From: Armatimonadota bacterium
Lineage (GTDB): Bacteria; Armatimonadota; Zipacnadia; Zipacnadales; JABUFB01
Direction of reading: 5' to 3'
Length of the DNA: 64,000 nt
Assembly: GCA_013314775.1 (NCBI GenBank)
Contig: JABUFB010000005.1
Location: 248,001 to 312,000 of the forward strand
The notes under the pieces were generated by a model. It worked only from the letters and a program-made list of their open reading frames with translations, had not been told where the DNA came from and did not search any database. Positions 1 through 64,000 of this stretch are shown in pieces; the stretch's first letter is position 1, and the number at the start of each line of letters is the position of its first letter. The position numbers and the translations under genes are program-made.

Positions 1-1
1 G

Positions 2-2116
2 ATACTGGTCGCTTCCGAACTCGCCGAGCAGGATGGAATGGACGCTGTCCTATCGAAAGTAGGGCGGGCGCAGGTGACCACTCTGGACGCTGACCCGACG
101 GAGTTCCGCTCCGCGAGCAGGCAGCTTCAGGAGTTCTTTGGGGTTGACTCACTGCGTGGATTCGGGTGCCAAGAGATGCCCGCTGCCCAGAGTGCCGCGG
201 CTCTTGCGCTCCGGTACCTGAAGCAGAACCGCATGGACGCCTTACCGCATCTCACCGGTATCGCGACCTACTCAACAGCGCAGTTCATGGTCATCGATTC
301 CGCGACCCGCCGGAATCTTGAGCTTGTACGCACCTTGCGCGATAACTCCCGCGACGGCAGCCTCCTGTCGCTCCTTGACCGCACCCTCACACCCATGGGC
401 GCCCGGCTCCTGCAGCAGTGGCTCCTGCAGCCCTTGCTGGATGTGGACCAGATCTGTCGCAGGCTGGATGCCGTCGAGGCCCTCGTGCAGGACGCAGTCA
501 TGGCGGAGAGTCTCCGGGGAGCGCTGCGCAGCGTTCGCGACCTTGAACGCCTCACTAACCGCGTCACTGCAGGTACCGCAAATGCCCGGGATTTGTCCGC
601 TCTCGGCGCAAGCATCGCGTCCGTGCCGGAGGTTATCCGGTCCCTGGCTGCGGGGCGGAGCGGTTCCGCCGAAGACGGCCTCCTCGCAGACCTGCGCGAC
701 CAACTCGATCCGCTCGAGGACGTTGCCAACCTGATCTCCCGGGCCATCGCAGACGAACCACCCGCCCAAATCACTGAGGGCAACGTCATCCGCGATGGTT
801 ATTCCGCCGCACTTGATGAACTGCGGGACGCCATGATGAATGGGCGTGAGTGGATCGCACAGCTTCAGGAGAAGGAACGCCGGCGCACGGGGATCGAGAA
901 GCTCAAGATCGGCTATAACAAGGTTTTCGGGTACTACCTCGAAGTCTCACGCGTCAACACTGATCGGGTGCCTGCAGACTACCTGCGCAAGCAGACCCTC
1001 GTGAACGCCGAGCGCTTCATCACCCCCGAGCTCAAGGAAATGGAGGACAGGATACTCGGCGCGGAGGAGAAGTCCCACGAGCTGGAATATGACCTGTTCT
1101 GCCAGGTGCGCGCACAGGTCGCCGCTGAGGCCGACCGTCTTTTGTCCACAGCCCGCTCAGTGGCCCAACTCGATGTGCTCCTTTCCCTGGCCCGGGTGGC
1201 GGTGGAATACAATTACACCCGCCCGGAGGTTGACAACTCGGACATCGTGGAAATCCGGGATGGCCGCCATCCCGTGGTGGAGCGCACCCAGTTGGCCGAA
1301 GCGTTCGTGCCCAATGACGCCCATCTCGACTGCGAGCATAGCCAGATGCTTATCGTGACCGGCCCCAACATGGCGGGGAAGAGCACGTATCTGCGGCAGG
1401 TTGCGCTCATCTGCCTCATGGCGCAGATGGGCAGCTTCGTCCCCGCCCGGTCTGCGCGCATCGGGGTGCTTGATCGCATCTTCACCCGCGTGGGAGCAAG
1501 CGACGACCTGGCCACCGGCCAGTCAACCTTCATGGTCGAAATGACCGAATCCGCCAATATCCTGCATAACGCCACGGCCCGGAGCCTCATCGTACTGGAT
1601 GAAATTGGCCGCGGGACAAGCACCTTTGACGGCCTGTCCATCGCTTGGGCGGTGGCCGAATATATCGTAAACCAGATCGGCGCGAAGACCCTCTTCGCGA
1701 CCCACTACCACCACCTGAACGAGCTGACTGAGACCGTGCCTCGGGTTCGCAATCTGCGCATTGCGGTCAAGGAGCAGGGGGAAGACATCGTCTTCCTGCG
1801 CAAGATTGTGCCGGGCGGAACCGATCGCAGCTACGGCATACAGGTTGCTCGGCTTGCGGGGCTGCCCCGAGCTGTCATTGAACGCGCGCGGGAGGTCCTG
1901 CACTCGCTGGAACAGGAGGATCTGGGCGCCGGTGTCGCCCCGTCTCGTGACGCTGCGGCGCGAGTGGCCCCGGCGATCCAGTTACAGCTCTTCGAGGCCG
2001 CTCCCGACCCCGTGGTGGACCGACTCTGCAAGCTCGAACTGGAGACACTCACGCCTGTTGAAGCGTTAGTCATGCTGAAGGAACTACAGGACCAGGCGCG
2101 CAAGCGAATGGTCTGA
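2..2116 (+). CDS. mutS: DNA mismatch repair protein MutS (5' end outside window)
   Basis: MutS recognises mispaired bases and uses an ABC-type ATPase to start mismatch repair. The frame is open from base 2, so the true start lies upstream and about 150 N-terminal residues (most of the mismatch-binding domain) are missing; the visible part is 704 codons. Connector, lever and clamp domains are followed by the ATPase: Walker A GPNMAGKST at 1361-1387, Walker B with VLDEIGRGTS near 1592-1621, and the ATHYHHL segment after it. The alanine in GPNMAGKST replaces the glycine or serine of many MutS proteins and is a tolerated variant. The C-terminal tail QLQLF is the usual end region before the dimerisation helices. 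The next gene starts 24 bases downstream and is functionally unrelated. Confidence 0.97.
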   Translation: MLVASELAEQDGMDAVLSKVGRAQVTTLDADPTEFRSASRQLQEFFGVDSLRGFGCQEMPAAQSAAALALRYLKQNRMDALPHLTGIATYSTAQFMVIDSATRRNLELVRTLRDNSRDGSLLSLLDRTLTPMGARLLQQWLLQPLLDVDQICRRLDAVEALVQDAVMAESLRGALRSVRDLERLTNRVTAGTANARDLSALGASIASVPEVIRSLAAGRSGSAEDGLLADLRDQLDPLEDVANLISRAIADEPPAQITEGNVIRDGYSAALDELRDAMMNGREWIAQLQEKERRRTGIEKLKIGYNKVFGYYLEVSRVNTDRVPADYLRKQTLVNAERFITPELKEMEDRILGAEEKSHELEYDLFCQVRAQVAAEADRLLSTARSVAQLDVLLSLARVAVEYNYTRPEVDNSDIVEIRDGRHPVVERTQLAEAFVPNDAHLDCEHSQMLIVTGPNMAGKSTYLRQVALICLMAQMGSFVPARSARIGVLDRIFTRVGASDDLATGQSTFMVEMTESANILHNATARSLIVLDEIGRGTSTFDGLSIAWAVAEYIVNQIGAKTLFATHYHHLNELTETVPRVRNLRIAVKEQGEDIVFLRKIVPGGTDRSYGIQVARLAGLPRAVIERAREVLHSLEQEDLGAGVAPSRDAAARVAPAIQLQLFEAAPDPVVDRLCKLELETLTPVEALVMLKELQDQARKRMV

Positions 2117-2140
2117 AGCGATCACGCGAGGAGTACAATA

Positions 2141-3274
2141 TTGCCCAGTGCAGTTGCCGTTTCACGTCCCTATCGTCCTCCGGTGCGCAACCGCGTGGCC
2201 CTGGATGCTTTCGTTGCCGCCCTCGCGAGTTTTGTCGTGCTCGCCGGTACCTATGGTGTCTATGATGTGCTCATGGCTCCACAGGCCAACGGGCGCGACA
2301 GCCAGGCGAGCTTGTCCGCCGGGACACGTCGCGCAAGTGGCGGCCTGCTCGGGTCCGTGTTCGCCCATGGGGGGATGGAACTGTGCCCCGGAAAGCAGCA
2401 GGTCAACATCCTGGTCCTGGGTACAGATGAGAAGCGTGAGGGCGGGCGAGCAGACACCATAATGCTTGTCATGCTGCGCAAGGATACCAAGCGCGCCGCG
2501 GCAGTTTCGATCCCCCGAGATCTGAAAGTCCGTATCCCGGGTTATGGGTATCAGAAAATCAATGCGGTCTACGCCTTCAACCGCCGCAAGGGCACTGGTG
2601 AGATCATGACCCTGCGCACGGTGGAGGAGATGTTCAGACGCCAGGTGGGCTATCCGCTGGACATTGATTTCTACATAAAAACCGATGTCACCCGCTTTCC
2701 CAAGCTATTCGATGCCGTGGGCGGCCTGGACCTCTACGTGGACCGCGATATGAAGTACCGCGATAATTACGGCGGCCTGGACATCGACTTGAAGAAAGGC
2801 TTCCAGCACCTGAACGGCAAACAGATCGAGGGTTTCGTTCGGCACCGCAAGGACTGGAGGGGAAGAGCGAGCAGCGACTACATGCGCAACCAGCGCCAGC
2901 AGTACGTGCTCAAGGAACTGGTCAAGCAGAAGGCCAAGCCGGCCACCGTGACCCGTCTGCCCCAGGTGGTTCACGCGCTGCGCGAGATGGTCAGCACCAA
3001 CATGACCGTCGCCGAGCTTGCGGCGCTCGGATTGCTGGCGAGGGAGCTCGACCTCGATAACACCATCTCTCGTGTAATCGCCACTCGCCCTGAGCACAGT
3101 AGCGCATGGTATGCCATCCTGCTTCCGGGCGAAACCAAGGCGCGAATGGAGGAGGTCGACGCGGCGCTCTCGGGTGGAGAGATCGCTCCCGACAAAGATG
3201 TGGAAGCCGACCCCACAATCGGTGGGGGGCCCGAGCGCTCGGAAGCGGGGGGTACTGAGGAAACCGAGGACTAA
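2141..3274 (+). CDS. LytR-CpsA-Psr (LCP) family cell-wall glycopolymer ligase
   Basis: LCP proteins attach anionic glycopolymers from lipid carriers to peptidoglycan outside the membrane. The 377-residue protein has a short cytoplasmic N-terminus, one membrane segment at about 21-44, then the LCP catalytic domain: LGTD at 93-96, ADTIML at 104-109 and SIPRD at 123-127, the Asp/Arg motifs that bind the polyprenyl phosphate. A conserved R-H-R segment (FVRHRKDWRGR) follows near residue 235. The TTG start at 2141 is chosen because GAGGAG lies at 2128-2133 with 7-base spacing. The acidic tail has no recognised domain. It converges with the NlpC/P60-like gene, with 14 bases between the ends. Which polymer it transfers cannot be read from the sequence. 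Confidence 0.9.
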   Translation: MPSAVAVSRPYRPPVRNRVALDAFVAALASFVVLAGTYGVYDVLMAPQANGRDSQASLSAGTRRASGGLLGSVFAHGGMELCPGKQQVNILVLGTDEKREGGRADTIMLVMLRKDTKRAAAVSIPRDLKVRIPGYGYQKINAVYAFNRRKGTGEIMTLRTVEEMFRRQVGYPLDIDFYIKTDVTRFPKLFDAVGGLDLYVDRDMKYRDNYGGLDIDLKKGFQHLNGKQIEGFVRHRKDWRGRASSDYMRNQRQQYVLKELVKQKAKPATVTRLPQVVHALREMVSTNMTVAELAALGLLARELDLDNTISRVIATRPEHSSAWYAILLPGETKARMEEVDAALSGGEIAPDKDVEADPTIGGGPERSEAGGTEETED

Positions 3275-3288
3275 GGGGCGCGCCGGGG

Positions 3289-4035
3289 TTACATGGTCGA
3301 TGCCGACTCGGTCTGCGGCAGGGGCTTGATGCGGTACCGGTACTGGGGCGCAAGTCTCCGGATCACCACATCTCCGGGGCTGTGGCAGTTCCGCACGAAC
3401 TCCGCGAATGGCGTCCGGCTGTAGCGCGCCTCAGGCCAGCGTTTCAGCTTCGTGTAGTCATACACTCGGCCGTCGCTTCCGACAATGCCCACGTGCCAGC
3501 AGGCGCCTGGATATGGTTTGTACCAAGGCGAGTGACGCACGCTGACTATGTCGCCCGGCTGCACCGGAACCCCGGGCGCCCAGGTTATCGCTTCAAACAG
3601 CCGCGGGTTCTCTCCATGTATGTGCTCGCCGCCGGCACGCCGGAACCGGGCACCCACTCCCAGCCCCTCATCAACCGCGCAAGCCACAAAGTCCGAGCAG
3701 TCGTTCCCGTGCCGGCCTGGCTCGACGGCGAGTACGAAAGGCCCCATCGGCTTCTCGTTGTACAGCCTGACAGCGGCAACTGCGATGTCCCAGTTGAGCG
3801 GCTTGCTGTTGGGGAAGTTCACACTGAACTGGAAACGCGCCCATTGCTCGTAGTCGACAATCCGCAGTGCGGGGAGAACCACAGTCCGGCGCATACACCC
3901 GTTCGAGCCCTCGGTGAAGTACAGGACCGCAACCAGCGCGCAGATGGCAGTGACCACCATCAGCGCAAAGTACGTAGACCCCTTACGCCGGGCCTGCATG
4001 GATACGGTGTCCCACTGTTCTGGCGATGCTTCCAT
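3289..4035 (-). CDS. membrane-anchored NlpC/P60-like (papain-fold) protein
   Basis: The 248-residue protein has an N-terminal cytoplasmic tail, one hydrophobic segment at about 22-40, and an extracytoplasmic domain. The domain shows a Cys in NDCSDFV (Cys113) and a His in WHVGIV (His181), the order and spacing expected of NlpC/P60-type cysteine peptidases or amidases. A PGDIVSV segment between them is typical of the family. This suggests a role in peptide or peptidoglycan cleavage at the cell surface, but the match is by motif only and the exact subfamily (for example DUF1287-like) is uncertain. It lies downstream of the secreted protein gene at 4113-5318 on the same strand, separated from it by a terminator-like hairpin. 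Confidence 0.6.
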   Translation of the reverse strand: MEASPEQWDTVSMQARRKGSTYFALMVVTAICALVAVLYFTEGSNGCMRRTVVLPALRIVDYEQWARFQFSVNFPNSKPLNWDIAVAAVRLYNEKPMGPFVLAVEPGRHGNDCSDFVACAVDEGLGVGARFRRAGGEHIHGENPRLFEAITWAPGVPVQPGDIVSVRHSPWYKPYPGACWHVGIVGSDGRVYDYTKLKRWPEARYSRTPFAEFVRNCHSPGDVVIRRLAPQYRYRIKPLPQTESASTM

Positions 4036-4046
4036 TCCAGTTCGCC

Positions 4047-4089
4047 CAAAAGGAACGGGCCGGAGAGCAAAGCCCTCTGGCCCGTTTCC
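4047..4089 (-). terminator. Rho-independent terminator after the 4113-5318 gene
   Basis: Read on the minus strand, GGAAACGGGCC and AGAG pair with CTCT and GGCCCGTTCC, with small bulges, and the stem is followed by TTTT. It begins 23 bases past the stop of the secreted protein gene, in the normal place for an intrinsic terminator. Confidence 0.65.
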
Positions 4090-4112
4090 GCAAGCGATAT
4101 CCGCCCAATTCT

Positions 4113-5318
4113 CTACTCCGTGAAATCCACACCCAGCAGCTTCAGCGCGGAGTCCACATAGCGTTCTGATTCATCGAAATCCCCCCTCGCATAGGCGCTA
4201 CGGCACGCTGCGAGAAGGTCGGCGATGGGTTTGGCGGCGTCTGAATTGCTCTGGCGCAAGTTCAGGTAGGGCTCCCGCGTGGCCTCCAGCTTCTTCCGGA
4301 TGCGGTTCTTCTGGGGCACCTTGGCATACGACGGGTCACCGCTTTTCGCCGTGGGCAGGTTGGCCGCTGCTGGAACGCTAGCCTGGGGGCTCGGGGGCGG
4401 GACACTCACGGCGCCGGCCGCTGGCGCGGTGGTGGTGACTTCTGTGTCGCTGGTGCTGGGCTCGACCGGGGCGACCGGTTCGACTGCGGGCTCCACCGGC
4501 TCCACCGGCTCCACCGGCGTCGTTGTCACCGGGACGGCGGGGCCGGGCTGCGCGGGAACCGCCGCAATGTGCGTTGTGGCCGGCTGGAGCGTGCTCGCGA
4601 CCTTCCCGGTGATAAATGGGGTCAGGTCCTGGATCAGGTGCTGAACCAGTTCCTCGCGCTTGTTGGCGTACTCTTCCTCCGTCAGCGCCCGCACGGTATT
4701 GAACGCATCGCGCACCAGCAGTTCGGGCGCTCCGATGGCTGCGACCACGGGACCGGCCGGCACCACCGCCCGTGGGGTGGTGGCCCCGGCCAGGGTCGTC
4801 TCCGGCGCCGCGGGGGCTTCCGGAGCCTCAGGCTTCGGGACATCGGGAGCGGGAGGCTTGGGCGTCACAGCCGCCGGCGCCTGTCCGGGCTTTGGCTGAA
4901 ACGCGCTGGCGGGGAGCTTGGAGCAGGGGGTGCAGCGCGGGAACGCCTCGCGCAGATTCTTCAACCACACTGCCGCAAGGCTCTTGGGGGGCAGGCCGTT
5001 AGCCTTTGCCTCTGATGGGAAAACGGTGACGAGCTGAACAGGACCCGCATAGATCCGCCACAGCCCCCCCTCCTCCTTCATCGTCAGGTTGAGCTTCTGG
5101 GTGTCCTGGGTGGAAATGACCTGAGTGATGGCCTTGTCGATGGCAACGGCCCGGTCCCGGATGGTGTTGTATGTGCCCTTCTCGCGAATCGTGATGACCT
5201 TCGTGTTCGCGATATAAATGCTCTCAGATTCGCCGGTCTGGGCCAGACATGGCAGGATCAGGAGAAGGCTTAGCGAGAGGACAGCGACGATGGTGAAGCT
5301 GAGGCGCAATGTGGGCAT
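4113..5318 (-). CDS. secreted Pro/Ala/Val-rich protein of unknown function
   Basis: I do not recognise the family. The 401-residue product starts with a clear signal peptide (MPTLRLSFTIVAVLSLSLLL, cleavage after about CLAQ). An N-terminal globular part follows (residues about 25-130) with TIRDRAVAIDKAITQVIS and a CTPCSKLPASAF segment holding two cysteines. Residues about 140-330 are a proline-, alanine- and valine-rich linker with PVE repeats, and a helical C-terminal part ends with QSNSDAAKPIADLLAACRSAY. The start at 5318 has GAGGAGG about nine bases upstream. A longer reading to 5363 would bury that ribosome site and delay the signal peptide. The linker suggests a spacer crossing the wall or periplasm. 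Confidence 0.7.
   Translation of the reverse strand: MPTLRLSFTIVAVLSLSLLLILPCLAQTGESESIYIANTKVITIREKGTYNTIRDRAVAIDKAITQVISTQDTQKLNLTMKEEGGLWRIYAGPVQLVTVFPSEAKANGLPPKSLAAVWLKNLREAFPRCTPCSKLPASAFQPKPGQAPAAVTPKPPAPDVPKPEAPEAPAAPETTLAGATTPRAVVPAGPVVAAIGAPELLVRDAFNTVRALTEEEYANKREELVQHLIQDLTPFITGKVASTLQPATTHIAAVPAQPGPAVPVTTTPVEPVEPVEPAVEPVAPVEPSTSDTEVTTTAPAAGAVSVPPPSPQASVPAAANLPTAKSGDPSYAKVPQKNRIRKKLEATREPYLNLRQSNSDAAKPIADLLAACRSAYARGDFDESERYVDSALKLLGVDFTE
4491..4517 (-). repeat. three tandem 9-base units in the linker of the secreted protein
   Basis: CTCCACCGG occurs three times in a row on the plus strand, at 4491, 4500 and 4509. On the coding (minus) strand this gives successive Pro-Val-Glu units. 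It is an in-frame repeat able to change linker length by slippage. Confidence 0.85.
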
Positions 5319-5501
5319 ACGAACACCCTCCTCGTACAGACTCCGGGCAGCTTGTGGGAGCATAGCTGACTATATAGCACAGCCGTTCCTGCGTCAAGCA
5401 AGCGGCCCGTCTCGCAAGCTCTCTGGGATAACGGAGGATTCCCGAACATGCTCGTGGAACCTCCCCTGTGTCCGACCCAAATCCGCTCGAGGTGATTTGC
5501 A

Positions 5502-6464
5502 ATGGCCGACGTAGTCTGTCTTGGTATCCTGGTAGCCGACGTCTGGGGAAAACCGGTCAATGACTGGCCGGAACGTGGGAGGCTTTCCCTGGTCGACGAG
5601 ATCGGCATCGGCATCGGAGGCTGTGCGGCCAATACGGGCATCTCTTTGCTCAAACTCGGCGGCGACGTGGCCATCATGGGCAAAGTGGGCAGCGACGGTT
5701 TTGGGGACTTCGTGTGCGAGACCCTGCGCAGCTGCGGTGCTGATGCCTCCCGCATCCTGCGTGACCCGGAAGTCGGGACATCCGCCACGATGATCATGGT
5801 TGATGACGCCGGAGAGCGCACTTTCATCCATTACATCGGGGCAAACGCCCGGCTGAAACCGGAAGAACTGGACATGGATCTGATCAGCGGCGCGAAGGTG
5901 TTTCACTTTGCCGGCGCACTGGTCATGCCCGGTTTCGATGGAGAACCCGCGGCGTCCGTGTTCCAGGCAGCCAAGCAGGCGGGCGTCATCACCTCCCTGG
6001 ATACCGTTTGGAACGATACCGTGGACTGGCTCGGCCTCATGTCCCCGCTGTTCCCGCATACTGATTTCTTCCTGCCTGGACTCTCTGAGGCCCAGAGGAT
6101 CACCGGGCAGGATGCGCCTGCCGACGTGGCCGCCGCGCTGCTGGACATGGGTATTGGCACGGTGGCCCTCAAGATGGGTGATGCGGGTTCCTACGTGCGC
6201 ACGCTGAGTGAGGCGTTCACTGTGCCTGCGTTTGAAGTTGCCGCGATGGATGGCACGGGGGCTGGTGACGCCTACGTTGCCGGGTTTCTCCGCGGTGTGC
6301 TCGAAGGCTGGGATCTGGAACGCACTGCGCGTTTCGCCAGCGCCGTCGGGGCCCTGTGCGTCACCGCCATGGGAACGACCGCCGGTGTGCGTGACTTCAA
6401 CGGCACCCTCGAGTTCCTGGCCGAACGCGATGGTGCCCACTGGCTCGATCTGCGCCGCGACTGA
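5502..6464 (+). CDS. PfkB/ribokinase-family carbohydrate kinase
   Basis: The enzyme phosphorylates a sugar or nucleoside hydroxyl with ATP. The 320-residue protein has the N-terminal family signature around GGCAANTG (39-46) and the second signature DGTGAGDAYVAGF starting at residue 250, where Asp256 is the catalytic base and GTGAGD forms the anion hole. Length is normal. The start ATG at 5502 follows GAGGTGA with good spacing. The natural substrate cannot be told from sequence; ribose, 2-keto-3-deoxygluconate, fructose and adenosine are all used within the family. It stands alone between a minus-strand gene and a secreted protein gene. Confidence 0.9.
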   Translation: MADVVCLGILVADVWGKPVNDWPERGRLSLVDEIGIGIGGCAANTGISLLKLGGDVAIMGKVGSDGFGDFVCETLRSCGADASRILRDPEVGTSATMIMVDDAGERTFIHYIGANARLKPEELDMDLISGAKVFHFAGALVMPGFDGEPAASVFQAAKQAGVITSLDTVWNDTVDWLGLMSPLFPHTDFFLPGLSEAQRITGQDAPADVAAALLDMGIGTVALKMGDAGSYVRTLSEAFTVPAFEVAAMDGTGAGDAYVAGFLRGVLEGWDLERTARFASAVGALCVTAMGTTAGVRDFNGTLEFLAERDGAHWLDLRRD

Positions 6465-6580
6465 ACAAGCGCGGCGACGCGAACGTCACCACAGTTGCGG
6501 ACCGGACCTGGAGGGCGTCCGGGCTTCATTGCGGCACCCAAGGCACCTGCTCTGCGCACAACTCAGAGGAGGTGTTTGCC

Positions 6581-7273
6581 GTGGCTGCTCATCGAACGTC
6601 CCTCTTGCTGCCGGCCGTACTTGCTGTGATCTCCTGCGTCCCCGCCATCGGCCAGGTCGTGGGTGAAGGCATGACGGTCGCTCCCAACGAGGGAACACTG
6701 GCCAGTCGGACTCCCGCCACAACCGAATCGTCTCCGGCGGATCGGGCTCTGGAGGGGTCCCGCCTGCCCGAACCCTTCGACGAGCCGGAATCCGATAGTG
6801 TGGCAGTTCCCGAGCTCACCCCTGGCGACCTTGCTCAAAGTGCTGCCGCCGGCCGGAATATTCCGCGCGCCGATCGCGACGCATTCCGCGCTCGTTGGGG
6901 GCTGGACGCCGAGCGCCAGAACATGCGGACCAGGCTGCGCGCGGCTGCTCGGAACCGTCCCCGGACGGCAGGAAAAGACCGCCAAGACGACTCGGATAAT
7001 GCCTGGCTTCGTTGGCGCTTCCACCGCTACGATTCTCTGGACAGGATGCTTCATTGGCCTGACTCAGCCGTGCCCGACCGTCACGGCCTTCGGACTCTTG
7101 AGCCGCGGCAAGGCGATTGGTTTCGCCCCGGGGGGCATGCCTTCCGGGACTGGCGAATGTGGAACCCGGTCCCGGAAAAGCCCGAGTATAATGGCCCCTG
7201 GCCCTGGGAACAGGATTCCGATGGGACACCGCCGGGGGATACAAGTGTCCGCGGGGGTATTCGAAACCTGTAG
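6581..7273 (+). CDS. small secreted Trp/Arg-rich protein, unknown function
   Basis: I do not recognise the family. The GTG start at 6581 is preferred over an in-frame GTG at 6572 because AGAGGAGG (6565-6572) is spaced eight bases from it. The 230-residue product begins with a signal peptide (about residues 1-25, ending near VPAIGQ). The mature part is polar, rich in Arg, Pro and Asp, and has repeated Trp-containing stretches (WLRWRF, MLHWPD, DWFRPGG, WRMWNP, GPWPWEQD). No catalytic motif is visible. A strong hairpin 34 bases downstream probably ends the transcript. Confidence 0.6.
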   Translation: MAAHRTSLLLPAVLAVISCVPAIGQVVGEGMTVAPNEGTLASRTPATTESSPADRALEGSRLPEPFDEPESDSVAVPELTPGDLAQSAAAGRNIPRADRDAFRARWGLDAERQNMRTRLRAAARNRPRTAGKDRQDDSDNAWLRWRFHRYDSLDRMLHWPDSAVPDRHGLRTLEPRQGDWFRPGGHAFRDWRMWNPVPEKPEYNGPWPWEQDSDGTPPGDTSVRGGIRNL

Positions 7274-7306
7274 ACCAATTCCCAGTATCAGGCGAGCGCT
7301 TCAGTT

Positions 7307-7346
7307 CCCGTGCACGCACCCGATTTGTGCCGGGTGCGTGCACGGG
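7307..7346 (+). terminator. 16-bp perfect hairpin downstream of the secreted protein gene
   Basis: Positions 7307-7322 and 7331-7346 are perfectly complementary over 16 base pairs with an eight-base loop (ATTTGTGC). The stem contains two TGCACG/CGTGCA runs. There is no U-tract, only G residues after the stem, so it is not a textbook intrinsic terminator. Position and stability still favour a transcript-end or mRNA-stability element. A protein operator is possible because the repeat is fully symmetric. Confidence 0.45.
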
Positions 7347-7738
7347 GGGCAGGTGGGGCCGTTCGCGCCGGGGCCTCGCACTCTCCCTCGGCTCTGCTCG
7401 ACACCGAAACGGGGCACTGCCTCGATCCGTAACCCGCGAGAGGGTGGCGCAGGACTATCCGGGGCAGGGTCCGCGAAGCGGACTGCAGCCCATGAATGCC
7501 GGCACCCGAAGTCAGCCAACAGCTCTTGGATGAGGACGCACAACCGCGGAGCGCTCTCATCATTTCTGTCCCCCCTTCGGGGGCTCAAGTGATGTGAGGT
7601 GCGCCGATTCCACGGGTTCCTTTCCGCTTCGCTCCACTTGGGCCTTGAGCACAGGGGCGTCGCGTGGTAAACTGGTGCCCGTGGGCATCCGCGCACTCTC
7701 GCCCGGATGCCCTTTGCCACGACCCGTTGAAAGACTGC
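7347..7738. other. intergenic region without a convincing gene
   Basis: About 390 bases between the hairpin and the promoter of the NifU-like gene. I see a GAA-loop hairpin (GTCCGC/GCGGAC, 7469-7483) and a small CCCC-UUCG-GGGG hairpin at 7572-7583. Reading frames here lack ribosome sites and family features. A small structured RNA is possible but not supported by any family signature I know. Confidence 0.4.
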
Positions 7739-7767
7739 TTGTGCTGAACGTAATAGAGTTATATAAT
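7739..7767 (+). promoter_or_regulatory. sigma-70-type promoter of the NifU-like gene
   Basis: A perfect TATAAT (7762-7767) lies 17 bases after TTGTGC (7739-7744, three of six consensus positions). The expected transcript start is near 7774, about 35 bases before the ATG at 7809, which has GGAGG at 7796-7800. Confidence 0.65.
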
Positions 7768-7808
7768 GGATGCGTTGGCCACAACGCTGCCCATTGGAGG
7801 CAAATTAG

Positions 7809-8042
7809 ATGACCCTCAAGGAAAAAGTGGAAAAGGCACTGGAGGACGTTCGTCCCGCTCTGGAGGCCCACGGCGGCAACGTCACGCTTTTGGATGTCAG
7901 CGAGGACGGCGTCGTTTCGGTCGAGCTCCAGGGAGCCTGCAAGGGCTGCCCGATGTCCCAGATGACCCTGCGCATGGGCATCGAACGCCATCTGAAGCAG
8001 GAGATCCCGGAAGTCACTCAGGTCGTTGGCGCCAGCCAATAG
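7809..8042 (+). CDS. NifU C-terminal-domain (Nfu-type) Fe-S cluster scaffold/carrier
   Basis: This 77-residue protein is a stand-alone Nfu domain. Two such chains hold a [4Fe-4S] cluster between their CxxC pairs and pass it to target proteins. The ligands are Cys44 and Cys47 in ACKGCPMS, in the conserved hydrophobic context of the family. Start ATG at 7809 has GGAGG eight bases upstream and its own strong promoter. Many Fe-S proteins lie in this window (glutamate synthase subunits, polyferredoxin, NIL-ferredoxin, flavin reductase), so a carrier is functionally sensible, though it is not linked to them. The transaldolase gene follows after 68 bases and may be co-transcribed. Confidence 0.92.
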   Translation: MTLKEKVEKALEDVRPALEAHGGNVTLLDVSEDGVVSVELQGACKGCPMSQMTLRMGIERHLKQEIPEVTQVVGASQ

Positions 8043-8110
8043 CAGAAAGCCGGGATTGCCCCGGCGTTATGCTGCGTGCGTCCAGCCGCAGGCAACACAG
8101 GTGATAGGGC

Positions 8111-8761
8111 ATGAAGTTTTTTCTCGACACGGCGAATGTAGACGAGATCCGCAAGGGCATGGATTGGGGGTGCGTGGACGGCGTAACCACCAACCCGTCG
8201 CTTGTTGCCAAGGAGGGGCGCAACTTCGAGGAAGTCGTCAAAGAGATCGTGTCTTTGGTGCCGGGCCCGGTCAGCGCCGAAGTGGTGAGCGTGACCGCGC
8301 CGGAGATGCTCGAAGAAGCGCGCAGGCTGGCCGCATGGGCGCCGAATATCGTCGTGAAAATACCCCTGATCCCCGAAGGTATCAAGGCGGTCAAGGTCTT
8401 GTCCGCCGAGGGCATTCACACCAACGTCACCCTCTGTTTCTCACCCAACCAGGCGATCCTTGCCGCCAAGGCCGGAGCCAGCTACATTTCGCCCTTCGTT
8501 GGCCGACTTGATGATGCGGGCAATGAAGGCATGAAGATCGTCGCGGAGATCAAGCAGATCTACGAGAACTACGGGTTCGAGACAGAGATCATCGTGGCCA
8601 GCGTCCGCAGCCCCATGACTGTGACCGAGGCTGCCCTGATCGGCGCGGACATCGCTACTGTACCCTTCAAGGTCATGGAGCAGATGTTCAAGCACCCGTT
8701 GACCGACCGCGGCCTCGAGAGTTTCCTGGCGGACTGGAAGAAGTTCCAGGAAAGCCTCTGA
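8111..8761 (+). CDS. fsa: small transaldolase / fructose-6-phosphate aldolase family enzyme
   Basis: The 216-residue protein belongs to the short (about 220 residue) transaldolase group, which includes both transaldolase and fructose-6-phosphate aldolase. It has [13 protein letters not shown] at the N-terminus, VTTNPSL at 25-31, and VVKIPL with the Schiff-base lysine Lys83. Typical later segments are [22 protein letters not shown] and a C-terminal HPLTDRGL. The enzyme acts in the cytosol on sugar phosphates and joins glycolysis to the pentose phosphate pathway. Which of the two reactions dominates cannot be decided here. The start ATG at 8111 follows AGGTGA. Confidence 0.93.
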
Positions 8762-8788
8762 ACCTGACAATCTCCTGTCGCGCCTTTG

Positions 8789-8824
8789 CCGGGCGGTCAC
8801 CCTTAGGCGGCCGCCCGGGTTTGC
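8789..8824 (+). terminator. terminator-like hairpin after the transaldolase gene
   Basis: CCGGGCGG (8789-8796) pairs perfectly with CCGCCCGG (8811-8818), with a 14-base loop, and GTTTGCTT follows. It starts 28 bases after the transaldolase stop codon. Confidence 0.5.
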
Positions 8825-8969
8825 TTGCCGTCACCCCTCGCAATGAGCGCGTCAGTCAATTGCGCCCCGTTGCCGGTTCTCACACAGGCATTTCGCTGCA
8901 CCGGACGCCGTGCCCCTGGTCCGGGCTGAAAGTCCTTCTCCACGCCGGCCCCTTGGTTTCGCCCGGCCT

Positions 8970-9440
8970 TCAGCCTTCAATGTCCGCCAATATGTCCGAA
9001 ACAGCGGGAATGTCCGCCATTGTCCTTCCGTAGTGCGCGGAGCGCACCACTCCTTCCCGATCTACCAGCACCATGGCGGGCATGCGACCAAGCTTGAAAA
9101 GGTTCACCTCTTGTCCGTACAGCTTGAGCACCGACGCAGAGGGGTCGGGAAGGCCTCGGAAGGGCAGATCGTGCTTGGCCCAGTACTGGGCAAAGCGTTC
9201 GGGGCTATCCGGCCCGAGAACGACGGGTTCGACACTTCTTGCTTGCAGCGTGGCATAATCCCGGCGCAACTGCGCCATGCTTGCGCGGCAGAACGGTCAC
9301 CCAAAACCACGGTTGAAGACCAGGAGAATGGCGCCCTTGCCACGCTGGTCGGAAAGACGAAACACTTCGCCCTTATGGTCGGGAAGGGTGAAATCCGGGG
9401 CCGGAAGGCCGATCTCCACGCGCCCGCTTTTCGGTCTCAT
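8970..9440 (-). CDS. peroxiredoxin-like selenoprotein candidate (in-frame UGA at residue 48)
   Basis: AhpC/TSA-type thioredoxin-fold protein expected to reduce peroxides or disulfides. From the ATG at 9440 (GAGGAGG eight bases upstream) to the stop at 8970 the frame is open except for one TGA at 9299-9297. Read through, the local sequence is NRGF-G-(UGA)-P-F-C-R, exactly where relatives have the peroxidatic Cys of an RGxxCPFCR motif. UGA therefore most likely encodes selenocysteine (residue 48), paired with Cys51 as a UxxC redox site. The product is 156 residues with a complete fold on both sides of the codon, including PAPDFTLPD before it and GRMPAMVLVD after it. A SECIS-like hairpin follows (9253-9280). 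It lies 13 bases after the heparinase-like gene and is probably co-transcribed. If UGA were a simple stop, only a fragment starting near 9278 would be made and it would lack the active site. Confidence 0.8.
9253..9280 (-). promoter_or_regulatory. candidate bacterial SECIS element
   Basis: Read on the minus strand, GGCGC (offset 21-25 after UGA) pairs with GCGCC (30-34) around an AGUU apical loop. An outer GCAU (17-20) pairs with AUGC (41-44), leaving a six-base bulge on the 3' side. Bacterial SECIS hairpins sit inside the coding region right after UGA with a G-U step in the apical loop about 16-37 bases downstream; this one has G27-U28. The match is by eye and has not been folded computationally. 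Confidence 0.6.
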
Positions 9441-9453
9441 GCCTCCTTCCTCC

Positions 9454-12400
9454 TCAGGGTTTCGCCACCGCCTGCGCGCCCTGCGGCAGCGAAATCGTCA
9501 CCGGCACCGGCGCGCAGACCTCGTATGTGTGTTCACCAGTCTTCTTCACACTCACTGAATATGGCCAAATGACCTCGTACCCTGGTCCGAAGTCGTAGAC
9601 GTCAAACCACGCGCCTTCCGGGAACTGGGCCGCGAGGACATCCGCGCCGGCGCCTCCATGGGCCTGCGCGTCGATATACGCGCCATCGCCGCTACGGACA
9701 TCGCTCAACGTGTACCCGGTCTTGCCGTCAGGACTCACCATCCACGCACCCTGATAATAGCCGTAGTTGTGCAGGGGGAACTCGGTTGCTGACCGTACCT
9801 TGTTGTCTGCCACGGCCGCCACTCGGCCGGTGCCGATGCGCGGGTCGGTGTACAGGACAAGCTCGGCTTCATCGCCGACCTTGCGCGCCCCGATGACTTT
9901 ATACGCCACGCGGCGCGGGCCGAAGCTGAAATAGATCGTGGCGCCCTCCATTGCACCGGGGGATGGGGGACAGGGGGCTATTCGCACCGTCTGGTTAGCG
10001 TAATCCGCCGACACCACGCGTCCCCGGTATTCACCTGACTGGGCCTGGATTCCGAAGCCGTTCTTCTCGAGCCGGGTGCCGCCGACCAGCGACATCGCCT
10101 CCGGCACCCCGTCTCGCTCGGCATACAAGCAGAAGCGCCCCGCGAACTCCAGGCCATCCCCGGTTCTGCAAGCGACTTCGGCGTCTGTAGAGTGAACCAG
10201 CGTATCCACTCGTCCGTTGGCCAGTGCGACCCGGCAGGCCTTTGCAGTCCCAACGCCCTCGGAGAGGGTGAGCATGGTGGTCGAAGTAATCAGCGGCTCT
10301 CCCTCATATGTTTCCAGCGCGCTCACGAAACTGCTCCGTACCGGTTCGGCGCCTTTCGCGTGCAACATCAACCATTTCATCTCATAGGGTGAGCCGCCGG
10401 ACGCCGCTTTGCCGTCGGTGATGTTGACCTCCACCGGGCTCCCGTCGCCGTTCGCGGCCTGAATCATATGCAGTCGCACCTGCAAACCATCACCCGTCTT
10501 GAGCCTCCAATTCGCCCACCACGGATCGCGCGTGGCTCCCTTGTCCACGTTGTACAGGAACGGGAAGACGAAGTTCACACCTCTCCACCCATAGCTGTGG
10601 TGGAGAGTGGCGCCGTGGTCCTTGAGCCACTGTGTATCGCCGTAGGGCACATCGGGTCCCGCCAGGGTTCCGCCTTCTTGTCTCTTGAGCTCAATGCCCC
10701 CGGTGGTGAAATCGCCTTCCTGGCAGTGAAATGCCCACCAGTGGTCCTCGCCGCCGCTCACATCGTAGAAGTCCACACAGTAGAACTCGGTGGGCGAGAC
10801 GTCCACCAGTGCCAGGGTCCGGCGCTGGCCGTAGTTTTCCGGCGGCGTGGCTCGGACCCCGTCCGAACCCAGGTTGTTGTGCGCCTTCGCCACGCACTCG
10901 GCTACCTGCGCGATCCCGGCATCTGCGAACAGTTCGCTGCGCGCGACCTGCGTCAAGTACGGGAACTGTCGCGCCAGGTTGTGGCTGGACCACGAGTACT
11001 CCCAGTAGCCCCAGTTGCGCGGGTAGCCCATGTGTCCCAGGATCAGGCCCTCATGCGCCTGCAGCCCGATGTCCATCAGGTCGTCCTGGTTATGCCCCCG
11101 CGCCCAGCCGTAGCGCATCCACAAAGCCCGCTTCGCGTCGCCTTTGCCGCCGCGCAGGATCGCGATCCCGTATCCGTCGTGCAGAGAACTCGCATCATTC
11201 CAATCATCGGGCCACAGTGCCGCCTGTTCCTCGATCTCCTGTCTCGTAAACGGGAAATCAGGCGATGGTCGCCACCCGGGTGCATTGGCCAGCGCCCAGG
11301 CGAACTTGGGTGACCTGAAGATCCGGTAGGCGTGCTCGAAGGCCGGGATGTCCGCATCGTGCCAGGTGATCTTGGGCAGCTTGTGGTACTCCGGGTGACT
11401 CCCGCCGTCTCCGATCTGCGGGAACGAGCGGTCGATGGTGACGGTATCCATGCAGAAGTCGAACACATTGCGGTACCGCACGGACTTGCTCAGGCTCGGG
11501 TACCGGTCTTCGGGGTAGACTTCGGGACGCATCGACCGGAGATGTTCCACAGACTCCACAATTGGCCCAAGCGCAGTCACATGCATCGAGTTGTAGCCGC
11601 CAGTGGACTCGTAGGGCGCGCCGTCCCGAAAGAACCCGTTGGGTACAAAGGTCCGCATTCTCCCCGCGCCGTCGTAGAGCCAGTCCATGAACTCGTTGCC
11701 GCGGGGGTAGTTGAGCACTTCGGCCATGCGGATCAAACCGCGTTGGTGGAATGGCTCGTTGGAATGGGTTGCCCCGTCCATCGCGGCCTGCATCCACACT
11801 GCGAAGAGATTCTCTTCCAGGAAGCGCCGCACGTCCTCGTGGGTCTGCACATCAATTCCCTTGCCCTGCAGGAAGGGGATGATCTCCTGATCTTTCTCAA
11901 TGTCCGGGAAGATGAGGTCGTACGCTTCCGCGTGGCTCCACTGGTAACGGGGTTGGTCGATGCAGTAGACCGTAAGCCCCGCGCCATACAGTGATGGCCC
12001 CTCGCTGAAAGGCGCAGGGCCCAGCCTCTCCACCTGTGATTGGCTGTTGCGGTGCCGGTGCTGGGTCATTGTCGCAAGGTAGGCATATTCCAGGGCGAGA
12101 CGGGAAAAAGCCACAAGGGCCTTGTGCAGGTACGTCTTGTCTCCGGTGGCAATGTACGCTCGAGCGCAATCCGGCGCCACCTTCAACATTTCGTGGCAAT
12201 ATGCCTGGTTGATCTCCGCAATGAACCCGTACCTTTGCCCTCCCTGCGGGTACCCGCCGCCGATGCCGTCGTCCGGGAATTCGCCGCTGGTCATGTCTCC
12301 GGCGCCGAAATCATTGGAGGGATACTCCTCGCCACCCACCGGACACTTGATCTTCCAGCGGTACGGAAACGATGTGTCCTTCTCCCACGGATAGTATGCC

Positions 12401-13020
12401 TTCTTCGCATAGATCTCCGTCCCGTGAACCGGGCACCCGTGGGACACGTTCACCCAGTGCCAGCGCGGGATGGTGCTGTCGGTCTGCAAGGCCCAGATAT
12501 CATCGTCGCTCATCGCGGCCCACTGTGACGCCCTTCCCGGGCCGCCCCCGGTCATGCGCGCGATGTCCGCGTCGGTGTACACCGTGCGCCCTTCCTTCAA
12601 GCTCGGCAGCATCTCGCCCAGCGGCCATCGACGCGGCAACTGGTAACCTTTGAGCTGACGGAACTCTCGCAGGTCGTCGTAGGACCAGATCGTCACCGGG
12701 ACGCGGATGTCGTACCCGCCGCCCGCGAAACGTATCTCCGCATTCTCCGCGGGCTTCACTGACCGGAAGTAGTACCTGCGCTCGGCGTGCTTCGCCGGCA
12801 GGGGTGTGCGGTCGAACAAGACGATGCTGTCGGGGTGCGTGACTTCCATCCTGGGCGCATCCACCGGCAGCGCCAGCACCACCATGAAGATGCGGTCAAC
12901 GCCCACGATATCCGGCGCGTAGGTCACCAGTTGCTCCATGGGTTCTCCCTGTCCGGTACACGCTGCTGCCACAAGCAGCAGCAGAGCTGTAAATACGGTT
13001 GTCAGCATTCTCTCTCGCAT
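9454..13020 (-). CDS. large secreted heparinase II/III-like polysaccharide lyase family protein
   Basis: The 1188-residue product begins with a signal peptide or lipoprotein signal (MRERMLTTVFTALLLLVAAAC; the Cys could be lipidated). After a short N-terminal domain comes a long helical toroid region typical of heparinase II/III-like and alginate-lyase proteins, with FIAEINQAYCHEMLKVAPD, Trp- and Tyr-rich helices and GGYNSMHVTALG near residue 560. The C-terminal third is beta-rich, as in the family's antiparallel sheet domain, and includes MRYGWARGHNQDDLMDIG. Such enzymes cleave uronic-acid polysaccharides by beta-elimination, but many members are uncharacterised and the substrate here is unknown. 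The start at 13020 has GAGGAAA upstream; an extension to 13416 only runs into the neighbouring gene. It sits between the ceramidase-like and peroxiredoxin genes on the same strand. Confidence 0.75.
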   Translation of the reverse strand: MRERMLTTVFTALLLLVAAACTGQGEPMEQLVTYAPDIVGVDRIFMVVLALPVDAPRMEVTHPDSIVLFDRTPLPAKHAERRYYFRSVKPAENAEIRFAGGGYDIRVPVTIWSYDDLREFRQLKGYQLPRRWPLGEMLPSLKEGRTVYTDADIARMTGGGPGRASQWAAMSDDDIWALQTDSTIPRWHWVNVSHGCPVHGTEIYAKKAYYPWEKDTSFPYRWKIKCPVGGEEYPSNDFGAGDMTSGEFPDDGIGGGYPQGGQRYGFIAEINQAYCHEMLKVAPDCARAYIATGDKTYLHKALVAFSRLALEYAYLATMTQHRHRNSQSQVERLGPAPFSEGPSLYGAGLTVYCIDQPRYQWSHAEAYDLIFPDIEKDQEIIPFLQGKGIDVQTHEDVRRFLEENLFAVWMQAAMDGATHSNEPFHQRGLIRMAEVLNYPRGNEFMDWLYDGAGRMRTFVPNGFFRDGAPYESTGGYNSMHVTALGPIVESVEHLRSMRPEVYPEDRYPSLSKSVRYRNVFDFCMDTVTIDRSFPQIGDGGSHPEYHKLPKITWHDADIPAFEHAYRIFRSPKFAWALANAPGWRPSPDFPFTRQEIEEQAALWPDDWNDASSLHDGYGIAILRGGKGDAKRALWMRYGWARGHNQDDLMDIGLQAHEGLILGHMGYPRNWGYWEYSWSSHNLARQFPYLTQVARSELFADAGIAQVAECVAKAHNNLGSDGVRATPPENYGQRRTLALVDVSPTEFYCVDFYDVSGGEDHWWAFHCQEGDFTTGGIELKRQEGGTLAGPDVPYGDTQWLKDHGATLHHSYGWRGVNFVFPFLYNVDKGATRDPWWANWRLKTGDGLQVRLHMIQAANGDGSPVEVNITDGKAASGGSPYEMKWLMLHAKGAEPVRSSFVSALETYEGEPLITSTTMLTLSEGVGTAKACRVALANGRVDTLVHSTDAEVACRTGDGLEFAGRFCLYAERDGVPEAMSLVGGTRLEKNGFGIQAQSGEYRGRVVSADYANQTVRIAPCPPSPGAMEGATIYFSFGPRRVAYKVIGARKVGDEAELVLYTDPRIGTGRVAAVADNKVRSATEFPLHNYGYYQGAWMVSPDGKTGYTLSDVRSGDGAYIDAQAHGGAGADVLAAQFPEGAWFDVYDFGPGYEVIWPYSVSVKKTGEHTYEVCAPVPVTISLPQGAQAVAKP

Positions 13021-13073
13021 CTGGTTTCCTCGTTCCGCCCTGCGCGGGATGTACGGATACTGGTTTGGGCACC

Positions 13074-14501
13074 CTACGCGAAAACGATCTGCAGAGCCCC
13101 TATCGCGGCATCGCGGATCATCTCGAAGGCTTCGGGGGATAGCTTCGCCCAGTACCGCGTGCTCGCTTCGTGTCCGCCGCGTTTGAGCGCCTCCGCGGAA
13201 GGGATGTACCCCACGTACTGGGATGTGCAGTGTGCGATCAGAGTGCGTCTTGCCGGCGACGCGAGTTTGATCGCCAGCCCAAGCTCCACGAACGGCTCGC
13301 CCGGAAGCCCGACGACAGCGTCGTCTCCGATGCGCAGAATCTGTATCTCGTAGTCGAGCACAGGTGATCGACGCCGCGCCAGTTCCACACTCCACTGGCT
13401 CGCTGCCGCCATCCATGCCGGGTCTATAGTCACCGGATCATTCCCCGTCACTTGCGGCACTGGATGACGAGACAGCACGTCCTCGCAATGCGCCCTTTCC
13501 TGGGACGTCAACTCCCGCAAGGGTATTGGCAGACGGGTGACATGGACTGCCAGGGCGGCTACGGGCTCGAATCGCGTGTGTGCCAGAGCGGTGCGGGCAG
13601 TCTCTGCAAGTCCTGCGCCCATGCGCCGGTGATCCGCCACGTACTCCGGGTCGAAAGGCGGCCACGGGTTGATGTTCCCGCAGGCGCCATTGACCACCAG
13701 AGCCGTGCAACCCGGCCCACAGTCGCTCTCAATCTTATCCGCCAGTGCGCCGGGCCAGTCCGCCGACACGAAAGGCCGGGGGAAAACATGCACCGGGTGG
13801 CAAGCGTAGTTGGCCAGCACCGACACGAACCCCAGCGCCTCATCGCGGAAGCTCAGAACCGCGAGTTCCGGGTCGATCGGGCCTTCGATGTACTTGATCC
13901 ACGTCGGACCGAGAGGCGCTTCCCACGTCGGCCCGGGCATTCCCACCGACCCGTCCGCTCTCACCGCCCGACGGTTGTGTGCCCAGCGACCGTCGATCGC
14001 ACTGACCGACCCAAGACACACCGGCCGCAGGCCTTCCAGTGCATGACCCACTGCCTCCACGCACCGCGAGGCCGCCCAACGGCTGTGGGAGTCCTCACTC
14101 CCGCGCACCCACTCCAGTTCGGGCGGAAGTTCGGGGAAGTCCGGGTCCAGCATGATGTGGCCCAGAGTCGGCGCCGAATGGGTCTGAGTTGCGTGGACCA
14201 TGATCGCGTCGGGATCCAGGCCGAAGCGTGAGGCGCACTGCTCCCGGATCCAGCCCGTGTATTGCCCGGTAATGATCGTTGCATCCACACAAAGCAGGCA
14301 GGCCCGGGTCGCCCCAAGCTCCAGCGCCAAAGCTCTCGCGTGCAGGGGGTCCCACACCTGCTGTGCGGGTCGGTGCCGGGCAATGTCACCCGCGAGATGC
14401 ACTCCCCAACGCGGGGTGATATCCACACTCGCCGCTCCGGCGCCCAAGGCCGGGCTCTTTCCGCTTGCCACGCGCTGCGCCTCCAAGTCGCCAGTGGGCA
14501 C
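13074..14501 (-). CDS. neutral/alkaline ceramidase-like hydrolase (N-terminal domain type)
   Basis: The 475-residue protein matches the metal-dependent N-terminal domain of neutral ceramidases: ASVDITPRWG near the start, MVHATQTHSAP (the His/Thr nucleophile region), ANYACHPVHVF with zinc-ligand histidines, and VVNGACGNINPW. Real neutral ceramidases cleave ceramide to sphingosine and fatty acid and carry a C-terminal immunoglobulin-like domain, which is absent here. Related proteins in environmental bacteria form a broad family of uncertain substrate. There is no signal peptide, so it is likely cytoplasmic. The GTG start at 14501 overlaps the TAG stop of the response regulator by one base, which implies translational coupling. 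Confidence 0.7.
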   Translation of the reverse strand: MPTGDLEAQRVASGKSPALGAGAASVDITPRWGVHLAGDIARHRPAQQVWDPLHARALALELGATRACLLCVDATIITGQYTGWIREQCASRFGLDPDAIMVHATQTHSAPTLGHIMLDPDFPELPPELEWVRGSEDSHSRWAASRCVEAVGHALEGLRPVCLGSVSAIDGRWAHNRRAVRADGSVGMPGPTWEAPLGPTWIKYIEGPIDPELAVLSFRDEALGFVSVLANYACHPVHVFPRPFVSADWPGALADKIESDCGPGCTALVVNGACGNINPWPPFDPEYVADHRRMGAGLAETARTALAHTRFEPVAALAVHVTRLPIPLRELTSQERAHCEDVLSRHPVPQVTGNDPVTIDPAWMAAASQWSVELARRRSPVLDYEIQILRIGDDAVVGLPGEPFVELGLAIKLASPARRTLIAHCTSQYVGYIPSAEALKRGGHEASTRYWAKLSPEAFEMIRDAAIGALQIVFA

Positions 14502-14884
14502 TATGCTTCCAGGATGCGTTGCACAATCAGCGCGACGTCTTGTGTGAAGCCCATTCGCTTCTCGACAAACACGCCGTCGTACTCGATGATGTGCGTCAGG
14601 TCCTCAGCGGACTGCAACTCTCCGCTGACCACAATCACTTTGATGTCTTGCCACAGTGGATTGTTCTTGATTGCCTTCAACGCTTGCCATCCATTGAGTT
14701 CCGGCATCACAATGTCGAGGGTGATCAGGTCATACGGCTTGTTTTCCACGACGCTCGCACACAGTTTTTCAAGAGCAATGCGACCGTTGGCGGCAGTGTC
14801 TGTTTCCATGCCGGCCATCTCAAGCTGCATCTGGATGACCTCGCGCACAGCGGGATCATCGTCGACCACGAGGATTCTGGGCAT
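14501..14884 (-). CDS. single-domain response regulator (CheY-like receiver)
   Basis: The 127-residue protein is one complete receiver domain and nothing else. It has the acidic pocket DDD at 8-10, phospho-acceptor Asp57 in LITLDIVMP, the switch Ser87 in VVSGE and the conserved Lys109 in VEKR. With no output domain it must act through protein contact, like CheY or SpoIIAA-type regulators. The start MPRILVVDDD at 14884 fits the family; an upstream ATG at 14923 would add an unusual 13-residue extension. No histidine kinase is encoded nearby. Its stop overlaps the start of the ceramidase-like gene. Confidence 0.88.
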   Translation of the reverse strand: MPRILVVDDDPAVREVIQMQLEMAGMETDTAANGRIALEKLCASVVENKPYDLITLDIVMPELNGWQALKAIKNNPLWQDIKVIVVSGELQSAEDLTHIIEYDGVFVEKRMGFTQDVALIVQRILEA

Positions 14885-15010
14885 ATGCGAGCCAATCCTT
14901 TCACCATGGTTGCGCCCAATCACGGGGCAGCGACTGCGGAAGGCGCACCCTGCGCAAAGGCTGGTTTCCCGCTTGCCCGCTCCGTCACCTGCCTGTGGCC
15001 TGAGCCGGGG

Positions 15011-15934
15011 TTACCCGAACTGCAGCAGGATTACCCCCGCCACCAGCAGACACGCGCCGGCTACTGCGGCCGCCGAGAACCGTTCCCGGAAGAACACCCA
15101 GCCGATTATCGCAGAGATCATGGGGTAAGTTGACGTGATACAACTGATCCGCGGGGGACCGGCGATCTCGATCGCTCTGACCATAAGCACGTAAGCCACG
15201 GAGAAACTTATGAGGCCGTGGGTTACGTAACACAGGATGTCCCGGCTTGGTATGGTCGCGAACCGTCGCCAGGCGCCCGACACCACTGCGTACCCGGCAT
15301 ACACCACCAGCCCGCACCACAGCAGCAGCGCATTCTTGGCCACCGCGTTGATGCTTTCGGGCAGGGTTCCGATCAGCGTCTCACCCGCCCCCCAACAGAT
15401 GCAGGCCCCCATTGCCAGAAGTAGTGACAGCCGGTGACCGTCGCGGGATTTGCCCTCCGGCGCGCAGTTGGTCTGAAGACCCAGGACAACGCCGCCCAGA
15501 ACCACAAGCACACACGCGCCCAGGAGCCACCAGGTAAAGGTCTCCAGACCCAGCGCCAGCGTGAAAGCCAGCACAAGAATGACCTTGAGCCGGGTCACTG
15601 GAACGGCGATGCTCATACTGCCCCGCCGGATGCTCTCGTAGTAGAGCATGCACCCGAGCGTGAACTGGAGCGTGCCCGTCAGCGCGAATCTCCCCATTTC
15701 GGTCCACGGGAGCGACGCGAAGGCCAACAGCTCTCGGCCCGCAAGAATGCTCGTGGCCAGTGCCCCGGTGAGCATGGAGATGCCGATACCCAGCTTGCCG
15801 GAAAGTTTCGTTAGCTTGATCGGCACGACGACAACGCCCCAGCAGAGCGTGGAGACTGCAGCCAGCGCATAGGCGTATGCGAGTTGAGACACAGAGCCGT
15901 TCCCAGGGAGTGAAATGGCGCGCAGACGGCCCAT
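15011..15934 (-). CDS. EamA/DMT-family 10-helix transporter
   Basis: The protein has about ten hydrophobic segments in two five-helix repeats, the layout of the drug/metabolite transporter (EamA) family. Examples are YALAAVSTLCWGVVVVPIKL, LLGACVLVVLGGVVLGLQ and GLISFSVAYVLMVRAIEIA, with the last helix ending AAAVAGACLLVAGVILLQFG. The conserved Gly-Pro-rich SITSTYPMISAIIGWVFFRE-like segment is near the end. The start is uncertain: ATG at 15934 (307 residues) has AGGAGG almost touching it, and GTG at 15892 would give 293 residues with the first helix still intact. Longer upstream reading to 16384 has no hydrophobic or family features. The substrate is unknown. Confidence 0.8.
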   Translation of the reverse strand: MGRLRAISLPGNGSVSQLAYAYALAAVSTLCWGVVVVPIKLTKLSGKLGIGISMLTGALATSILAGRELLAFASLPWTEMGRFALTGTLQFTLGCMLYYESIRRGSMSIAVPVTRLKVILVLAFTLALGLETFTWWLLGACVLVVLGGVVLGLQTNCAPEGKSRDGHRLSLLLAMGACICWGAGETLIGTLPESINAVAKNALLLWCGLVVYAGYAVVSGAWRRFATIPSRDILCYVTHGLISFSVAYVLMVRAIEIAGPPRISCITSTYPMISAIIGWVFFRERFSAAAVAGACLLVAGVILLQFG

Positions 15935-16289
15935 TCCTCCTGTGGGGCAGTCAGACCTGCCCGCGCGGAACACTCCAGCCGGGCCAGACGTCGCTACATC
16001 AGGGCAGGAGAATCCGACTTTGTGAGAGGCGTGCTTGCCGGGTGCGAGGTCAGCGTCCGGTGCCCGGGGTATTGGGGCCGTGGCGTGTGCTGGCAGGCTC
16101 GGCTCCGGATAGAGCCATCCGCCTGCAGTATCCGGCGGATACCGGGGGATACAGGCCCCGGCTATGCGCTGTCCCTCCCTCCACGGCCTGTGGGGCAGGG
16201 ACTCGGGGCGATGGGTCCGCTGAACGCGGTTCGGCTCAGCCGGCACGCGTCCCGCGAGACCGATGCTCCTGCACATCAGGGCCCCGCGA
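15935..16289. other. intergenic region with several hairpins
   Basis: Between the DMT transporter start and the promoter of the PBP1A gene there is no supported protein gene. CCTGTGGGGCAG occurs twice, at 15939 and 16187. The notable part is a run of three adjacent hairpins at 16101-16161, listed separately. Confidence 0.4.
16101..16161. ncRNA. three adjacent hairpins, possible structured RNA
   Basis: GGCTC/GAGCC (16101-16116, six-base loop), ATCCGCC/GGCGGAT (16117-16140, ten-base loop) and CCGGGG/CCCCGG (16142-16161, eight-base loop) follow each other with at most one base between. All three stems are perfect. An alternative pairing GTATCC/GGATAC (16128-16142) overlaps the second and third. 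I match it to no known RNA family, and chance in GC-rich DNA is possible. Confidence 0.3.
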
Positions 16290-16318
16290 TTGCGGACCTT
16301 CTCTGCATGCCGTATAAT
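16290..16318 (+). promoter_or_regulatory. sigma-70-type promoter of the PBP1A gene
   Basis: Perfect TATAAT at 16313-16318, 17 bases after TTGCGG at 16290-16295. The transcript would start near 16325, about 26 bases before the ATG at 16351. Confidence 0.65.
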
Positions 16319-16350
16319 CGACCTGCGATTTCCTGCCGGAGTGCTCGAAT

Positions 16351-18810
16351 ATGCGTCGCAGTCGGAGAAAGAAGGCAGTCTCACCCGTCCGATACTTCTT
16401 CCGCTATCTCAATGCGGGGGTCGTTGTTTGCTGCTTCGCCGGGACGGGGTTCGTCCTGGGCGCTATGCAGCAACTCAACCACATCATGCCCCAGTCTGAT
16501 GAGCTGTGGGACTACCGCCCCCGGCTTTCCACTGAGATTTACTCTACCGAGGTCCACCCCGACGGCACCGAGACCCACCAGTTGCTCGCCAAGGTGTTCG
16601 ACGAAGATCGCGAGCCAGTGGAACTGAAAGATGTACCGGAGGAGTTGGTCCAGGCTACCATTGCCATTGAGGACCGGCGCTTCTACTCCCACCGGGGAAT
16701 TAGCCCTCGGGACATGTTGCGCGCCGCCTGGGTCGACTTGCGCCACCAGGACGTCAAACAGGGCGCGAGCACCATCACTCAACAGCTTGTCCGCAACGTC
16801 TGGCTCAGCCAGGAACGCACCTGGGATCGCAAGGTCAAGGAAGCCGTTCTCGCCCTGGAGATGGAGCGCAAGTACTCCAAGGACGAGATCATGGAGATGT
16901 ACCTGAACCAGGTCTGCTACGGTCACGGCGCCTTCGGCGTCAAGACCGCCGCCAAGCTCTACTACCGGAAGGCCCCAAAGGACCTGAAGTTGCATGAGGC
17001 AGCCATGCTCGCGGGAATGCCTCAATGGCCCGTAGGCTACTCCCCCTACCGTTACCCGGAACGCTGTGAGCAGCGCCGAAACGCGGTGCTCAGGGCTATG
17101 GCAGAGGAGGGCTTCATCACCGAAGCCGAGCGCAGAAAGGCCGCTGAAGTGCCCATCAAGCAGGGCCTCAAGCCTCTGCAGGAACGTGGTGTTGTTTCCC
17201 TGCTCGCGCCTCACTTCACCAACTGGGTCTTGCGCGAACTCATTCGCGAATACGGCGATGAGACCGTCTACCAGGGTGGGATGCGGGTCTACACCACGCT
17301 TGACACCCGCCTTCAGAAGATCGCCGAGAAGGAACTCACCCAGCAGGTCGAGCGCCTCCGGCGCAGCGGGGCCATGAAGCCCGGTGTTCACGGCGGACAG
17401 GGAGCGCTGGCCTGCGTGGAGGTCAAGACCGGGCGCGTGCTTGCTATGGTCGGCGGTGTCGGGGATTACAAGCAGGTCCAGACCAACCGTGCTCACCCCG
17501 GCCCGCCGGGATATGGCCGCCAACCCGGATCAAGCTTCAAGCCCTACATCTGGGCGTGCGCCGTGGAGAACGGTTACGGGCCGGACTCAGTCTTCAGCGC
17601 TGAGCCCATCAATATCAACGGCTGGTCGCCGAAGAACTACTCCCCCCGCCAGGGGGGCACATACACCCTTCGCAATGCCCTGCGCGACTCGGTCAACCTG
17701 GTCTCCGTGCGTCTGGTGCTGAAGCTGTCGGTCTCCAAGGTCGTTCGCTTCGCTGCGCGCATGCTCAACATCCCCCGGGAGCGCCTGGCCCCATACCCGG
17801 CTATCGCTCTCGGAGTATCCAATCTTAGCCCTCTCGAACAGGCCCTGGGCTACTGCGCTTTCGCCAATAACGGCTTGCGTCCGACCTGCCGCTACGTGCG
17901 CCGCATCGAAGACCAGGAAGGCCGCGTGCTGGTGAATTATCAGCCCGAGCTGGAGCGCGTCATCCGCTCCACTACCGCTCAAAGCATGCTGTCCATGCTT
18001 CAGACGGTGGTCCAGTCAGGCACAGGCACTCGCGCTCGAGCCTGTGGACGCCCTGCGGGTGGCAAGACCGGTACCACAAACAGCGCCTGCGATGTGTGGT
18101 GGGTCGGTTTCACTCCGGAACTGTGCGCCGCTATCTGGCTTGGGAACGAGCGACCTTCCCGTCTGTACGGCGCCACTGGAGGCGGTTGGGCAGCACCAGT
18201 GTGGGCTTCCTTCATCAAGCAGGCCAGCGAGATTCTGGGCTGCAACGGCGACTTCCCTCAGGGCCCTGGCGCCACTGCGGTTGAGCGGGGAGAGCCCGCC
18301 AAGCGCGAGGGCACCCGCATTGAGGTCTGTGTGGAGACTGGGCTTCGTGCCGGGCCCTACTGCCCGGCGAAGCGCACTGTCTGGATCGGGCGAGACGAGG
18401 AAATGCCCGGCGTCTGCGATGTGCACACAAAGCCCGGGGGCAATCAGTCCCTTGAGACTGAAGTGGTGCGACCGGACACCATCGGGGCCGGCTTGGTTAC
18501 CCGGCGGATCTGCACCTCAACCGGGCAGCTGGCCGGTCCCGGTTGTCCGTCCACTCGCACCGCGACGTTCCCGGCGGGCGAACAGCCGACCAGCCGCTGC
18601 AGTCTTCACGGCGGGGGATCTGGTGGCGAACACGCACGGCCCCAGGGCAACGGCGAGAGCCCGGCTGCTGTCCAGCCGGATCGGCCTGAAGGTGGGGCAG
18701 GGGGAGGCGCAGCGCCGCCAGCTGCTGCGGCAGGGCCCACGACCTCTCCGGGGCCGCCGGCGGACAGGCCCCAGGGCCAGGCCGACGTGCCGGGGCCGCC
18801 CGGCGAGTAG
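16351..18810 (+). CDS. class A penicillin-binding protein (PBP1A type)
   Basis: Bifunctional murein polymerase: it links lipid II into glycan strands and cross-links the stem peptides. The 819-residue protein has one N-terminal membrane segment (about 20-38), a GT51 glycosyltransferase domain with catalytic Glu107 in EDRRFYSHRG and QGASTITQQ at 137-145, then a transpeptidase domain with nucleophile Ser394 in SSFK, an S-V-N motif and KTGTT starting at Lys572. After it come two copies of a short Cys-rich module (C-x-TG-x-AGPYCP...C-x-x-H and C-x-STGQLAGPGCP...C-x-x-H), then a disordered Pro/Gly/Ala tail of about 70 residues. The module is usually present once. It heads a cell-wall cluster with PBP2 and a FemX-like gene. 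Confidence 0.95.
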   Translation: MRRSRRKKAVSPVRYFFRYLNAGVVVCCFAGTGFVLGAMQQLNHIMPQSDELWDYRPRLSTEIYSTEVHPDGTETHQLLAKVFDEDREPVELKDVPEELVQATIAIEDRRFYSHRGISPRDMLRAAWVDLRHQDVKQGASTITQQLVRNVWLSQERTWDRKVKEAVLALEMERKYSKDEIMEMYLNQVCYGHGAFGVKTAAKLYYRKAPKDLKLHEAAMLAGMPQWPVGYSPYRYPERCEQRRNAVLRAMAEEGFITEAERRKAAEVPIKQGLKPLQERGVVSLLAPHFTNWVLRELIREYGDETVYQGGMRVYTTLDTRLQKIAEKELTQQVERLRRSGAMKPGVHGGQGALACVEVKTGRVLAMVGGVGDYKQVQTNRAHPGPPGYGRQPGSSFKPYIWACAVENGYGPDSVFSAEPININGWSPKNYSPRQGGTYTLRNALRDSVNLVSVRLVLKLSVSKVVRFAARMLNIPRERLAPYPAIALGVSNLSPLEQALGYCAFANNGLRPTCRYVRRIEDQEGRVLVNYQPELERVIRSTTAQSMLSMLQTVVQSGTGTRARACGRPAGGKTGTTNSACDVWWVGFTPELCAAIWLGNERPSRLYGATGGGWAAPVWASFIKQASEILGCNGDFPQGPGATAVERGEPAKREGTRIEVCVETGLRAGPYCPAKRTVWIGRDEEMPGVCDVHTKPGGNQSLETEVVRPDTIGAGLVTRRICTSTGQLAGPGCPSTRTATFPAGEQPTSRCSLHGGGSGGEHARPQGNGESPAAVQPDRPEGGAGGGAAPPAAAAGPTTSPGPPADRPQGQADVPGPPGE

Positions 18811-18912
18811 AGCGCCGGTTCTGCCTTTAAGCGCCAGTCATAGTCGTGCCGACACCGAAATCCCATCGCCTCGTGCCGACGGTACCACGCCGCGAGGCCG
18901 TCCCAATCATTC

Positions 18913-21048
18913 ATGCATCAGCAGACGTTGCGCATCCGAATTCTAGGCACTTTCATGGGGCTGCTCCTTGCGGTCCTGCTCGCGCGCCTCTGGTGGCTCC
19001 AGCTCACCAACTGGTACCAATACTCCTCCCGCGCCCTGGACAACCGCACCACAGTGGTCTACAAGCCTGCGCCGCGCGGCCTCATATATGACCGCCGGGG
19101 CGAATATATCCTTGCGGAGAACTGCGATGTCTGGAGCCTCCACGCCGTGCCGGGCGAGCTTCCCCGTGATGAGCAGGAGCTTGAACGCATCGTGCAGTTC
19201 CTGGCGGGCGTCCTCTCGACCGAAGACGCGCCCACATCGACCGCCGAAGTACGCCATGCTCTTGCCGATGCTCGGCTCGCGAAAGCTGTCGAGCCCGTGC
19301 CTCTTGGGACCCTCGGTCAGGACCTGACCTTTGATCAGGTCGCGTCCATCGAAGAGCATCGAATCGAGCTGCCTGGCATCGTCGTCGTGACTACGACCCG
19401 CCGTCATTACCCCTACGGACGTCTCGCCGCGCAGGCGGTCGGCTATGCCCGGCAGATCAGTCGCGAGCAATTGGACAGGCTGTCCGGGTACCAACAGCCG
19501 CCCGACCCGGACGACCCCACTGCATCGGAACTCGAAGCCACCGCAACCGACCCGGTCTACCGGCCGGATTCTATCATTGGCGCCGAAGGGGCCGAAGCGC
19601 TCCTCGAGCTGGACACCAACGGTGACCGCACGCTGCCCATTCTGCCCGGTCGCGCGGGCCGCACGATATATGAGGTTGACGCCAACGGTAACCCGCAGCG
19701 CCTGATCGCCACGCGGGAACCGGAGATTGGCGCTCAGGTCTATCTCACCATCGACGCTCGGGCCCAGGCAGTGGCCGAGAGGCAACTCCGCAAGGCCCTC
19801 CAGGGCCACCCGGAACGCATGGGTGCGGCGGTGGTGCTTGACACCCGCAACGGCGATGTGATCGTCCTGGCCAGCGAACCGTGTCTTGATCCCAATGACT
19901 GGGTCTTCGGGCTGACCGGGGACCAGTGGAAACAGGCGCTCGAGGACCCGGGCCTGCCGCTTCTGAACAAAGCCCTGGCAGGGACGTACCCCCCGGGGTC
20001 CATCTTCAAGGTTGTCTCCGTTTGTGCTGCTCTCGAGACAACAAACGTCAAGCCAACCAGCACCGCGGTGTGCACCGGCGCCATTCACGTTGGACGCAAG
20101 CGTCGCCCCTTCGTGTGCTGGATGGCGGATCGCGGCGGCCATGGTCCCGTGGACCTCGTCTCCGCCATCGCCAAGTCCTGCAATATCTGGTTCTACAATT
20201 GCGTCCTCAAGTTCGGCCTCGATCCCAATGATATAGCCCTGTATGCCCACCGCTTTGGCCTGGGCAGCCCTACCGGGCTCGGCCTGAAAGGAGAGCTCTC
20301 CGGCGACGTGCCGGAACCCAGGTACGGTGAACGCCCATGGACCCAGGGGAACTCTCTCAACTACGTGATCGGTCAGGAACTCACCGTCACGCCTGCCCAG
20401 ATGGCTCGCGTGTGCGCTGCAGTGGCCAATGGCGGTAAGCTCCCCAGGCCTCATCTGGTCCGTCGCATCCGCTGGCCGGCCCGCATGAACCTGCCGCCGA
20501 CCAAGCCCGCCGGGGTGCTGGAAAAGGTGAAGCTCGAGCACGAAAACACTCTGCAGATCGTCCGCCTGGGGATGCGCCGCGCGGTGACCATGGAACACGG
20601 GACCGCGAAGCTCCTCAACGATCTGTCCCAGCTCGGGGGCAAGATCAACAATCCCGGGCCCTCGGTGTTTGGAGAGCCACTAGGCCGTCCGCTTCTCGTC
20701 GGCGGCAAGACGGGAACTGCCCAGCACGACCGCCGGAAGGAAAACCATTCCTGGTGCATCGCTTTCGCGCCGTATGATGCCAGGCCCGATGAGCCCCAAT
20801 ACGCGGTCTGCGTCTTCGTCGCGCAGGCCGGCAGCGGCAGTGGCACTGCAGTACCCATCGCTCGCGAGGTGCTCCGGGCGCTCTTCGGTCTCTACGAGGC
20901 GGATGACCCGGATTTCGCCGTGCCCCGGCCCATGGACCCGGCTGAAGTGGCGGCTCAGCGCAAGCAGCGAGTTGCGCAGGCCAAAGCGTGGGCTGCACGA
21001 CGCGCCGCCGACGCCGCGGAGCAGCCACAGGCCGGGGACGACGACTGA
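18913..21048 (+). CDS. class B penicillin-binding protein 2 (MrdA-like transpeptidase)
   Basis: Monofunctional transpeptidase of the elongation type. The 711-residue protein has one N-terminal membrane helix (about 10-30), the PBP dimerisation region beginning RGLIYDRRGEYILAEN, and the transpeptidase domain with nucleophile Ser363 in SIFK, an S-C-N motif in AIAKSCNIWFYN and KTGTA from Lys599. The order and the PRGLIYDRRG segment fit PBP2/MrdA better than FtsI. No RodA partner is in the window. A clear ribosome site is missing, with only GAGG about 16 bases upstream of the ATG. The gene follows the PBP1A gene after 102 bases; both acting in wall growth fits one transcription unit. Confidence 0.93.
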   Translation: MHQQTLRIRILGTFMGLLLAVLLARLWWLQLTNWYQYSSRALDNRTTVVYKPAPRGLIYDRRGEYILAENCDVWSLHAVPGELPRDEQELERIVQFLAGVLSTEDAPTSTAEVRHALADARLAKAVEPVPLGTLGQDLTFDQVASIEEHRIELPGIVVVTTTRRHYPYGRLAAQAVGYARQISREQLDRLSGYQQPPDPDDPTASELEATATDPVYRPDSIIGAEGAEALLELDTNGDRTLPILPGRAGRTIYEVDANGNPQRLIATREPEIGAQVYLTIDARAQAVAERQLRKALQGHPERMGAAVVLDTRNGDVIVLASEPCLDPNDWVFGLTGDQWKQALEDPGLPLLNKALAGTYPPGSIFKVVSVCAALETTNVKPTSTAVCTGAIHVGRKRRPFVCWMADRGGHGPVDLVSAIAKSCNIWFYNCVLKFGLDPNDIALYAHRFGLGSPTGLGLKGELSGDVPEPRYGERPWTQGNSLNYVIGQELTVTPAQMARVCAAVANGGKLPRPHLVRRIRWPARMNLPPTKPAGVLEKVKLEHENTLQIVRLGMRRAVTMEHGTAKLLNDLSQLGGKINNPGPSVFGEPLGRPLLVGGKTGTAQHDRRKENHSWCIAFAPYDARPDEPQYAVCVFVAQAGSGSGTAVPIAREVLRALFGLYEADDPDFAVPRPMDPAEVAAQRKQRVAQAKAWAARRAADAAEQPQAGDDD

Positions 21049-21086
21049 AGAAATATCCCCACACGACGGGAGAGAGCTGCCCCCAG

Positions 21087-22157
21087 ATGCAGATCAACGA
21101 AAACGATCGCGCGGCCTGGAACCGGTTTGTGGCCGCTGCCCCCGCCGGTGACGTGCTCCAGTGCTGGGAGTGGGGGCAACTCAAAGCGCGCACCGGGTGG
21201 GAACCGCTTTACTTCAGCGTGCGTCGGACCGATGGTATCCGCGCCGTCGCCCTGGTGCTGAAGCGCACCATCCCGCGCACCAGGCGCTGCCTCTTCTACT
21301 GCCCGCGGGGTCCCATCGTGACGCCCGGTGACACCGACAGCTTCACCCAGCTGATCGCTGAAATACGCGCTGAGGCCCGACGCCATGGTGCAATCGCGCT
21401 GCGCATTGACCCCGCCATCGAGCCGTCCGATAGCTGGTATCTGTCCTGCCTGCGCGACCTGTCCTTTCGCGATCCCGGACCCATGAGAGAGGGCTTTGGC
21501 GGCGTCCAGCCCCGAGCGGTCATGAAGGTCGATCTTTCTGCCTCCCTCGACGAGGTGATGGCGCGCTTCCACAGCAAATGGCGCTACAACATTCGTTACG
21601 CTGCGAAACACGGCGTCACCGTGCAGGCGGACTGCCAGCGCGAAGACCTCGACCCGTTCTACGACTTGCTCACCGTGACCGCCGAACGCGACGGCTTCGG
21701 CATCCGGTCGCGCTCATACTTCCACGATATGTGGCAGTATCTTGTGGAGCCCGGTCTTGCCAGTCTCTTCATGAGCCGCGTGGAGGGTCAACCCGTCGCA
21801 GGAGCAATCGCCTTCGTTCTTGGTGAGCAAGCCTGGTACGTGTACGGGGCCTCGTCCAACGAGCACCGCAACCTCATGCCGAATCATCTCATGCAGTGGG
21901 AGATGATGCGTTGGGCGAAGGAGCGTGGCTGTCGGGTCTATGACATGCGGGGTGTGTCCCCTGAGGTTGACGGCGAACCCGTCGTGGAGCGTCTTGCTGG
22001 CCTGAATCGGTTCAAGAGAGGTTTCGCCGCCGAGTACGTCGAATACATCGGCGACTGGAACTTGGTGCTCTCACCGCTGTGGCATGCACTTTTCGAGCGC
22101 GCCGTTCCCTTCGCCAAGCGCATCCTGAAGCGGTCTCAGAAGCAGTCGGCGGACTGA
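21087..22157 (+). CDS. FemABX-family aminoacyltransferase / peptidoglycan bridge protein
   Basis: The FemABX family transfers amino acids from tRNA to lipid II to build interpeptide bridges, using a double GNAT fold. This 356-residue protein shows the family order: WEWGQLKARTGWEP near the start, YCPRGPIV, then MKVDLSASLDEVMARFHSKWRYNIRYA, which is the characteristic 'KxRYNIRxA' segment, and VYGASSNEHRNLMPNHLMQWEMMRWAKE. The ATG at 21087 is chosen because a family-like N-terminus starts there and GGGAGAGAG lies upstream; the earlier in-frame start overlaps the PBP2 gene. Its position after two penicillin-binding proteins supports a cell-wall role. The amino acid transferred cannot be inferred. 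A more general GNAT role is possible. Confidence 0.88.
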   Translation: MQINENDRAAWNRFVAAAPAGDVLQCWEWGQLKARTGWEPLYFSVRRTDGIRAVALVLKRTIPRTRRCLFYCPRGPIVTPGDTDSFTQLIAEIRAEARRHGAIALRIDPAIEPSDSWYLSCLRDLSFRDPGPMREGFGGVQPRAVMKVDLSASLDEVMARFHSKWRYNIRYAAKHGVTVQADCQREDLDPFYDLLTVTAERDGFGIRSRSYFHDMWQYLVEPGLASLFMSRVEGQPVAGAIAFVLGEQAWYVYGASSNEHRNLMPNHLMQWEMMRWAKERGCRVYDMRGVSPEVDGEPVVERLAGLNRFKRGFAAEYVEYIGDWNLVLSPLWHALFERAVPFAKRILKRSQKQSAD

Positions 22158-22190
22158 CGCGGAGTCGCGAGCGGAGCCCGGAGGCCAGCC

Positions 22191-22538
22191 ATGGAGGAAA
22201 ACAGGACGCTCGGAGAGCTCCTGCGGGAGTTCGTGGCGGTGCTGGGGGAATACCTCAAGCAGAATGCCGCCGACGCCGTGGACCGCGCGCTCTCCGAACC
22301 GCTGAAGAAGGCGGCGCGCCGAGTGGTGTTTCTCGGGCTCGCACTGGGGTTTGCCTTCGCGGCAGCCCTGATGCTGGCCCTTGCGCTCTTCCACCTGATG
22401 GTGGAGCTCTTCGGCGTTCCGAGCGCGGCCTATGCCGTCTCCTTCGTTCTTTGTGTGCTGGTCGGGGTGCTTTGTGCCCGCGCTGTTGGTAGCGAGAAGA
22501 GGAAGCGTGATGGAAAGCGATCAGCGGGTGACAGTTGA
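22191..22538 (+). CDS. YqjE/holin-X-like two-helix membrane protein
   Basis: The 115-residue protein has an amphipathic N-terminal helix (about 1-40), two membrane helices (about 46-68 and 75-97) and a basic tail KRKRDGKR. This layout matches the Phage_holin_3_6/YqjE family, whose members are mostly chromosomal rather than phage proteins. In enterobacteria yqjE lies next to yqjD (DUF883), and here the next gene is DUF883-like, so the pairing is conserved. The function is unknown; association with the inner membrane and ribosomes has been proposed for YqjD. There is no sign of other phage genes. The ATG at 22191 is 34 bases after the FemX-like gene. Confidence 0.65.
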   Translation: MEENRTLGELLREFVAVLGEYLKQNAADAVDRALSEPLKKAARRVVFLGLALGFAFAAALMLALALFHLMVELFGVPSAAYAVSFVLCVLVGVLCARAVGSEKRKRDGKRSAGDS

Positions 22539-22875
22539 GGACCTGAGCAGCCGCTGGGCAGCGATCAAGCAGAAGCTGACTGATGAGATCAGGCCTGATG
22601 TCCTGCGCAAGGCCCTCTGCAGGCCGTGGTTCGCGGCCGCCCTGGGCATTGCGGTCGGGACCGGTGTCGGATACCTTCTCGCGCGTCGCTCCGTGCCCTC
22701 TCCGCAAGGGGCGCCGGAGCGCCTGCCGGCAAAACCCGATCGTCCGGAGCAATTCCCGAACAGTCCGAGGCTGGTGGACCGTGTCGCCGTATCAGTCCTC
22801 GAACTGAGCACCCGGGCTCTGCTGGCCCGCATGCCCCCTGATCCGGGTGCGAAGCTGACCAAAAAGTGTCACTGA
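22510..22875 (+). CDS. DUF883/YqjD-like membrane-anchored protein
   Basis: The 121-residue protein starts at the ATG at 22510, inside the end of the previous gene (29-base overlap), with AGAGGAA upstream. Residues about 10-35 form a charged amphipathic helix, and RPWFAAALGIAVGTGVGYLLARR (about 37-59) is a membrane segment with the PW...G...G..LARR pattern of DUF883/YqjD. Unlike typical members, where this helix is C-terminal, it carries a further 60 residues with a proline-rich stretch and a second helix ending KLTKKCH. The assignment is by pattern. Overlap and pairing with the YqjE-like gene support it. Confidence 0.55.
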   Translation: MESDQRVTVEDLSSRWAAIKQKLTDEIRPDVLRKALCRPWFAAALGIAVGTGVGYLLARRSVPSPQGAPERLPAKPDRPEQFPNSPRLVDRVAVSVLELSTRALLARMPPDPGAKLTKKCH

Positions 22876-22894
22876 AACACGCGAACCAACACAG

Positions 22895-22929
22895 CCCGCC
22901 TGAGTCCGCTGGACCGGCGGGTCTTGCTT
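22895..22929 (+). terminator. terminator-like hairpin after the wall and membrane gene cluster
   Basis: CCCGCC (22895-22900) pairs with GGCGGG (22916-22921); GTCC and GGAC pair inside it. TCTTGCTT follows. It lies 20 bases after the DUF883-like stop and before the tldD start. Confidence 0.5.
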
Positions 22930-22948
22930 CACCATTGGAGAGTCGCCC

Positions 22949-24343
22949 ATGCGAGAGATCATCGAGGATGTCCTGAAGCTCGCCAAATCACTGGGAGCGG
23001 AGTTCGCGGACCTTCGCGTCACCGAAGGCACCGGCACCAGCATTTCGGTTCAGGACGGCATCGCCGACCGTGTGAACACCGGCCATGCCTCCGGCGCCGG
23101 GGTGCGCGTACTCGTCGATGGCGCCTGGGGTTTTGCGCCCACTAACAACGCCACTGCGGAAGAGATGAAGCGCTGTGTCCGGGATGCAGTCAGCATGGCG
23201 AAAGCCGCAAGCGCCGACGTCTCCGACCCGGGCATGGTCTGCGACATCGAGCCCATCGAAGACCACGTCGAAGCCGAGTTCGAGGTGGATCCGCGTGATA
23301 TCCCGCTAAGCCAACGAGTGCAGACCGTTTATGAACTGGAGCGCGCTGCCCGTGAGACTGACCGCCGCATTGTGAACACGATAGCCAGCTACCGCGACTC
23401 TGCCGGGACCAGCATCATCGCCAACACGGCGGGAACATACATTACCGGCACCGCCGTGCGCTGTGGGCTGAACATTCACGTCACTGCTTTGGACGGGGAT
23501 GTGCGCCAGTCCGCCTCGAAGCACCAGTCCAACTCCCTGGGCTATGAGATGATCCAGGCCATCGATCCGCAGACCTTCGCCGTCGCCACCGCCCAGAAGG
23601 CCTTGGCGCTCCTGTCGGCCAAACGCGCACCCGCAGGCAAGTTCGATGTCATCATCGACCCGCTCATCTGCGGCCTGCTTGTCCACGAGGCCTTTGGGCA
23701 CAACTGCGAGGCCGACGCAGTCTGGTCCGGCAACTCAATCCTGCGCGGCAAGGAAGGACAGCAGGTCGCGGCGCGAGGCGTGAGCATCTACGACGACCCT
23801 ACGCTACCGAAGCTCAATGGCTCCTTCTCGTATGATCACGAGGGCACTCCTGCGAAGCGCCACGTGCTCGTCGAGGACGGCATCCTGCAGGGCTACATGC
23901 ACAGCCTGGAGACCGCAGCACGCTTCGGTGTCCGGCCTGAGGGCAGTTGTCGTTGCCAGGGCCACAACTACGGCCCTATTGTGCGCATGAGCAACACCCT
24001 CATCGCCGCGGGTGACTGTTCCTTCGAGGACATGCTCGCCGACACCAAGTCGGGTCTTTACCTCGCGGGGGGCCACTGGGGATACGTCTTCACAGCGCGC
24101 GGCCAGTTCACCTGCAACGTCGAGAACGCCTGGGCCATCGAGAACGGCAAGCTCGGCCAGCATTACCGCAATGTCTGTATTTCCGGGCTAACCCTCGAAA
24201 CCCTTTCCAAGGTCACCGCCGTGGGCGATGATGTGCGATTCGAGCTGGGAGGCACTTGCGGGAAGAACGGACAGGGCGTGCCTGTGGATTCAGGCGGACC
24301 GCATCTGAGAATAAGCGACGTCGTCGTGGGCGGTCAGGAGTAG
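22949..24343 (+). CDS. tldD: metalloprotease TldD
   Basis: TldD and TldE/PmbA form a cytosolic heterodimeric zinc protease that degrades unfolded peptides and matures some ribosomal peptides such as microcin B17. The 464-residue protein carries the metal motif HEAFGH (His246, Glu247, His251) followed by CEAD, and the C-terminal glycine-rich core with GGTCGKNGQGVPVDSGGP, which ends the TldD fold. Family members more often have HEAVGH; the Val to Phe change does not touch a ligand. The ATG at 22949 has GGAG upstream. It is followed after 42 bases by its partner gene. Between them a short GCCGGG/CCCGGC hairpin (24349-24368) may set relative expression. Confidence 0.95.
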   Translation: MREIIEDVLKLAKSLGAEFADLRVTEGTGTSISVQDGIADRVNTGHASGAGVRVLVDGAWGFAPTNNATAEEMKRCVRDAVSMAKAASADVSDPGMVCDIEPIEDHVEAEFEVDPRDIPLSQRVQTVYELERAARETDRRIVNTIASYRDSAGTSIIANTAGTYITGTAVRCGLNIHVTALDGDVRQSASKHQSNSLGYEMIQAIDPQTFAVATAQKALALLSAKRAPAGKFDVIIDPLICGLLVHEAFGHNCEADAVWSGNSILRGKEGQQVAARGVSIYDDPTLPKLNGSFSYDHEGTPAKRHVLVEDGILQGYMHSLETAARFGVRPEGSCRCQGHNYGPIVRMSNTLIAAGDCSFEDMLADTKSGLYLAGGHWGYVFTARGQFTCNVENAWAIENGKLGQHYRNVCISGLTLETLSKVTAVGDDVRFELGGTCGKNGQGVPVDSGGPHLRISDVVVGGQE

Positions 24344-24385
24344 CAACGGCCGGGCAATTGCTCCCGGCGAACCAGGAGGAGTCAC

Positions 24386-25723
24386 ATGCCGGACTTACTT
24401 GATATCGCCCAACTGGCTGTCCAGGCCGCCATGCAAAACGGCGCGGAGTTCGCCGATGCATCTGTGGGTTCGGGCATCAGCGTGGGTGTGGACCTCGAGA
24501 ACTCCAGTCTCAAGGAGTGCGAGGTCGTGCGTGACTACGGAATCGGCGTCCGCGCCTTCTATCGTGGCGGAATGGGCACAGCAACCACCACCAGCCTCAG
24601 CGAGGAAGCGGCTCGAACCGTGGGCCGACAGGCGGCTGAGATGGCGAAAGCCACCCACGGCGACCCCGATTTCGTCTGCCTGCCCGACCCTCAGCCCTGG
24701 GAGGAAGTCCCCGGCCGATGGGACGATGCTGTTGCAGGCTTGCCGGTTGACGTTGTGGTCCAATGGTGCCGCGCGGGAATCGAAGAGGCTCGCGAGGTCG
24801 CGCCCGAAGTGGCCCTTGAAGGCGGTGCGGGCCTGGACTACGGCGAGAAGGCTATCGCCAGTTCCACCGGAGTCGCCTACAGCACCCGGGGCACCAGCGT
24901 CGATATCAACTTCTTCGCCGTGGTCCAGCGCGGGGACGATGTCGGTGCGTACTTCGAGTTCGACGCCGCGCGGCGGCTGGAAGACTTCAAGCCCGAGGGT
25001 GTCGCGCGCATCGCTACTGAGACCGCGCTGCGTTTCCTGGGATCCAGGCAGATCGCCAAGGCGCGCATGCCCCTTGTCCTCGGGCCAATGGCCGTCTCCG
25101 GGCTCATCGGAGCGGTCATCGGGGCCAGTAATGCCGAAAGCGTACAGCGCCGGCGCTCCTTCATGGTCAACCGCGCCGGGACGCGGATCGCCGCGCCCTG
25201 CCTCACTGTCCGCGAGGAGCCCTTTATTCCCGGCGGCCTGAGCTCTACAGGGATCGACGGCGAGGGCGTGCCGAAGAGAGCACGTGCCCTCATCGACAAC
25301 GGCGTCCTCACCACCTACCTGCATAACTCTTACACGTCCAACAAGGCAGGCGTCGAAAACACCGCTCATGCGCGGCGCAGCGGCTCCTCAGCGGGAGTGG
25401 GCATCGGCCCGTCGAACCTGCACATCATGCCCGGCAGCCGCACCGAAAAGGAGCTCATCGCCGACATCGAGGACGGTCTTTACATCGACTACGGCGGCCT
25501 GCAGCCCGACAGCACTACCGGCGATATCTCCGCCACGGTGGACTTCGGCTTCAAGATTGAGAACGGGGAGATCGCCTACCCGGTGTCCACCACTATGGTG
25601 GGCACTGACGTTTTCGAGATGCTGGGCAACATTGACGCCGTCTCCAGCGACTACCGCGAAGAGCCGGGCAGCATCACTCCGAGCCTGCGCATCCGCGACA
25701 TCATGATCATCGGCGGGGCCTGA
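24386..25723 (+). CDS. pmbA: TldE/PmbA, partner subunit of the TldD protease
   Basis: PmbA (TldE) has the same fold as TldD but no metal ligands; it forms the other half of the protease chamber. The 445-residue protein shows the family pattern: GSGISVGVDLENSSLKECEVVRDYGIGVRAFYRGG near the N-terminus and the C-terminal core with GIGPSNLHIMPG and STTMVGTDVFEMLGNIDAVSSD. No HExxxH is present, as expected. The start ATG at 24386 follows AGGAGGAG. It is directly downstream of tldD. No ribosomal peptide precursor gene is visible beside the pair, so a general proteolysis role is likelier than peptide maturation here. Confidence 0.93.
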   Translation: MPDLLDIAQLAVQAAMQNGAEFADASVGSGISVGVDLENSSLKECEVVRDYGIGVRAFYRGGMGTATTTSLSEEAARTVGRQAAEMAKATHGDPDFVCLPDPQPWEEVPGRWDDAVAGLPVDVVVQWCRAGIEEAREVAPEVALEGGAGLDYGEKAIASSTGVAYSTRGTSVDINFFAVVQRGDDVGAYFEFDAARRLEDFKPEGVARIATETALRFLGSRQIAKARMPLVLGPMAVSGLIGAVIGASNAESVQRRRSFMVNRAGTRIAAPCLTVREEPFIPGGLSSTGIDGEGVPKRARALIDNGVLTTYLHNSYTSNKAGVENTAHARRSGSSAGVGIGPSNLHIMPGSRTEKELIADIEDGLYIDYGGLQPDSTTGDISATVDFGFKIENGEIAYPVSTTMVGTDVFEMLGNIDAVSSDYREEPGSITPSLRIRDIMIIGGA

Positions 25724-25752
25724 CGCCCACGCCTGCGCCCCGGAGGCCGAAG

Positions 25753-26841
25753 ATGCCCGGCGCCGACAGCTACCCCGTGCTCAGCGGACCCGCGAACATC
25801 GCCGGTCTCGACCTGCGCAATCGCGTGGTCATGCCCCCGATGGCTTCAGCAATGGAGGTCGGTTCGCCCCAGTTTGAGTCGTGGTATGAGGCCCGCGCCG
25901 AAGGTGGCGTGGGCCTCATCATTATGGAGGCCCTCTGGGTAGAGCGTCTCGCGGACCCCGACTATGCCGACCGCCTCGCCGGCACCGTCGAGCGCATCCA
26001 TCGTCACGGGATCCCCGTAGTGGTCCAGCTCTTCCAGCCTTCCCGGGCTGCTAACGGCGACCCCTTCGCCCCAAGCGCCACCCCCGATGCGAGGGCGGCC
26101 ACCGAAGACGAACTCGCCGCAATGCCCGACACCTACGCCAAGGCCGCCGCAAGGTGCCAGGCAGTGGGCTTCGACGGAGTGGAACCCCACGGAGCACACG
26201 GTTTCTTCCTGAACCAGATGTTCAGCGCTCAGCAAAACCGGCGGAGCGATCGCTACGGGGGAAGCCTGGAGAACCGCATGCGGCTGGGGATCGAGATCGC
26301 GTCCGCAATCCGTGCGGAGGTGGGGAAGAGCTACCCCGTCTTCTGGCGCCACACTATGCAGCAGGCCGAAGGGTATTCCCTGGATGACAGCATCGACTTC
26401 CTGGGCGCCCTGCTGCAGGCCGGCGTCAACGTGCTGGACATCTCGCCCTCAACCACCGACCGCCCGCCCCAGAGCAGATTCAGTACCGCGGATGGATCCG
26501 TCGGTCCGGCCGAAGGATGCGATCTGGCTGACCCGATCCACTGCAATCTCGCGGCTCTGGCGCGCAAGACGCTGGGCGCTCCCGTCATCGCGGTGGGCGG
26601 AATGGAGGACCCCGCCCGTGCCGAAGCCGCCCTGGTCTCCGGCAAGTGCGATCTCTGCGCCGTGGGCAGACAGCTGATCGCCGATTCCGACTGGCCGCGC
26701 AAGGTGTTTGAAGGACGTGAGCGCGAGATCATCGCGTGCACCAAATGCGATGCCATGTGCTTCGGCAATCTTCGCAAAGGCATCCCCATCGGCTGCACTC
26801 AGAACCCGCGCTCGGGCCGCGAATACCTCCAGCGGCGCTGA
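25753..26841 (+). CDS. Old Yellow Enzyme-type flavin oxidoreductase with Fe-S cluster motif
   Basis: FMN-dependent TIM-barrel reductase of the NADH:flavin oxidoreductase family, which reduces enones or enoyl-CoA. The 362-residue protein has the FMN-barrel segments RNRVVMPPMASAM, VVVQLFQPSRA and a GAHGFFLNQMFSAQQNRRSDRYGG substrate loop. The C-terminus has CTKCDAMCF plus GCTQNP, the Cys ligands of the [4Fe-4S] cluster of the 2,4-dienoyl-CoA reductase (FadH) and trimethylamine dehydrogenase type. Those enzymes continue with an FAD/NAD domain, which is absent here; the protein ends right after the cluster motif, so it must get electrons from a separate partner. The usual active-site His-Gly-Ala-His region is HGAHG. 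It follows pmbA after 29 bases. Confidence 0.85.
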   Translation: MPGADSYPVLSGPANIAGLDLRNRVVMPPMASAMEVGSPQFESWYEARAEGGVGLIIMEALWVERLADPDYADRLAGTVERIHRHGIPVVVQLFQPSRAANGDPFAPSATPDARAATEDELAAMPDTYAKAAARCQAVGFDGVEPHGAHGFFLNQMFSAQQNRRSDRYGGSLENRMRLGIEIASAIRAEVGKSYPVFWRHTMQQAEGYSLDDSIDFLGALLQAGVNVLDISPSTTDRPPQSRFSTADGSVGPAEGCDLADPIHCNLAALARKTLGAPVIAVGGMEDPARAEAALVSGKCDLCAVGRQLIADSDWPRKVFEGREREIIACTKCDAMCFGNLRKGIPIGCTQNPRSGREYLQRR

Positions 26842-26875
26842 CTAACCGGGCGTCACGGTCCAGGCTGCGCCGGGC

Positions 26876-29512
26876 TCACCTGCTGTCGTTGGCCGCCAAC
26901 TCGTATTTCTGCCACGCTGCTACCCGTCGCAGGTGACCCGCGCGCTCCCCATGCCCATTCAGCGCGATGCAGTCTGCGATCAGGTTCAGCGTCTCCGGCC
27001 TCGGCTCGTCCAGATACGCCAGCCGCGCCCAGCGTACGGCCTGCGGGTGTCCTGCCGCCAGCATCACTTTTGCGCGACAGCTGTTTCCCTCGGCCAGCAG
27101 GCTCCGGCGATCCTCATCTCTGCAGCCATCCCGAACCCAGAGCAGCCCACTGTCCACAAGCAGCAAGGCGGCATCCAGGTTGTCTTCGCTTGCACGGGCC
27201 CCCGCCAGCGCCCAGGCCGCTCTCGCAGCCTCCGGCGCATCACCGCTCGCGGCAATTCGTCGCAACGCGTCCCTTGCTGCCGGGCAGAAACATCTGCCCA
27301 GAGATGCAATGAGCACCGCTTTCTGCCCAGTCTCAGCATTGCTGAACTCCCGCAGGAGTGCACGGGCGCCCCTGTCGCTGAGACCCGCGGCCAGGCCTGA
27401 AGCGAGTGATCGCACCCCGTCGTCACCGTCGAACAGTGCCCTCTCACACAGCGCGCTCCACCGTTCCGGCATCAGTCGGGCCAGCGCCCGCAAAGCAGCG
27501 GCCCGGATTGTCGGCGCGTCGGCGAGGAACGGCTCCAGCAGGAAGACGGCCTTCGGGTCTCCGCACAAGCCCATTGCCTCAATCGCGGCCAGCAGCAGCG
27601 GGATCCGCTTCGACCCCGAGTGCCACGCCGCGGCAGGGGCATCGTCGGCCAGCATCGACAGCAGCTCTCCGAGCGCCGTATATCCGGGGCCGCCACCGAT
27701 GTTGCCCACTGCACGACACAGTTCCACCCGTGCCTTCGCATCCGTACCAGCGCCCAAGAGGGCATGACGCAGCATGTACTCCGCGCCGTCCAGCCCCGCC
27801 GCGGCACAGAGAGCAAGCAGGTATGGATCGTCGGTGTCGCCGCGCACCTGCGAGGCGACTGCCCGCAGTTCCTCGACACCGCAGCGGTCTGGCCGGAGCA
27901 AGCCGCTCACGGCGGCATGCCGGACCGCGGAGCAGAGCACGCTATCCCGAACGTTTCCCTCCAGGCCTTCCGCATAGCGCAGCAAGACCGACCGGTCCTC
28001 GCCACCTCGCCACATCAGCGCATCGGCAGCAAGCTGCCGCACCCTCGCGTCATGGTCGTTCAGCGCTTCCAAAAGCGCCTGCTGCGCTTCCGTTCCTTCC
28101 ACCGGGGCCAGAGCGCGAACGCGCTTCAAACGGCCCTCGGTCGTCATCCAATTCGCTCTAAGGCCCCGGAGCCGGGCTGCCGCCTCCTGCGTCCCCATCG
28201 CTCCGAGTGCATCGATGAGCCGGCAGAGCGCATCCTCGTTCAGTCCCTGCGCAGACCCTGGCATTGGCGCGGTTCTCAGGGGTTCATCGGCGACCAGAAG
28301 CCCTCTCAGGGCCAGTTCCACCACGGGCGGGGCACTCGCGGCCAAGCCTCCCTGCTCCGTCCAAATGCAGGCCGCCAGCGCACGGGAGGCATCCAGCGTT
28401 CCTTCCGCCGCCAGCATCCGCACCGCCGCGTTGGCTTCGGCTGCATCTGCACTCCTGGCCAGCCTCGTGAGGACTGTCATACCGTCTCGCTGTCTTGCCA
28501 CACACTCGGCGGCGCGCCACACCCCGTGCCCTTCGTCTGCCATGAATGTGCCCAGAACGAGCTCATCCGCCGCTGGGGAGTCTGCGGCCCAGGAGTGCTT
28601 TCGGATCAGTGCATCTCGCGCTGGGTTGCCCATCGCTATGCGGGCAGCCGCGCCAGGGTCGATCCGCCCCAGCCCGGCAATTGCTTCGCGCCGCACCCCC
28701 GGCGCCGCGTCATGACAGGCCGAAACCAACTGGCTCCGGGTCCCTGGCACTCGCGAGGCCAGCGCTGCTGCGAGCGCTCGAACGGCCGGGGCTGGATGCC
28801 GCAGTCCAGCGGTCGCGCTCGGCTGCTCCAGTCCCGCTGGGGCGGCCATCGCGCGAAGCATGCCCAGGGCGTTCCCTTCCGAAGGCTGCTCAGTCATCAT
28901 ACGCCCTGCAAGAGCCGCGGCAGTGTCCGCGTCGACGCACCAGATCAGGGCCTGCAGCGCAAGGGCGTGGTGGTCCTGATCGGGATCATCCAGAGCCGCG
29001 ATCCCGAACTGAAGCCCCGATCCGGCCGGCATGAGCGGCAGGCATTTGAGGCATTCTCGGCGAAGCCTCGGATCTTTGTCGGCAGTCAGCCGGGCCATCA
29101 GAGCCAGGTATTCGGGGCTCGACAGTGTCGCACACGGTAGGATGAAAGGTTTGGCCAGCTCCATGCGCAGATCAGGGTCGGGCGTGCCGAGTTCACCCGC
29201 AAGTCGCGCAACCACGAACGTGCCGTACGATTCTGCACCGATCTGTGCAAGCGCCACTGCCGCTGCCTCGCGAGGTTGTCTCGCCCGGTCGCGCATAACC
29301 ATGTCGGCCAGCGCGGGTCCGTGCTCCGCTCCGCCAAGATATCCCAGCAGTCGCGCAGCACGGGCACGGACGTCATACTTTCCCGCGTGAAGTTCTCCAG
29401 CCGCTCTCGCCGCCGGCCGATCATCGGCGCGAGCCGAGATGACCAGACACGCGAGGGCCACGGCCCAGCAGACCGTGGCCCTTATGCATGTGCGCTGTTG
29501 GGTGCGGATCAT
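26876..29512 (-). CDS. secreted HEAT-repeat protein
   Basis: The 878-residue product has a signal peptide (about residues 1-30, ending near SARA) and is almost entirely made of HEAT/PBS-lyase-like helical repeats, for example VRARAARLLGYLGGAEHG and VRQLAADALMWRGGEDR. Such solenoids are protein-binding scaffolds, often in large secreted proteins of uncultured phyla. There is no catalytic domain. The ATG at 29512 is chosen because it puts the signal peptide at the N-terminus and leaves 20 bases after the isomerase gene upstream; an ATG at 29545 would overlap that gene. A GC-rich ribosome site (GGGGGG) is nearby. The partner protein is unknown. Confidence 0.8.
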   Translation of the reverse strand: MIRTQQRTCIRATVCWAVALACLVISARADDRPAARAAGELHAGKYDVRARAARLLGYLGGAEHGPALADMVMRDRARQPREAAAVALAQIGAESYGTFVVARLAGELGTPDPDLRMELAKPFILPCATLSSPEYLALMARLTADKDPRLRRECLKCLPLMPAGSGLQFGIAALDDPDQDHHALALQALIWCVDADTAAALAGRMMTEQPSEGNALGMLRAMAAPAGLEQPSATAGLRHPAPAVRALAAALASRVPGTRSQLVSACHDAAPGVRREAIAGLGRIDPGAAARIAMGNPARDALIRKHSWAADSPAADELVLGTFMADEGHGVWRAAECVARQRDGMTVLTRLARSADAAEANAAVRMLAAEGTLDASRALAACIWTEQGGLAASAPPVVELALRGLLVADEPLRTAPMPGSAQGLNEDALCRLIDALGAMGTQEAAARLRGLRANWMTTEGRLKRVRALAPVEGTEAQQALLEALNDHDARVRQLAADALMWRGGEDRSVLLRYAEGLEGNVRDSVLCSAVRHAAVSGLLRPDRCGVEELRAVASQVRGDTDDPYLLALCAAAGLDGAEYMLRHALLGAGTDAKARVELCRAVGNIGGGPGYTALGELLSMLADDAPAAAWHSGSKRIPLLLAAIEAMGLCGDPKAVFLLEPFLADAPTIRAAALRALARLMPERWSALCERALFDGDDGVRSLASGLAAGLSDRGARALLREFSNAETGQKAVLIASLGRCFCPAARDALRRIAASGDAPEAARAAWALAGARASEDNLDAALLLVDSGLLWVRDGCRDEDRRSLLAEGNSCRAKVMLAAGHPQAVRWARLAYLDEPRPETLNLIADCIALNGHGERAGHLRRVAAWQKYELAANDSR

Positions 29513-29532
29513 CCAAGCCCCCCGGAACGCTT

Positions 29533-30288
29533 CTATCGGGTCCACTCGCGCCAGAGCAGGTTGTAGTACTTTAGCAGCCGCTCGGGCTCACAGCTTTCGG
29601 GCATCTCGATGTTGCAGAAACCCGTGAAGCCCGACTCCCGCAGGATCCGGATCATCTCCCGGTAAGGGTAGTCCTCATACAGATCGTGAATATGGCACTC
29701 GCGGACCTTCGCCACCAGCGGCCGCAGGTATGTTTCCACGGACTTGTTCACGATGTCTGACTGGTTGCAGTTCCAGCAGACACCCACCAGCGGATGGTCG
29801 CACACGTCCATGATGGTCTTGATGTGCGGCGGGTGACAAGTGCCCCGGCCGTGAACTTCCAGCCAGATCTCCACCCCGTATTCTTCAGCGAACTGGCCGC
29901 ACTCCTTGAGCGCCATCCCGATCTGTTCCAGCGTCTCCTGCTCGCTCTTGCCTTCGGGGAAACCATTGGGTCTTACCTTGACCCCCACTGCCCCCGTGTC
30001 CTTTGCGAGTTTCACCCACTCCTTCGTCTCGTCGATTTGCCGCCGGAGTTCATCCGGATCGGCCGTGTGATACTCGCAGGTCGTTCCGAAGCCGAAGAGC
30101 ACCACGCCGCTCTCCTGGAACTTGGTTTTCACTGCTGCCCGCTCATCCTGTGACAGAGATAGCTCCACCCCGTGGGCGTGGGTCGTCCGCAGTTCGCAGC
30201 CCTCGAACCCCGTCTTGCGGCACATGTCGATCAGCGTGTCAAGGTCCCAGTCCTTGGCGACCTGGTAAGTGACCATTCCCAGTCTCAT
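29533..30288 (-). CDS. sugar phosphate isomerase/epimerase-type TIM barrel protein
   Basis: The 251-residue protein is a xylose-isomerase-like TIM barrel (AP endonuclease 2 superfamily). Metal-ligand and barrel features include EVHGRGTCHPPHIK with Glu/His ligands, GVCWNCNQSD, VRECHIHDLYEDYPY and a final GFCNIEMPES. These enzymes isomerise or epimerise sugars or inositols in the cytosol with Mn or Mg. The substrate is not predictable; relatives act on hexuloses, inosose or tagaturonate-type sugars. It is followed by the HEAT-repeat gene and preceded after 47 bases by a second isomerase-like gene, and the three genes probably form one unit with the glycosidase upstream. Confidence 0.85.
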   Translation of the reverse strand: MRLGMVTYQVAKDWDLDTLIDMCRKTGFEGCELRTTHAHGVELSLSQDERAAVKTKFQESGVVLFGFGTTCEYHTADPDELRRQIDETKEWVKLAKDTGAVGVKVRPNGFPEGKSEQETLEQIGMALKECGQFAEEYGVEIWLEVHGRGTCHPPHIKTIMDVCDHPLVGVCWNCNQSDIVNKSVETYLRPLVAKVRECHIHDLYEDYPYREMIRILRESGFTGFCNIEMPESCEPERLLKYYNLLWREWTR

Positions 30289-30335
30289 CGGTGACCCTCC
30301 CTTGGCTCATCCATGCAGCTGTCTCATTCTTCGCC

Positions 30336-31253
30336 TCAGTCCGCGCGACCTGTCTCCGCCAAGATTCTTAGCATGTTCTCGTAGCAGGCATTGGTGAGCT
30401 CCTCCGGTGACATGCCCTTCGTAGCCTCGACGTGGGGGATCACTTCCATCATCAGCGGGCCCGCGTAGCCCACCTCGTCGAGTGCGTCCAGCACGGCCGG
30501 CCAGTTCGTCGTGCCCATTCCAGGCGGAAGATGCTCGTCGATGCTCCCCTCGCCATGATTGTCGTGCAGGTGTACGCTGCGCAGTTGCGGCCCCGACATG
30601 CGGATGCCCTCCGCTGGATCCCTGCCCATCTGCCACTCGTGCCCGGTGTCCAGCACGATCCCCAGCCCGTCCTCCCCGGCCAGATCAACAAAATCCAGCA
30701 GATCCTCGGGGTCGAAGATCGTGAAGTTCTCCACCAGCAGGCGTATTCCGAAATCCTGTGCCACGAATCTCAGGCGCATCACTGCATCGAGCCCTACCCG
30801 CAGTCGCTCCTCGGGGTCATTCTCGGCGGTTGACACCTGGTGAACCACGAAATGCGGGATTCCCAGCGCCGCGAGGCCCTCCAGGCAGCGACAGTGCACA
30901 TCGAACGCCTCCGCGCGCTTTGCCGGGTCGGGGTCCGCCAGGTCCACCATCGCTGAAGGCGAGTGTGCCGACCACAGGACCAGCCCGAGACTGTCCGCGC
31001 AGGCCCGGATCCGCTCCAGTTCATCGTCCGGCGAATCGAGGAACGACGGCCTTGACTGGTCGCTGTACTCGACATGGGTGAACCCGGCCTGCGCGATAAT
31101 CTCCAAACCCTTGTACACATCATTGCCCGGCGAGGACACACAGCTTGAGGCCGCAAGGGAAGACAGTCCCAGGCGCTTAGCCCAGCCGCCGCCGTCCCTG
31201 CCGCGGGCCCGGTTACTCTCCGATAATCCAGTCAATCTCCAGCTTCCCTCCAT
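30336..31253 (-). CDS. second sugar phosphate isomerase/epimerase-type protein (start uncertain)
   Basis: TIM-barrel isomerase of the same superfamily: HFVVHQVST, LLVENFTIFDPEDLLDFVD, GIVLDTGHEWQMGRDP (metal-ligand Asp/His), VHLHDNHGEGSIDEHLPPGMGT and MMEVIPH are in the usual order, with the ligand Glu, Asp, His and Glu residues. Family similarity begins at RLGLSSLAAS, but no ATG lies close to it. The ATG at 31253 would overlap the upstream gene by 41 bases; TTG at 31235 or CTG just before GLSS are alternatives. The two barrels are too different to be a recent duplication. The neighbouring glycosidase-like and HEAT genes suggest sugar catabolism. Confidence 0.75.
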   Translation of the reverse strand: MEGSWRLTGLSESNRARGRDGGGWAKRLGLSSLAASSCVSSPGNDVYKGLEIIAQAGFTHVEYSDQSRPSFLDSPDDELERIRACADSLGLVLWSAHSPSAMVDLADPDPAKRAEAFDVHCRCLEGLAALGIPHFVVHQVSTAENDPEERLRVGLDAVMRLRFVAQDFGIRLLVENFTIFDPEDLLDFVDLAGEDGLGIVLDTGHEWQMGRDPAEGIRMSGPQLRSVHLHDNHGEGSIDEHLPPGMGTTNWPAVLDALDEVGYAGPLMMEVIPHVEATKGMSPEELTNACYENMLRILAETGRAD

Positions 31254-32898
31254 TCTCGGGTCCTGCAACTGTGGGATCCAGTCGGATCGCCGTGATTCTT
31301 TGCCCCTTCCACTTCGGATGCTCCGCCACGGGTATGGTGTACTCGTGCCATTCCCCGTCCGGCTGGATAGCGAAGTTCAGGTACTTGTCATCTGCATATC
31401 CGGGCTCCACATCCGTTGTCCAGAAGAATTGGGCGGTGGGTGCGCCGCCAGACAGCCTCATGCGCACCTTGATGGTGCTGTACAGGTCCGGCGCGATATT
31501 CAGGAAGCGCCGGCACATCAGCGGGTCGGCGCGGCCCAGGTCCAGCGAAAGGATGCCGCCTGTAACCTTCGGCGAACTCAGCGAGCCGAAGTTGCCCCAG
31601 CCCTCAAGCTCGCCATCCTTGTCGAATTGGAATGCGATCTTGTCTTCTACCACGGGTGGATCGGGATACTTGAACTGTGTCTCCAGCTTCAAGAGCCTGC
31701 CGCCACCGGGTTCCAGCGTCATTCTCACCGCGTTCCCATCCACATCGACGGTCTGCCCATCCGACGCAGGCACAAGCGAAACGCCGGTGACGTGGGGCTT
31801 GAACCGCGCCTCCACGTCCGCCGGCTCATCGTGGTTGCTGTTGGTGATCATCGCATACTGCGCACCCTGTGCATCTTGGAAAAGCCCGACCACCAGAGGG
31901 ACATCCGTTTCGAATCGCACAATTGCGTCCGTTCCCAGCCTGGTGCAGCCCGCCGGAATCTGATCGCCCGTGTGGTAGACGCCAGTGGACGTAAGCCCCA
32001 GCAGCACCTTCCCCAGCCGCTGTATCTCGAAGTTCAGCTCGCGCACGATGGGGTACAGCCGCGCGGGATTTCCCTCGCTGTCAACGATCGCGACCTCCCC
32101 TTTTTCCAGCCACGATGGGTCGGTCCAGTAGGTGAACCACAAAATGCCTTTCATGCCATACGCCAGGGATGTGTACACCTGCCATCGCATCTCGCCTGCC
32201 GTCGGGTCACGGTAGCTCAGGTGGGGCAGGGCCAGGATGATGTTCCACGGGGGCACTCCGTACTGCAGGGCGGCATCCCGGATCAACCGCAGATTCTCGA
32301 AGTAATCCACGCGATCCTTGCCGTTTTTCAGGAGGCAGTAGTGGTCGTAACTCAGCACCCTCGCTCGGGTGATGCTGAGGAACTTGTCCAGATGATCCGC
32401 GTATGTCGGCGTCCCCAGTTGATCCACCGAGGCGTAGGTGGGGAAGAGGTTGATGTACGGCAGGTGTGCGGGGTCCAGTGCCTCCAGTTCGCGGCTGATG
32501 AGCCCCAGCGCCTCGAATTGCTGGTAGTTCGGCTCGTCCATGATATAGTAGCCATATAGGGCCGGATGGTCCCGGTAGTCCGCCACCACCGCCGCGAGGG
32601 TTTCCTTCCACTTCGCGCTTGCGGTCATCTGCCAGTCAATGCGCGGGTCCACCACCAGCGCCTTCAGGCCGACCTGCGCGCACAGGTCAAGCTGGGCTTT
32701 GTTCTGCTGGATCGAGTAGCCGCCCCTTGGCCCCGCGAACGTGAACCCACAGTCCTTGACCCTCTGCCAAGTCTCCAACCTGTTCTCGCTCGCAGGCGGG
32801 CCGAACCAGTAGCTGATCGGGAACTCCACGGGGGCCCAAGCCTGCTGGGCCAGCGCGGGAACTGCGAGCATGAATGGGAGCAGCCCTGCCTTGATCAT
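31213..32898 (-). CDS. secreted glycoside-hydrolase-like protein with C-terminal carbohydrate-binding-type domain
   Basis: The 561-residue protein starts with a signal peptide (cleavage near ALAQ, residue 18). Residues about 25-330 form a TIM-barrel with YRDHPALYGYYIMDEPN, in which Glu122 sits at the end of a strand like the acid/base of clan GH-A enzymes; later VLSYDHYCLL and GILWFTYWTDPSW continue the barrel. Residues about 340-400 look like a beta-sandwich, and the C-terminal about 150 residues (FQFDKDGELEGWGNFGS...) resemble a jelly-roll carbohydrate-binding domain. I cannot name a GH family; GH42-like or an uncharacterised family is possible. AGGAGG lies six bases before the ATG. The next gene overlaps its end. 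Confidence 0.65.
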   Translation of the reverse strand: MIKAGLLPFMLAVPALAQQAWAPVEFPISYWFGPPASENRLETWQRVKDCGFTFAGPRGGYSIQQNKAQLDLCAQVGLKALVVDPRIDWQMTASAKWKETLAAVVADYRDHPALYGYYIMDEPNYQQFEALGLISRELEALDPAHLPYINLFPTYASVDQLGTPTYADHLDKFLSITRARVLSYDHYCLLKNGKDRVDYFENLRLIRDAALQYGVPPWNIILALPHLSYRDPTAGEMRWQVYTSLAYGMKGILWFTYWTDPSWLEKGEVAIVDSEGNPARLYPIVRELNFEIQRLGKVLLGLTSTGVYHTGDQIPAGCTRLGTDAIVRFETDVPLVVGLFQDAQGAQYAMITNSNHDEPADVEARFKPHVTGVSLVPASDGQTVDVDGNAVRMTLEPGGGRLLKLETQFKYPDPPVVEDKIAFQFDKDGELEGWGNFGSLSSPKVTGGILSLDLGRADPLMCRRFLNIAPDLYSTIKVRMRLSGGAPTAQFFWTTDVEPGYADDKYLNFAIQPDGEWHEYTIPVAEHPKWKGQRITAIRLDPTVAGPENGGKLEIDWIIGE

Positions 32899-33151
32899 AG
32901 TTGCCTCCTAAACGGGGACCGGAACTCGTGACGTGTTCAGGCCACAATGGACAGGAGACAGGTTCGCGTGGCCGGCTCTCGGCACCTTCGTGGGACGTAC
33001 ATTGGGTAAACTGCGCCTCGCGTGGTGCTCACTAGTGAAACCGCTGTTTCGAGACCCAGTGACACCCGCAACGTATCGAAGGGCTGACATCCGAGTTTGC
33101 GCTGGGACGAACTCGGGGCCTATACCCAATGCGCGTTGCATGCAGGCTGCG

Positions 33152-34015
33152 CTAACCCGGCTCGCACGCCACCCGAAAGCCGCAGGGGAAGAAGGGGATG
33201 CCCCAGGGGCGATCATACATGCGCAGCGCGGCGCGGATCGTGTCTGCCGGCGTATCCCATGCGCCGCCCCGGATCACCTTGCTGCGACCGGTCTCCGGGC
33301 CCCTCGGGTCATCCACGGGGGATCGACTGTAATAGTCTGGCGCGAACCAGTCCGCGCACCATTCCCAGACATTTCCCAGCATATCCTGGCAACCCCACGG
33401 GCTCGCACCATCGGGAAAACTGCCCACCGGAGTGGGGTTGCCGAACTGTCGGCCACAGTTGCAGCGGCGGCAATTCGCCCGCACCGTCTTGCGCCACGGG
33501 AAGACGCGCTGGAAACCTTGCGCGAAGTCGGACGGCCTCTTCTCGTCTGCGTACGGCGCGGCATCTCCCCACGGGTAGCGCCTGCCATCGTCACCCCGGG
33601 CTGCTCTTTCCCACTCGGCCTCGGTCGGCAGCCGGTAGGTCCGCCCGACCGCGAGGGAAAGCCACTCGCAGAAAGCATTGGCATCGTTCCAGGACACGTG
33701 ACATGCAGGCAGGCGCTCATCGAAAGCGCCAAATCTCGCTGCGGGTAGACCGTCCGGCACATAGCCGCTCTCAGCGAGAAACGCGGCATACTGTCCCACC
33801 GTCACCGGGAATCGACCAATCAGGAAGGCTCCGAGACGCACCGTATGCGCCGGGCGTTCTCTGGCCTCGACGTGGTCCACACCGAGCCGGGCCGTGGCGC
33901 AATCGCGAACGGCGGACACCTCCGTGCCCATGGTAAACTCCCCGGCCGGAACCGCGATCAGTTCCAGCCCGTACTCCGCCATGGACGCCGCTCGACCGTA
34001 CTCGTCGCCCGCCAT
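33152..34015 (-). CDS. SUMF1/FGE-fold protein without the catalytic cysteines
   Basis: The 287-residue protein has the complete formylglycine-generating-enzyme-like fold: AVPAGEFTMGTE, VSWNDANAFCEWLSLAVGRTYRLPTEAEWERAARG, GNVWEWCADWF, VIRGGAWDT and a final FRVACEPG. In true formylglycine-generating enzymes two cysteines near the GGS(Y/F)xCxxxYC segment do the copper-dependent chemistry; here the segment is GGAWDTPADTIRAALRM with no cysteine. So it is probably not a sulfatase activator. Members of this fold also serve as ligand-binding or ergothioneine-type oxidases. There is no signal peptide and no sulfatase gene nearby. The start is uncertain, with ATG at 34015 or 33982. Confidence 0.8.
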   Translation of the reverse strand: MAGDEYGRAASMAEYGLELIAVPAGEFTMGTEVSAVRDCATARLGVDHVEARERPAHTVRLGAFLIGRFPVTVGQYAAFLAESGYVPDGLPAARFGAFDERLPACHVSWNDANAFCEWLSLAVGRTYRLPTEAEWERAARGDDGRRYPWGDAAPYADEKRPSDFAQGFQRVFPWRKTVRANCRRCNCGRQFGNPTPVGSFPDGASPWGCQDMLGNVWEWCADWFAPDYYSRSPVDDPRGPETGRSKVIRGGAWDTPADTIRAALRMYDRPWGIPFFPCGFRVACEPG

Positions 34016-34134
34016 GCTCAGCAGCGCCGATCACCGCCTGTCTGGTTTCTCACTCCGCACAGGCAGTATCGGCTCGGACAGGCACAGGCTGAAACATTCA
34101 CCCCCGGCGCGGTCCGTCTGTGCCGCGCCGCTAC

Positions 34135-35286
34135 TCAGTACACACCGACCTCGTGCAATGCCTCGACCATCGCCACGACATTCTCCGGCGGAACATCCGC
34201 CTGGATGTTGTGCACTGTGTTGAACACATACCCGCCGCCGGGCATGAGAGCCGACACGTTGCGCCGCACATCCTCTCGGACCTGGTCCGGGGTCCCGTTC
34301 GGGAGCACGCCCTGGGTGTCGACGCCGCCGCCCCAGAAACACAGGGCATCGCCGAAGTCACGTTTCAGCCCAGACGGCTCCATTCCTGTGGCCCGTACAT
34401 GCACCGGGTTGAGGATATCCACGCCGATTTCGATGAAATCCGGGATTATCTCGCGCACATTGCCGCACGAGTGAAACAGCACTTTCGCGTGGGGTGCCGC
34501 GGCCTTCATTGTGGCGAGAAGCTCGCCAAGGCGCGGCTTGAACACTTCCCTGAACTTCGCCGGCGGCACAAGCTGCGAATCCTGGGTGCCATAGTCGTCG
34601 GCCTCCAGCATGACGTCAACCAGATCCCCAAGCTCACCCAGCGCCATGCTCCAGAAATCCAGCTTGATCTGCAGGATCTTGTCCAGCAACGCGCGGGTCA
34701 CGTCTTCGTCGATCATCAGATCGCACAGGAAGTTCTCCATGCCTCGCACCCGGCATGCCACTTCACACAACCCCGCGCAGACGCTCTTCAGCACAACCGG
34801 ATACCCTGCGGCACGGTATGCCTCAGCCTTCGCCCGGAGCCCCACGATGCGCGCCGGGTCGTCACCCTTGGGCCAGGAGTGCTCCTCGATCCGGCTGACC
34901 GACGCAGACATCCCGCCAATCGGGCTCTTCACAAGGCTGTAATACAGACCCTCATCCTTGGGCATTCGGTGAACGATGCCCCACTCGTCCAGGTACTCCC
35001 AGTAGTCGCCGACGTCGGCTACGGGAACGGTGATGGTGTTGCTGGTCACGGGGAACAGGCCCCGCACATCGATGCCCAGGCGCTCCACCACGTCCTCGTC
35101 CGGAAGCGCGATCTGCTGGACATCGTCCACGATGGTCGGCTCTACCGCGGGCAGTCCCAATTGCTTACGCAGGCCCTCATACGCCCGCACGGCGATGCCC
35201 GTTACATGAGTGCTACCCATGTCCAGCGGCACCCGGTCCGGCTCCCTGTGGTCCAGAGTGGTCAACAGTCTGTCTCGTGCAGTCAT
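34135..35286 (-). CDS. uroporphyrinogen decarboxylase/MtaA-like methyltransferase family protein
   Basis: The 383-residue protein belongs to the UroD superfamily but not to haem-forming UroD itself. It opens with MTARDRLLTTLDHREPDRVPLDMG, has EADDYGTQDSQLVPPAKFREVFKPRL, and near the end KVLFHSCGNVREIIPDFIEIGVDILNPVHVRATGM. The His-Ser-Cys triplet matches the zinc-ligand HxC of the methylcobamide:CoM methyltransferase (MtaA/MtbA) branch. Such proteins are abundant in uncultured anaerobes and often sit beside corrinoid proteins, but no corrinoid protein gene is seen here. The start ATG at 35286 is chosen over 35433 because it gives the family N-terminus and GAGGTG lies upstream. Confidence 0.8.
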   Translation of the reverse strand: MTARDRLLTTLDHREPDRVPLDMGSTHVTGIAVRAYEGLRKQLGLPAVEPTIVDDVQQIALPDEDVVERLGIDVRGLFPVTSNTITVPVADVGDYWEYLDEWGIVHRMPKDEGLYYSLVKSPIGGMSASVSRIEEHSWPKGDDPARIVGLRAKAEAYRAAGYPVVLKSVCAGLCEVACRVRGMENFLCDLMIDEDVTRALLDKILQIKLDFWSMALGELGDLVDVMLEADDYGTQDSQLVPPAKFREVFKPRLGELLATMKAAAPHAKVLFHSCGNVREIIPDFIEIGVDILNPVHVRATGMEPSGLKRDFGDALCFWGGGVDTQGVLPNGTPDQVREDVRRNVSALMPGGGYVFNTVHNIQADVPPENVVAMVEALHEVGVY

Positions 35287-35335
35287 GCGCAGATCGCACC
35301 TCGCGTAAGTCGCCCGGATCTCCGGGCGGGAGCTG

Positions 35336-36319
35336 TCAGTACAGTTCCGCCACCGGCTGCAGGGCTTCGTAGTCGAAGACCACCGCCATCGCCTGATTCT
35401 GCGTCTCAAACCCGGCTTCCTCCGCAGCCGCAACCGGGTTCAGCCCCGCCGCAACCACGAAAGCCATTCGCCCCACGTCGATGTCCAGTTCCATCAGAGA
35501 CTGGTTCTCCCCGGCCGCCGCGATCACTCCCCGCAGCCTCCATGCGGCCATTTCGTCAATCAGGCTGAGCACATGCTCGCGCGCCGCGGACGGGCATGTG
35601 CGCAGGCCCGCGCCCACTTTCCCCGAACCGGTAGCCACCGCCTCTCCCGCCGAGGTCGCACGGCCCTTGATGAAAACTTCCACCGGGTCCACGGATGTGC
35701 CGCCGTATCTTATGATCTCCGTGAACCGCGCCGGCTCGTGCCCGCTGATCTCCACCAGCCCCCCGAACTCCGAATTCACCGGGATCCCGTGGCTCAGCAG
35801 GATTCCGTTGATAGTCACACTGCATACCGTGCCCAGGGCCGTCATGCCTCTTGGCACAGCGAAATCCCCCACCCGTTGTCCCGGGCCCAGCACCGCCACC
35901 AGGTCACTCGTGGCGAACCGCGAGTTGAACACCGGGCGCATGATGCGCAGGGCGGCATCGAAGTCGGCCTGCCGGAACAGGGATAGGTTCAGAATCACGC
36001 TTCCAGTTCCGCGCGCGATGTCGAAGGTGGTCAGGTACGACAGTGTGTCGATTCTCGCCAGCGTGAGAGCCAGCTTGTCCGCAACCCGGGCATTCGCAAG
36101 TTCCCGCCGCCCCTGCTCCGTCAACCTGCGGCCCATGCGCCCCAAACTTTGCGTGAGCCCACGTTCATCCAGCGCCTGGAGGTAGTAACGCACCGCGCGC
36201 TCCGTCAGGTCGATGCCCTGGTCACTGAGCCGGCGCGCTATTTTTGAAGCCCCCACAGGCTCATTGAACCCGCCGAGCACCCGCAGGATCGCATATTCTT
36301 TCCGTCCTATTTCCGGCAA
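35336..36319 (-). CDS. nrpR: NrpR-like transcriptional regulator (wHTH plus DUF128)
   Basis: NrpR is the 2-oxoglutarate-sensing repressor of nitrogen-assimilation genes, best known from methanogens. The 327-residue protein (TTG start at 36319, GGGGGTG nine bases before) has an N-terminal winged helix: RKEYAILRVLGGFNEPVGASKIARRL...ERAVRYYLQALDERGLT. A DUF128/NrpR effector domain follows, with PRGMTALGTVCSVTINGILLSHGIPVNSEFGGLVEI and a Gly-rich GTSVDPVEVFIKGRATS segment. An upstream GTG at 36379 would add 20 residues with no family features. Only one NrpR domain is present, whereas many archaeal NrpRI proteins have two. It diverges from a glutamate synthase operon, an expected target. Confidence 0.85.
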   Translation of the reverse strand: MPEIGRKEYAILRVLGGFNEPVGASKIARRLSDQGIDLTERAVRYYLQALDERGLTQSLGRMGRRLTEQGRRELANARVADKLALTLARIDTLSYLTTFDIARGTGSVILNLSLFRQADFDAALRIMRPVFNSRFATSDLVAVLGPGQRVGDFAVPRGMTALGTVCSVTINGILLSHGIPVNSEFGGLVEISGHEPARFTEIIRYGGTSVDPVEVFIKGRATSAGEAVATGSGKVGAGLRTCPSAAREHVLSLIDEMAAWRLRGVIAAAGENQSLMELDIDVGRMAFVVAAGLNPVAAAEEAGFETQNQAMAVVFDYEALQPVAELY

Positions 36320-36333
36320 AGCGCACACCCCCA

Positions 36334-36347
36334 GCCCAATTTTGGGC
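36334..36347. promoter_or_regulatory. 6-bp palindrome just upstream of the NrpR-like gene
   Basis: GCCCAA-TT-TTGGGC is a perfect inverted repeat 15 bases upstream of the TTG start at 36319. It could be an autoregulatory operator or a hairpin in the leader. It does not match the methanogen NrpR operator GGAA-N6-TTCC. Confidence 0.4.
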
Positions 36348-36354
36348 CGAATAA

Positions 36355-36372
36355 CTTCCGGATATAAGGAAG
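36355..36372. promoter_or_regulatory. CTTCC-N8-GGAAG dyad in the nrpR-glt intergenic region
   Basis: CTTCC (36355-36359) and GGAAG (36368-36372) are perfect inverse repeats with an eight-base centre GGATATAA. The half-sites contain GGAA, the element of archaeal NrpR operators, but in the opposite orientation and spacing. It is a candidate operator only. Confidence 0.35.
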
Positions 36373-36434
36373 CTCTCACGGGGAAGTTGTTTCGTATACG
36401 TTTCTGATGCCCGATAATTGCCCCTTATCTTCCG

Positions 36435-36463
36435 TTGACAGCCGTACCGGGGCAGTATAGACT
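36435..36463 (+). promoter_or_regulatory. promoter of the glutamate synthase operon
   Basis: A perfect TTGACA lies at 36435-36440. A suitable -10 is TAGACT at 36458-36463 (17-base spacer) or TATAGA at 36456-36461 (15 bases). The transcript would begin about 50 bases before the ATG at 36522. Confidence 0.6.
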
Positions 36464-36521
36464 CGCCATACTCTTTCCGGCAAGCCGTTTCCCTTGTGAG
36501 CCAAAAGGTATCCTACTCACC

Positions 36522-37613
36522 ATGCACAGACTACCGCCTTTCAAGATCCACGCTGCCTGCGGCACCTGCGGGATCATCGACCGCAAGCGCAACCGTTTCC
36601 GGGTCCATGACCTCGTCAATGCCATGGCGAATATGCGCGAACGCGGCAATGGCCTGGGTGCAGGATTTGTCGCCTACGGCATCTTCCCGGACCACGCCGA
36701 CGACTACTGTCTGCAGACAATGCTCCTGGACGCAGCGGCACTTGACCGCACCCGCGAGTACCTGAACTCCGTCTGCACTGTTGTCCATGATGAGGTCATC
36801 CCCACCCGCAAGACGGCGACGATCACCGATGAGCCGCTCCTGTGGCGCTTCTTTGTCCAGCCGCTTGCGGAGAAGGTCGCGGCGAAGGCCGAATGGACGG
36901 AGCAGGACTACATGGTGGATGTGGTCATGACCATCAACCGGGATATCGACGGTGCCTATGTGGCGTCCAGCGGCAAGAATATGGGAATCTTCAAAGGTGT
37001 CGGCTATCCCGAGCCCATCGCGGAATACTATCGTCTCGAGGACTACGAGGGCTACATCTGGATCTCCCACACCCGATTCCCGACAAACACCGGGGGTTGG
37101 TGGGGCGGCGCACACCCATTCGGCATTCTTGACTGGTCTATCGTCCACAATGGTGAAATCTCTTCCTACGGGGTGAACAAGCGGTACGTCCAGTCCTGGG
37201 GCTATGAATGCACGTTGTTCACAGATTCCGAGGTCATCAGCTACTTGTTCGACCTTCTCTGCCGCAAGCACGGCCTGAGCATTGAGATGGCATCTCTGGC
37301 CATGGCCCCGCCCGAATGGGAGCAGATCGACGTCGAGCAGCAGCCCGAGCTGAAAAAACTGTATTCCGCGATGCGTCAGGTCTACCCGGGCGCGCTGCTC
37401 AACGGTCCCTTCGCAGTTATTGCCGGGCACGAGGGGGGCATGGTCGGTCTCAGCGACCGCCTCAAGTTGCGTCCGCTTGCGGCCGCCGAGAAGGGCGACA
37501 AGGGCTACATTGCCAGTGAGGAGGCGGCCATCTGGGCCGCTGCGGGGCAACCTGACCGTTCCTGGCCCATCGACGCCGGGAAACCAGTGCGGTTTGACCT
37601 ACAGGAGGCATAA
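36522..37613 (+). CDS. glutamate synthase, glutamine amidotransferase domain (GltB domain 1)
   Basis: Class II glutamine amidotransferase that releases ammonia from glutamine for glutamate synthase. The 363-residue protein carries the N-terminal-nucleophile motif CGII with Cys16 in ACGTCGII, so a 15-residue propeptide would be removed before activity; HTRFPTN (oxyanion/glutamine site) and HNGEI are also typical. In most bacterial GOGAT this domain is fused to the synthase; here it is a separate gene, as in archaea and some anaerobes. The ATG at 36522 has only weak AAGG 13 bases upstream. Next comes the synthase gene after five bases. The long extra segment between residues 60 and 130 distinguishes it from PurF. 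Confidence 0.9.
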   Translation: MHRLPPFKIHAACGTCGIIDRKRNRFRVHDLVNAMANMRERGNGLGAGFVAYGIFPDHADDYCLQTMLLDAAALDRTREYLNSVCTVVHDEVIPTRKTATITDEPLLWRFFVQPLAEKVAAKAEWTEQDYMVDVVMTINRDIDGAYVASSGKNMGIFKGVGYPEPIAEYYRLEDYEGYIWISHTRFPTNTGGWWGGAHPFGILDWSIVHNGEISSYGVNKRYVQSWGYECTLFTDSEVISYLFDLLCRKHGLSIEMASLAMAPPEWEQIDVEQQPELKKLYSAMRQVYPGALLNGPFAVIAGHEGGMVGLSDRLKLRPLAAAEKGDKGYIASEEAAIWAAAGQPDRSWPIDAGKPVRFDLQEA

Positions 37614-37618
37614 GAAGG

Positions 37619-39124
37619 TTGGCTCTCTCAGTTCTTGCACCTGAATTCATCATCAAACGCGACCCTGACCTGTGCATCGAGTGCGGGGTCTGCTCCCGCC
37701 AGTGCTCTTTCGATACCCACACCATCGATCCCGAGGACGGCTCCATCACCTCCGATGCCATTCGTTGCTGTGGCTGCCAGCGCTGCGCATCACTATGCCC
37801 CACAGGCGCCCTCACCATTATCGAGCGCGAACTCACAGGCAGATCCCACCCCAACTGGACCCTCGGTGCCCAGCGCAACATCGCCCGTCAGGCCGAGACG
37901 GGTGGCATGCTGCTCACCGGCATGGGCAGCGACAAGCCTTACAAGAACATCTGGGACCACCTGGTTCTCAACGCATCGCAGGTCACGAACCCATCCATTG
38001 ACCCGCTTCGCGAGCCCATGGAGTTGCGAACTTACCTCGGCTCCAAGCCCGATCGGGTTGAGTTCGACGACGACGGAAACCTGCTGAGCGAAATCGGTCC
38101 GCTGCTGGAACTCGATGTGCCCATCATGTTCTCGGCCATGTCTTACGGGTCTATCAGCTTGAACGCCTGTAAGTCCTTGGCTGCCGCCGCAGCCCAGTCC
38201 GGCACCTACTTCAACACTGGCGAGGGCGGCTTGCACCGTGACCTGTACCAGTACTCGGACCGCGCCATTGTGCAGGTCGCGTCCGGGCGTTTCGGTGTGA
38301 ACCCCGAATACCTGGCCCACTCCGCGGCAGTGGAGATCAAGATCGGTCAGGGCGCCAAGCCCGGAATCGGCGGCCACCTGCCTGGCGAGAAGGTCACTGC
38401 GGACATCTCCCAGACCCGCATGATCCCAATGGGTGCCGATGCCATCTCACCGGCTCCCCACCATGACATTTATTCCATCGAGGACCTCAAGCAGCTCATC
38501 TACGCGCTGAAAGAGGCCACCAACTACACCAAACCGATTTCTGTGAAAATCGCCGCAGTCAACAACGTCATTCCCATCGCCAGCGGGTGTGTGCGGGCAG
38601 GGGCGGACATCGTGGCTATTGACGGCGTCCGGGGCGGCAGTGGCGCAACACCCACTGTCATCCGCGACAATGTGGGTATTCCCATCGAGTTCGCAATTGC
38701 CGCTGTGGACAGCCAGTTGCGCAAGGAGAACATCCGCAACCAGGCATCGATCGTGGCCGCCGGCGGGTTCCGCAACAGCGCAGACATCATGAAGGCAATC
38801 GCCCTGGGAGCCGACGCGGTCTACATCGGAACTTCGGCACTGATCGCTCTCGGCTGCCACATGTGCCAGAAGTGCTACACCGGCAAGTGCACCTGGGGCA
38901 TCGCCACCCAGGACCCGTACCTGACCAAGCGCTTGAACCCGGAGATCGGCACTCGCAGGGCCGCCAATCTCCTGCGCGCCTGGGGCCTTGAGATGAAGGA
39001 GATGCTGGGTGGCATGGGCATGGACAGCATCGACAGCCTGCGCGGTAACCGCGAGATGCTCCGCGGCATCGGGCTGACAAAGGAAGAGTTGGAGATCCTT
39101 GACGTTGCACCGGCGGGGATGTAG
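37619..39124 (+). CDS. glutamate synthase, FMN/Fe-S synthase domain (GltB domain 2) with N-terminal ferredoxin
   Basis: The catalytic core that turns 2-oxoglutarate and ammonia into glutamate. The 501-residue protein starts (TTG at 37619; AGGAGG ten bases before) with a two-[4Fe-4S] ferredoxin domain: Cys19, 22, 25, 29 and Cys49 or 50, 52, 55, 59. The FMN-binding TIM barrel follows, with MFSAMSYGSISLNA, GEGGLHRD, GQGAKPGIGGHLPG and DGVRGGSGATPTVIRDN. The [3Fe-4S] motif CHMCQKCYTGKCTWG lies near residues 414-428. This N-terminal ferredoxin fusion is typical of archaeal-type synthase subunits. The domain order implies ferredoxin- or NAD(P)H-driven electron input through the neighbouring polyferredoxin and FAD oxidoreductase. 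Confidence 0.93.
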   Translation: MALSVLAPEFIIKRDPDLCIECGVCSRQCSFDTHTIDPEDGSITSDAIRCCGCQRCASLCPTGALTIIERELTGRSHPNWTLGAQRNIARQAETGGMLLTGMGSDKPYKNIWDHLVLNASQVTNPSIDPLREPMELRTYLGSKPDRVEFDDDGNLLSEIGPLLELDVPIMFSAMSYGSISLNACKSLAAAAAQSGTYFNTGEGGLHRDLYQYSDRAIVQVASGRFGVNPEYLAHSAAVEIKIGQGAKPGIGGHLPGEKVTADISQTRMIPMGADAISPAPHHDIYSIEDLKQLIYALKEATNYTKPISVKIAAVNNVIPIASGCVRAGADIVAIDGVRGGSGATPTVIRDNVGIPIEFAIAAVDSQLRKENIRNQASIVAAGGFRNSADIMKAIALGADAVYIGTSALIALGCHMCQKCYTGKCTWGIATQDPYLTKRLNPEIGTRRAANLLRAWGLEMKEMLGGMGMDSIDSLRGNREMLRGIGLTKEELEILDVAPAGM

Positions 39125-39289
39125 AGACGGCGGACGGCTGCCTCATCCCGTCGATCCCCCTCTTCTTCTCCCGCTTCGCGGGGTCAGGATGGTGGGGAGG
39201 GAAGGCGCTTGCCGGCCCGAAGCGCATACGCCCAACTCGATTGTTGGGGCGGGTTTGGCCGCGGCCGTACTCGCCGTCATCTGCCAATA

Positions 39290-39320
39290 GCTATTCACTG
39301 TTCACTATCGGCTATTCACT
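39290..39320 (+). repeat. GCTATTCACT direct repeats
   Basis: GCTATTCACT occurs at 39290-39299 and 39311-39320, with TTCACTAT (39301-39308) between. This short AT-richer block contrasts with the GC-rich surroundings of the 217-base gap between the synthase and polyferredoxin genes. A G-C stem (CGCCCAAC with GTTGGGGCG, 39229-39251) precedes it. The role is unknown; it could affect relative expression within the operon. Confidence 0.5.
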
Positions 39321-39341
39321 CCATACTGCGGTGACCGCCTC

Positions 39342-39776
39342 ATGAAGCGCATATACGCGAAAGAAGACTACTGTATCGGATGCCGGCTCTGCGAGATCTA
39401 CTGTATCTTCCAGCACTCCGGCTGCGATACGCTGGTCAAGGCCTTCTCTCAGAAGGACTGCCTGCCCGATCCAGCGGTGCGCGTGGAGGAGGACGGAGCC
39501 ATCTCCTTCGCTCTCCAGTGCCGCCATTGTGACGATGCACCGTGCGTCGCCGCGTGCATCTCCGGAGCCATGACCCGGGACCCTGAGACCGGCGCAATCA
39601 AGCACGATCCCGACAAGTGTATCGGCTGCTGGAGCTGCGTCATGGTCTGCCCCTTTGGGGCGATCCAGATAAACCTGGAAAAGGGCAAGGTCAGCTCCAA
39701 GTGCGATCTCTGCGGTGGCGACGTAATGCCGGCATGTGTGGCCCACTGCCCGAACGAGGCGTTGGTCTATGAGTGA
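39342..39776 (+). CDS. four-cluster polyferredoxin (HycB/CooF-like electron carrier)
   Basis: The 144-residue protein is an Fe-S electron carrier. The first cluster motif is CIGCRLCEIYC (Cys11, 14, 17, 21), then CRHCDDAPCVAAC, CIGCWSCVMVC and CDLCGGDVMPACVAHC, giving ligands for four [4Fe-4S] clusters, as in the HycB/CooF family of subunits that feed oxidoreductases. Here it presumably links the FAD-dependent oxidoreductase to glutamate synthase. The start at 39342 has no strong ribosome site. It overlaps the next gene by eight bases (ATGAGTGA), so translation is coupled. Confidence 0.9.
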   Translation: MKRIYAKEDYCIGCRLCEIYCIFQHSGCDTLVKAFSQKDCLPDPAVRVEEDGAISFALQCRHCDDAPCVAACISGAMTRDPETGAIKHDPDKCIGCWSCVMVCPFGAIQINLEKGKVSSKCDLCGGDVMPACVAHCPNEALVYE

Positions 39777-41058
39777 GAAGAGATACGACTACCTGATCAT
39801 CGGCAACTCCACCGCGGCCATCGCAGCGGTCGAAGCGATCCGCGAGGTGGACCGCGCGGGCACACTGGCGGTTGTCTCGGACCAGCCCGAGCACTGCTAC
39901 TGCTCCCCGCTTATCACCTACTGCCTCGCGGGCAAGATCCCCGAAGAGCAGTTGGATTACCGCCCCGGCGATTTCTATGAGAAGGCCCATGTGGACACCA
40001 TTCTCGGCGCGGCTGCAACCGAGGTCAAGCCGGCGGCTCACGAGGTCGTTCTCGCGGACGGCCGTGTACTGGGCTATGGCAAGCTCTTGCTGGCCATTGG
40101 CGGCGTGCCTTTCGTGCCTCCCATCCCCGGGTGTGACCTCAGCGGCGTGTTCACATTCACCCGCCACGAGGACATGCGCCGGGTCCAGGAGTTCATCGAC
40201 GGGAATGTGGTCCGCCAGGCCGTGGTCATCGGCGCGGGCATGATCGGTGTGAAGGTCGCGGAAGCCTTCGCTCACCTCGGCATAGAGACTACAGTTGTCG
40301 AGCTTCAGGATCGCGTCCTGCCACTTGCGCTGGATCAGGTCGGCTCACAAATGGCCCAGCATGTCATGGAAGAGCATGGCATACGTGTTCTCACCACCGC
40401 GGGAGCCACCAGCATTGGCGGCGGCAGCGGCAAAGTGCAGTCTGTCACCCTCGACACCGGTTCCCGCCTGCCTGCCCAGATCGTGGTCGTGGCAGTGGGC
40501 GTGCGGCCCAACACCGCACTCGCCGAACACGCGGGCATCAGCGTGAACCGCGGCATCCTGGTGGACGACCACATGCGCACCAGCGACCCCGACATCTACG
40601 CCGCCGGGGACTGCACGGAGGGCTTCGACCCGCTCCTTGGGGAGACCCGGCCCATCGCCATCTGGCCGGGCGCGTACATGCAGGGTGAGGTCGCGGGGCG
40701 CAACATGGCCGGACAGGACGACGGCTACGTGGGGAGCATCCCCATGAACTCCATCCAGGTCTGCGGACTGCCCACCATCTCCGTCGGACTTACCACGCCG
40801 CCGGAAGGCGCCGAAGTCCTTCAGTACAAGTCGCCTGACGGTAAGCGTTACCGCAAGTTCTTTATCCTCGACAACAAGATCGTCGGGGCGCTTTTTGTTG
40901 GCGAGATCGACCGGGCGGGCATTATCACCGGCCTGATCCGCGACGGTAAGGATGTCTCCAGCTTCAAACAGAGCCTCATCGAACGGGACTTGGGCCTGCT
41001 TGCGCTGCCCAAGCATTACCGAAAACACATGGTCAGCGGGCCCGGGATCGAAGTATGA
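39769..41058 (+). CDS. FAD/NAD(P)-dependent oxidoreductase of the glutamate synthase operon
   Basis: Pyridine-nucleotide disulfide-type flavoprotein, 429 residues, start ATG at 39769. Two dinucleotide-binding folds: YDYLIIGNSTAAIAAVEA (FAD) at the N-terminus and AVVIGAGMIGVKVAEAF (NAD(P)H) in the middle; the FAD end motif DIYAAGDC lies near residue 280. The CxxxxC redox disulfide of thioredoxin reductases is absent, matching NADH oxidase/nitrite-reductase-like members. It probably supplies electrons from NAD(P)H through the polyferredoxin to the synthase, replacing the GltD small subunit. It overlaps both neighbours (eight bases before, ATGA after), which shows tight coupling. Confidence 0.9.
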   Translation: MSEKRYDYLIIGNSTAAIAAVEAIREVDRAGTLAVVSDQPEHCYCSPLITYCLAGKIPEEQLDYRPGDFYEKAHVDTILGAAATEVKPAAHEVVLADGRVLGYGKLLLAIGGVPFVPPIPGCDLSGVFTFTRHEDMRRVQEFIDGNVVRQAVVIGAGMIGVKVAEAFAHLGIETTVVELQDRVLPLALDQVGSQMAQHVMEEHGIRVLTTAGATSIGGGSGKVQSVTLDTGSRLPAQIVVVAVGVRPNTALAEHAGISVNRGILVDDHMRTSDPDIYAAGDCTEGFDPLLGETRPIAIWPGAYMQGEVAGRNMAGQDDGYVGSIPMNSIQVCGLPTISVGLTTPPEGAEVLQYKSPDGKRYRKFFILDNKIVGALFVGEIDRAGIITGLIRDGKDVSSFKQSLIERDLGLLALPKHYRKHMVSGPGIEV

Positions 41059-41789
41059 GAATCGACGCCACTGGACTTCACTACCGCCAACTCAATGATA
41101 CAATCAAGGCCGCCATTGCCCAGGGCGAGACAGAGTTTGACCTGGTCAATGTGATCGGCCACAGGTACATCGGTTGCGGCATTGCCGCGCCTGTAGTCAT
41201 TCGCATCGAAGGCATTCCCGGCAACGATCTTGCGGCCTTCATGGACGGTCCGCAGATCTACTGTTCCGGCAATGGGCAGGATGGCATCGGCAATACCATG
41301 AACGATGGCCTTGTGGTCGTCCCCGGCCACGCCGGCGATGTCATGGGTTACTCCATGCGGGGCGGCCGGATCTTCGTCCGCGGCAATGCTGGATATCGGA
41401 TCGGCATCAATATGAAGTCCTATCAGGGTCGCGAGCCGGAAGTCGTCATCGGCGGCCGCGTCCGAGACTTCTGCGGCGAATACCTCGCGGGCGGCAAACT
41501 CGTGGTCCTGGGACTGGACCTGCCTCCGGGTGAGCCTATCGTCGGCCGCTATTGTGCCACCGGAATGCACGGCGGGCGCATGTATATTCGCGGCGAAGTC
41601 GCTCCGGATCGTGTTCGCAAGGGCGTCTCGGTGGAAGAAGCCGATGATGATGACAAGGAAATCCTGCGGGGGGTTCTGACCCCCTACTGCGCCCAGTTCG
41701 GCTTGAACGTGGAAGAACTGCTCGCCGCGCCCTTCACGCGGATCTTGTCCCAGACAACCCGACCGTATGGCCAACTCTACGCCTATTGA
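41055..41789 (+). CDS. glutamate synthase GXGXG (domain 3) subunit
   Basis: The 244-residue protein is the glycine-rich right-handed beta-helix domain that in fused GOGAT joins the amidotransferase and synthase parts. Repeated GxxGxxxG turns are seen: GNGQDGIGNTMNDG, GYSMRGGRIFVRGNAG and GRYCATGMHGGRMYIRG. As a separate protein it completes the archaeal-type split enzyme: amidotransferase, synthase, GXGXG. The start ATG overlaps the previous stop (ATGA), and the following response regulator starts 23 bases before its end. Its C-terminal part is longer than needed for the helix and ends with a short acidic linker VEEADDDD and a helical tail. Confidence 0.9.
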   Translation: MRIDATGLHYRQLNDTIKAAIAQGETEFDLVNVIGHRYIGCGIAAPVVIRIEGIPGNDLAAFMDGPQIYCSGNGQDGIGNTMNDGLVVVPGHAGDVMGYSMRGGRIFVRGNAGYRIGINMKSYQGREPEVVIGGRVRDFCGEYLAGGKLVVLGLDLPPGEPIVGRYCATGMHGGRMYIRGEVAPDRVRKGVSVEEADDDDKEILRGVLTPYCAQFGLNVEELLAAPFTRILSQTTRPYGQLYAY

Positions 41790-42516
41790 ACGCACGCCCG
41801 GGGTGCGGCTCGTAACACAGCCGCGCCCCTCAGCGCGTGCAGTGCTTGTGGTTGACCTGCCGCCGGCACTGCACGAGACCTTCGCCCGTCCCCTCCGATC
41901 CCTTGACCTCGAGCCCATTCAGGCCAGCCGTCCCGAAGAGATACGTGACGTTCTTTTCGACAACCAGATCGCTGCTGCGCTTGTCCATTTCGGGCGAGAT
42001 GTGCCCCGCGGAGCCGCGCATGCCCGAGCCTTGCGGAAACACCCCGCCGGCCGCGATTTACCGCTTCTCGCCTTGCTTCATGCCAGTTCCCTTGCGGGGT
42101 TCCCCCTGGACTGCGGCGTCGACGAGCTGTTGATCCTACCGGTCACCGCCGAGGAAGTCTTCCTGCGCCTGCGCTTCGTATTCTGGCGAACCAGTGGCGG
42201 CGAGGCCGAGGGCGTGCTGAAAATCGGTAACGTCACCATCGATGTTCCAGGGATGCATGTACGCGTGAAAGGCGTTTCGGTTGAGCTCACCTACAAGGAG
42301 TTCGCGCTTCTTCGCTATTTCGTGGAAAACGATGGTCTGGCCTTGCCCCGGACGCGCATTCTCGATGCCGTCTGGGGCGAGGACTATTACGGTGGCGACC
42401 GCACCGTTGACATTCACATCAGGCGCCTGAGGGCCAAGCTGCCCGAACTTGCACACTGCATCCAGACTGTGCATGGCGTGGGCTACCGCTTCGTCGCATC
42501 ACCCGAGACGGTATAG
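41767..42516 (+). CDS. OmpR/PhoB-type regulator with a degenerate receiver domain
   Basis: The 249-residue protein has a receiver-like N-terminal half and a C-terminal winged helix of the OmpR/PhoB class (VSVELTYKEFALLRYFVENDGLALPRTRILDAVWG...DRTVDIHIRRLRAKL...GVGYRFV), which binds DNA. The receiver half lacks the acidic pair at the end of its first strand (VVDLPPAL) and the phospho-acceptor Asp: the equivalent segment reads LVHFGRDVP. It is probably not controlled by phosphorylation and may act by dimerisation or ligand. It overlaps the GXGXG subunit gene by 23 bases, so it belongs to the glutamate synthase transcript and may tie nitrogen status to other genes. No partner kinase is seen. Confidence 0.8.
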   Translation: MANSTPIERTPGVRLVTQPRPSARAVLVVDLPPALHETFARPLRSLDLEPIQASRPEEIRDVLFDNQIAAALVHFGRDVPRGAAHARALRKHPAGRDLPLLALLHASSLAGFPLDCGVDELLILPVTAEEVFLRLRFVFWRTSGGEAEGVLKIGNVTIDVPGMHVRVKGVSVELTYKEFALLRYFVENDGLALPRTRILDAVWGEDYYGGDRTVDIHIRRLRAKLPELAHCIQTVHGVGYRFVASPETV

Positions 42517-42549
42517 TTCAGCCACAAGTCACGCAGGACAGCGCCGCGT

Positions 42550-44994
42550 TTGCGCCGAATCTGCTCCCCTATGATCCGATCCTTGTTGGTCTGCCTCCTG
42601 GCTATCGGTGGGTACTGTATCGGGCTTGCCGATGTGGACATCGGGCCCTGGGTATTCATCTATGGTGTCCACGACCCAGCCGCGATTGATCGCCTCCCGG
42701 CACTGGGCTGCAACGTCGCCTATATCGCGCCCGAGGTGGTAGACACCATCGGCCTTGGAGCCGGCGCCGACCTCATCGATCGTGCAGGAGCGGCGGGGCT
42801 CAAGTCAATCGTCGCAATTCCTACGGTTCTCAATGTACCGGGGCGCCTGCCATCCGCGGGCGGCGAAGCTTACCGGGAGTGGGTCACCGGCGTCATTCGC
42901 ACGGTGGTTGAACGTTTCGGGGACAACCCCAATGTGATTGCCTGGGCCACGGGGGATCTGCTCGAGGAAGCCATCGACTACAATGAGTCCGACTTCCGCG
43001 CCTTCTTACAGCGCCGATATTCCTCAATCCAGGCTCTCAACACAGCCTGGGAAGCTTCCTTCGGCGACTTCGGCCAGGCCAGCCAGAACGAAGCGCGGAA
43101 GATTGACGAGACAATGCCTCTGGGTGTGGGCAGAGCTTCGCTGGATGTCGCGGATTACCGTCTCAAGGCTTTCCACGACGTGATGCAGCACTGGGCACGA
43201 ACCATCAAGGCCCTCGATCCGAACCGGCCGCTACTCACGGGCCGTCTCTCGCGCTACCGCTCCTGCCTCGCGGTGCCCGACGAGTATGACATCATCTGCC
43301 CCTGGGCCTCGCCCGACACCCTTGAATCGGATCTGCTTGCCCACAATATGCACGCAGTCGCCATCGCCCGCCGCGCAGGGAAGTTCGCCGTCATCCCCTG
43401 CCTCGACGTGCCGCTTGACGAGGTGGCTTCAAAGCGAGGCGACCTGCAGCGCTGGATCGGCCTCGCGGGGATCCACGGGGCCCGGGGCATCGGCCTCGCG
43501 GACTGGTCACGGCTGCAACTCAGCCCCGCGCCGGCGGTGGTCGAAGCTGATGTTCAACGTTGTGCGGCCGCCGCACTCACCGGGGACACCCTGCGCATCA
43601 GTCCGATCTCCGGGTTCGCTATGCTCTACCAGCCCTACGCCGGGGGACTGTCCACCGCCACCGGACCTGCCTACGGGTTCATCGACGGCCCTGCCGAGGG
43701 TGAGCCGGGTTCGCCCTTCGCCGATTTCCGCCTGGGCTGCCGCTTCGGCTTCCCGGAGTACCTCACGCTCGATGACCTCACCGCCACCAATGTCTCGCGC
43801 TACAGCGCGATCGTCGCCCCTGTGGCGCTGGGCCTTCCCGAGCCGGTCTCGCGCCAGCTGTCGGACTACGTGCGCGAGGGCGGCGCGCTCATCACCGATC
43901 TCGGCGCCGGAATGCGTCAGACCGGCTCGTGGCTTCACCTTCCCGAACTGCTTTCGTCCACCTTTGGCATCCGACGCCTGGTGCAGATGCGTCACGAAAC
44001 GGGCGCGAATCTGCGGGTAAGCTGGGCGCCGCCATGGCTGCCCTCGATGCTGCGAGGGACCCAGACGCGAGGTACCTTCCGCGACCTGTCCGTCGGCAGT
44101 CCCCGCGCAAGCGTCTCCAGCGGAGTGGATAAGCGGCGCGAAACATCAGGTCCGGCTTCCCAGAGCAAGTCCTGGCATGTCTCTGGCCCTGTCTGTTTCG
44201 CCGATCTCGACCAGAGCGCAGGCGCTGTCGCCGTGCTCACCACCGCCGCTGAGGAAGGACGCCGGGTTATCGCCGGCATCATCGGTAACCAGTGTGGAGA
44301 TGGTGTAGCCCTGTTCGCTACCCACCAGCTGTGGGCCAACTGGCAGAGCAGCGATCCTGTCTATGCAGCGCTGCACCACGATCTCCTGGCGTCACGTCCG
44401 CTCGTGGAGATTGTGCAGGCGCCTTTCTGGACCGCCGGCCTGTGCGCCACCGCCACGCAGGACGGGGTTGCGGTGTTCAATGGGACCACAGAAACTGCAT
44501 CGGCCGATGTGATTGCCCACGCCGCATCCGACGCGCTACACCGCAACTGTGTCTGCACATTCTCCGCCTTTGCCCGTACACCCCAGGGGCTTCGCTCCGG
44601 TGCGGTGCAGTTGTCGGTAGACGTACCGGCCTTGAGAACAGTCCATTGCCCACGCACGCCCATCACCCTCGAGCCATACCGGGGCACGTGCGCGGCAAAG
44701 CTCCTGGAGTATTCCCGGCAGCGGGTTCGCTTCGAGTTTGGGGGCACGGGAGCGCCGATCGCCCCTGGGCCTGACGGGGTACTTGGGGTGGGTGAAGGCG
44801 AAGACACCGTCGTCCGCTTGCGTCTGCGAGACGGGGACTATGCGGTAAACGTCGGTTCCTTTCACACGATAACCCTCGACCATGGGCGGGGCCGGGTCGA
44901 GCGTCTGCAGGTCGAATCAGGGCTGAACCGGGCTCTGGAAGTGACCCTCAACGCCCGGAAAGCGCTGGTTACAGTGGAGCCCGCGAGAAGGTGA
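42550..44994 (+). CDS. secreted GH42-like (beta-galactosidase-type) family protein
   Basis: The 814-residue product has a signal peptide (MIRSLLVCLLAIGG... from the second Met) and a TIM barrel like that of family GH42: ERFGDNPNVIAWATG, DFRAFLQRRYSSIQALNTAWEASFGDF and ADYRLKAFHDVMQHWARTIKALDPNRPLLTG match the GH42 core helix pattern, and a later trimerisation-like domain ends near ALITDLGAGMRQ. The catalytic Asn-Glu dyad of GH42 is replaced by GDLLEE, so activity is unproven. The start is uncertain: TTG at 42550 (weak AGGA ten bases upstream) or ATG at 42571. It ends six bases from a convergent gene. Confidence 0.6.
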   Translation: MRRICSPMIRSLLVCLLAIGGYCIGLADVDIGPWVFIYGVHDPAAIDRLPALGCNVAYIAPEVVDTIGLGAGADLIDRAGAAGLKSIVAIPTVLNVPGRLPSAGGEAYREWVTGVIRTVVERFGDNPNVIAWATGDLLEEAIDYNESDFRAFLQRRYSSIQALNTAWEASFGDFGQASQNEARKIDETMPLGVGRASLDVADYRLKAFHDVMQHWARTIKALDPNRPLLTGRLSRYRSCLAVPDEYDIICPWASPDTLESDLLAHNMHAVAIARRAGKFAVIPCLDVPLDEVASKRGDLQRWIGLAGIHGARGIGLADWSRLQLSPAPAVVEADVQRCAAAALTGDTLRISPISGFAMLYQPYAGGLSTATGPAYGFIDGPAEGEPGSPFADFRLGCRFGFPEYLTLDDLTATNVSRYSAIVAPVALGLPEPVSRQLSDYVREGGALITDLGAGMRQTGSWLHLPELLSSTFGIRRLVQMRHETGANLRVSWAPPWLPSMLRGTQTRGTFRDLSVGSPRASVSSGVDKRRETSGPASQSKSWHVSGPVCFADLDQSAGAVAVLTTAAEEGRRVIAGIIGNQCGDGVALFATHQLWANWQSSDPVYAALHHDLLASRPLVEIVQAPFWTAGLCATATQDGVAVFNGTTETASADVIAHAASDALHRNCVCTFSAFARTPQGLRSGAVQLSVDVPALRTVHCPRTPITLEPYRGTCAAKLLEYSRQRVRFEFGGTGAPIAPGPDGVLGVGEGEDTVVRLRLRDGDYAVNVGSFHTITLDHGRGRVERLQVESGLNRALEVTLNARKALVTVEPARR

Positions 44995-45000
44995 GACCGC

Positions 45001-47670
45001 CTACTCGCCCTGGAACGCCACCCGAGTCCGCGCCAACAAGATGCCGTTGCGCTGGTGGGTCCAGATGCCCACATAGCCGTCTCCCAACGGATCCGGGTCA
45101 TCGAACTCCAGGGCCTTCTTGCCATCCACGTAGTACGTCAGCTTGCTCCCGAAGCGCTCAATGCGGCAGTGGAACCAGTGCCGGTGGAAGGTATTCAGGT
45201 CCCCGCCGCTGGTGGGATTTTCGAACTTCACCGCGGTGGTCTCCGCAACCGTCTTCCCCTGTCGAATGATCTTGCTGCGGGTGTTATTGTCTCCGGCGAG
45301 CACGAAGGCATACCCGCTGCACAGGTTCTCGCCATCTCCGCAGATAATCCCGTTGATGTCGCTGGGATGGCTGTATCCGGGGGATCGCGGCAGATCCATC
45401 ATCATGCATGCCCAGAATTCAAAGACCATGTCTCCACTGAACTTCCGCTTGTTCCAGATAAGCGGCGTTTCGGCGTCTCGGCCGCAGAACCAGGACCATT
45501 GCGGCTGGCAGTTCCAGCGGTCCGAGATCTCCCACAGGCCATCCTGGGGACGCCAGTCGGTTGGTGCGCCAGAGAAACTCGCGTCTACAATGTTCGGCGA
45601 GGTCAGTGTTACGTTGTTCAGGTTGACGCCCACTCCGCCCAGCCTCAACGCAACCCAGGGCGCCTCGACCCCGTCCGGCACTCTCGCCCACGCAAACGCC
45701 TCCCCGTCCAGGCGCGCGGTGAGTGTGCCCCCGCGGCGCTCCAGCACAAGCATCGGGCTCTTGTCGGCGGTCTGAACCTTCCCGCTAACGCCGTCCACGG
45801 ATTCGGCCGGGCCACAGGAGATAAACTGCTCATCACGCTGCGAGCTCACCTGCACCAGGCTCGGGGCCTCGGGCAGCTTGTCCAGGCTGTCGGCCATGCA
45901 CAGGTCAATCGTGCCCGTGCGTCCCACGAAGTATTCCAGTTCCATGCGCAGGACATAGTCCCCCCACGCCGGAAGGGTATAGGCATATACCCGGTTCCCC
46001 AGCGCCTGCCAGGAAGCCAACGGACGGGCCCAGTCGGCCATCGTGTCTTCTTTGGCGAACTGCTCGGTGATGGATACGGGCGGAGCCGGTGGGTCGAGGA
46101 AGCGCACCTCCATATTGTCGAATGCCGCCACAGTTTGCCCCGTGCCTTCCACGTAATACCCCACTTTGCCCGCGGATGCCCGGTTCACGTCGACCGTCTC
46201 CAGCACCCGCTGTCCATCCACGCTGACGCACACCAGTTGTCGATCCAGCGTCACTCTCACCGGATAGGTTCGCGCCCGATCAAAAGGCTGTGGGCGGGTT
46301 GCGAGCACTTTGCCCTTGCCGTCTTCAATTCGCCAAAGCTCCTGCCGGATCTCAGTCGGATTATCGTGGGACGGCCCCCAACGGAACAGGTAGTAATTCT
46401 GCCTGTCCATACAGCCGAAGCAGAGGCCTACGGAGGTGGCCGACCAAGGCAGCACGTCCGCCGACAGCTCATAGTTCTCCCAGGCGGTGCACCCCGTCAG
46501 CGCGATCCCCAGCTTGTGTTCGGCGTCGGGGCTACCGCAGAGCCGGTCGTCATGGATCAACCACCTCCCCGCGAGCTGATCCACCGGCTTGTCTCCCTGT
46601 GCCGAGTATCCGTCGCTGAAATGCCGGTACGGACGTAGCACCACGTCGTCGAAATAGGCCCTTCCGCAAGCCTCCATGTACAGGCCGATCTGACCCTCGC
46701 CGAAAGTGTCATCACGCGCGGAGCAGACTACCTGTCCATCTACGCCGGCATCCAAGAACCCATCATGGGCGCGGACTTTCAGCTCAGCCCACTGGCCCTT
46801 TACAAGGGAGCATTCCGCATCGGCGAGACTGCGCGCCTTGCCATCAACAACCGCGAGCAGTTCCGCCCGGGGCTTCTCCGTCGCGCCCGCCTCCGTGACC
46901 GGAACTCGCAGCAGGTAGTAGTTCGCCTTGTCCTGCGCATAGAACGCCAGACCTACGAAACCTGGATCTCTCGCCTTGACCGCGGCCCGAAACTGGTAAC
47001 TATCCCAAAATCCCATCCCCGCCAGGGCAAGCGCGCGTGCGCCCTGCCCGCCGTACGAGAACGGATTGGCGCTCTTGGTCGCCTCCACCTGACGGTTCCG
47101 CGTTTCCGGCAAGGATGTGCTCCACTGCCCCTCCACCGTCTCCCAAGGGTTCGGTTCGTCCGGCGGCCGCGCGAAGTCATCGTCGAACACCATCTCGCCG
47201 ATAGGCTGGGTGTAGACCTCCCCGACCTTCAGGCTCGAGGCCTCGTAGCCGATCCGGTCGCCGGGGGAAAAGTCCTCGTATGCCGCGAGCACGCAGTGCC
47301 CGTTCATCAGCACCCGGATGCTCCAGGCACGGCGCTTGATGGTCAACGCCAACGGTGTCTCCCCAGCCTCGGGCACCGCAGCGCTCGAGGCCAGTTCGTC
47401 CTCCTCGCCGTTGCGCCGCATGCCAAGCCGCAGGCCATCCGAGCCGGCTTCGAAGTAGAGGTGATTCCCTTCGTCCTTGTAGCAAAAGACCACCCTCAAG
47501 CGGCCATCAGCCCGCAAAGCAGCGGGTTCCGGCAGCTCGACACGGATGTCCACTTCGCCCGCGACAGGCTCGTCCAGGAAGGTAGTCGCGGCCAGCGCGG
47601 GAGTAGCGGCAGCCAGTGCAGCCAAAACAGCTGCAGAGCACGCCAGGAGCAGGCGCCGGCGGTAATTCAT
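45001..47670 (-). CDS. secreted multi-domain ConA/LamG-like protein
   Basis: The 889-residue protein starts with a signal peptide (MNYRRRLLLACSAAVLAALA..., cleavage after TPALA) and then contains repeated beta-sandwich modules of the laminin-G/DUF1080 (3-keto-disaccharide hydrolase) type. Repeated segments include SYQFRAAVKARDPGFVGLAFYAQDKANYYLLRV, NYELSADVLPWSATSVGLCFGCMDRQNYYLFRW and a last module ending GDGYVGIWTHQRNGILLARTRV. At least four modules are visible. Such proteins bind or hydrolyse glycans outside the cell. I cannot say whether any module is catalytic. The start at 47670 has GAGGGTGA upstream. It converges with the GH42-like gene and diverges from the site-2 protease. Confidence 0.7.
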   Translation of the reverse strand: MNYRRRLLLACSAAVLAALAAATPALAATTFLDEPVAGEVDIRVELPEPAALRADGRLRVVFCYKDEGNHLYFEAGSDGLRLGMRRNGEEDELASSAAVPEAGETPLALTIKRRAWSIRVLMNGHCVLAAYEDFSPGDRIGYEASSLKVGEVYTQPIGEMVFDDDFARPPDEPNPWETVEGQWSTSLPETRNRQVEATKSANPFSYGGQGARALALAGMGFWDSYQFRAAVKARDPGFVGLAFYAQDKANYYLLRVPVTEAGATEKPRAELLAVVDGKARSLADAECSLVKGQWAELKVRAHDGFLDAGVDGQVVCSARDDTFGEGQIGLYMEACGRAYFDDVVLRPYRHFSDGYSAQGDKPVDQLAGRWLIHDDRLCGSPDAEHKLGIALTGCTAWENYELSADVLPWSATSVGLCFGCMDRQNYYLFRWGPSHDNPTEIRQELWRIEDGKGKVLATRPQPFDRARTYPVRVTLDRQLVCVSVDGQRVLETVDVNRASAGKVGYYVEGTGQTVAAFDNMEVRFLDPPAPPVSITEQFAKEDTMADWARPLASWQALGNRVYAYTLPAWGDYVLRMELEYFVGRTGTIDLCMADSLDKLPEAPSLVQVSSQRDEQFISCGPAESVDGVSGKVQTADKSPMLVLERRGGTLTARLDGEAFAWARVPDGVEAPWVALRLGGVGVNLNNVTLTSPNIVDASFSGAPTDWRPQDGLWEISDRWNCQPQWSWFCGRDAETPLIWNKRKFSGDMVFEFWACMMMDLPRSPGYSHPSDINGIICGDGENLCSGYAFVLAGDNNTRSKIIRQGKTVAETTAVKFENPTSGGDLNTFHRHWFHCRIERFGSKLTYYVDGKKALEFDDPDPLGDGYVGIWTHQRNGILLARTRVAFQGE

Positions 47671-47893
47671 GGTCTCACCCTCTGCGGTGGGTCGCTTCTG
47701 TGGGAGCACAGCATCCAGATACCCCTTTGACACGTTAGCCGCGCGCATAGTTCACCGTGATGTTGGCCTGCAATGAGGGAATCCAGGAAACCAAATGGGC
47801 CGGGGCTTTGTTCGTCTCCCTTGGGGGTTGCGATATGCCACCCCCGGCGCATGCATTCGGCCCATATTTGCGGGCTCTGCGGAGTGAACTGAT

Positions 47894-49012
47894 CTGAGAG
47901 GCTGGAGAATCGGCACTATCGGTGGCATTGCCATCGAAATCAACAGCTCGTGGCTCATCATTTTCGCCCTCGTGGTGTGGGACCTGGGCCGTCACGCCTT
48001 TCCGCAGCTCAGTGCTACCGGCCGCGAGTATCTCGCGTACGTGGCAGCCCTCGCCACTACGCTGCTTTTCTTCGCCTCAGTCCTGCTCCACGAGCTTTCC
48101 CATTCCTTTGTGGCGCGGCGCATGGGCATCGGGGTCAGCCGCATCACCCTCTTCATCTTCGGCGGCGTTGCACAGGTCGATGAGGAGCCGAGGACGCCCC
48201 GCCAGGAACTGCTTATATCCATCGCCGGACCTGCCATGAGCGTCCTGCTGGCGGCGGTCTTCGGCGCCGTGGCAATGCTCCTGCGCAATCGGTGGGGCAC
48301 CACCATTCCCGGTCTGTGTCTGGAGCGTGTGGCGCAGGTCAACCTGGTGCTGGCGATTTTCAACATGGTGCCCGGCTTTCCCCTGGATGGCGGCCGCATC
48401 CTGCGCTCCCTCTTGTGGATGGGCTGGTCGGATCGGGTGCGCTCTACCCGTGTCGCCTCGGTCTTCGGACAGATGGTCGGGTACGCCCTGGCCGGCATTG
48501 GGGTTCTGCAAGGCGTCGCCCTGGCCTCCCCCTGGCTGGGTATCTTCTACGTGGGCATGGGCTTGTTGCTGGCGTCCGTTGCCCGGGGCACGTATAGGCG
48601 CGAATTGGTTCAGGCAGCCCTGGATGCCACCCCCGTGTGGCATTTCGCGGTGCCCCCCGAACTCAGTTTCCCGCTGGGTACGCCGTTGAGCTATGCCGCG
48701 CCATATCTCCTGGCGCGCGGCGGCGGAATGCCTGTCCCCGTGTTGCTCGACTCACAGCCTGTCGGCATCCTGTCCCGAGACCCTGTGGCGGCGATTCCTC
48801 CCTGGCAATGGACCCAGTTGCGCGTCGAGGACGTCATGGATACACTGCGGGAGGAGATGGTGCTGCGCACCAGTCAGTCCGCGAGTGCAGCCCTGGACCG
48901 TATGCAACGGGAAAACCGTTCCAGCCTGATGCTGGTGGACCAATGGGGCAATTTCGGAGGCATCGTCACTGCCGCGAGTCTCCACGCTGCCCTCGCGTCC
49001 ATGCAGGGCTGA
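47894..49012 (+). CDS. site-2-type (M50) membrane zinc protease with CBS domain, likely CTG start
   Basis: Membrane metalloprotease that cuts substrates inside the bilayer, like SpoIVFB. The 372-residue protein shows the family N-terminus GWRIGTIGGIAIEINSSW, the zinc motif HELSH (His66, Glu67, His70), NMVPGFPLDGGRIL with the third ligand Asp165, and a C-terminal CBS-like domain (VEDVMDTLREEMVLRTS...). There is no ATG, GTG or TTG before the conserved N-terminus; the first codon in frame after a stop at 47885 that fits is CTG at 47894, with GGAG at 47881-47884. A GTG at 47972 would remove the first membrane helix. Substrate and regulation are unknown. The intergenic DNA before it shows no clear promoter. 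Confidence 0.85.
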   Translation: MRGWRIGTIGGIAIEINSSWLIIFALVVWDLGRHAFPQLSATGREYLAYVAALATTLLFFASVLLHELSHSFVARRMGIGVSRITLFIFGGVAQVDEEPRTPRQELLISIAGPAMSVLLAAVFGAVAMLLRNRWGTTIPGLCLERVAQVNLVLAIFNMVPGFPLDGGRILRSLLWMGWSDRVRSTRVASVFGQMVGYALAGIGVLQGVALASPWLGIFYVGMGLLLASVARGTYRRELVQAALDATPVWHFAVPPELSFPLGTPLSYAAPYLLARGGGMPVPVLLDSQPVGILSRDPVAAIPPWQWTQLRVEDVMDTLREEMVLRTSQSASAALDRMQRENRSSLMLVDQWGNFGGIVTAASLHAALASMQG

Positions 49013-49048
49013 AAGCCGCTCACTCACCCCGCGATCCGGAGCCCACAG

Positions 49049-49807
49049 ATGACTGGCTTCCAGCCTCGCACGTACCGTCGATCCATGAAGGCCGCCGACC
49101 TCACGGGATTCCGCCTGGTCGTGGCCGAATCCGACCTGCATATCCAGGTCGCTACCGGGTCGGGCGAGACGGGCCACGGATTGTTGGAGCAGTGCCGCGC
49201 AACAGCCCTGGCAGCAACGAAGGCAGTTCGTCGCGAGATCGCCGCGGAGATCGCTCTTCGCCCGGAGTTCGGCACCAGTCTCAAGCCACTCGACATGCGC
49301 CCGGAGTCGCCCGACCCAGTCGCGCAGATGATCCGCGCAGCCGCACTGGCCGGCGTCGGTCCCATGGCGGCGGTCGCCGGCACGGTTGCCGAGTTCGTTG
49401 CGCGCAGCCTGTCTGCCCTGGCGAGCGACGTCATCGTTGAGAATGGGGGAGACCTGTACATCATCACCACGAGGCCCCGCACCATCGCCATTTTTGCCGG
49501 CGATTCCCCCCTGAGCAACCGGGTGGCACTCCAGTTGCCTGGCCCGTGCGAGCTGTCTGTCTGCACGTCCTCCGGCACCGTCGGCCACTCACGGAGCTTC
49601 GGGAAAGCCGATGCCGCCCTGATCGCGTCTGAGGATGGAGCCTTCGCCGATGCCGCTGCAACGGCCCTCGGCAACCGCGTGAGCTCGCCGTCGGACATCG
49701 AAGCCGCCCTGGAATGGGCTGCAAGCCTTGACGGCGTCCGGCAGGCGCTTATAATCGTTGGCAGTGCCATGGGCGTTTGGGGTGAGCTCGAGATAGGGCG
49801 GGTCTGA
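49049..49807 (+). CDS. UPF0280/COG2122 protein (homocysteine synthesis, ApbE-like fold)
   Basis: The 252-residue protein belongs to UPF0280/COG2122, with DVIVENGGDLYI and VCTSSGTVGHS as the best-preserved blocks of this ApbE-related family. Genetic work in Desulfovibrio linked COG2122 with DUF39 and NIL-ferredoxin genes to homocysteine formation in strains without the classical MetA/MetB/MetY route. That link is from memory of the literature. Both partners follow at 50147 and 51362, so the set is complete here. The exact role is not known. ATG at 49049 follows GGAG. It lies before the strong promoter that drives the other two genes, so it may be transcribed separately. Confidence 0.85.
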   Translation: MTGFQPRTYRRSMKAADLTGFRLVVAESDLHIQVATGSGETGHGLLEQCRATALAATKAVRREIAAEIALRPEFGTSLKPLDMRPESPDPVAQMIRAAALAGVGPMAAVAGTVAEFVARSLSALASDVIVENGGDLYIITTRPRTIAIFAGDSPLSNRVALQLPGPCELSVCTSSGTVGHSRSFGKADAALIASEDGAFADAAATALGNRVSSPSDIEAALEWAASLDGVRQALIIVGSAMGVWGELEIGRV

Positions 49808-49830
49808 ACCGCATTCGCCGCATTTCATAC

Positions 49831-49858
49831 TTGACACATAGACAATAATCGATATACT
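49831..49858 (+). promoter_or_regulatory. strong sigma-70-type promoter of the homocysteine genes
   Basis: Perfect TTGACA (49831-49836) and TATACT (49853-49858; five of six) with a 16-base spacer. It lies about 25 bases after the UPF0280 stop. Transcription would start near 49865, leaving an mRNA leader of about 280 bases before the DUF39 start, long enough to hold a regulatory element. Confidence 0.8.
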
Positions 49859-49921
49859 CTACGCATCATCCTCTCCAGAGGCGTCACGACGGAGCACGAC
49901 TGCGCGAAAGGAGGCGCTTTG

Positions 49922-50035
49922 ATGAGCCCGGTTGGAAACCTCACAGAATGGTATTACCGGATGGGCATGCCTCGGCGCCGGGCCTCCGGCGCCATCCTGC
50001 GCAGTCGCGTGGCTGTTCCGTCCAGCGCGGCCTGA
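49922..50035 (+). CDS. candidate 37-residue leader peptide upstream of the homocysteine genes
   Basis: ATG at 49922 has AAAGGAGG seven bases upstream (49907-49914), the best ribosome site in the region, and the frame runs 37 codons to TGA at 50033-50035. Third positions are 75% G/C, in line with the genome. The peptide has WYYRMGMPRRR in its middle, with three Met codons in the first 16 residues, and an Ala/Ser-rich end. It matches no family I know. Its stop codon lies inside a perfect hairpin (50029-50046) and a second hairpin (49974-49993) is within the frame, so ribosome position could control folding of the leader. Coding status is inferred only from ribosome site and frame. Confidence 0.5.
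   Translation: MSPVGNLTEWYYRMGMPRRRASGAILRSRVAVPSSAA
49974..49993 (+). promoter_or_regulatory. 8-bp perfect hairpin inside the leader ORF
   Basis: GGCGCCGG pairs perfectly with CCGGCGCC around a GCCT loop. The stem is very stable and would form unless a ribosome is translating the leader peptide ORF. Confidence 0.5.
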
Positions 50036-50046
50036 GATATCAGGCC
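50029..50046 (+). promoter_or_regulatory. hairpin covering the leader-ORF stop codon
   Basis: GGCCTGA (50029-50035) pairs with TCAGGCC (50040-50046) around GATA. The TGA stop of the leader ORF (50033-50035) is part of the stem, so a ribosome finishing or stalling there prevents it from forming. There is no U-tract behind it. Confidence 0.5.
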
Positions 50047-50146
50047 TGCCAGCCCCGGTCCAGCCTCCGACTCAAGTCTTCCCTGATTCGTTCTGTACGT
50101 TCCCAATCACCACCGAGACACAGGGACAGTGAAGGAGGCATTCACC

Positions 50147-51361
50147 GTGCCCAAGACTTACGCTGAGATCAACGAGAAGATACGCAAGGGCCAGGCCGTT
50201 GTCGTCACCGCCGAGGAAATGATCGACCTGGTGGAGGAAGAGGGCGTCAAGAAGGCCGCCGAGAAAGTGGACGTCGTCACCACCGGCACTTTCGGGCCGA
50301 TGTGTTCCAGCGGCGCAGTACTCAATACCGGGCATTCCACTCCCCGGATGAAGATCAGCAAGGCGTGGCTCAATGATGTCCCCGCCTACTGCGGCTTGGC
50401 GGCCGTGGACCTGTACATCGGGGTCACCGAGCCCCAGCAGGATGACCCGCTCAACACCGTCCACCCCGGCCAGTTCCGCTACGGCGGAGGTCATGTCATC
50501 GAAGACCTCATCGCCCGCAAGGACGTGCGCCTTGTGGCTGAGGCCTACGGCACAGACTGCTACCCGCGCAAGGCGCTGGACACCTGGATCAATGTGAAGA
50601 CTTTGAACCAGGCGTATCTACTCAACCCGCGGAACAGCTACCAGAATTACAACGTTGCGGTGAATCTGAGCACCCAGCGGGATATCTACACCTACATGGG
50701 CGTGGTCAAGAAGGACCTGGGCTCGGCCAGCTTCTGCTCGGCAGGACAGCTCAGCCCGCTCCTCAACGATCCCTACTACCGGACCATCGGCATTGGCACC
50801 CGCATCTTCCTTGCCGGGGCGCAAGGGTACGTGTACTGGGAAGGCACTCAGCACAGTCCCTCCGAGGCGCGCGGGGAGAACGGGGTACCCAAATGTGGAT
50901 CAGGCACCCTCGCGGTGGTCGGCGATCTCAAGGACATGGACACCGAGTTCTTCCGGGGCGCCAGCATGCTCGGATATGGATGCACGGCGGCAGTCGGGAT
51001 CGGCATCCCGATCCCGATTCTCGACGAGGAGATGGCCCGGTACACCGCGGTCAAGGACGCCGACATCGTGGCACCGGTCGTCGACTACAGCCATAACTAT
51101 GGGCACAACGAGGGCAAGCCTCTCGGCTATGTGAGTTACGCGGAGCTCAAGAGCGGAACGATCAACATCAACGGTCGAGATATCCCGACTACCCCGCTGT
51201 CCAGTTACCGCAAGGCCCAGCAGATCGCCGGGATCCTCAAGGAATGGATCGCCCGGGGCGAGTTCTTCATCCAGGAGCCCATTCAGCTCCTGCCGACACC
51301 CGACACGGGGCAGAAGTTCAAGCCCCTCAAAGAGCGCCCGGTCAGCGGAGGTGTGGCGTAA
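50147..51361 (+). CDS. DUF39 homocysteine biosynthesis enzyme (HcyBio)
   Basis: DUF39 proteins, with NIL-ferredoxin, form homocysteine from aspartate semialdehyde by reductive sulfur insertion in methanogens and sulfate reducers. The 404-residue protein has the DUF39 blocks TFGPMCSSGAVLNTGHS with a conserved Cys near the start, GQFRYGGGHVIEDLI, a Cys in the CSAGQLSPLLNDP block, VPKCGSGTLAV and MLGYGCTAAVGIGIPIPIL. Cysteines there are plausible sulfur carriers. No CBS pair follows the DUF39 domain, unlike many archaeal versions. The GTG start at 50147 is supported by AAGGAGG at 50132-50138. It is followed directly by the NIL-ferredoxin gene. Regulation by the leader is likely (see findings). 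Confidence 0.92.
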   Translation: MPKTYAEINEKIRKGQAVVVTAEEMIDLVEEEGVKKAAEKVDVVTTGTFGPMCSSGAVLNTGHSTPRMKISKAWLNDVPAYCGLAAVDLYIGVTEPQQDDPLNTVHPGQFRYGGGHVIEDLIARKDVRLVAEAYGTDCYPRKALDTWINVKTLNQAYLLNPRNSYQNYNVAVNLSTQRDIYTYMGVVKKDLGSASFCSAGQLSPLLNDPYYRTIGIGTRIFLAGAQGYVYWEGTQHSPSEARGENGVPKCGSGTLAVVGDLKDMDTEFFRGASMLGYGCTAAVGIGIPIPILDEEMARYTAVKDADIVAPVVDYSHNYGHNEGKPLGYVSYAELKSGTININGRDIPTTPLSSYRKAQQIAGILKEWIARGEFFIQEPIQLLPTPDTGQKFKPLKERPVSGGVA

Positions 51362-51769
51362 ATGGAAACCCGAAGAGTGGTTCTGCGCTTCCCGAAGCAT
51401 CTGCTGGACAAGCCCATCACGTCTCAACTTGTGCGCCAGTTCGACCTGGAGTTCAACATCCTGCGTGCTGACATCACCCAGGAGTCCGAAGGCCTGCTCA
51501 TCATGGGGCTCACCGGGAAGAAAGCCAACCTCGAGAAAGGCCTGCGCTGGGCGCGCGAACAGGGCGTTGAGATTCAGCCCCTATCCAAGGATGTGGTGCG
51601 CAACGAGAAAGCCTGCACTCACTGCGGAGCCTGCATCAACGTCTGCCCCACCGACGCGTTGACCATCGACTTGGAAACGCGCGATGTCATCTTCAACGCG
51701 AATCGATGCATCGCCTGTGAGCTCTGCGTTCCTGCGTGCCCCTTCAGGGCCATGGAAGTTGCGTTCTGA
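51362..51769 (+). CDS. NIL-domain 4Fe-4S ferredoxin of the homocysteine pathway
   Basis: The 135-residue protein has an N-terminal NIL domain (about 5-75, a small sulfur-amino-acid-type ligand domain also found in methionine ABC transporters) and a C-terminal two-cluster ferredoxin: CTHCGACINVCP and CIACELCVPACP. Together with DUF39 it supplies reducing power and possibly sulfur for homocysteine formation. It starts immediately after the DUF39 stop, with GGAGGTG overlapping that gene's end, so the two are translated together. A terminator-like hairpin follows. Length and order are normal for the family. Confidence 0.93.
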   Translation: METRRVVLRFPKHLLDKPITSQLVRQFDLEFNILRADITQESEGLLIMGLTGKKANLEKGLRWAREQGVEIQPLSKDVVRNEKACTHCGACINVCPTDALTIDLETRDVIFNANRCIACELCVPACPFRAMEVAF

Positions 51770-51799
51770 TCAATTGCGGCCGTTTCTGACCTCCATCTG

Positions 51800-51837
51800 G
51801 GCCCGGCGCGGTCTTACGTGACCCGCCGGGCCTTCTC
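51800..51837 (+). terminator. terminator after the homocysteine genes
   Basis: GGCCCGGCG (51800-51808) pairs with CGCCGGGCC (51824-51832), and two inner G-C pairs follow after a bulged C. TTCTC comes directly after the stem. It lies about 30 bases after the NIL-ferredoxin stop. Confidence 0.65.
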
Positions 51838-51880
51838 GCATCTCCCCGCTGAAATCTTCAGGATTGAAGTTGTACTCTAC

Positions 51881-51909
51881 TGGACATACTACAGTAAATA
51901 GTATATAAT
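51881..51909 (+). promoter_or_regulatory. strong promoter of the large secreted protein
   Basis: TGGACA (51881-51886; five of six -35 positions), 17-base spacer, perfect TATAAT (51904-51909). Transcription would start near 51915, 30 bases before the ATG at 51945, which has AAGGAG nine bases upstream. The spacer contains a perfect dyad (51887-51903). Confidence 0.75.
51887..51903. promoter_or_regulatory. dyad inside the promoter spacer, operator candidate
   Basis: TACTA-CAGTAAA-TAGTA is a perfect five-base inverted repeat filling the whole spacer between -35 and -10. A repressor bound there would block RNA polymerase. No regulator that would bind it is known from this window. Confidence 0.45.
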
Positions 51910-51944
51910 CGCGGTCACTGTCGTTTGCTAAGGAGTTGATCACG

Positions 51945-53951
51945 ATGAGAACCACGCTCCACTCCGTGCTTCGCTTGGTTCTGGCCTTGGGTCTCATCGC
52001 TGTACTCACCGGGGCGTATGGCCAGGAGGGTGCTCCGCCACGTTACCCGATTGCCGTGACAGACACGGACGATCTGGTGCAGCTGGCCACTATCGGGGTG
52101 GTCGCCGACACTTTCGGCTACGACGGGCTGGAGATGCTCTACCAGGTCCGCGCCATGGACATGCCCACTGCGGACATCATTCCTGTGTTCACCCTCTCGT
52201 ATCTGTCCGGCGAGAGCTATCGGAGAGTGGTGGAACAGCGAGTGGAGGGCAAAACCTGGGCGCAGATCGCCGAGAACCTCAAGATTGAACTTGAGGCCTT
52301 CAATGACCTGGTGCTACCTGCTTCCTTCCGTTTCACCACACTCTCGTCGGTTCCTGACGACGTCATGCTGGACATGATGACCTGTTCCGCCCTGGCCTTG
52401 AGTCTCGGGCAGGATCCAGACCGCATCATGGACCTGTACCGGAAAGGGTGGCACCCTCTGGATGTCCTCACTGCCGCCCAGATTGCTCACCGCAGTGGCC
52501 GCCAGGTATCGGTGCTGCTTAGCGGCACACCGCGCGCCATCGACTGGTACAAGGTAGCGCGTGATGCCGGCGTTGATCTCGCGCGGATGGCCGCTGAAGG
52601 CGGCCGCTTGCGGGACAACATGGAGCCGCTGGTGCGCGAACAGGCGCAGCGCAGCGACCTCGAAACCCGTTACGCGCTTGAGATCGCGGCTGAGAACTAC
52701 AAGGTTGCCTACGAGACGGTGCGAGATGTCCGCTACAGGTATCTTCTGAGCCCTTCCGAAGTGGTTATCACCTTCTACCTCTCGGATCTCGGTCCGTATG
52801 ATCCGTACCGTGTTGCCCGGTATTATGTCTGGGACGGCTGGCGCAGTTGGGGCCCCACCATTGTGGGACTGGGCATCCCGCGCAGGCATTTCGCGGACTG
52901 GTCTATCTGGGTTGGAGGCTCAATCGACTTTCTGGCGATTGACGCCTGGGTGCTGCGCGATGCGCTCCTGGGCCATGCACTGTACCACGGAGGATTTGTG
53001 CCCGTCCCTGTATACAGCTACTATGATCCCTGGTTTACCTGGCGCGATGCCATTTTCTACGGTGGCATCTACCACAGGCACCACGTGCCCTTCAAGGAGT
53101 ATTACCAGTGGCGCCGATCGGGCCGCAGCTGGCGTGATTACCCGCACTACAGCAGAGATCGCGCCGACTATCAGCGTGAGACCGACATCCTGCACGGCAG
53201 GCGAGTAGGTATCATCGAGGGACACAAGAGCTACGAGCCGCCTCGCGCGGCTGTGCACCGCAGCCCCGTTGGGCCGGAATACCGCGGCGGCACTCGGGGC
53301 CATGCGCGCGCGTACGAGCCGCCTATCACCCCCGGCCTGATCGAAGGCCGCAAGTCGGCGCCGCCGAACCAGCGGTACCAGCCCGCGGGCCGTCCCGGTT
53401 ACGACAGCAGGCCGGTACCCCGCTACGGAGATCAGTCCGGTCCGCACTTCGAGGCCCCGTCGGGTCCGCGCCGAGACGTCCCATCCGGCCCGCGCTATGA
53501 AAGCACGCCCACGCCTCGCTTTGAGGCGCCATCCGGCCGGCCTTCCGAGACGCCAGAGCGGCCAGGCGGGCAGCCCGACAGATCCTGGTCTTTCGACCGG
53601 GGGAGTGACATCCACGTGGGTGGTGGGCCAGTCTACAACGGTCCGCCGCCCGGAGCCACGCGGTTCGGTGAGTTGATCGGTGCCCCCAGCGGTTACGGCA
53701 GCGCGCGCCGTTTCGGCAGCCCGGGCTTCGGTACATCGCGTCCTGGAGGAAGCTCTCCCTGGAGCGGTTCACCGGCTCGACCGTCCTGGTCCTCGCCCGG
53801 TGGATCAGCCAGTCCTTCGTGGTCCCCGCCGAGAAGTTCCGGTCGGCCTTCGGGTTCCGGCTATGGGCTGATTACGGGCAGTCAGTCCGGCGCCAGACCG
53901 GCCACCGCACCTTCCGGAGGCCCCAGATCCGGTGGCGGACGCCGGCGCTGA
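51945..53951 (+). CDS. large secreted protein with low-complexity Gly/Pro/Ser/Arg C-terminus
   Basis: I do not recognise the family. The 668-residue product has a signal peptide (residues about 1-27, ending GAYGQ). Residues about 30-250 contain helical segments, including VEGKTWAQIAENLKIELEAF, LDMMTCSALALSLGQDPDRIMDLYRKGW and RMAAEGGRLRDNME, which look like repeated small helical pairs. Residues about 270-400 are Trp/Tyr-rich (YVWDGWRSWGPT, YYQWRRSGRSW). From about 410 the protein is disordered and rich in Pro, Ser, Gly, Arg and Tyr, with SGP-R/RFEAPSG-type repeats. A surface or extracellular-matrix role is possible. It ends at a bidirectional terminator. Confidence 0.65.
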   Translation: MRTTLHSVLRLVLALGLIAVLTGAYGQEGAPPRYPIAVTDTDDLVQLATIGVVADTFGYDGLEMLYQVRAMDMPTADIIPVFTLSYLSGESYRRVVEQRVEGKTWAQIAENLKIELEAFNDLVLPASFRFTTLSSVPDDVMLDMMTCSALALSLGQDPDRIMDLYRKGWHPLDVLTAAQIAHRSGRQVSVLLSGTPRAIDWYKVARDAGVDLARMAAEGGRLRDNMEPLVREQAQRSDLETRYALEIAAENYKVAYETVRDVRYRYLLSPSEVVITFYLSDLGPYDPYRVARYYVWDGWRSWGPTIVGLGIPRRHFADWSIWVGGSIDFLAIDAWVLRDALLGHALYHGGFVPVPVYSYYDPWFTWRDAIFYGGIYHRHHVPFKEYYQWRRSGRSWRDYPHYSRDRADYQRETDILHGRRVGIIEGHKSYEPPRAAVHRSPVGPEYRGGTRGHARAYEPPITPGLIEGRKSAPPNQRYQPAGRPGYDSRPVPRYGDQSGPHFEAPSGPRRDVPSGPRYESTPTPRFEAPSGRPSETPERPGGQPDRSWSFDRGSDIHVGGGPVYNGPPPGATRFGELIGAPSGYGSARRFGSPGFGTSRPGGSSPWSGSPARPSWSSPGGSASPSWSPPRSSGRPSGSGYGLITGSQSGARPATAPSGGPRSGGGRRR

Positions 53952-53978
53952 CGACGACCCGCCAGTAGCCACGCATAC

Positions 53979-54014
53979 AAAGACCCCGGGGAGCACCCGC
54001 CTCCCGGGGTCTTT
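53979..54014. terminator. bidirectional Rho-independent terminator
   Basis: AAAGACCCCGGG(G)AG pairs with CTCCCGGGGTCTTT, about 14 base pairs with one bulged G and a seven-base loop. The outer A-T pairs give U-rich ends on both strands. It lies between the convergent ends of the secreted protein gene (53951) and the TPR gene (54049). Confidence 0.85.
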
Positions 54015-54048
54015 GGTGACTCGCGCCTGTCGCGCCGGCTATTTGGCG

Positions 54049-55053
54049 CTACCGCCTCATACGACAACCGCATTTGATGCAGAAGGCGGTCGGGCGGGGG
54101 TTGAGTTCGCCGCAGTCTGGGCACGGGACGGAATCGGCGGGGACGGGAGACCGGGCAGCCCTTGCCCAGCTTGCGCCATGGTCGCCGCAGGTGGTTTCAA
54201 CGGAAGGCACCGGGGACGCCATCGCCGGAGCGATGTCAGCTGCATCGAGCACGATCTCCGGTTCCTTCTCCTCGTCCTCATCATCCACAAACTCGACTTC
54301 CTCAAATACCCGCCGCGAGGTACGGATGCGCTGCAGGTCTCCCATCGCTCCGTGCAGGTCAGGGTCTGCCTTGAGCGCCTGCTTCAGCGTCTCCTCGGCG
54401 GCCTCGTACTCGCGAGCGTGTTCGTAACACAGGGCCAACAGATGGAGTAGTGATGGATCGTCGGCGCGCAGTTCCAGCCCGCGATCAACGTAACGCCGGG
54501 CCGCCCGCCACCGTCCCAGGCGGATCAGCAATTGCGCCGCGCCGGAGAGCGCGAAAATGCTCCGGGGGCTCAGCTCCAGCACCCGCTCATAGGCTGCAAC
54601 GCCCTGCTCCAGGTGGCCCAGGGCCGCCAGGGTCACCGCGTGGTACGTGCAGAGCTCCACATTGTCCGGCCAGCGTTTCAGTGCGCCTTCGATGATTGCC
54701 AGCGCCCTGCCGGGATTGCCCGAGTTGAGGTGCGAGCGTGCAGCGATGAGATGGGGACCGATGCCCGCGCTCGGCCTTGAAAGTCCCGGTGGCAATAACA
54801 CGCTCCCCGCCGGCGCCTCCGCTCTCCCCAGGGCGTCTGAAACCGCGTCGCTGATCGCCGCCAGGATTTCATCCGACGTCTCCGTCTCCAGCGTCGGCTC
54901 TACCACTAGCCCGTCATCCTGAACACGCAATACCAGGCGCGAGAGAGGATTCTCGCCCAGCGCCGCACGCAGGCGCTCATCCTCGGCCAGAGCAGTGAGG
55001 ATCCGCAGCAGGTAGTCGGCGGCGAAGGAGGGGCCGCCCGGGGTATCACTCAT
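54049..55053 (-). CDS. TPR protein with C-terminal zinc ribbon, in the PilB/PilC-like cluster
   Basis: The 334-residue protein has an N-terminal unassigned part (about 1-85), tetratricopeptide repeats (about 100-230; for example LNSGNPGRALAIIEGALKRWPDN and LRADDPSLLHLLALCYEHAREYEAAEETLKQALKADP), an acidic linker with VEFVDDEDEEKEPEI and a zinc ribbon CPDCGELNP...FCIKCGCR at the very C-terminus. The zinc ribbon is of the double-CxxC type. There is no signal peptide. It is downstream of the T2SF-domain gene, so it may be an adaptor of the same system. The start is ATG at 55053, with GTG at 55056 as an alternative; the upstream stop is 16 bases away. Confidence 0.75.
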   Translation of the reverse strand: MSDTPGGPSFAADYLLRILTALAEDERLRAALGENPLSRLVLRVQDDGLVVEPTLETETSDEILAAISDAVSDALGRAEAPAGSVLLPPGLSRPSAGIGPHLIAARSHLNSGNPGRALAIIEGALKRWPDNVELCTYHAVTLAALGHLEQGVAAYERVLELSPRSIFALSGAAQLLIRLGRWRAARRYVDRGLELRADDPSLLHLLALCYEHAREYEAAEETLKQALKADPDLHGAMGDLQRIRTSRRVFEEVEFVDDEDEEKEPEIVLDAADIAPAMASPVPSVETTCGDHGASWARAARSPVPADSVPCPDCGELNPRPTAFCIKCGCRMRR

Positions 55054-55069
55054 CACACTCGCCGCTCAC

Positions 55070-55852
55070 TCATGCGCTCGCGCCCTCAAGGTATTCTTCG
55101 AGTGCGCACAGAAGTTGTCGTTCGGCTTCGGTGCGCAGGAGATCGGCGGCGCGCTGACCCATTATGTCCAGCATGATATCCTCTTCGCCGATCTTCAGCA
55201 TCTCGATCACCAGTGGCGGAAAGAGCGGGATCGCAGCCAGCCCTTTGTATGCCCTGAACCCCTCCTGCCAGGGCATGTCCTGCACTATCTCCCGCACTTG
55301 CCCAGCGGCGTCATCCGGGAGGACCTCGGCCGCCTCCTGCAGCGCGCGCGGCACGGGCACGCCGGCGCCCACCATCACCCCGAGGCCCAGGCAGAACAGG
55401 GACACGCGCACCATCGGCGCCGTGTCCTGCAATGCCTGCTCGATGACCTGCTCGCACCCATCGGCACTGCTCCCCTCGCGGCCCGTGGACAGTCGCGCGA
55501 TCAAGCGGTAATGCTGCAGCCGCTCGTGAAGGCGCAGGTCACTGTCGATGAGGTCCGCCCACGCCGTGAGGGTCTCGTCCATCACGCCGCCGACTTCTCC
55601 TGCCCGCGCCAGGTAGCGCGCCGTCGCCGAAAACCAGTCCGGGTGCTTTCCCATCGCCTGGCTGAGTGTCTCGCCTGTGTCGAGGCGGCTCAGGATGTCG
55701 AGTAGCGCTTGGCGGAACTCCGGTTCTGGAGTGTTCTCTTCCAAAAGTCGGAAGCACTCGGTCAGGTTCACCCCGGACCGAAGAAGCACCGCCAACCTGC
55801 GGGCGAAGTTCGCAAGCGTGACTCGTCGCCGGAGCTCAGAAACGTTTGGCAA
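55070..55852 (-). CDS. PilC/GspF-domain protein without transmembrane helices
   Basis: The 260-residue protein has two T2SSF-type domains: residues about 8-90 (NFARRLAVLLRSGVNLTECFRLLEENT...GETLSQAMGKHPDWFSATARYLARAGEVGG) and about 140-230 (VSLFCLGLGVMVGAGVPVPRALQEAAEVLP... and EEDIMLDIMGQRAADLL). Normal PilC/GspF proteins have a long membrane helix after the first domain and another at the end; here the inter-domain part is RLHERLQHYRLIARLSTG and the C-terminus is charged and helical, so no membrane segment is seen. It may be a cytosolic relative that binds the neighbouring PilB-type ATPase. The TTG start at 55852 has GGAGG eight bases upstream; a longer start is possible. Confidence 0.75.
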   Translation of the reverse strand: MPNVSELRRRVTLANFARRLAVLLRSGVNLTECFRLLEENTPEPEFRQALLDILSRLDTGETLSQAMGKHPDWFSATARYLARAGEVGGVMDETLTAWADLIDSDLRLHERLQHYRLIARLSTGREGSSADGCEQVIEQALQDTAPMVRVSLFCLGLGVMVGAGVPVPRALQEAAEVLPDDAAGQVREIVQDMPWQEGFRAYKGLAAIPLFPPLVIEMLKIGEEDIMLDIMGQRAADLLRTEAERQLLCALEEYLEGASA

Positions 55853-55954
55853 CGGGAACACCTCCAGGGTTATTTCAGTCGCGCTATAGCCTGCGTTTTC
55901 TGATCCAATACCGGTCCTTTGTGACATGAATGGCACGGAATGCTTGGCAGCGAG

Positions 55955-57784
55955 CTATTGGTCCGACGGGTCATAGCTGACCCGGATGACTTCCTGCGCC
56001 GAGGTGATGCCCTGGTTGATCTTGATAAGCCCGTCGTATTTCAGGCTTTTCATGCCCGTCCTCAAGGCGATCTGCCGGACTTGCGCCCCTGTGGCCCCAT
56101 TGGTGATGGCCTCGCGGAGTTCGTTGTTCATCACCATCAACTCGTACAATGCGACACGGCCCGAGTACCCTGTATTGCGGCATCTGGTGCAGCCCCGGCC
56201 CTTGTGGAACTGGATCTTCTTCGCCTGCTCGGGGCTGAGTTGCAGACGCTCGAGCTCGACGTCGGTGGGCATGCACGTCTCGCGGCAGTGAGTGCAGATG
56301 CGCCGGACCAGCCGCTGGGCCAGGACGCCGATGAGCGATGAGGCGATGATATACGGCTCAATGCCGATGTCGATGAGACGCGTCGCCGCGCTGGGGGCAT
56401 CGTTGGTGTGAAGGGTAGTGAGAACCAGGTGCCCAGTGAGAGACGCCCTGAATGCCATCTCAGCGGTCTCCAGGTCGCGGGACTCACCCACAAGAATAAC
56501 GTCCGGGTCCTGGCGCAGAATGTGTCTTAGGGCCCGGGCGAAAGTCAGGTCAATGCGGGGGTTCACCTGGGTCTGAGTGATGTTCGCGACCTCGTACTCG
56601 ATGGGATCCTCGACGGTGGTGATATTCCGCGTCTCATCATTGATGGCATGGAGCGCGGCGTACAAGGTGGTGCTCTTCCCGCTACCCGTTGGGCCCGTGA
56701 CCAGGATCATCCCCTGGGGCATGCGGATCAGTTTCTCGAATTCGCGCAGCACTTCGGGCGAGAACCCCAGTTGCGTCAGGGAGACCAGCACTCGGCTGCG
56801 GTCAAGCAGGCGCATGACGACCTTCTCCCCCCAGAAGGTGGGAAGGGTCGAGACACGCAGATCCACGATAGTGTCCTCGATGGACGTGGCGAAGCGCCCG
56901 TCCTGGGGCAGGCGCGTCTCGGAAATGTCGCAGTCGGCGAGAATCTTGATGCGCGAGACCACCGGTGCGTGCATATCCATGTCCAGCCGGGCCTGCTCCA
57001 TCATGCGCCCGTCCACCCGAAACCGCACCTTGAATTCTTCAGCGCCGGGCTCGATGTGGATGTCGGAAGCCCGTTGGCGGATGGCCTCCGCCAGCAGTTT
57101 CTGCACAATCTGCACCGTCACGCCCTGGTCGACTACGTCCGCCAGGGAGCGGTCGGTCCCGGGGCCGAAGCTGTCCAGTTGCTCCGCCACGCGGGTGTCG
57201 AGCCGCTTCGCAGTGGCCGCTGTGTTCACCTGGGAGACTGCCGCTTGGGCGTAGTAGCGGTCGATGGCCGCCATCAGCTCCTGCGGGTCCACCTCGATGG
57301 CCTCCACGCGCCTGCCCGTGCGGGCCCGGATGGCATCCAGGGCGAAGACGTCAGTCTTGTCGGCCATGGCGACTACGAGCCTCTGCTCGCTGATCTCCAG
57401 GGGCAGCACCCTGTGCTCTTCAGCCAACACTTTCGGCACTTCCCGGAGCGCTTCCGGGTCCACGTTATAAGATTCCAGCGAGGACTTCGTGGGTCGCAAG
57501 GTGCGTGGCCCGCGCCCCGATGCTCCTGCGGCGGTCGAAGGTGCGGGGCTCGAGGGAGCAGGTCCTACCGGCTCATGCGGCGTCTCGGGCTCCGGGTCCT
57601 CGCCTACGGTCTCAGCCACGTCCGCCAGGTCGCTGGTGGTCACGTGGCCGCTCTGGATCAGGGCCGCGATGAGACTGATGCCTGACCGTTCGGCGGTCTC
57701 CTGGGCTGCAGCGATCTGCGCAGGTGAAACCTTGCCCTGGGCCACCAGGGCCTGAGCAATCTGCGACTCGCGATTGGATGCCAT
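55955..57784 (-). CDS. type IV pilus/type II secretion ATPase (PilB/GspE-like)
   Basis: Hexameric ATPase that drives pilin assembly or secretion. The 609-residue protein starts (ATG at 57784, GAGGAGAA six bases upstream) with an MshEN-type domain (QALVAQGKVSPAQIAAAQETAERSGISLIAALIQSGHVT) without the RLG motif of c-di-GMP-binding versions. A second N-terminal domain follows (about 120-190), then the ATPase: Walker A GPTGSGKST, HILRQDPDVILVGESRD (Walker B; the usual GEIRD is GESRD), ALTGHLVLTTLHTNDA and a Cys4 zinc site CTHCRETC...CTRC. The next gene is a PilC-like protein without membrane helices. PilT, PilM-PilQ and pilin genes are not in the window. Confidence 0.9.
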   Translation of the reverse strand: MASNRESQIAQALVAQGKVSPAQIAAAQETAERSGISLIAALIQSGHVTTSDLADVAETVGEDPEPETPHEPVGPAPSSPAPSTAAGASGRGPRTLRPTKSSLESYNVDPEALREVPKVLAEEHRVLPLEISEQRLVVAMADKTDVFALDAIRARTGRRVEAIEVDPQELMAAIDRYYAQAAVSQVNTAATAKRLDTRVAEQLDSFGPGTDRSLADVVDQGVTVQIVQKLLAEAIRQRASDIHIEPGAEEFKVRFRVDGRMMEQARLDMDMHAPVVSRIKILADCDISETRLPQDGRFATSIEDTIVDLRVSTLPTFWGEKVVMRLLDRSRVLVSLTQLGFSPEVLREFEKLIRMPQGMILVTGPTGSGKSTTLYAALHAINDETRNITTVEDPIEYEVANITQTQVNPRIDLTFARALRHILRQDPDVILVGESRDLETAEMAFRASLTGHLVLTTLHTNDAPSAATRLIDIGIEPYIIASSLIGVLAQRLVRRICTHCRETCMPTDVELERLQLSPEQAKKIQFHKGRGCTRCRNTGYSGRVALYELMVMNNELREAITNGATGAQVRQIALRTGMKSLKYDGLIKINQGITSAQEVIRVSYDPSDQ

Positions 57785-57955
57785 TGAGCGTTCTCCTCGG
57801 CGGTGCGATGGGTGTCCACTCGATGCTGTCTGACTGCACAAACAGTTCGACTGGTGCCCGGGTTTTCCTTCCGTCCAGCACGAGGCCAAGGAGATGGCGG
57901 GCATTTCGGGGAATGGAGAGAGAACTGACACTCTTCATAGGGGGAGGTCGCGCCG

Positions 57956-58417
57956 ATGGGTGCCTTCGATGACATCCTTTCTATGCTTCAGAATGCTGGA
58001 GCCGAACACCGTGTCATGGAGCACGAGCCGGTGCGCACAAGTGAGCAGGCCGCGCAGGTGCGGGGCACGGAACTCGGACAGGGCGCGAAGGCACTGGTGC
58101 TCGAATGCGGCGATGCCCTGGTGATGGCGGTCATATCAGCGGCAAAGCAGGTGGACTTCAAAGCGCTGAAGCGTGAACTCGGTGAGAAACGAGTGCAGAT
58201 GGCATCGCCCGAAAGGGTCTTTCAGGCCACCGGTTGCGAGCCCGGCGGTGTCCCGCCCTTTGGCCATCTCTTCGGGCTGCGGGTGATCCTGGACCCGGCC
58301 TTGCTCGAGTATGAATGGATCGACTTCAACGCCGGCGAGCGCACGCGCTCAGTGGAGATGCGATCCAGCGATTACCTGCGCCTGTCCGGGGCGGAGATAG
58401 TGACCTTCGCCAAGTAG
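57956..58417 (+). CDS. YbaK/EbsC-type aminoacyl-tRNA deacylase
   Basis: The 153-residue protein is a single YbaK/ProX-type editing domain that clears misacylated tRNA such as Cys-tRNA(Pro) or Ala-tRNA(Pro). The family patterns are visible: VMEHEPVRTSEQAAQVRGTELGQGAKALVL near the start, MAVISAAKQVDFKALKRELG with the catalytic Lys region, and GCEPGGVPPFGHLFGLRVILDP. The ATG at 57956 follows GGGGGAGG. It diverges from the PilB-type gene. It is followed by a convergent gene and no operon partner is seen. Confidence 0.92.
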   Translation: MGAFDDILSMLQNAGAEHRVMEHEPVRTSEQAAQVRGTELGQGAKALVLECGDALVMAVISAAKQVDFKALKRELGEKRVQMASPERVFQATGCEPGGVPPFGHLFGLRVILDPALLEYEWIDFNAGERTRSVEMRSSDYLRLSGAEIVTFAK

Positions 58418-58430
58418 CCGTCAGGACGTA

Positions 58431-61400
58431 TCACGGCACGCGTATGCGGTATTGGAAGGCTTTTCCGTCGTGTCGCAGGACAAGTCTTCCGTTCCGGACC
58501 GCTGCATCACAGGGCGTTTCGGCACCCTCATCATTCAGGGCCCACACCGTGACACCCTGGGCCGGCAGGCCGAGCTCCGCGGCGTTCAGGCTGGCTTCGA
58601 AAGGCCTGCTGTCGGGCAGTGGCGTGAGCGCAAACCCGTCCGGCGTTTTTTCAAGACGGAACGCCCCATCCGTCACTGCGACGCCGAAGTCCACCTTTGT
58701 GCCCTCCGAGTTGAAGCGTGATGGCTCCCGCGGGCCTGCAGTCGGCGGCGGAATGAGGGAGACGCCGGCGACCTGGCCGTTCTCGCGCCGCACCACGAGC
58801 GTACCCATCAGGACGGCGTCGCTGCCCATCCCCGCCCCCACCGGCCCACGCAGTGCGAGCCGGCCTCTGCCATCATACAATCCGACTGCAAAGCGGTATT
58901 CGCCTTCCGCGTCCTGCGGGATCTCCTTGACCCTGGTGTAGCGTATCTCGCCCTGCCATCTGTCTGTTGTCGGGCTGGGTCGGTGGTCGTCCTGGAAGGC
59001 GATCTTGTCGCGGCGCTGCGAGGTGTCGGAGTAGAAATGGACGAAAACCATCATATCGCGCGGGGCCGCCTCTTCGGCGTCCCAGACCAGGTCATAGGAG
59101 ACCTTGCGGTCGCCCAGGTACCGGAAGTTCTCAACATGCGGCTCGATGCGTGCCCGGCGATCGGGATCATCGGTCCGGGCATTGCAGTACCAGTATCCCG
59201 GCGCGGTGGTGCTCTCCTGCCAGATGTCCCCATCCCGGTGCATTTGGCAGGTGAGATCGCGGCCCAGCACCACATACCCGTACTGCGGTAATGTGCGGCC
59301 CTCCACAACCCAGTCGCGCTCGCCCCGGTTCACGTACACCTTTGTCCCGTTGTCCCACGTGACGATCATCCGGTGGATGTCGCCATCCACGAACTCCACG
59401 CGCTGGATCGCCCGCAAGGCCAGGTTCCGAGCCACGGGCTGGGCGAGCCAGTACTTGCGCACGGCATCCCGGCCCCAGCTGGGGCTGTCCACCATGAGCG
59501 CATGGCCGGTGAGAATCTCGGCGGAGATATAGTCATCCGAGTTGATCCCGTGGTTGATCCGGTCCAGTCCGCCCTGGTAACGGTCCGAGTAGCCGACTCC
59601 GTGCTGGATGAACCGCGCGTGGTTCACTGCGTCGAACCACGGGACCCGCTGCCAGTCGTCGCATGGCGCGTAGATCCGGAACCGATCGGGCTTAGCGGAC
59701 AGTGCAAGGTGCTGCGCATCAGCCCCGTCCAGGTATCCCGTGAGCTGGTCGTGTCCTGCCTCGGAGGTGGTTGGCGCGTTGTTGCCCAGAAAGTCGCGGA
59801 TGTATGCGAAGGCCTCGCCCCACATCTGCCGCGTTTCCGTGGACGGGTGGAAGTTCCCGGCGCGGTCGTAATAGTCGAAGCACCCCGCCGAGGTGAACAC
59901 GTCGATGAAGTAATGGCTGGGCGACACGCCCTCCTTGATGAGCGACAAGTTCCGCGCGAGAAATGGCATGAAGCTGTCGGGGCGCCACCGGTATGACTGG
60001 GCCTCGCGGCCCTCATTCAGCCAAGCCTTGATCGGTTCACCGCTTCGTGTGAAGCAGATGTTGTCATAGGTGTAGCCCGTGGCGTCGGGATAGAAGTCGA
60101 TGTAGTTGTCATGCAGGCCCCACGGGATGTCCGCCGAGTCGCAGACTTGCCCGATCTTGCGCATGTCCTCAATCGTGCCCAGCGCTGGATTCGGCGGCCA
60201 GATGTCAGGCAGGCGGTAGTCGTAACCCCAGCGCTGCCAGTTGTGCACGGTCAGGAAGCTGTCAGTGAGGCCGTAGCGAATCATCTCGCCCATTTGGTCG
60301 GCGATATCGGCGTATCGCCCGCCCCAGATGTCGAAGCAGAACCGTCCCGCGAGCCGTTGCACGCCTCCGGCCGGCGGTTTGTCGTAGATCGGGCGGTAGC
60401 GCACCGCACAGTCGAATGCCCCGCTCTCCCCGGCGACCAGTGTGAGCATCCCGTTCATGTGAGTATGCAAGGCGTAGCGCCTCGAGTCCGGGTTCACGTC
60501 GAAATAGTCCGGCGGTACGTCCACCGCCTGCAGCAGTGACAGGCCGCCCTCGAAGTCGCAGCCCACGTGGCTGGTGGAGAGATTGTGCCCGCCGAATCCC
60601 GCGCGGAAAGCCTTTGGATTGCGGATGGCGTACCCGTGCCCGTAGTAGATCACGGGGGCGATCCGATCGCAAGGACCCAGGGCGAAGTCGGTCACCCGCT
60701 CGGGGCAATCCCAGGCAATGCGCAGACCGTCCTCCTCCTTGTACACGGTGAGATTCAGGTCGATCCGTCGGCCCTCCCTGCGCAACTGGTGGGAGTGGAC
60801 CGCCCGGCCGTTCTCCATTCGCGTGGAGTAGTCCAGGAACTCGATGGACGTCGGCCAGTGGACGGCGGGCTGCCCGAGGATCTCAAGGGTGAAGCCGTCG
60901 AAGCTCACGGACGACCGTCGGCCCACCAGTGTTAGCGTGCCGTCAACGATGCCGCGCTCCGAGGGCGTGAGGACCACCGCCACGGCATTGTCTCCCTCGC
61001 CCAGCAGGAACGTGAATCGGTCATCGGCCTTCAGCGTGCCCTCGACAATCCTCCGCCCGGTCTGTACCGCCTCCTCCGTCGCCTGCTGGAAGCTCACCTT
61101 ACGCGGCGCAGGCGGGGCTCCCGCAACCACCATTGGCTGGGCCCAGTAAGATGAATCGCAGGATGTGTTCTGATTGGGTCCCGGGTGGCTTTCGAGTCGC
61201 AGGAGAATGGTCTTCCCGGCGAAGGCGCCCAGGTCGGCCTCGCCCGGCACCCAGACTTTCGCGTCGGTGAAGTTCTCGTAAATGACCCTGGAATCCGAGC
61301 CGCCGGGGTCTGTCCCTGCCCACACTCGGAAGAGAACGCCGTCACTCAGGGGTTCGGTAGGAGTGCTGTCGCGGATGGCATTGGCGAAGGTGACGCGGAG

Positions 61401-62108
61401 CGGGGCGGTGTTCGGGAGCGTTACCAGCCAGTCGCAGAATGCAGTGCCGGCCTTGGGACTCCACGGTGGATGGATATTGATGCAGGGCCGGGCATCGCCG
61501 CGACTGATGGTCTGGACACCGACCGATGTGCGGCTTGCGCTGTCACTGCCCAGCCAGCCCGCCGGTTTGTACTGCATCTCGCCGCCGAAGAACTGCCAGA
61601 CGACGCGGTGAGTGCCCAGCGTCCACAGGGGCAGGGCACCCCGTGCAGGCACGATGTTAGGCTCCAGTGGCGTCGGCACGAGGCTGTTGCTGTCTGTCCG
61701 GGTGAACCTGGTGGTGACAATCCGCACCGCGTGGGCCTTGCGCCAAGCTCCAGCCTGCTGGAAATCGGCATACACGTGAACCGGGTAGAGCGCGGAGTAG
61801 CAGCCCTTCCCGAAAGCCACCTGGAAAGCCACTTGCGCCCTGCCCCCGGGTGCCACCGAGAACGGCTTGTGGCTCTCGCCGATCACCCGCGAGTCATCCA
61901 CCATGTCGCGCACAGAGAGAGTGCCTTCGATGCGCTCTGCGCCTGTGTTCTCGAGGTCCACTTCAACCTGCGCGGGCGCGTCGTAATTGGTGATCTCGGG
62001 CAACTCCTGGATGAGCAGCTTCAGGTCACCCTCAGTCACCTCGTGACCGTTCCAGGCGAAGCAAAGGCCGGATGTCAAGCAGGTCAAGATGATGGCTGCG
62101 TGTCTCAT
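58431..62108 (-). CDS. large secreted glycoside-hydrolase-like protein (GH101/DUF5696-type region)
   Basis: The 1225-residue product has a signal peptide (MRHAAIILTCLTSGLCFA), two N-terminal beta-sandwich domains (about 20-420), a supersandwich-like region, and a TIM-barrel-like core around residues 600-850. The barrel includes NWQRWGYDYRLPDIWPPN, DIPWGLHDNYIDFYPDATGY, SLIKEGVSPSHYFIDVFTSAG and TSEAGHDQLTGYLDG, where an Asp and a Glu lie at strand ends as in GH101 and GH129 and the related DUF5696 proteins. The C-terminus is a beta-rich domain. The substrate may be a mucin-like or plant glycan, but I cannot confirm the family. The start has GGAGGAGTGAC upstream. Length and layout resemble other secreted proteins in the window. 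Confidence 0.55.
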   Translation of the reverse strand: MRHAAIILTCLTSGLCFAWNGHEVTEGDLKLLIQELPEITNYDAPAQVEVDLENTGAERIEGTLSVRDMVDDSRVIGESHKPFSVAPGGRAQVAFQVAFGKGCYSALYPVHVYADFQQAGAWRKAHAVRIVTTRFTRTDSNSLVPTPLEPNIVPARGALPLWTLGTHRVVWQFFGGEMQYKPAGWLGSDSASRTSVGVQTISRGDARPCINIHPPWSPKAGTAFCDWLVTLPNTAPLRVTFANAIRDSTPTEPLSDGVLFRVWAGTDPGGSDSRVIYENFTDAKVWVPGEADLGAFAGKTILLRLESHPGPNQNTSCDSSYWAQPMVVAGAPPAPRKVSFQQATEEAVQTGRRIVEGTLKADDRFTFLLGEGDNAVAVVLTPSERGIVDGTLTLVGRRSSVSFDGFTLEILGQPAVHWPTSIEFLDYSTRMENGRAVHSHQLRREGRRIDLNLTVYKEEDGLRIAWDCPERVTDFALGPCDRIAPVIYYGHGYAIRNPKAFRAGFGGHNLSTSHVGCDFEGGLSLLQAVDVPPDYFDVNPDSRRYALHTHMNGMLTLVAGESGAFDCAVRYRPIYDKPPAGGVQRLAGRFCFDIWGGRYADIADQMGEMIRYGLTDSFLTVHNWQRWGYDYRLPDIWPPNPALGTIEDMRKIGQVCDSADIPWGLHDNYIDFYPDATGYTYDNICFTRSGEPIKAWLNEGREAQSYRWRPDSFMPFLARNLSLIKEGVSPSHYFIDVFTSAGCFDYYDRAGNFHPSTETRQMWGEAFAYIRDFLGNNAPTTSEAGHDQLTGYLDGADAQHLALSAKPDRFRIYAPCDDWQRVPWFDAVNHARFIQHGVGYSDRYQGGLDRINHGINSDDYISAEILTGHALMVDSPSWGRDAVRKYWLAQPVARNLALRAIQRVEFVDGDIHRMIVTWDNGTKVYVNRGERDWVVEGRTLPQYGYVVLGRDLTCQMHRDGDIWQESTTAPGYWYCNARTDDPDRRARIEPHVENFRYLGDRKVSYDLVWDAEEAAPRDMMVFVHFYSDTSQRRDKIAFQDDHRPSPTTDRWQGEIRYTRVKEIPQDAEGEYRFAVGLYDGRGRLALRGPVGAGMGSDAVLMGTLVVRRENGQVAGVSLIPPPTAGPREPSRFNSEGTKVDFGVAVTDGAFRLEKTPDGFALTPLPDSRPFEASLNAAELGLPAQGVTVWALNDEGAETPCDAAVRNGRLVLRHDGKAFQYRIRVP

Positions 62109-62422
62109 GTCACTCCTCCAGGGGGCAGTGGCTCCGTATCGGGTTTCGGAGCGATTTCGTGTAGCTTAGTTACCTGTGACCCGAAAGTCGCATTGGACGG
62201 TGGGCTCCACAGCAAGCCTCGGCCGGCATGTAGCAGGCCGAACACTGCTCTGACGAGAAATGGCACTCGCCGAGGGCCCGCTGTGGGTTACTGTGGTCAA
62301 GTTCGCCCGCGAAGTCGATGCGTCCTGCACTCCGGGGCCCTGCAAACCGAAGTGCGTTCGCGGGGCAACCCCGGGGTAGAATGAAACGTGACGCGAGCAT
62401 TAGCAATCAGGAGGACAGTGAC
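62109..62422. other. divergent intergenic region
   Basis: About 310 bases between the glycosidase-like gene (minus) and the small secreted protein (plus). TAGAAT at 62377-62382 could be a -10 for the plus-strand gene but no good -35 is seen. A small GGGG-CAA-CCCC hairpin overlaps this area. I see no other gene or motif. Confidence 0.4.
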
Positions 62423-62914
62423 ATGGTGACCAACAGGCAGACATTCATGCTCATCGCCCTGATCACCTCAAGCTTCGCCCTGGCGCAGGACAGCTACGAA
62501 CCGCCGGAGGGAGGCGGCGAATGGAGCTATCTCACGGTGCAGCTCAGAGGGACCGCGCTGGATACCGATGCCGTGGGCAAAGCCGTGATTGCCTGCAATA
62601 TGACCGAGACTTTCCACCGACTGCAGCTCGCCGCCGAGAAATTGGAGCCCAATGGCGTTTATTCTGTCTGGGTGGTGAAGTACGATCTGGAAGGGAAGAA
62701 GGTGCTCCGGCAGTTGCGGATCGACCGACCCGACCGGCGCACCACCGCGGACCGGTTCGGCAAACTGGCATTCGCGTCCAATGTGAGTTCCTGCGTGCAA
62801 ACGGCGTACTCTCATGTTGAGGTGCGGCTCCATCCGGACAAGAACCCGCGGAACATCGCGACTGCGAAGGCGGCGCTCATGGGGCCGATCTCACGGCTCG
62901 TCACTCCCGAGTGA
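62423..62914 (+). CDS. small secreted protein, unknown function
   Basis: The 163-residue product starts at the ATG at 62423 with AGGAGGA eight bases before. It has a signal peptide (about residues 1-22, ending SFALAQ) and a mature part of about 140 residues with two cysteines, one in VIACNMT and one in VSSCVQTAYS, likely one disulfide. The pattern (YLTVQLRGTALDTDAVGKAV..., NGVYSVWVVKYD, HVEVRLHPDKNP) suggests a beta-sandwich of about seven strands, loosely like CHRD or DUF4397 domains, but I cannot name a family. It is convergent with the ABC permease gene, seven bases away. Confidence 0.6.
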   Translation: MVTNRQTFMLIALITSSFALAQDSYEPPEGGGEWSYLTVQLRGTALDTDAVGKAVIACNMTETFHRLQLAAEKLEPNGVYSVWVVKYDLEGKKVLRQLRIDRPDRRTTADRFGKLAFASNVSSCVQTAYSHVEVRLHPDKNPRNIATAKAALMGPISRLVTPE

Positions 62915-62920
62915 CGCGGT

Positions 62921-64000
62921 CTACAGTCGCTTGCGGAAGGCGGCCATTCCCAGGAGCACGAGGGTCAGCGCGAAGACAGTCAGCAGGAGCATCTGCGGCC
63001 ATAGGACACTGATGCCTATCCCTTTGAGGAACACGCCGCGCACGATCTCCAGGAAGTACCGGAAGGGGATGAGGTAGGTCACGTACTGTATGGCGAGCGG
63101 CATGTTCTGGATCGGGAACATGAAGCCGGATAAGAGCACGGAAGGCATGACCAGCAAGAAAGCCAGAATCTGCGCTTCCTGCTGGGAGCGAGACAGGCCG
63201 GAGATGAGCAATCCCAATCCCAGGTTGCTCACCAGAAACACAGCGGCCATTGAGAAGAGGATTGCGAGGCTACCCCGAAACGGTACGTGGAACCAATTGA
63301 TCGCCACGAGAAAGACGACCCCGGAATCTATGAAGGTCATGATGCCGAAGGGGATCATTTTGCCCAGGATCAGTTCGCTGCGGCGCAGCGGGGTGACCAT
63401 GAGTTGCTCCAGGGTACCGGTCTCACGCTCTTTCACGATGGCCAGGCCGCCGAGGTTGACCGTGAGCACCAGCAAGATCAAGCCAAAGACGCCGGGCACC
63501 ATGTAGTTGATGCTGCGCAACTCCGGGTTGTACCAGACGCGCGGCTCGGGACGCAGAATGGGAGCAGCTGCGCCGAAGGTGCCGTCCGTGCGCGCCAAGC
63601 GGGTGCTGATGCCCGCGGCGTGTTCCTTGAGCAGCCCCGTCATGTACCCCGCCGCCACTCCCGACGTGTTGGAGTCCGACCCGTCCACGTACAGGCCAAT
63701 CTGCGGCGGTCTGCCACGGCCCAGGTCGCGCTCGAAATCCCGCGGTATGTAGACCCCGAGTTGGGCGGTTCCCCTGAGGAGCGCACCCTCAATCTCGCGC
63801 GGGTCATCCGCAACGCCGACCAGTCTGAAGTAGTAGCTGCTCGCGATTTCCTCGGCGACCCGGCGGCTTTCCGGGCCGCGGTCGGCGTCGCAGATCACCA
63901 CCTTCACGTGATGCACGTCGCTGGTTGCCGCGTAGCCGAACAGGATGAGCTGAATGATAGGCGCAACCATGACCAGCCGGATCGTCAGCGGATCCCGGCG
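62921..64000 (-). CDS. ABC-2-type transporter permease (5' end outside window)
   Basis: ABC-2 permease of the YhhJ/drug-export type. The frame continues to the window edge, so the true start is missing; upstream codons R-R-D-P-L-T-I-R match the usual RDP segment before the first helix. The visible 359 residues have a first membrane helix (LVMVAPIIQLILFGYAA), a long extracytoplasmic loop (about 210 residues, with DADRGPESRRVAEEI and YIPRDFERDLGRG), and five more helices including MVPGVFGLILLVLTVNLGGLAIVKERETGTLEQLMVTPLRRSELILGKM, the characteristic 'ERE.GTLEQL' loop. The ATPase gene should lie beyond the window. The substrate is unknown. Confidence 0.88.
   Translation of the reverse strand, partial: RRDPLTIRLVMVAPIIQLILFGYAATSDVHHVKVVICDADRGPESRRVAEEIASSYYFRLVGVADDPREIEGALLRGTAQLGVYIPRDFERDLGRGRPPQIGLYVDGSDSNTSGVAAGYMTGLLKEHAAGISTRLARTDGTFGAAAPILRPEPRVWYNPELRSINYMVPGVFGLILLVLTVNLGGLAIVKERETGTLEQLMVTPLRRSELILGKMIPFGIMTFIDSGVVFLVAINWFHVPFRGSLAILFSMAAVFLVSNLGLGLLISGLSRSQQEAQILAFLLVMPSVLLSGFMFPIQNMPLAIQYVTYLIPFRYFLEIVRGVFLKGIGISVLWPQMLLLTVFALTLVLLGMAAFRKRL

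Follow-up and report, generated by a model that had tools for sequence, protein, structure and literature searches.

On the minus strand of the window (the whole 64,000-nucleotide stretch of Armatimonadota DNA analysed here), an otherwise intact coding frame is interrupted by one internal TGA codon (9299-9297, motif NRGFG-UGA-PFCR), and this raises the question of whether the gene is broken or whether the codon is read as selenocysteine (Sec). An earlier note, made from the sequence alone, had placed an AhpC/TSA-type frame at 9440-8970, interrupted solely by this UGA. These coordinates proved correct, and the read-through protein matches the Pfam AhpC-TSA domain over residues 10-134 (E 5.7e-23) in addition to the Redoxin domain. 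The ribosome site claimed for it is likewise in place, as a purine-rich stretch (GAGGAGGAAGGAGG) situated directly 5' of the ATG and overlapping the TGA stop of the upstream ORF (9456-9454). The features of the locus are as follows:

9442..9453, minus strand: ribosome-binding region, GGAGGAAGGAGG, from the sequence
8973..9440, minus strand: predicted Prx-like UxxC selenoprotein coding sequence, 156 codons, start ATG at 9440, stop TGA at 8970-8972
9297..9299, minus strand: in-frame UGA, predicted Sec48; TGA in homologues, TGC/TGT in the same-phylum L135/L136
9288..9290, minus strand: Cys51 codon TGC, the second residue of the UxxC pair; TGC/TGT in all homologues
9263..9276, minus strand: predicted bSECIS hairpin GGCGC-AGUU-GCGCC, with a 5 bp stem, a 4 nt loop and G in the second loop position
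9078..9080, minus strand: Pro121 codon, the thioredoxin cis-Pro position in RMPA; invariant in a 35-sequence alignment and placed by the AhpE and ResA alignments

UGA 48 is almost certainly read as Sec in a gene that is not broken. The central claim of the earlier note withstood each of its refuting conditions that could be applied to the genome and the homologues. We assign a probability of about 0.95 to the locus being a functional bacterial selenoprotein gene with hairpin-directed Sec insertion at this codon, whose product most likely bears a UxxC redox centre. We infer that in vivo the hairpin lying 20-34 nt 3' of UGA 48 would recruit SelB with Sec-tRNA(UCA), the tRNA having been charged by SelA with selenophosphate from SelD, such that the UGA would be read as Sec. 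The product would be a single-domain protein of the thioredoxin/peroxiredoxin fold, in which Sec48-Pro-Phe-Cys51 would constitute the UxxC centre, with Sec most likely attacking an oxidised substrate and Cys51 resolving the intermediate.

Descriptions of Prx-like UxxC selenoproteins date from 2005 (22 sequences from the Sargasso Sea survey, PMC1088965) and from 2008 ('Prx-like 1', pfam00578, 225 sequences from Global Ocean Sampling, PMC2398784), and their class is named 'Prx-like thiol:disulfide oxidoreductase' in a 2026 inventory (PMC13188914). As defined in the first two sources, Prx-like 1 combines pfam00578 with a UxxC replacing TxxU (PMC1088965, PMC2398784), and the window protein has both, namely the above match to PF00578 (E 5.7e-23) and UPFC. 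It also resembles Prx-like 1 in having a bSECIS directly downstream and known Cys homologues, and differs in belonging to a UPFC...RMPA subfamily (Chloroflexota, Smithellaceae, Coriobacteriia) that is unnamed in the available text of PMC1088965, PMC2398784 and PMC13188914. A literature search on this subfamily in Chloroflexota returned, in the text accessible to it, no paper clearly about it. By domain and motif the window protein is thus best filed, as a predicted member, in the class of Prx-like UxxC thiol:disulfide oxidoreductases. Its best NCBIfam match is the SelL-related redox protein model NF040769, which is matched by 35/35 members of the alignment; the window protein scores 80.5 bits against a curated cut-off of 120 bits, with residues 13-109 alone matched. 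As it falls below the cut-off of the nearest model, we regard it as an additional member of this established class, possibly from an unnamed subfamily.

The AlphaFold model (mean pLDDT 89, pTM 0.86) is, by VIA, closest to the AhpE and Bcp peroxiredoxins (Z about 22, rmsd about 2), and the sequence resembles AhpE and Bcp (PrxQ) over most of its length. The earlier label 'peroxiredoxin-like' therefore stands as a description of fold, with peroxidase function the less likely reading. Both the peroxiredoxin signature and the catalytic Arg are absent. Specifically, in place of PxxxT/SxxC(U) there are Val41 and Gly45 at positions -7 and -3 of Sec48, and the corresponding positions relative to Cys51 are Arg44 and Sec48. 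Pro121, at the thioredoxin cis-Pro position, occupies the column of the catalytic Arg of peroxiredoxins (Arg116 in AhpE). The earlier placement of the UGA at the peroxidatic position is unsupported, because the peroxidatic Cys of the solved peroxiredoxins PrxQ and AhpE falls opposite Cys51 and the Thr/Ser of their T/SxxC opposite Sec48; in an alignment with a thioredoxin-family CPYC protein, the partner of Sec48 is the first, nucleophilic Cys of CxxC. A CxxC-type motif with Sec first and the cis-Pro are shared with ResA and the thioredoxin family, whereas the fold score to ResA is lower (Z 19.5), and inspection reveals no evident signal peptide or membrane anchor before the domain. As judged from these alignments, the predicted active site is of the thioredoxin type on a Prx-like fold, with a chemistry that is most likely thiol:disulfide (selenenylsulfide) exchange. 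Because the fold is Prx-like, a true peroxidase of the Prx/AhpE kind, in which Sec is inserted and either Sec48 or Cys51 reduces peroxides, is a live rival. It draws on the closeness of the model to AhpE and Bcp, on the AhpC-TSA and Redoxin matches and on the Thr found three residues before Sec (RTFTU) in some homologues. We nevertheless consider it unlikely, given the lack of PxxxT/SxxC, the columns occupied by Sec48 and Cys51, the presence of Pro121 for the catalytic Arg and the thioredoxin-like combination of UxxC with cis-Pro.

To return to the predicted decoding of UGA as Sec, homologues were collected from 84,980 species genomes using a query with Cys at the Sec column. Hits were ranked by similarity, with Cys forms not excluded by design. 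Of the 135 relatives that this yielded, codons were read in the best 80. The UxxC Sec site proposed in the earlier note was borne out: the best 80 of the 135 relatives, all from named genomes, show TGA at the Sec column together with Cys at the +3 codon in 80/80 cases. TGA also occupies this column in three further relatives (L101, L102 and L133), and two same-phylum forms with 44-50% identity have Cys codons there, TGC in L135 (genome G129) and TGT in L136 (genome G128). The best 80 of 135 come mostly from Chloroflexota (Anaerolineae), the other hosts among them being Smithellaceae/Syntrophaceae and other Deltaproteobacteria, Coriobacteriia and other Actinomycetota, one Clostridia bin and one Calditrichaceae bin; additional Sec forms occur in the same phylum as the window (genomes G014, G044 and G132). 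This GC-rich window has many isolated in-frame TGAs, as would suit a nonsense mutation, a pseudogene or a sequencing or assembly error at 9297-9299. Such an origin is nonetheless extremely improbable, as the same codon recurs in 80/80 of the nearest homologues, from independent assemblies and several phyla, purifying selection persists 3' of the UGA and the hairpin codons are frozen. In pairs with unsaturated dS, dN/dS 3' of the UGA is ~0.1 to 0.17, well below 1, implying that the sequence beyond it is translated.

The earlier note had also described an AGUU-loop hairpin after the UGA, and this was recovered as GGCGC-AGUU-GCGCC at 9276-9263. The published bSECIS model specifies a loop of 3-9 nt, a stem of 4-16 bp, a G at loop position 1 or 2, a spacing of 16-37 nt and an MFE of at most -7.5 kcal/mol (PMC13188914). 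The window hairpin lies within all of these limits, with its 5 bp stem, an AGUU loop beginning 25 nt after the UGA and an energy of -8.4 kcal/mol when its 14 nt are folded alone. As stand-alone evidence the hairpin was rejected, since a loose hairpin test admits 131 in-frame TGAs of the GC-rich window, and the longer stretches of 36-65 nt show no gain in folding stability over shuffled sequences (z about +0.5 to +1.2); an Rfam scan of the window gave no match. Across the 85 TGA-containing sequences, the hairpin offset and the AGUU loop never vary, and the stem keeps its five pairs in 81. The decisive observation is that the codons underlying the hairpin are synonymously frozen, with Leu58 as TTG in 83/83, Gln57 as CAG in 83/83, Ala56 as GCG in 80/81 and Arg59 as CGC/CGT in 82/82 (log10P about -47 for Leu58, -37 for Ala56 and -13 for Gln57), whereas at conserved residues outside the hairpin codon choice is for the most part unconstrained (median entropy ratio 0.96). 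The conservation of TGA in 80/80 homologues and the frozen hairpin codons together place the signal far beyond chance. L102 has a swapped stem pair (C-G for G-C) and L061 an A-U for G-C, and both the stem and the AGUU loop are absent from the Cys homologues L135 and L136.

The genome supplies the decoding apparatus. Within the 6.12 Mb source assembly (37 contigs) we found a tRNA-Sec gene over the cut-off (72 bits, anticodon UCA), a SelB match over the cut-off, SelA (E 3.3e-165) and SelD (E 3.6e-114), so that the Sec machinery which the earlier note had expected elsewhere in the genome is all present. The selD gene ends ~100 nt upstream of the tRNA-Sec gene (selC). TGA also serves as the stop of the selenoprotein gene, of the upstream gene and of 21/40 long ORFs in the window (counted mechanically, spurious ORFs included). 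Nothing was found in favour of a genome-wide reassignment of TGA to a sense codon such as Trp, which is extremely improbable in view of these stops, the presence of selC with selA/B/D and the occurrence of Cys, not Trp, at the Sec column of the non-TGA homologues.

Standard ORF calling reports 8970-9278 alone (102 aa, start ATG 9278), just as the earlier note had said a simple annotation would. That this short ORF, devoid of the active site, is the real product agrees with such calling but is scarcely credible, as ATG 9278 abuts and partly forms the SECIS, is replaced by CTG in some homologues and would leave aside P15, G24 and R44, the residues 5' of the UGA that are conserved in all homologues.

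The SelD match, too, contains a TGA in frame close to its N-terminus (MASAAGUAAKLEPE), at the site of the catalytic Cys or Sec of known SelDs, and is a predicted selenoprotein with UGA at residue 18 (L017:1480-2523; G000 contig C9, about 297,692-298,735).

The predicted selenoprotein co-occurs with selA, for which a match over the cut-off is found in 35/36 homologue-bearing genomes. Among 61 relatives, a TGA-interrupted redoxin match was detected in 11 genomes, all 11 with selA, and in 0/35 of those lacking selA (Fisher p 1.8e-5, uncorrected for kinship). Of the two genomes with Cys forms, G128 lacks selA and G129 has it. Within the phylum the gene is patchy, with a strong profile match in 11/291 genomes, some of them in a SelL-like side branch; the one genome of the same genus, 85% complete, shows neither the selenoprotein gene nor selA. 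The 89-row tree pairs the window protein with L133 (support 99/76) and, at moderate support (81/76), groups it with L101 and the two same-phylum Cys forms. This suggests replacement of Sec by Cys inside the phylum, and 81/76 is too weak to insist on it. Tentatively, and at slightly less than even confidence, we propose that the UPFC...LFKLGRMPA proteins form a distinct, almost-always-Sec subfamily whose centre lies in Chloroflexota and which lacks an NCBIfam model that would include the window protein at its cut-off, and that the rare same-phylum Cys members arose by joint loss of Sec and SECIS.

The kind of selenoprotein is already known, and the branch to which the window gene belongs is easily missed by annotation, which would yield a truncated fragment without the active site. 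As the window protein reaches the cut-off of no NCBIfam model, relatives in the poorly studied Chloroflexota and syntrophic Deltaproteobacteria are probably mis-annotated likewise. Furthermore, a hairpin frozen in 83 diverged sequences and absent in two Cys homologues offers a clean natural test case for the requirements of bSECIS elements and for the question of how Sec is lost.

A second, SelL-like group in the same phylum (L104/L137, L138, L139 and L140) comprises both Sec and Cys members and has the motif RHxGxTFC, or RHFGCPFC in L139. Its member L138 has Cys, yet an AGTT hairpin (TGCGC-AGTT-GCGTC) is still present, which would fit a recent loss of Sec.

With regard to gene neighborhoods, the long minus-strand ORF at 9454-13416 (1320 aa as called, start uncertain; heparinase-type likeness by eye only) stops 13 bases 5' of the selenoprotein start, and the two may therefore be co-transcribed. 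When the flanking ORFs of 82 loci were clustered, even the commonest same-strand partner recurred in 16 loci at most, and we accordingly draw no operon inference. In ~8 homologue loci another Prx-like gene, marked by the motif RHFGCxQCK, lies near the selenoprotein gene, for example at L045:2400-2717, at L063:1452-1973 and, in L039, between about 2.3 and 1.7 kb ahead of the TGA.
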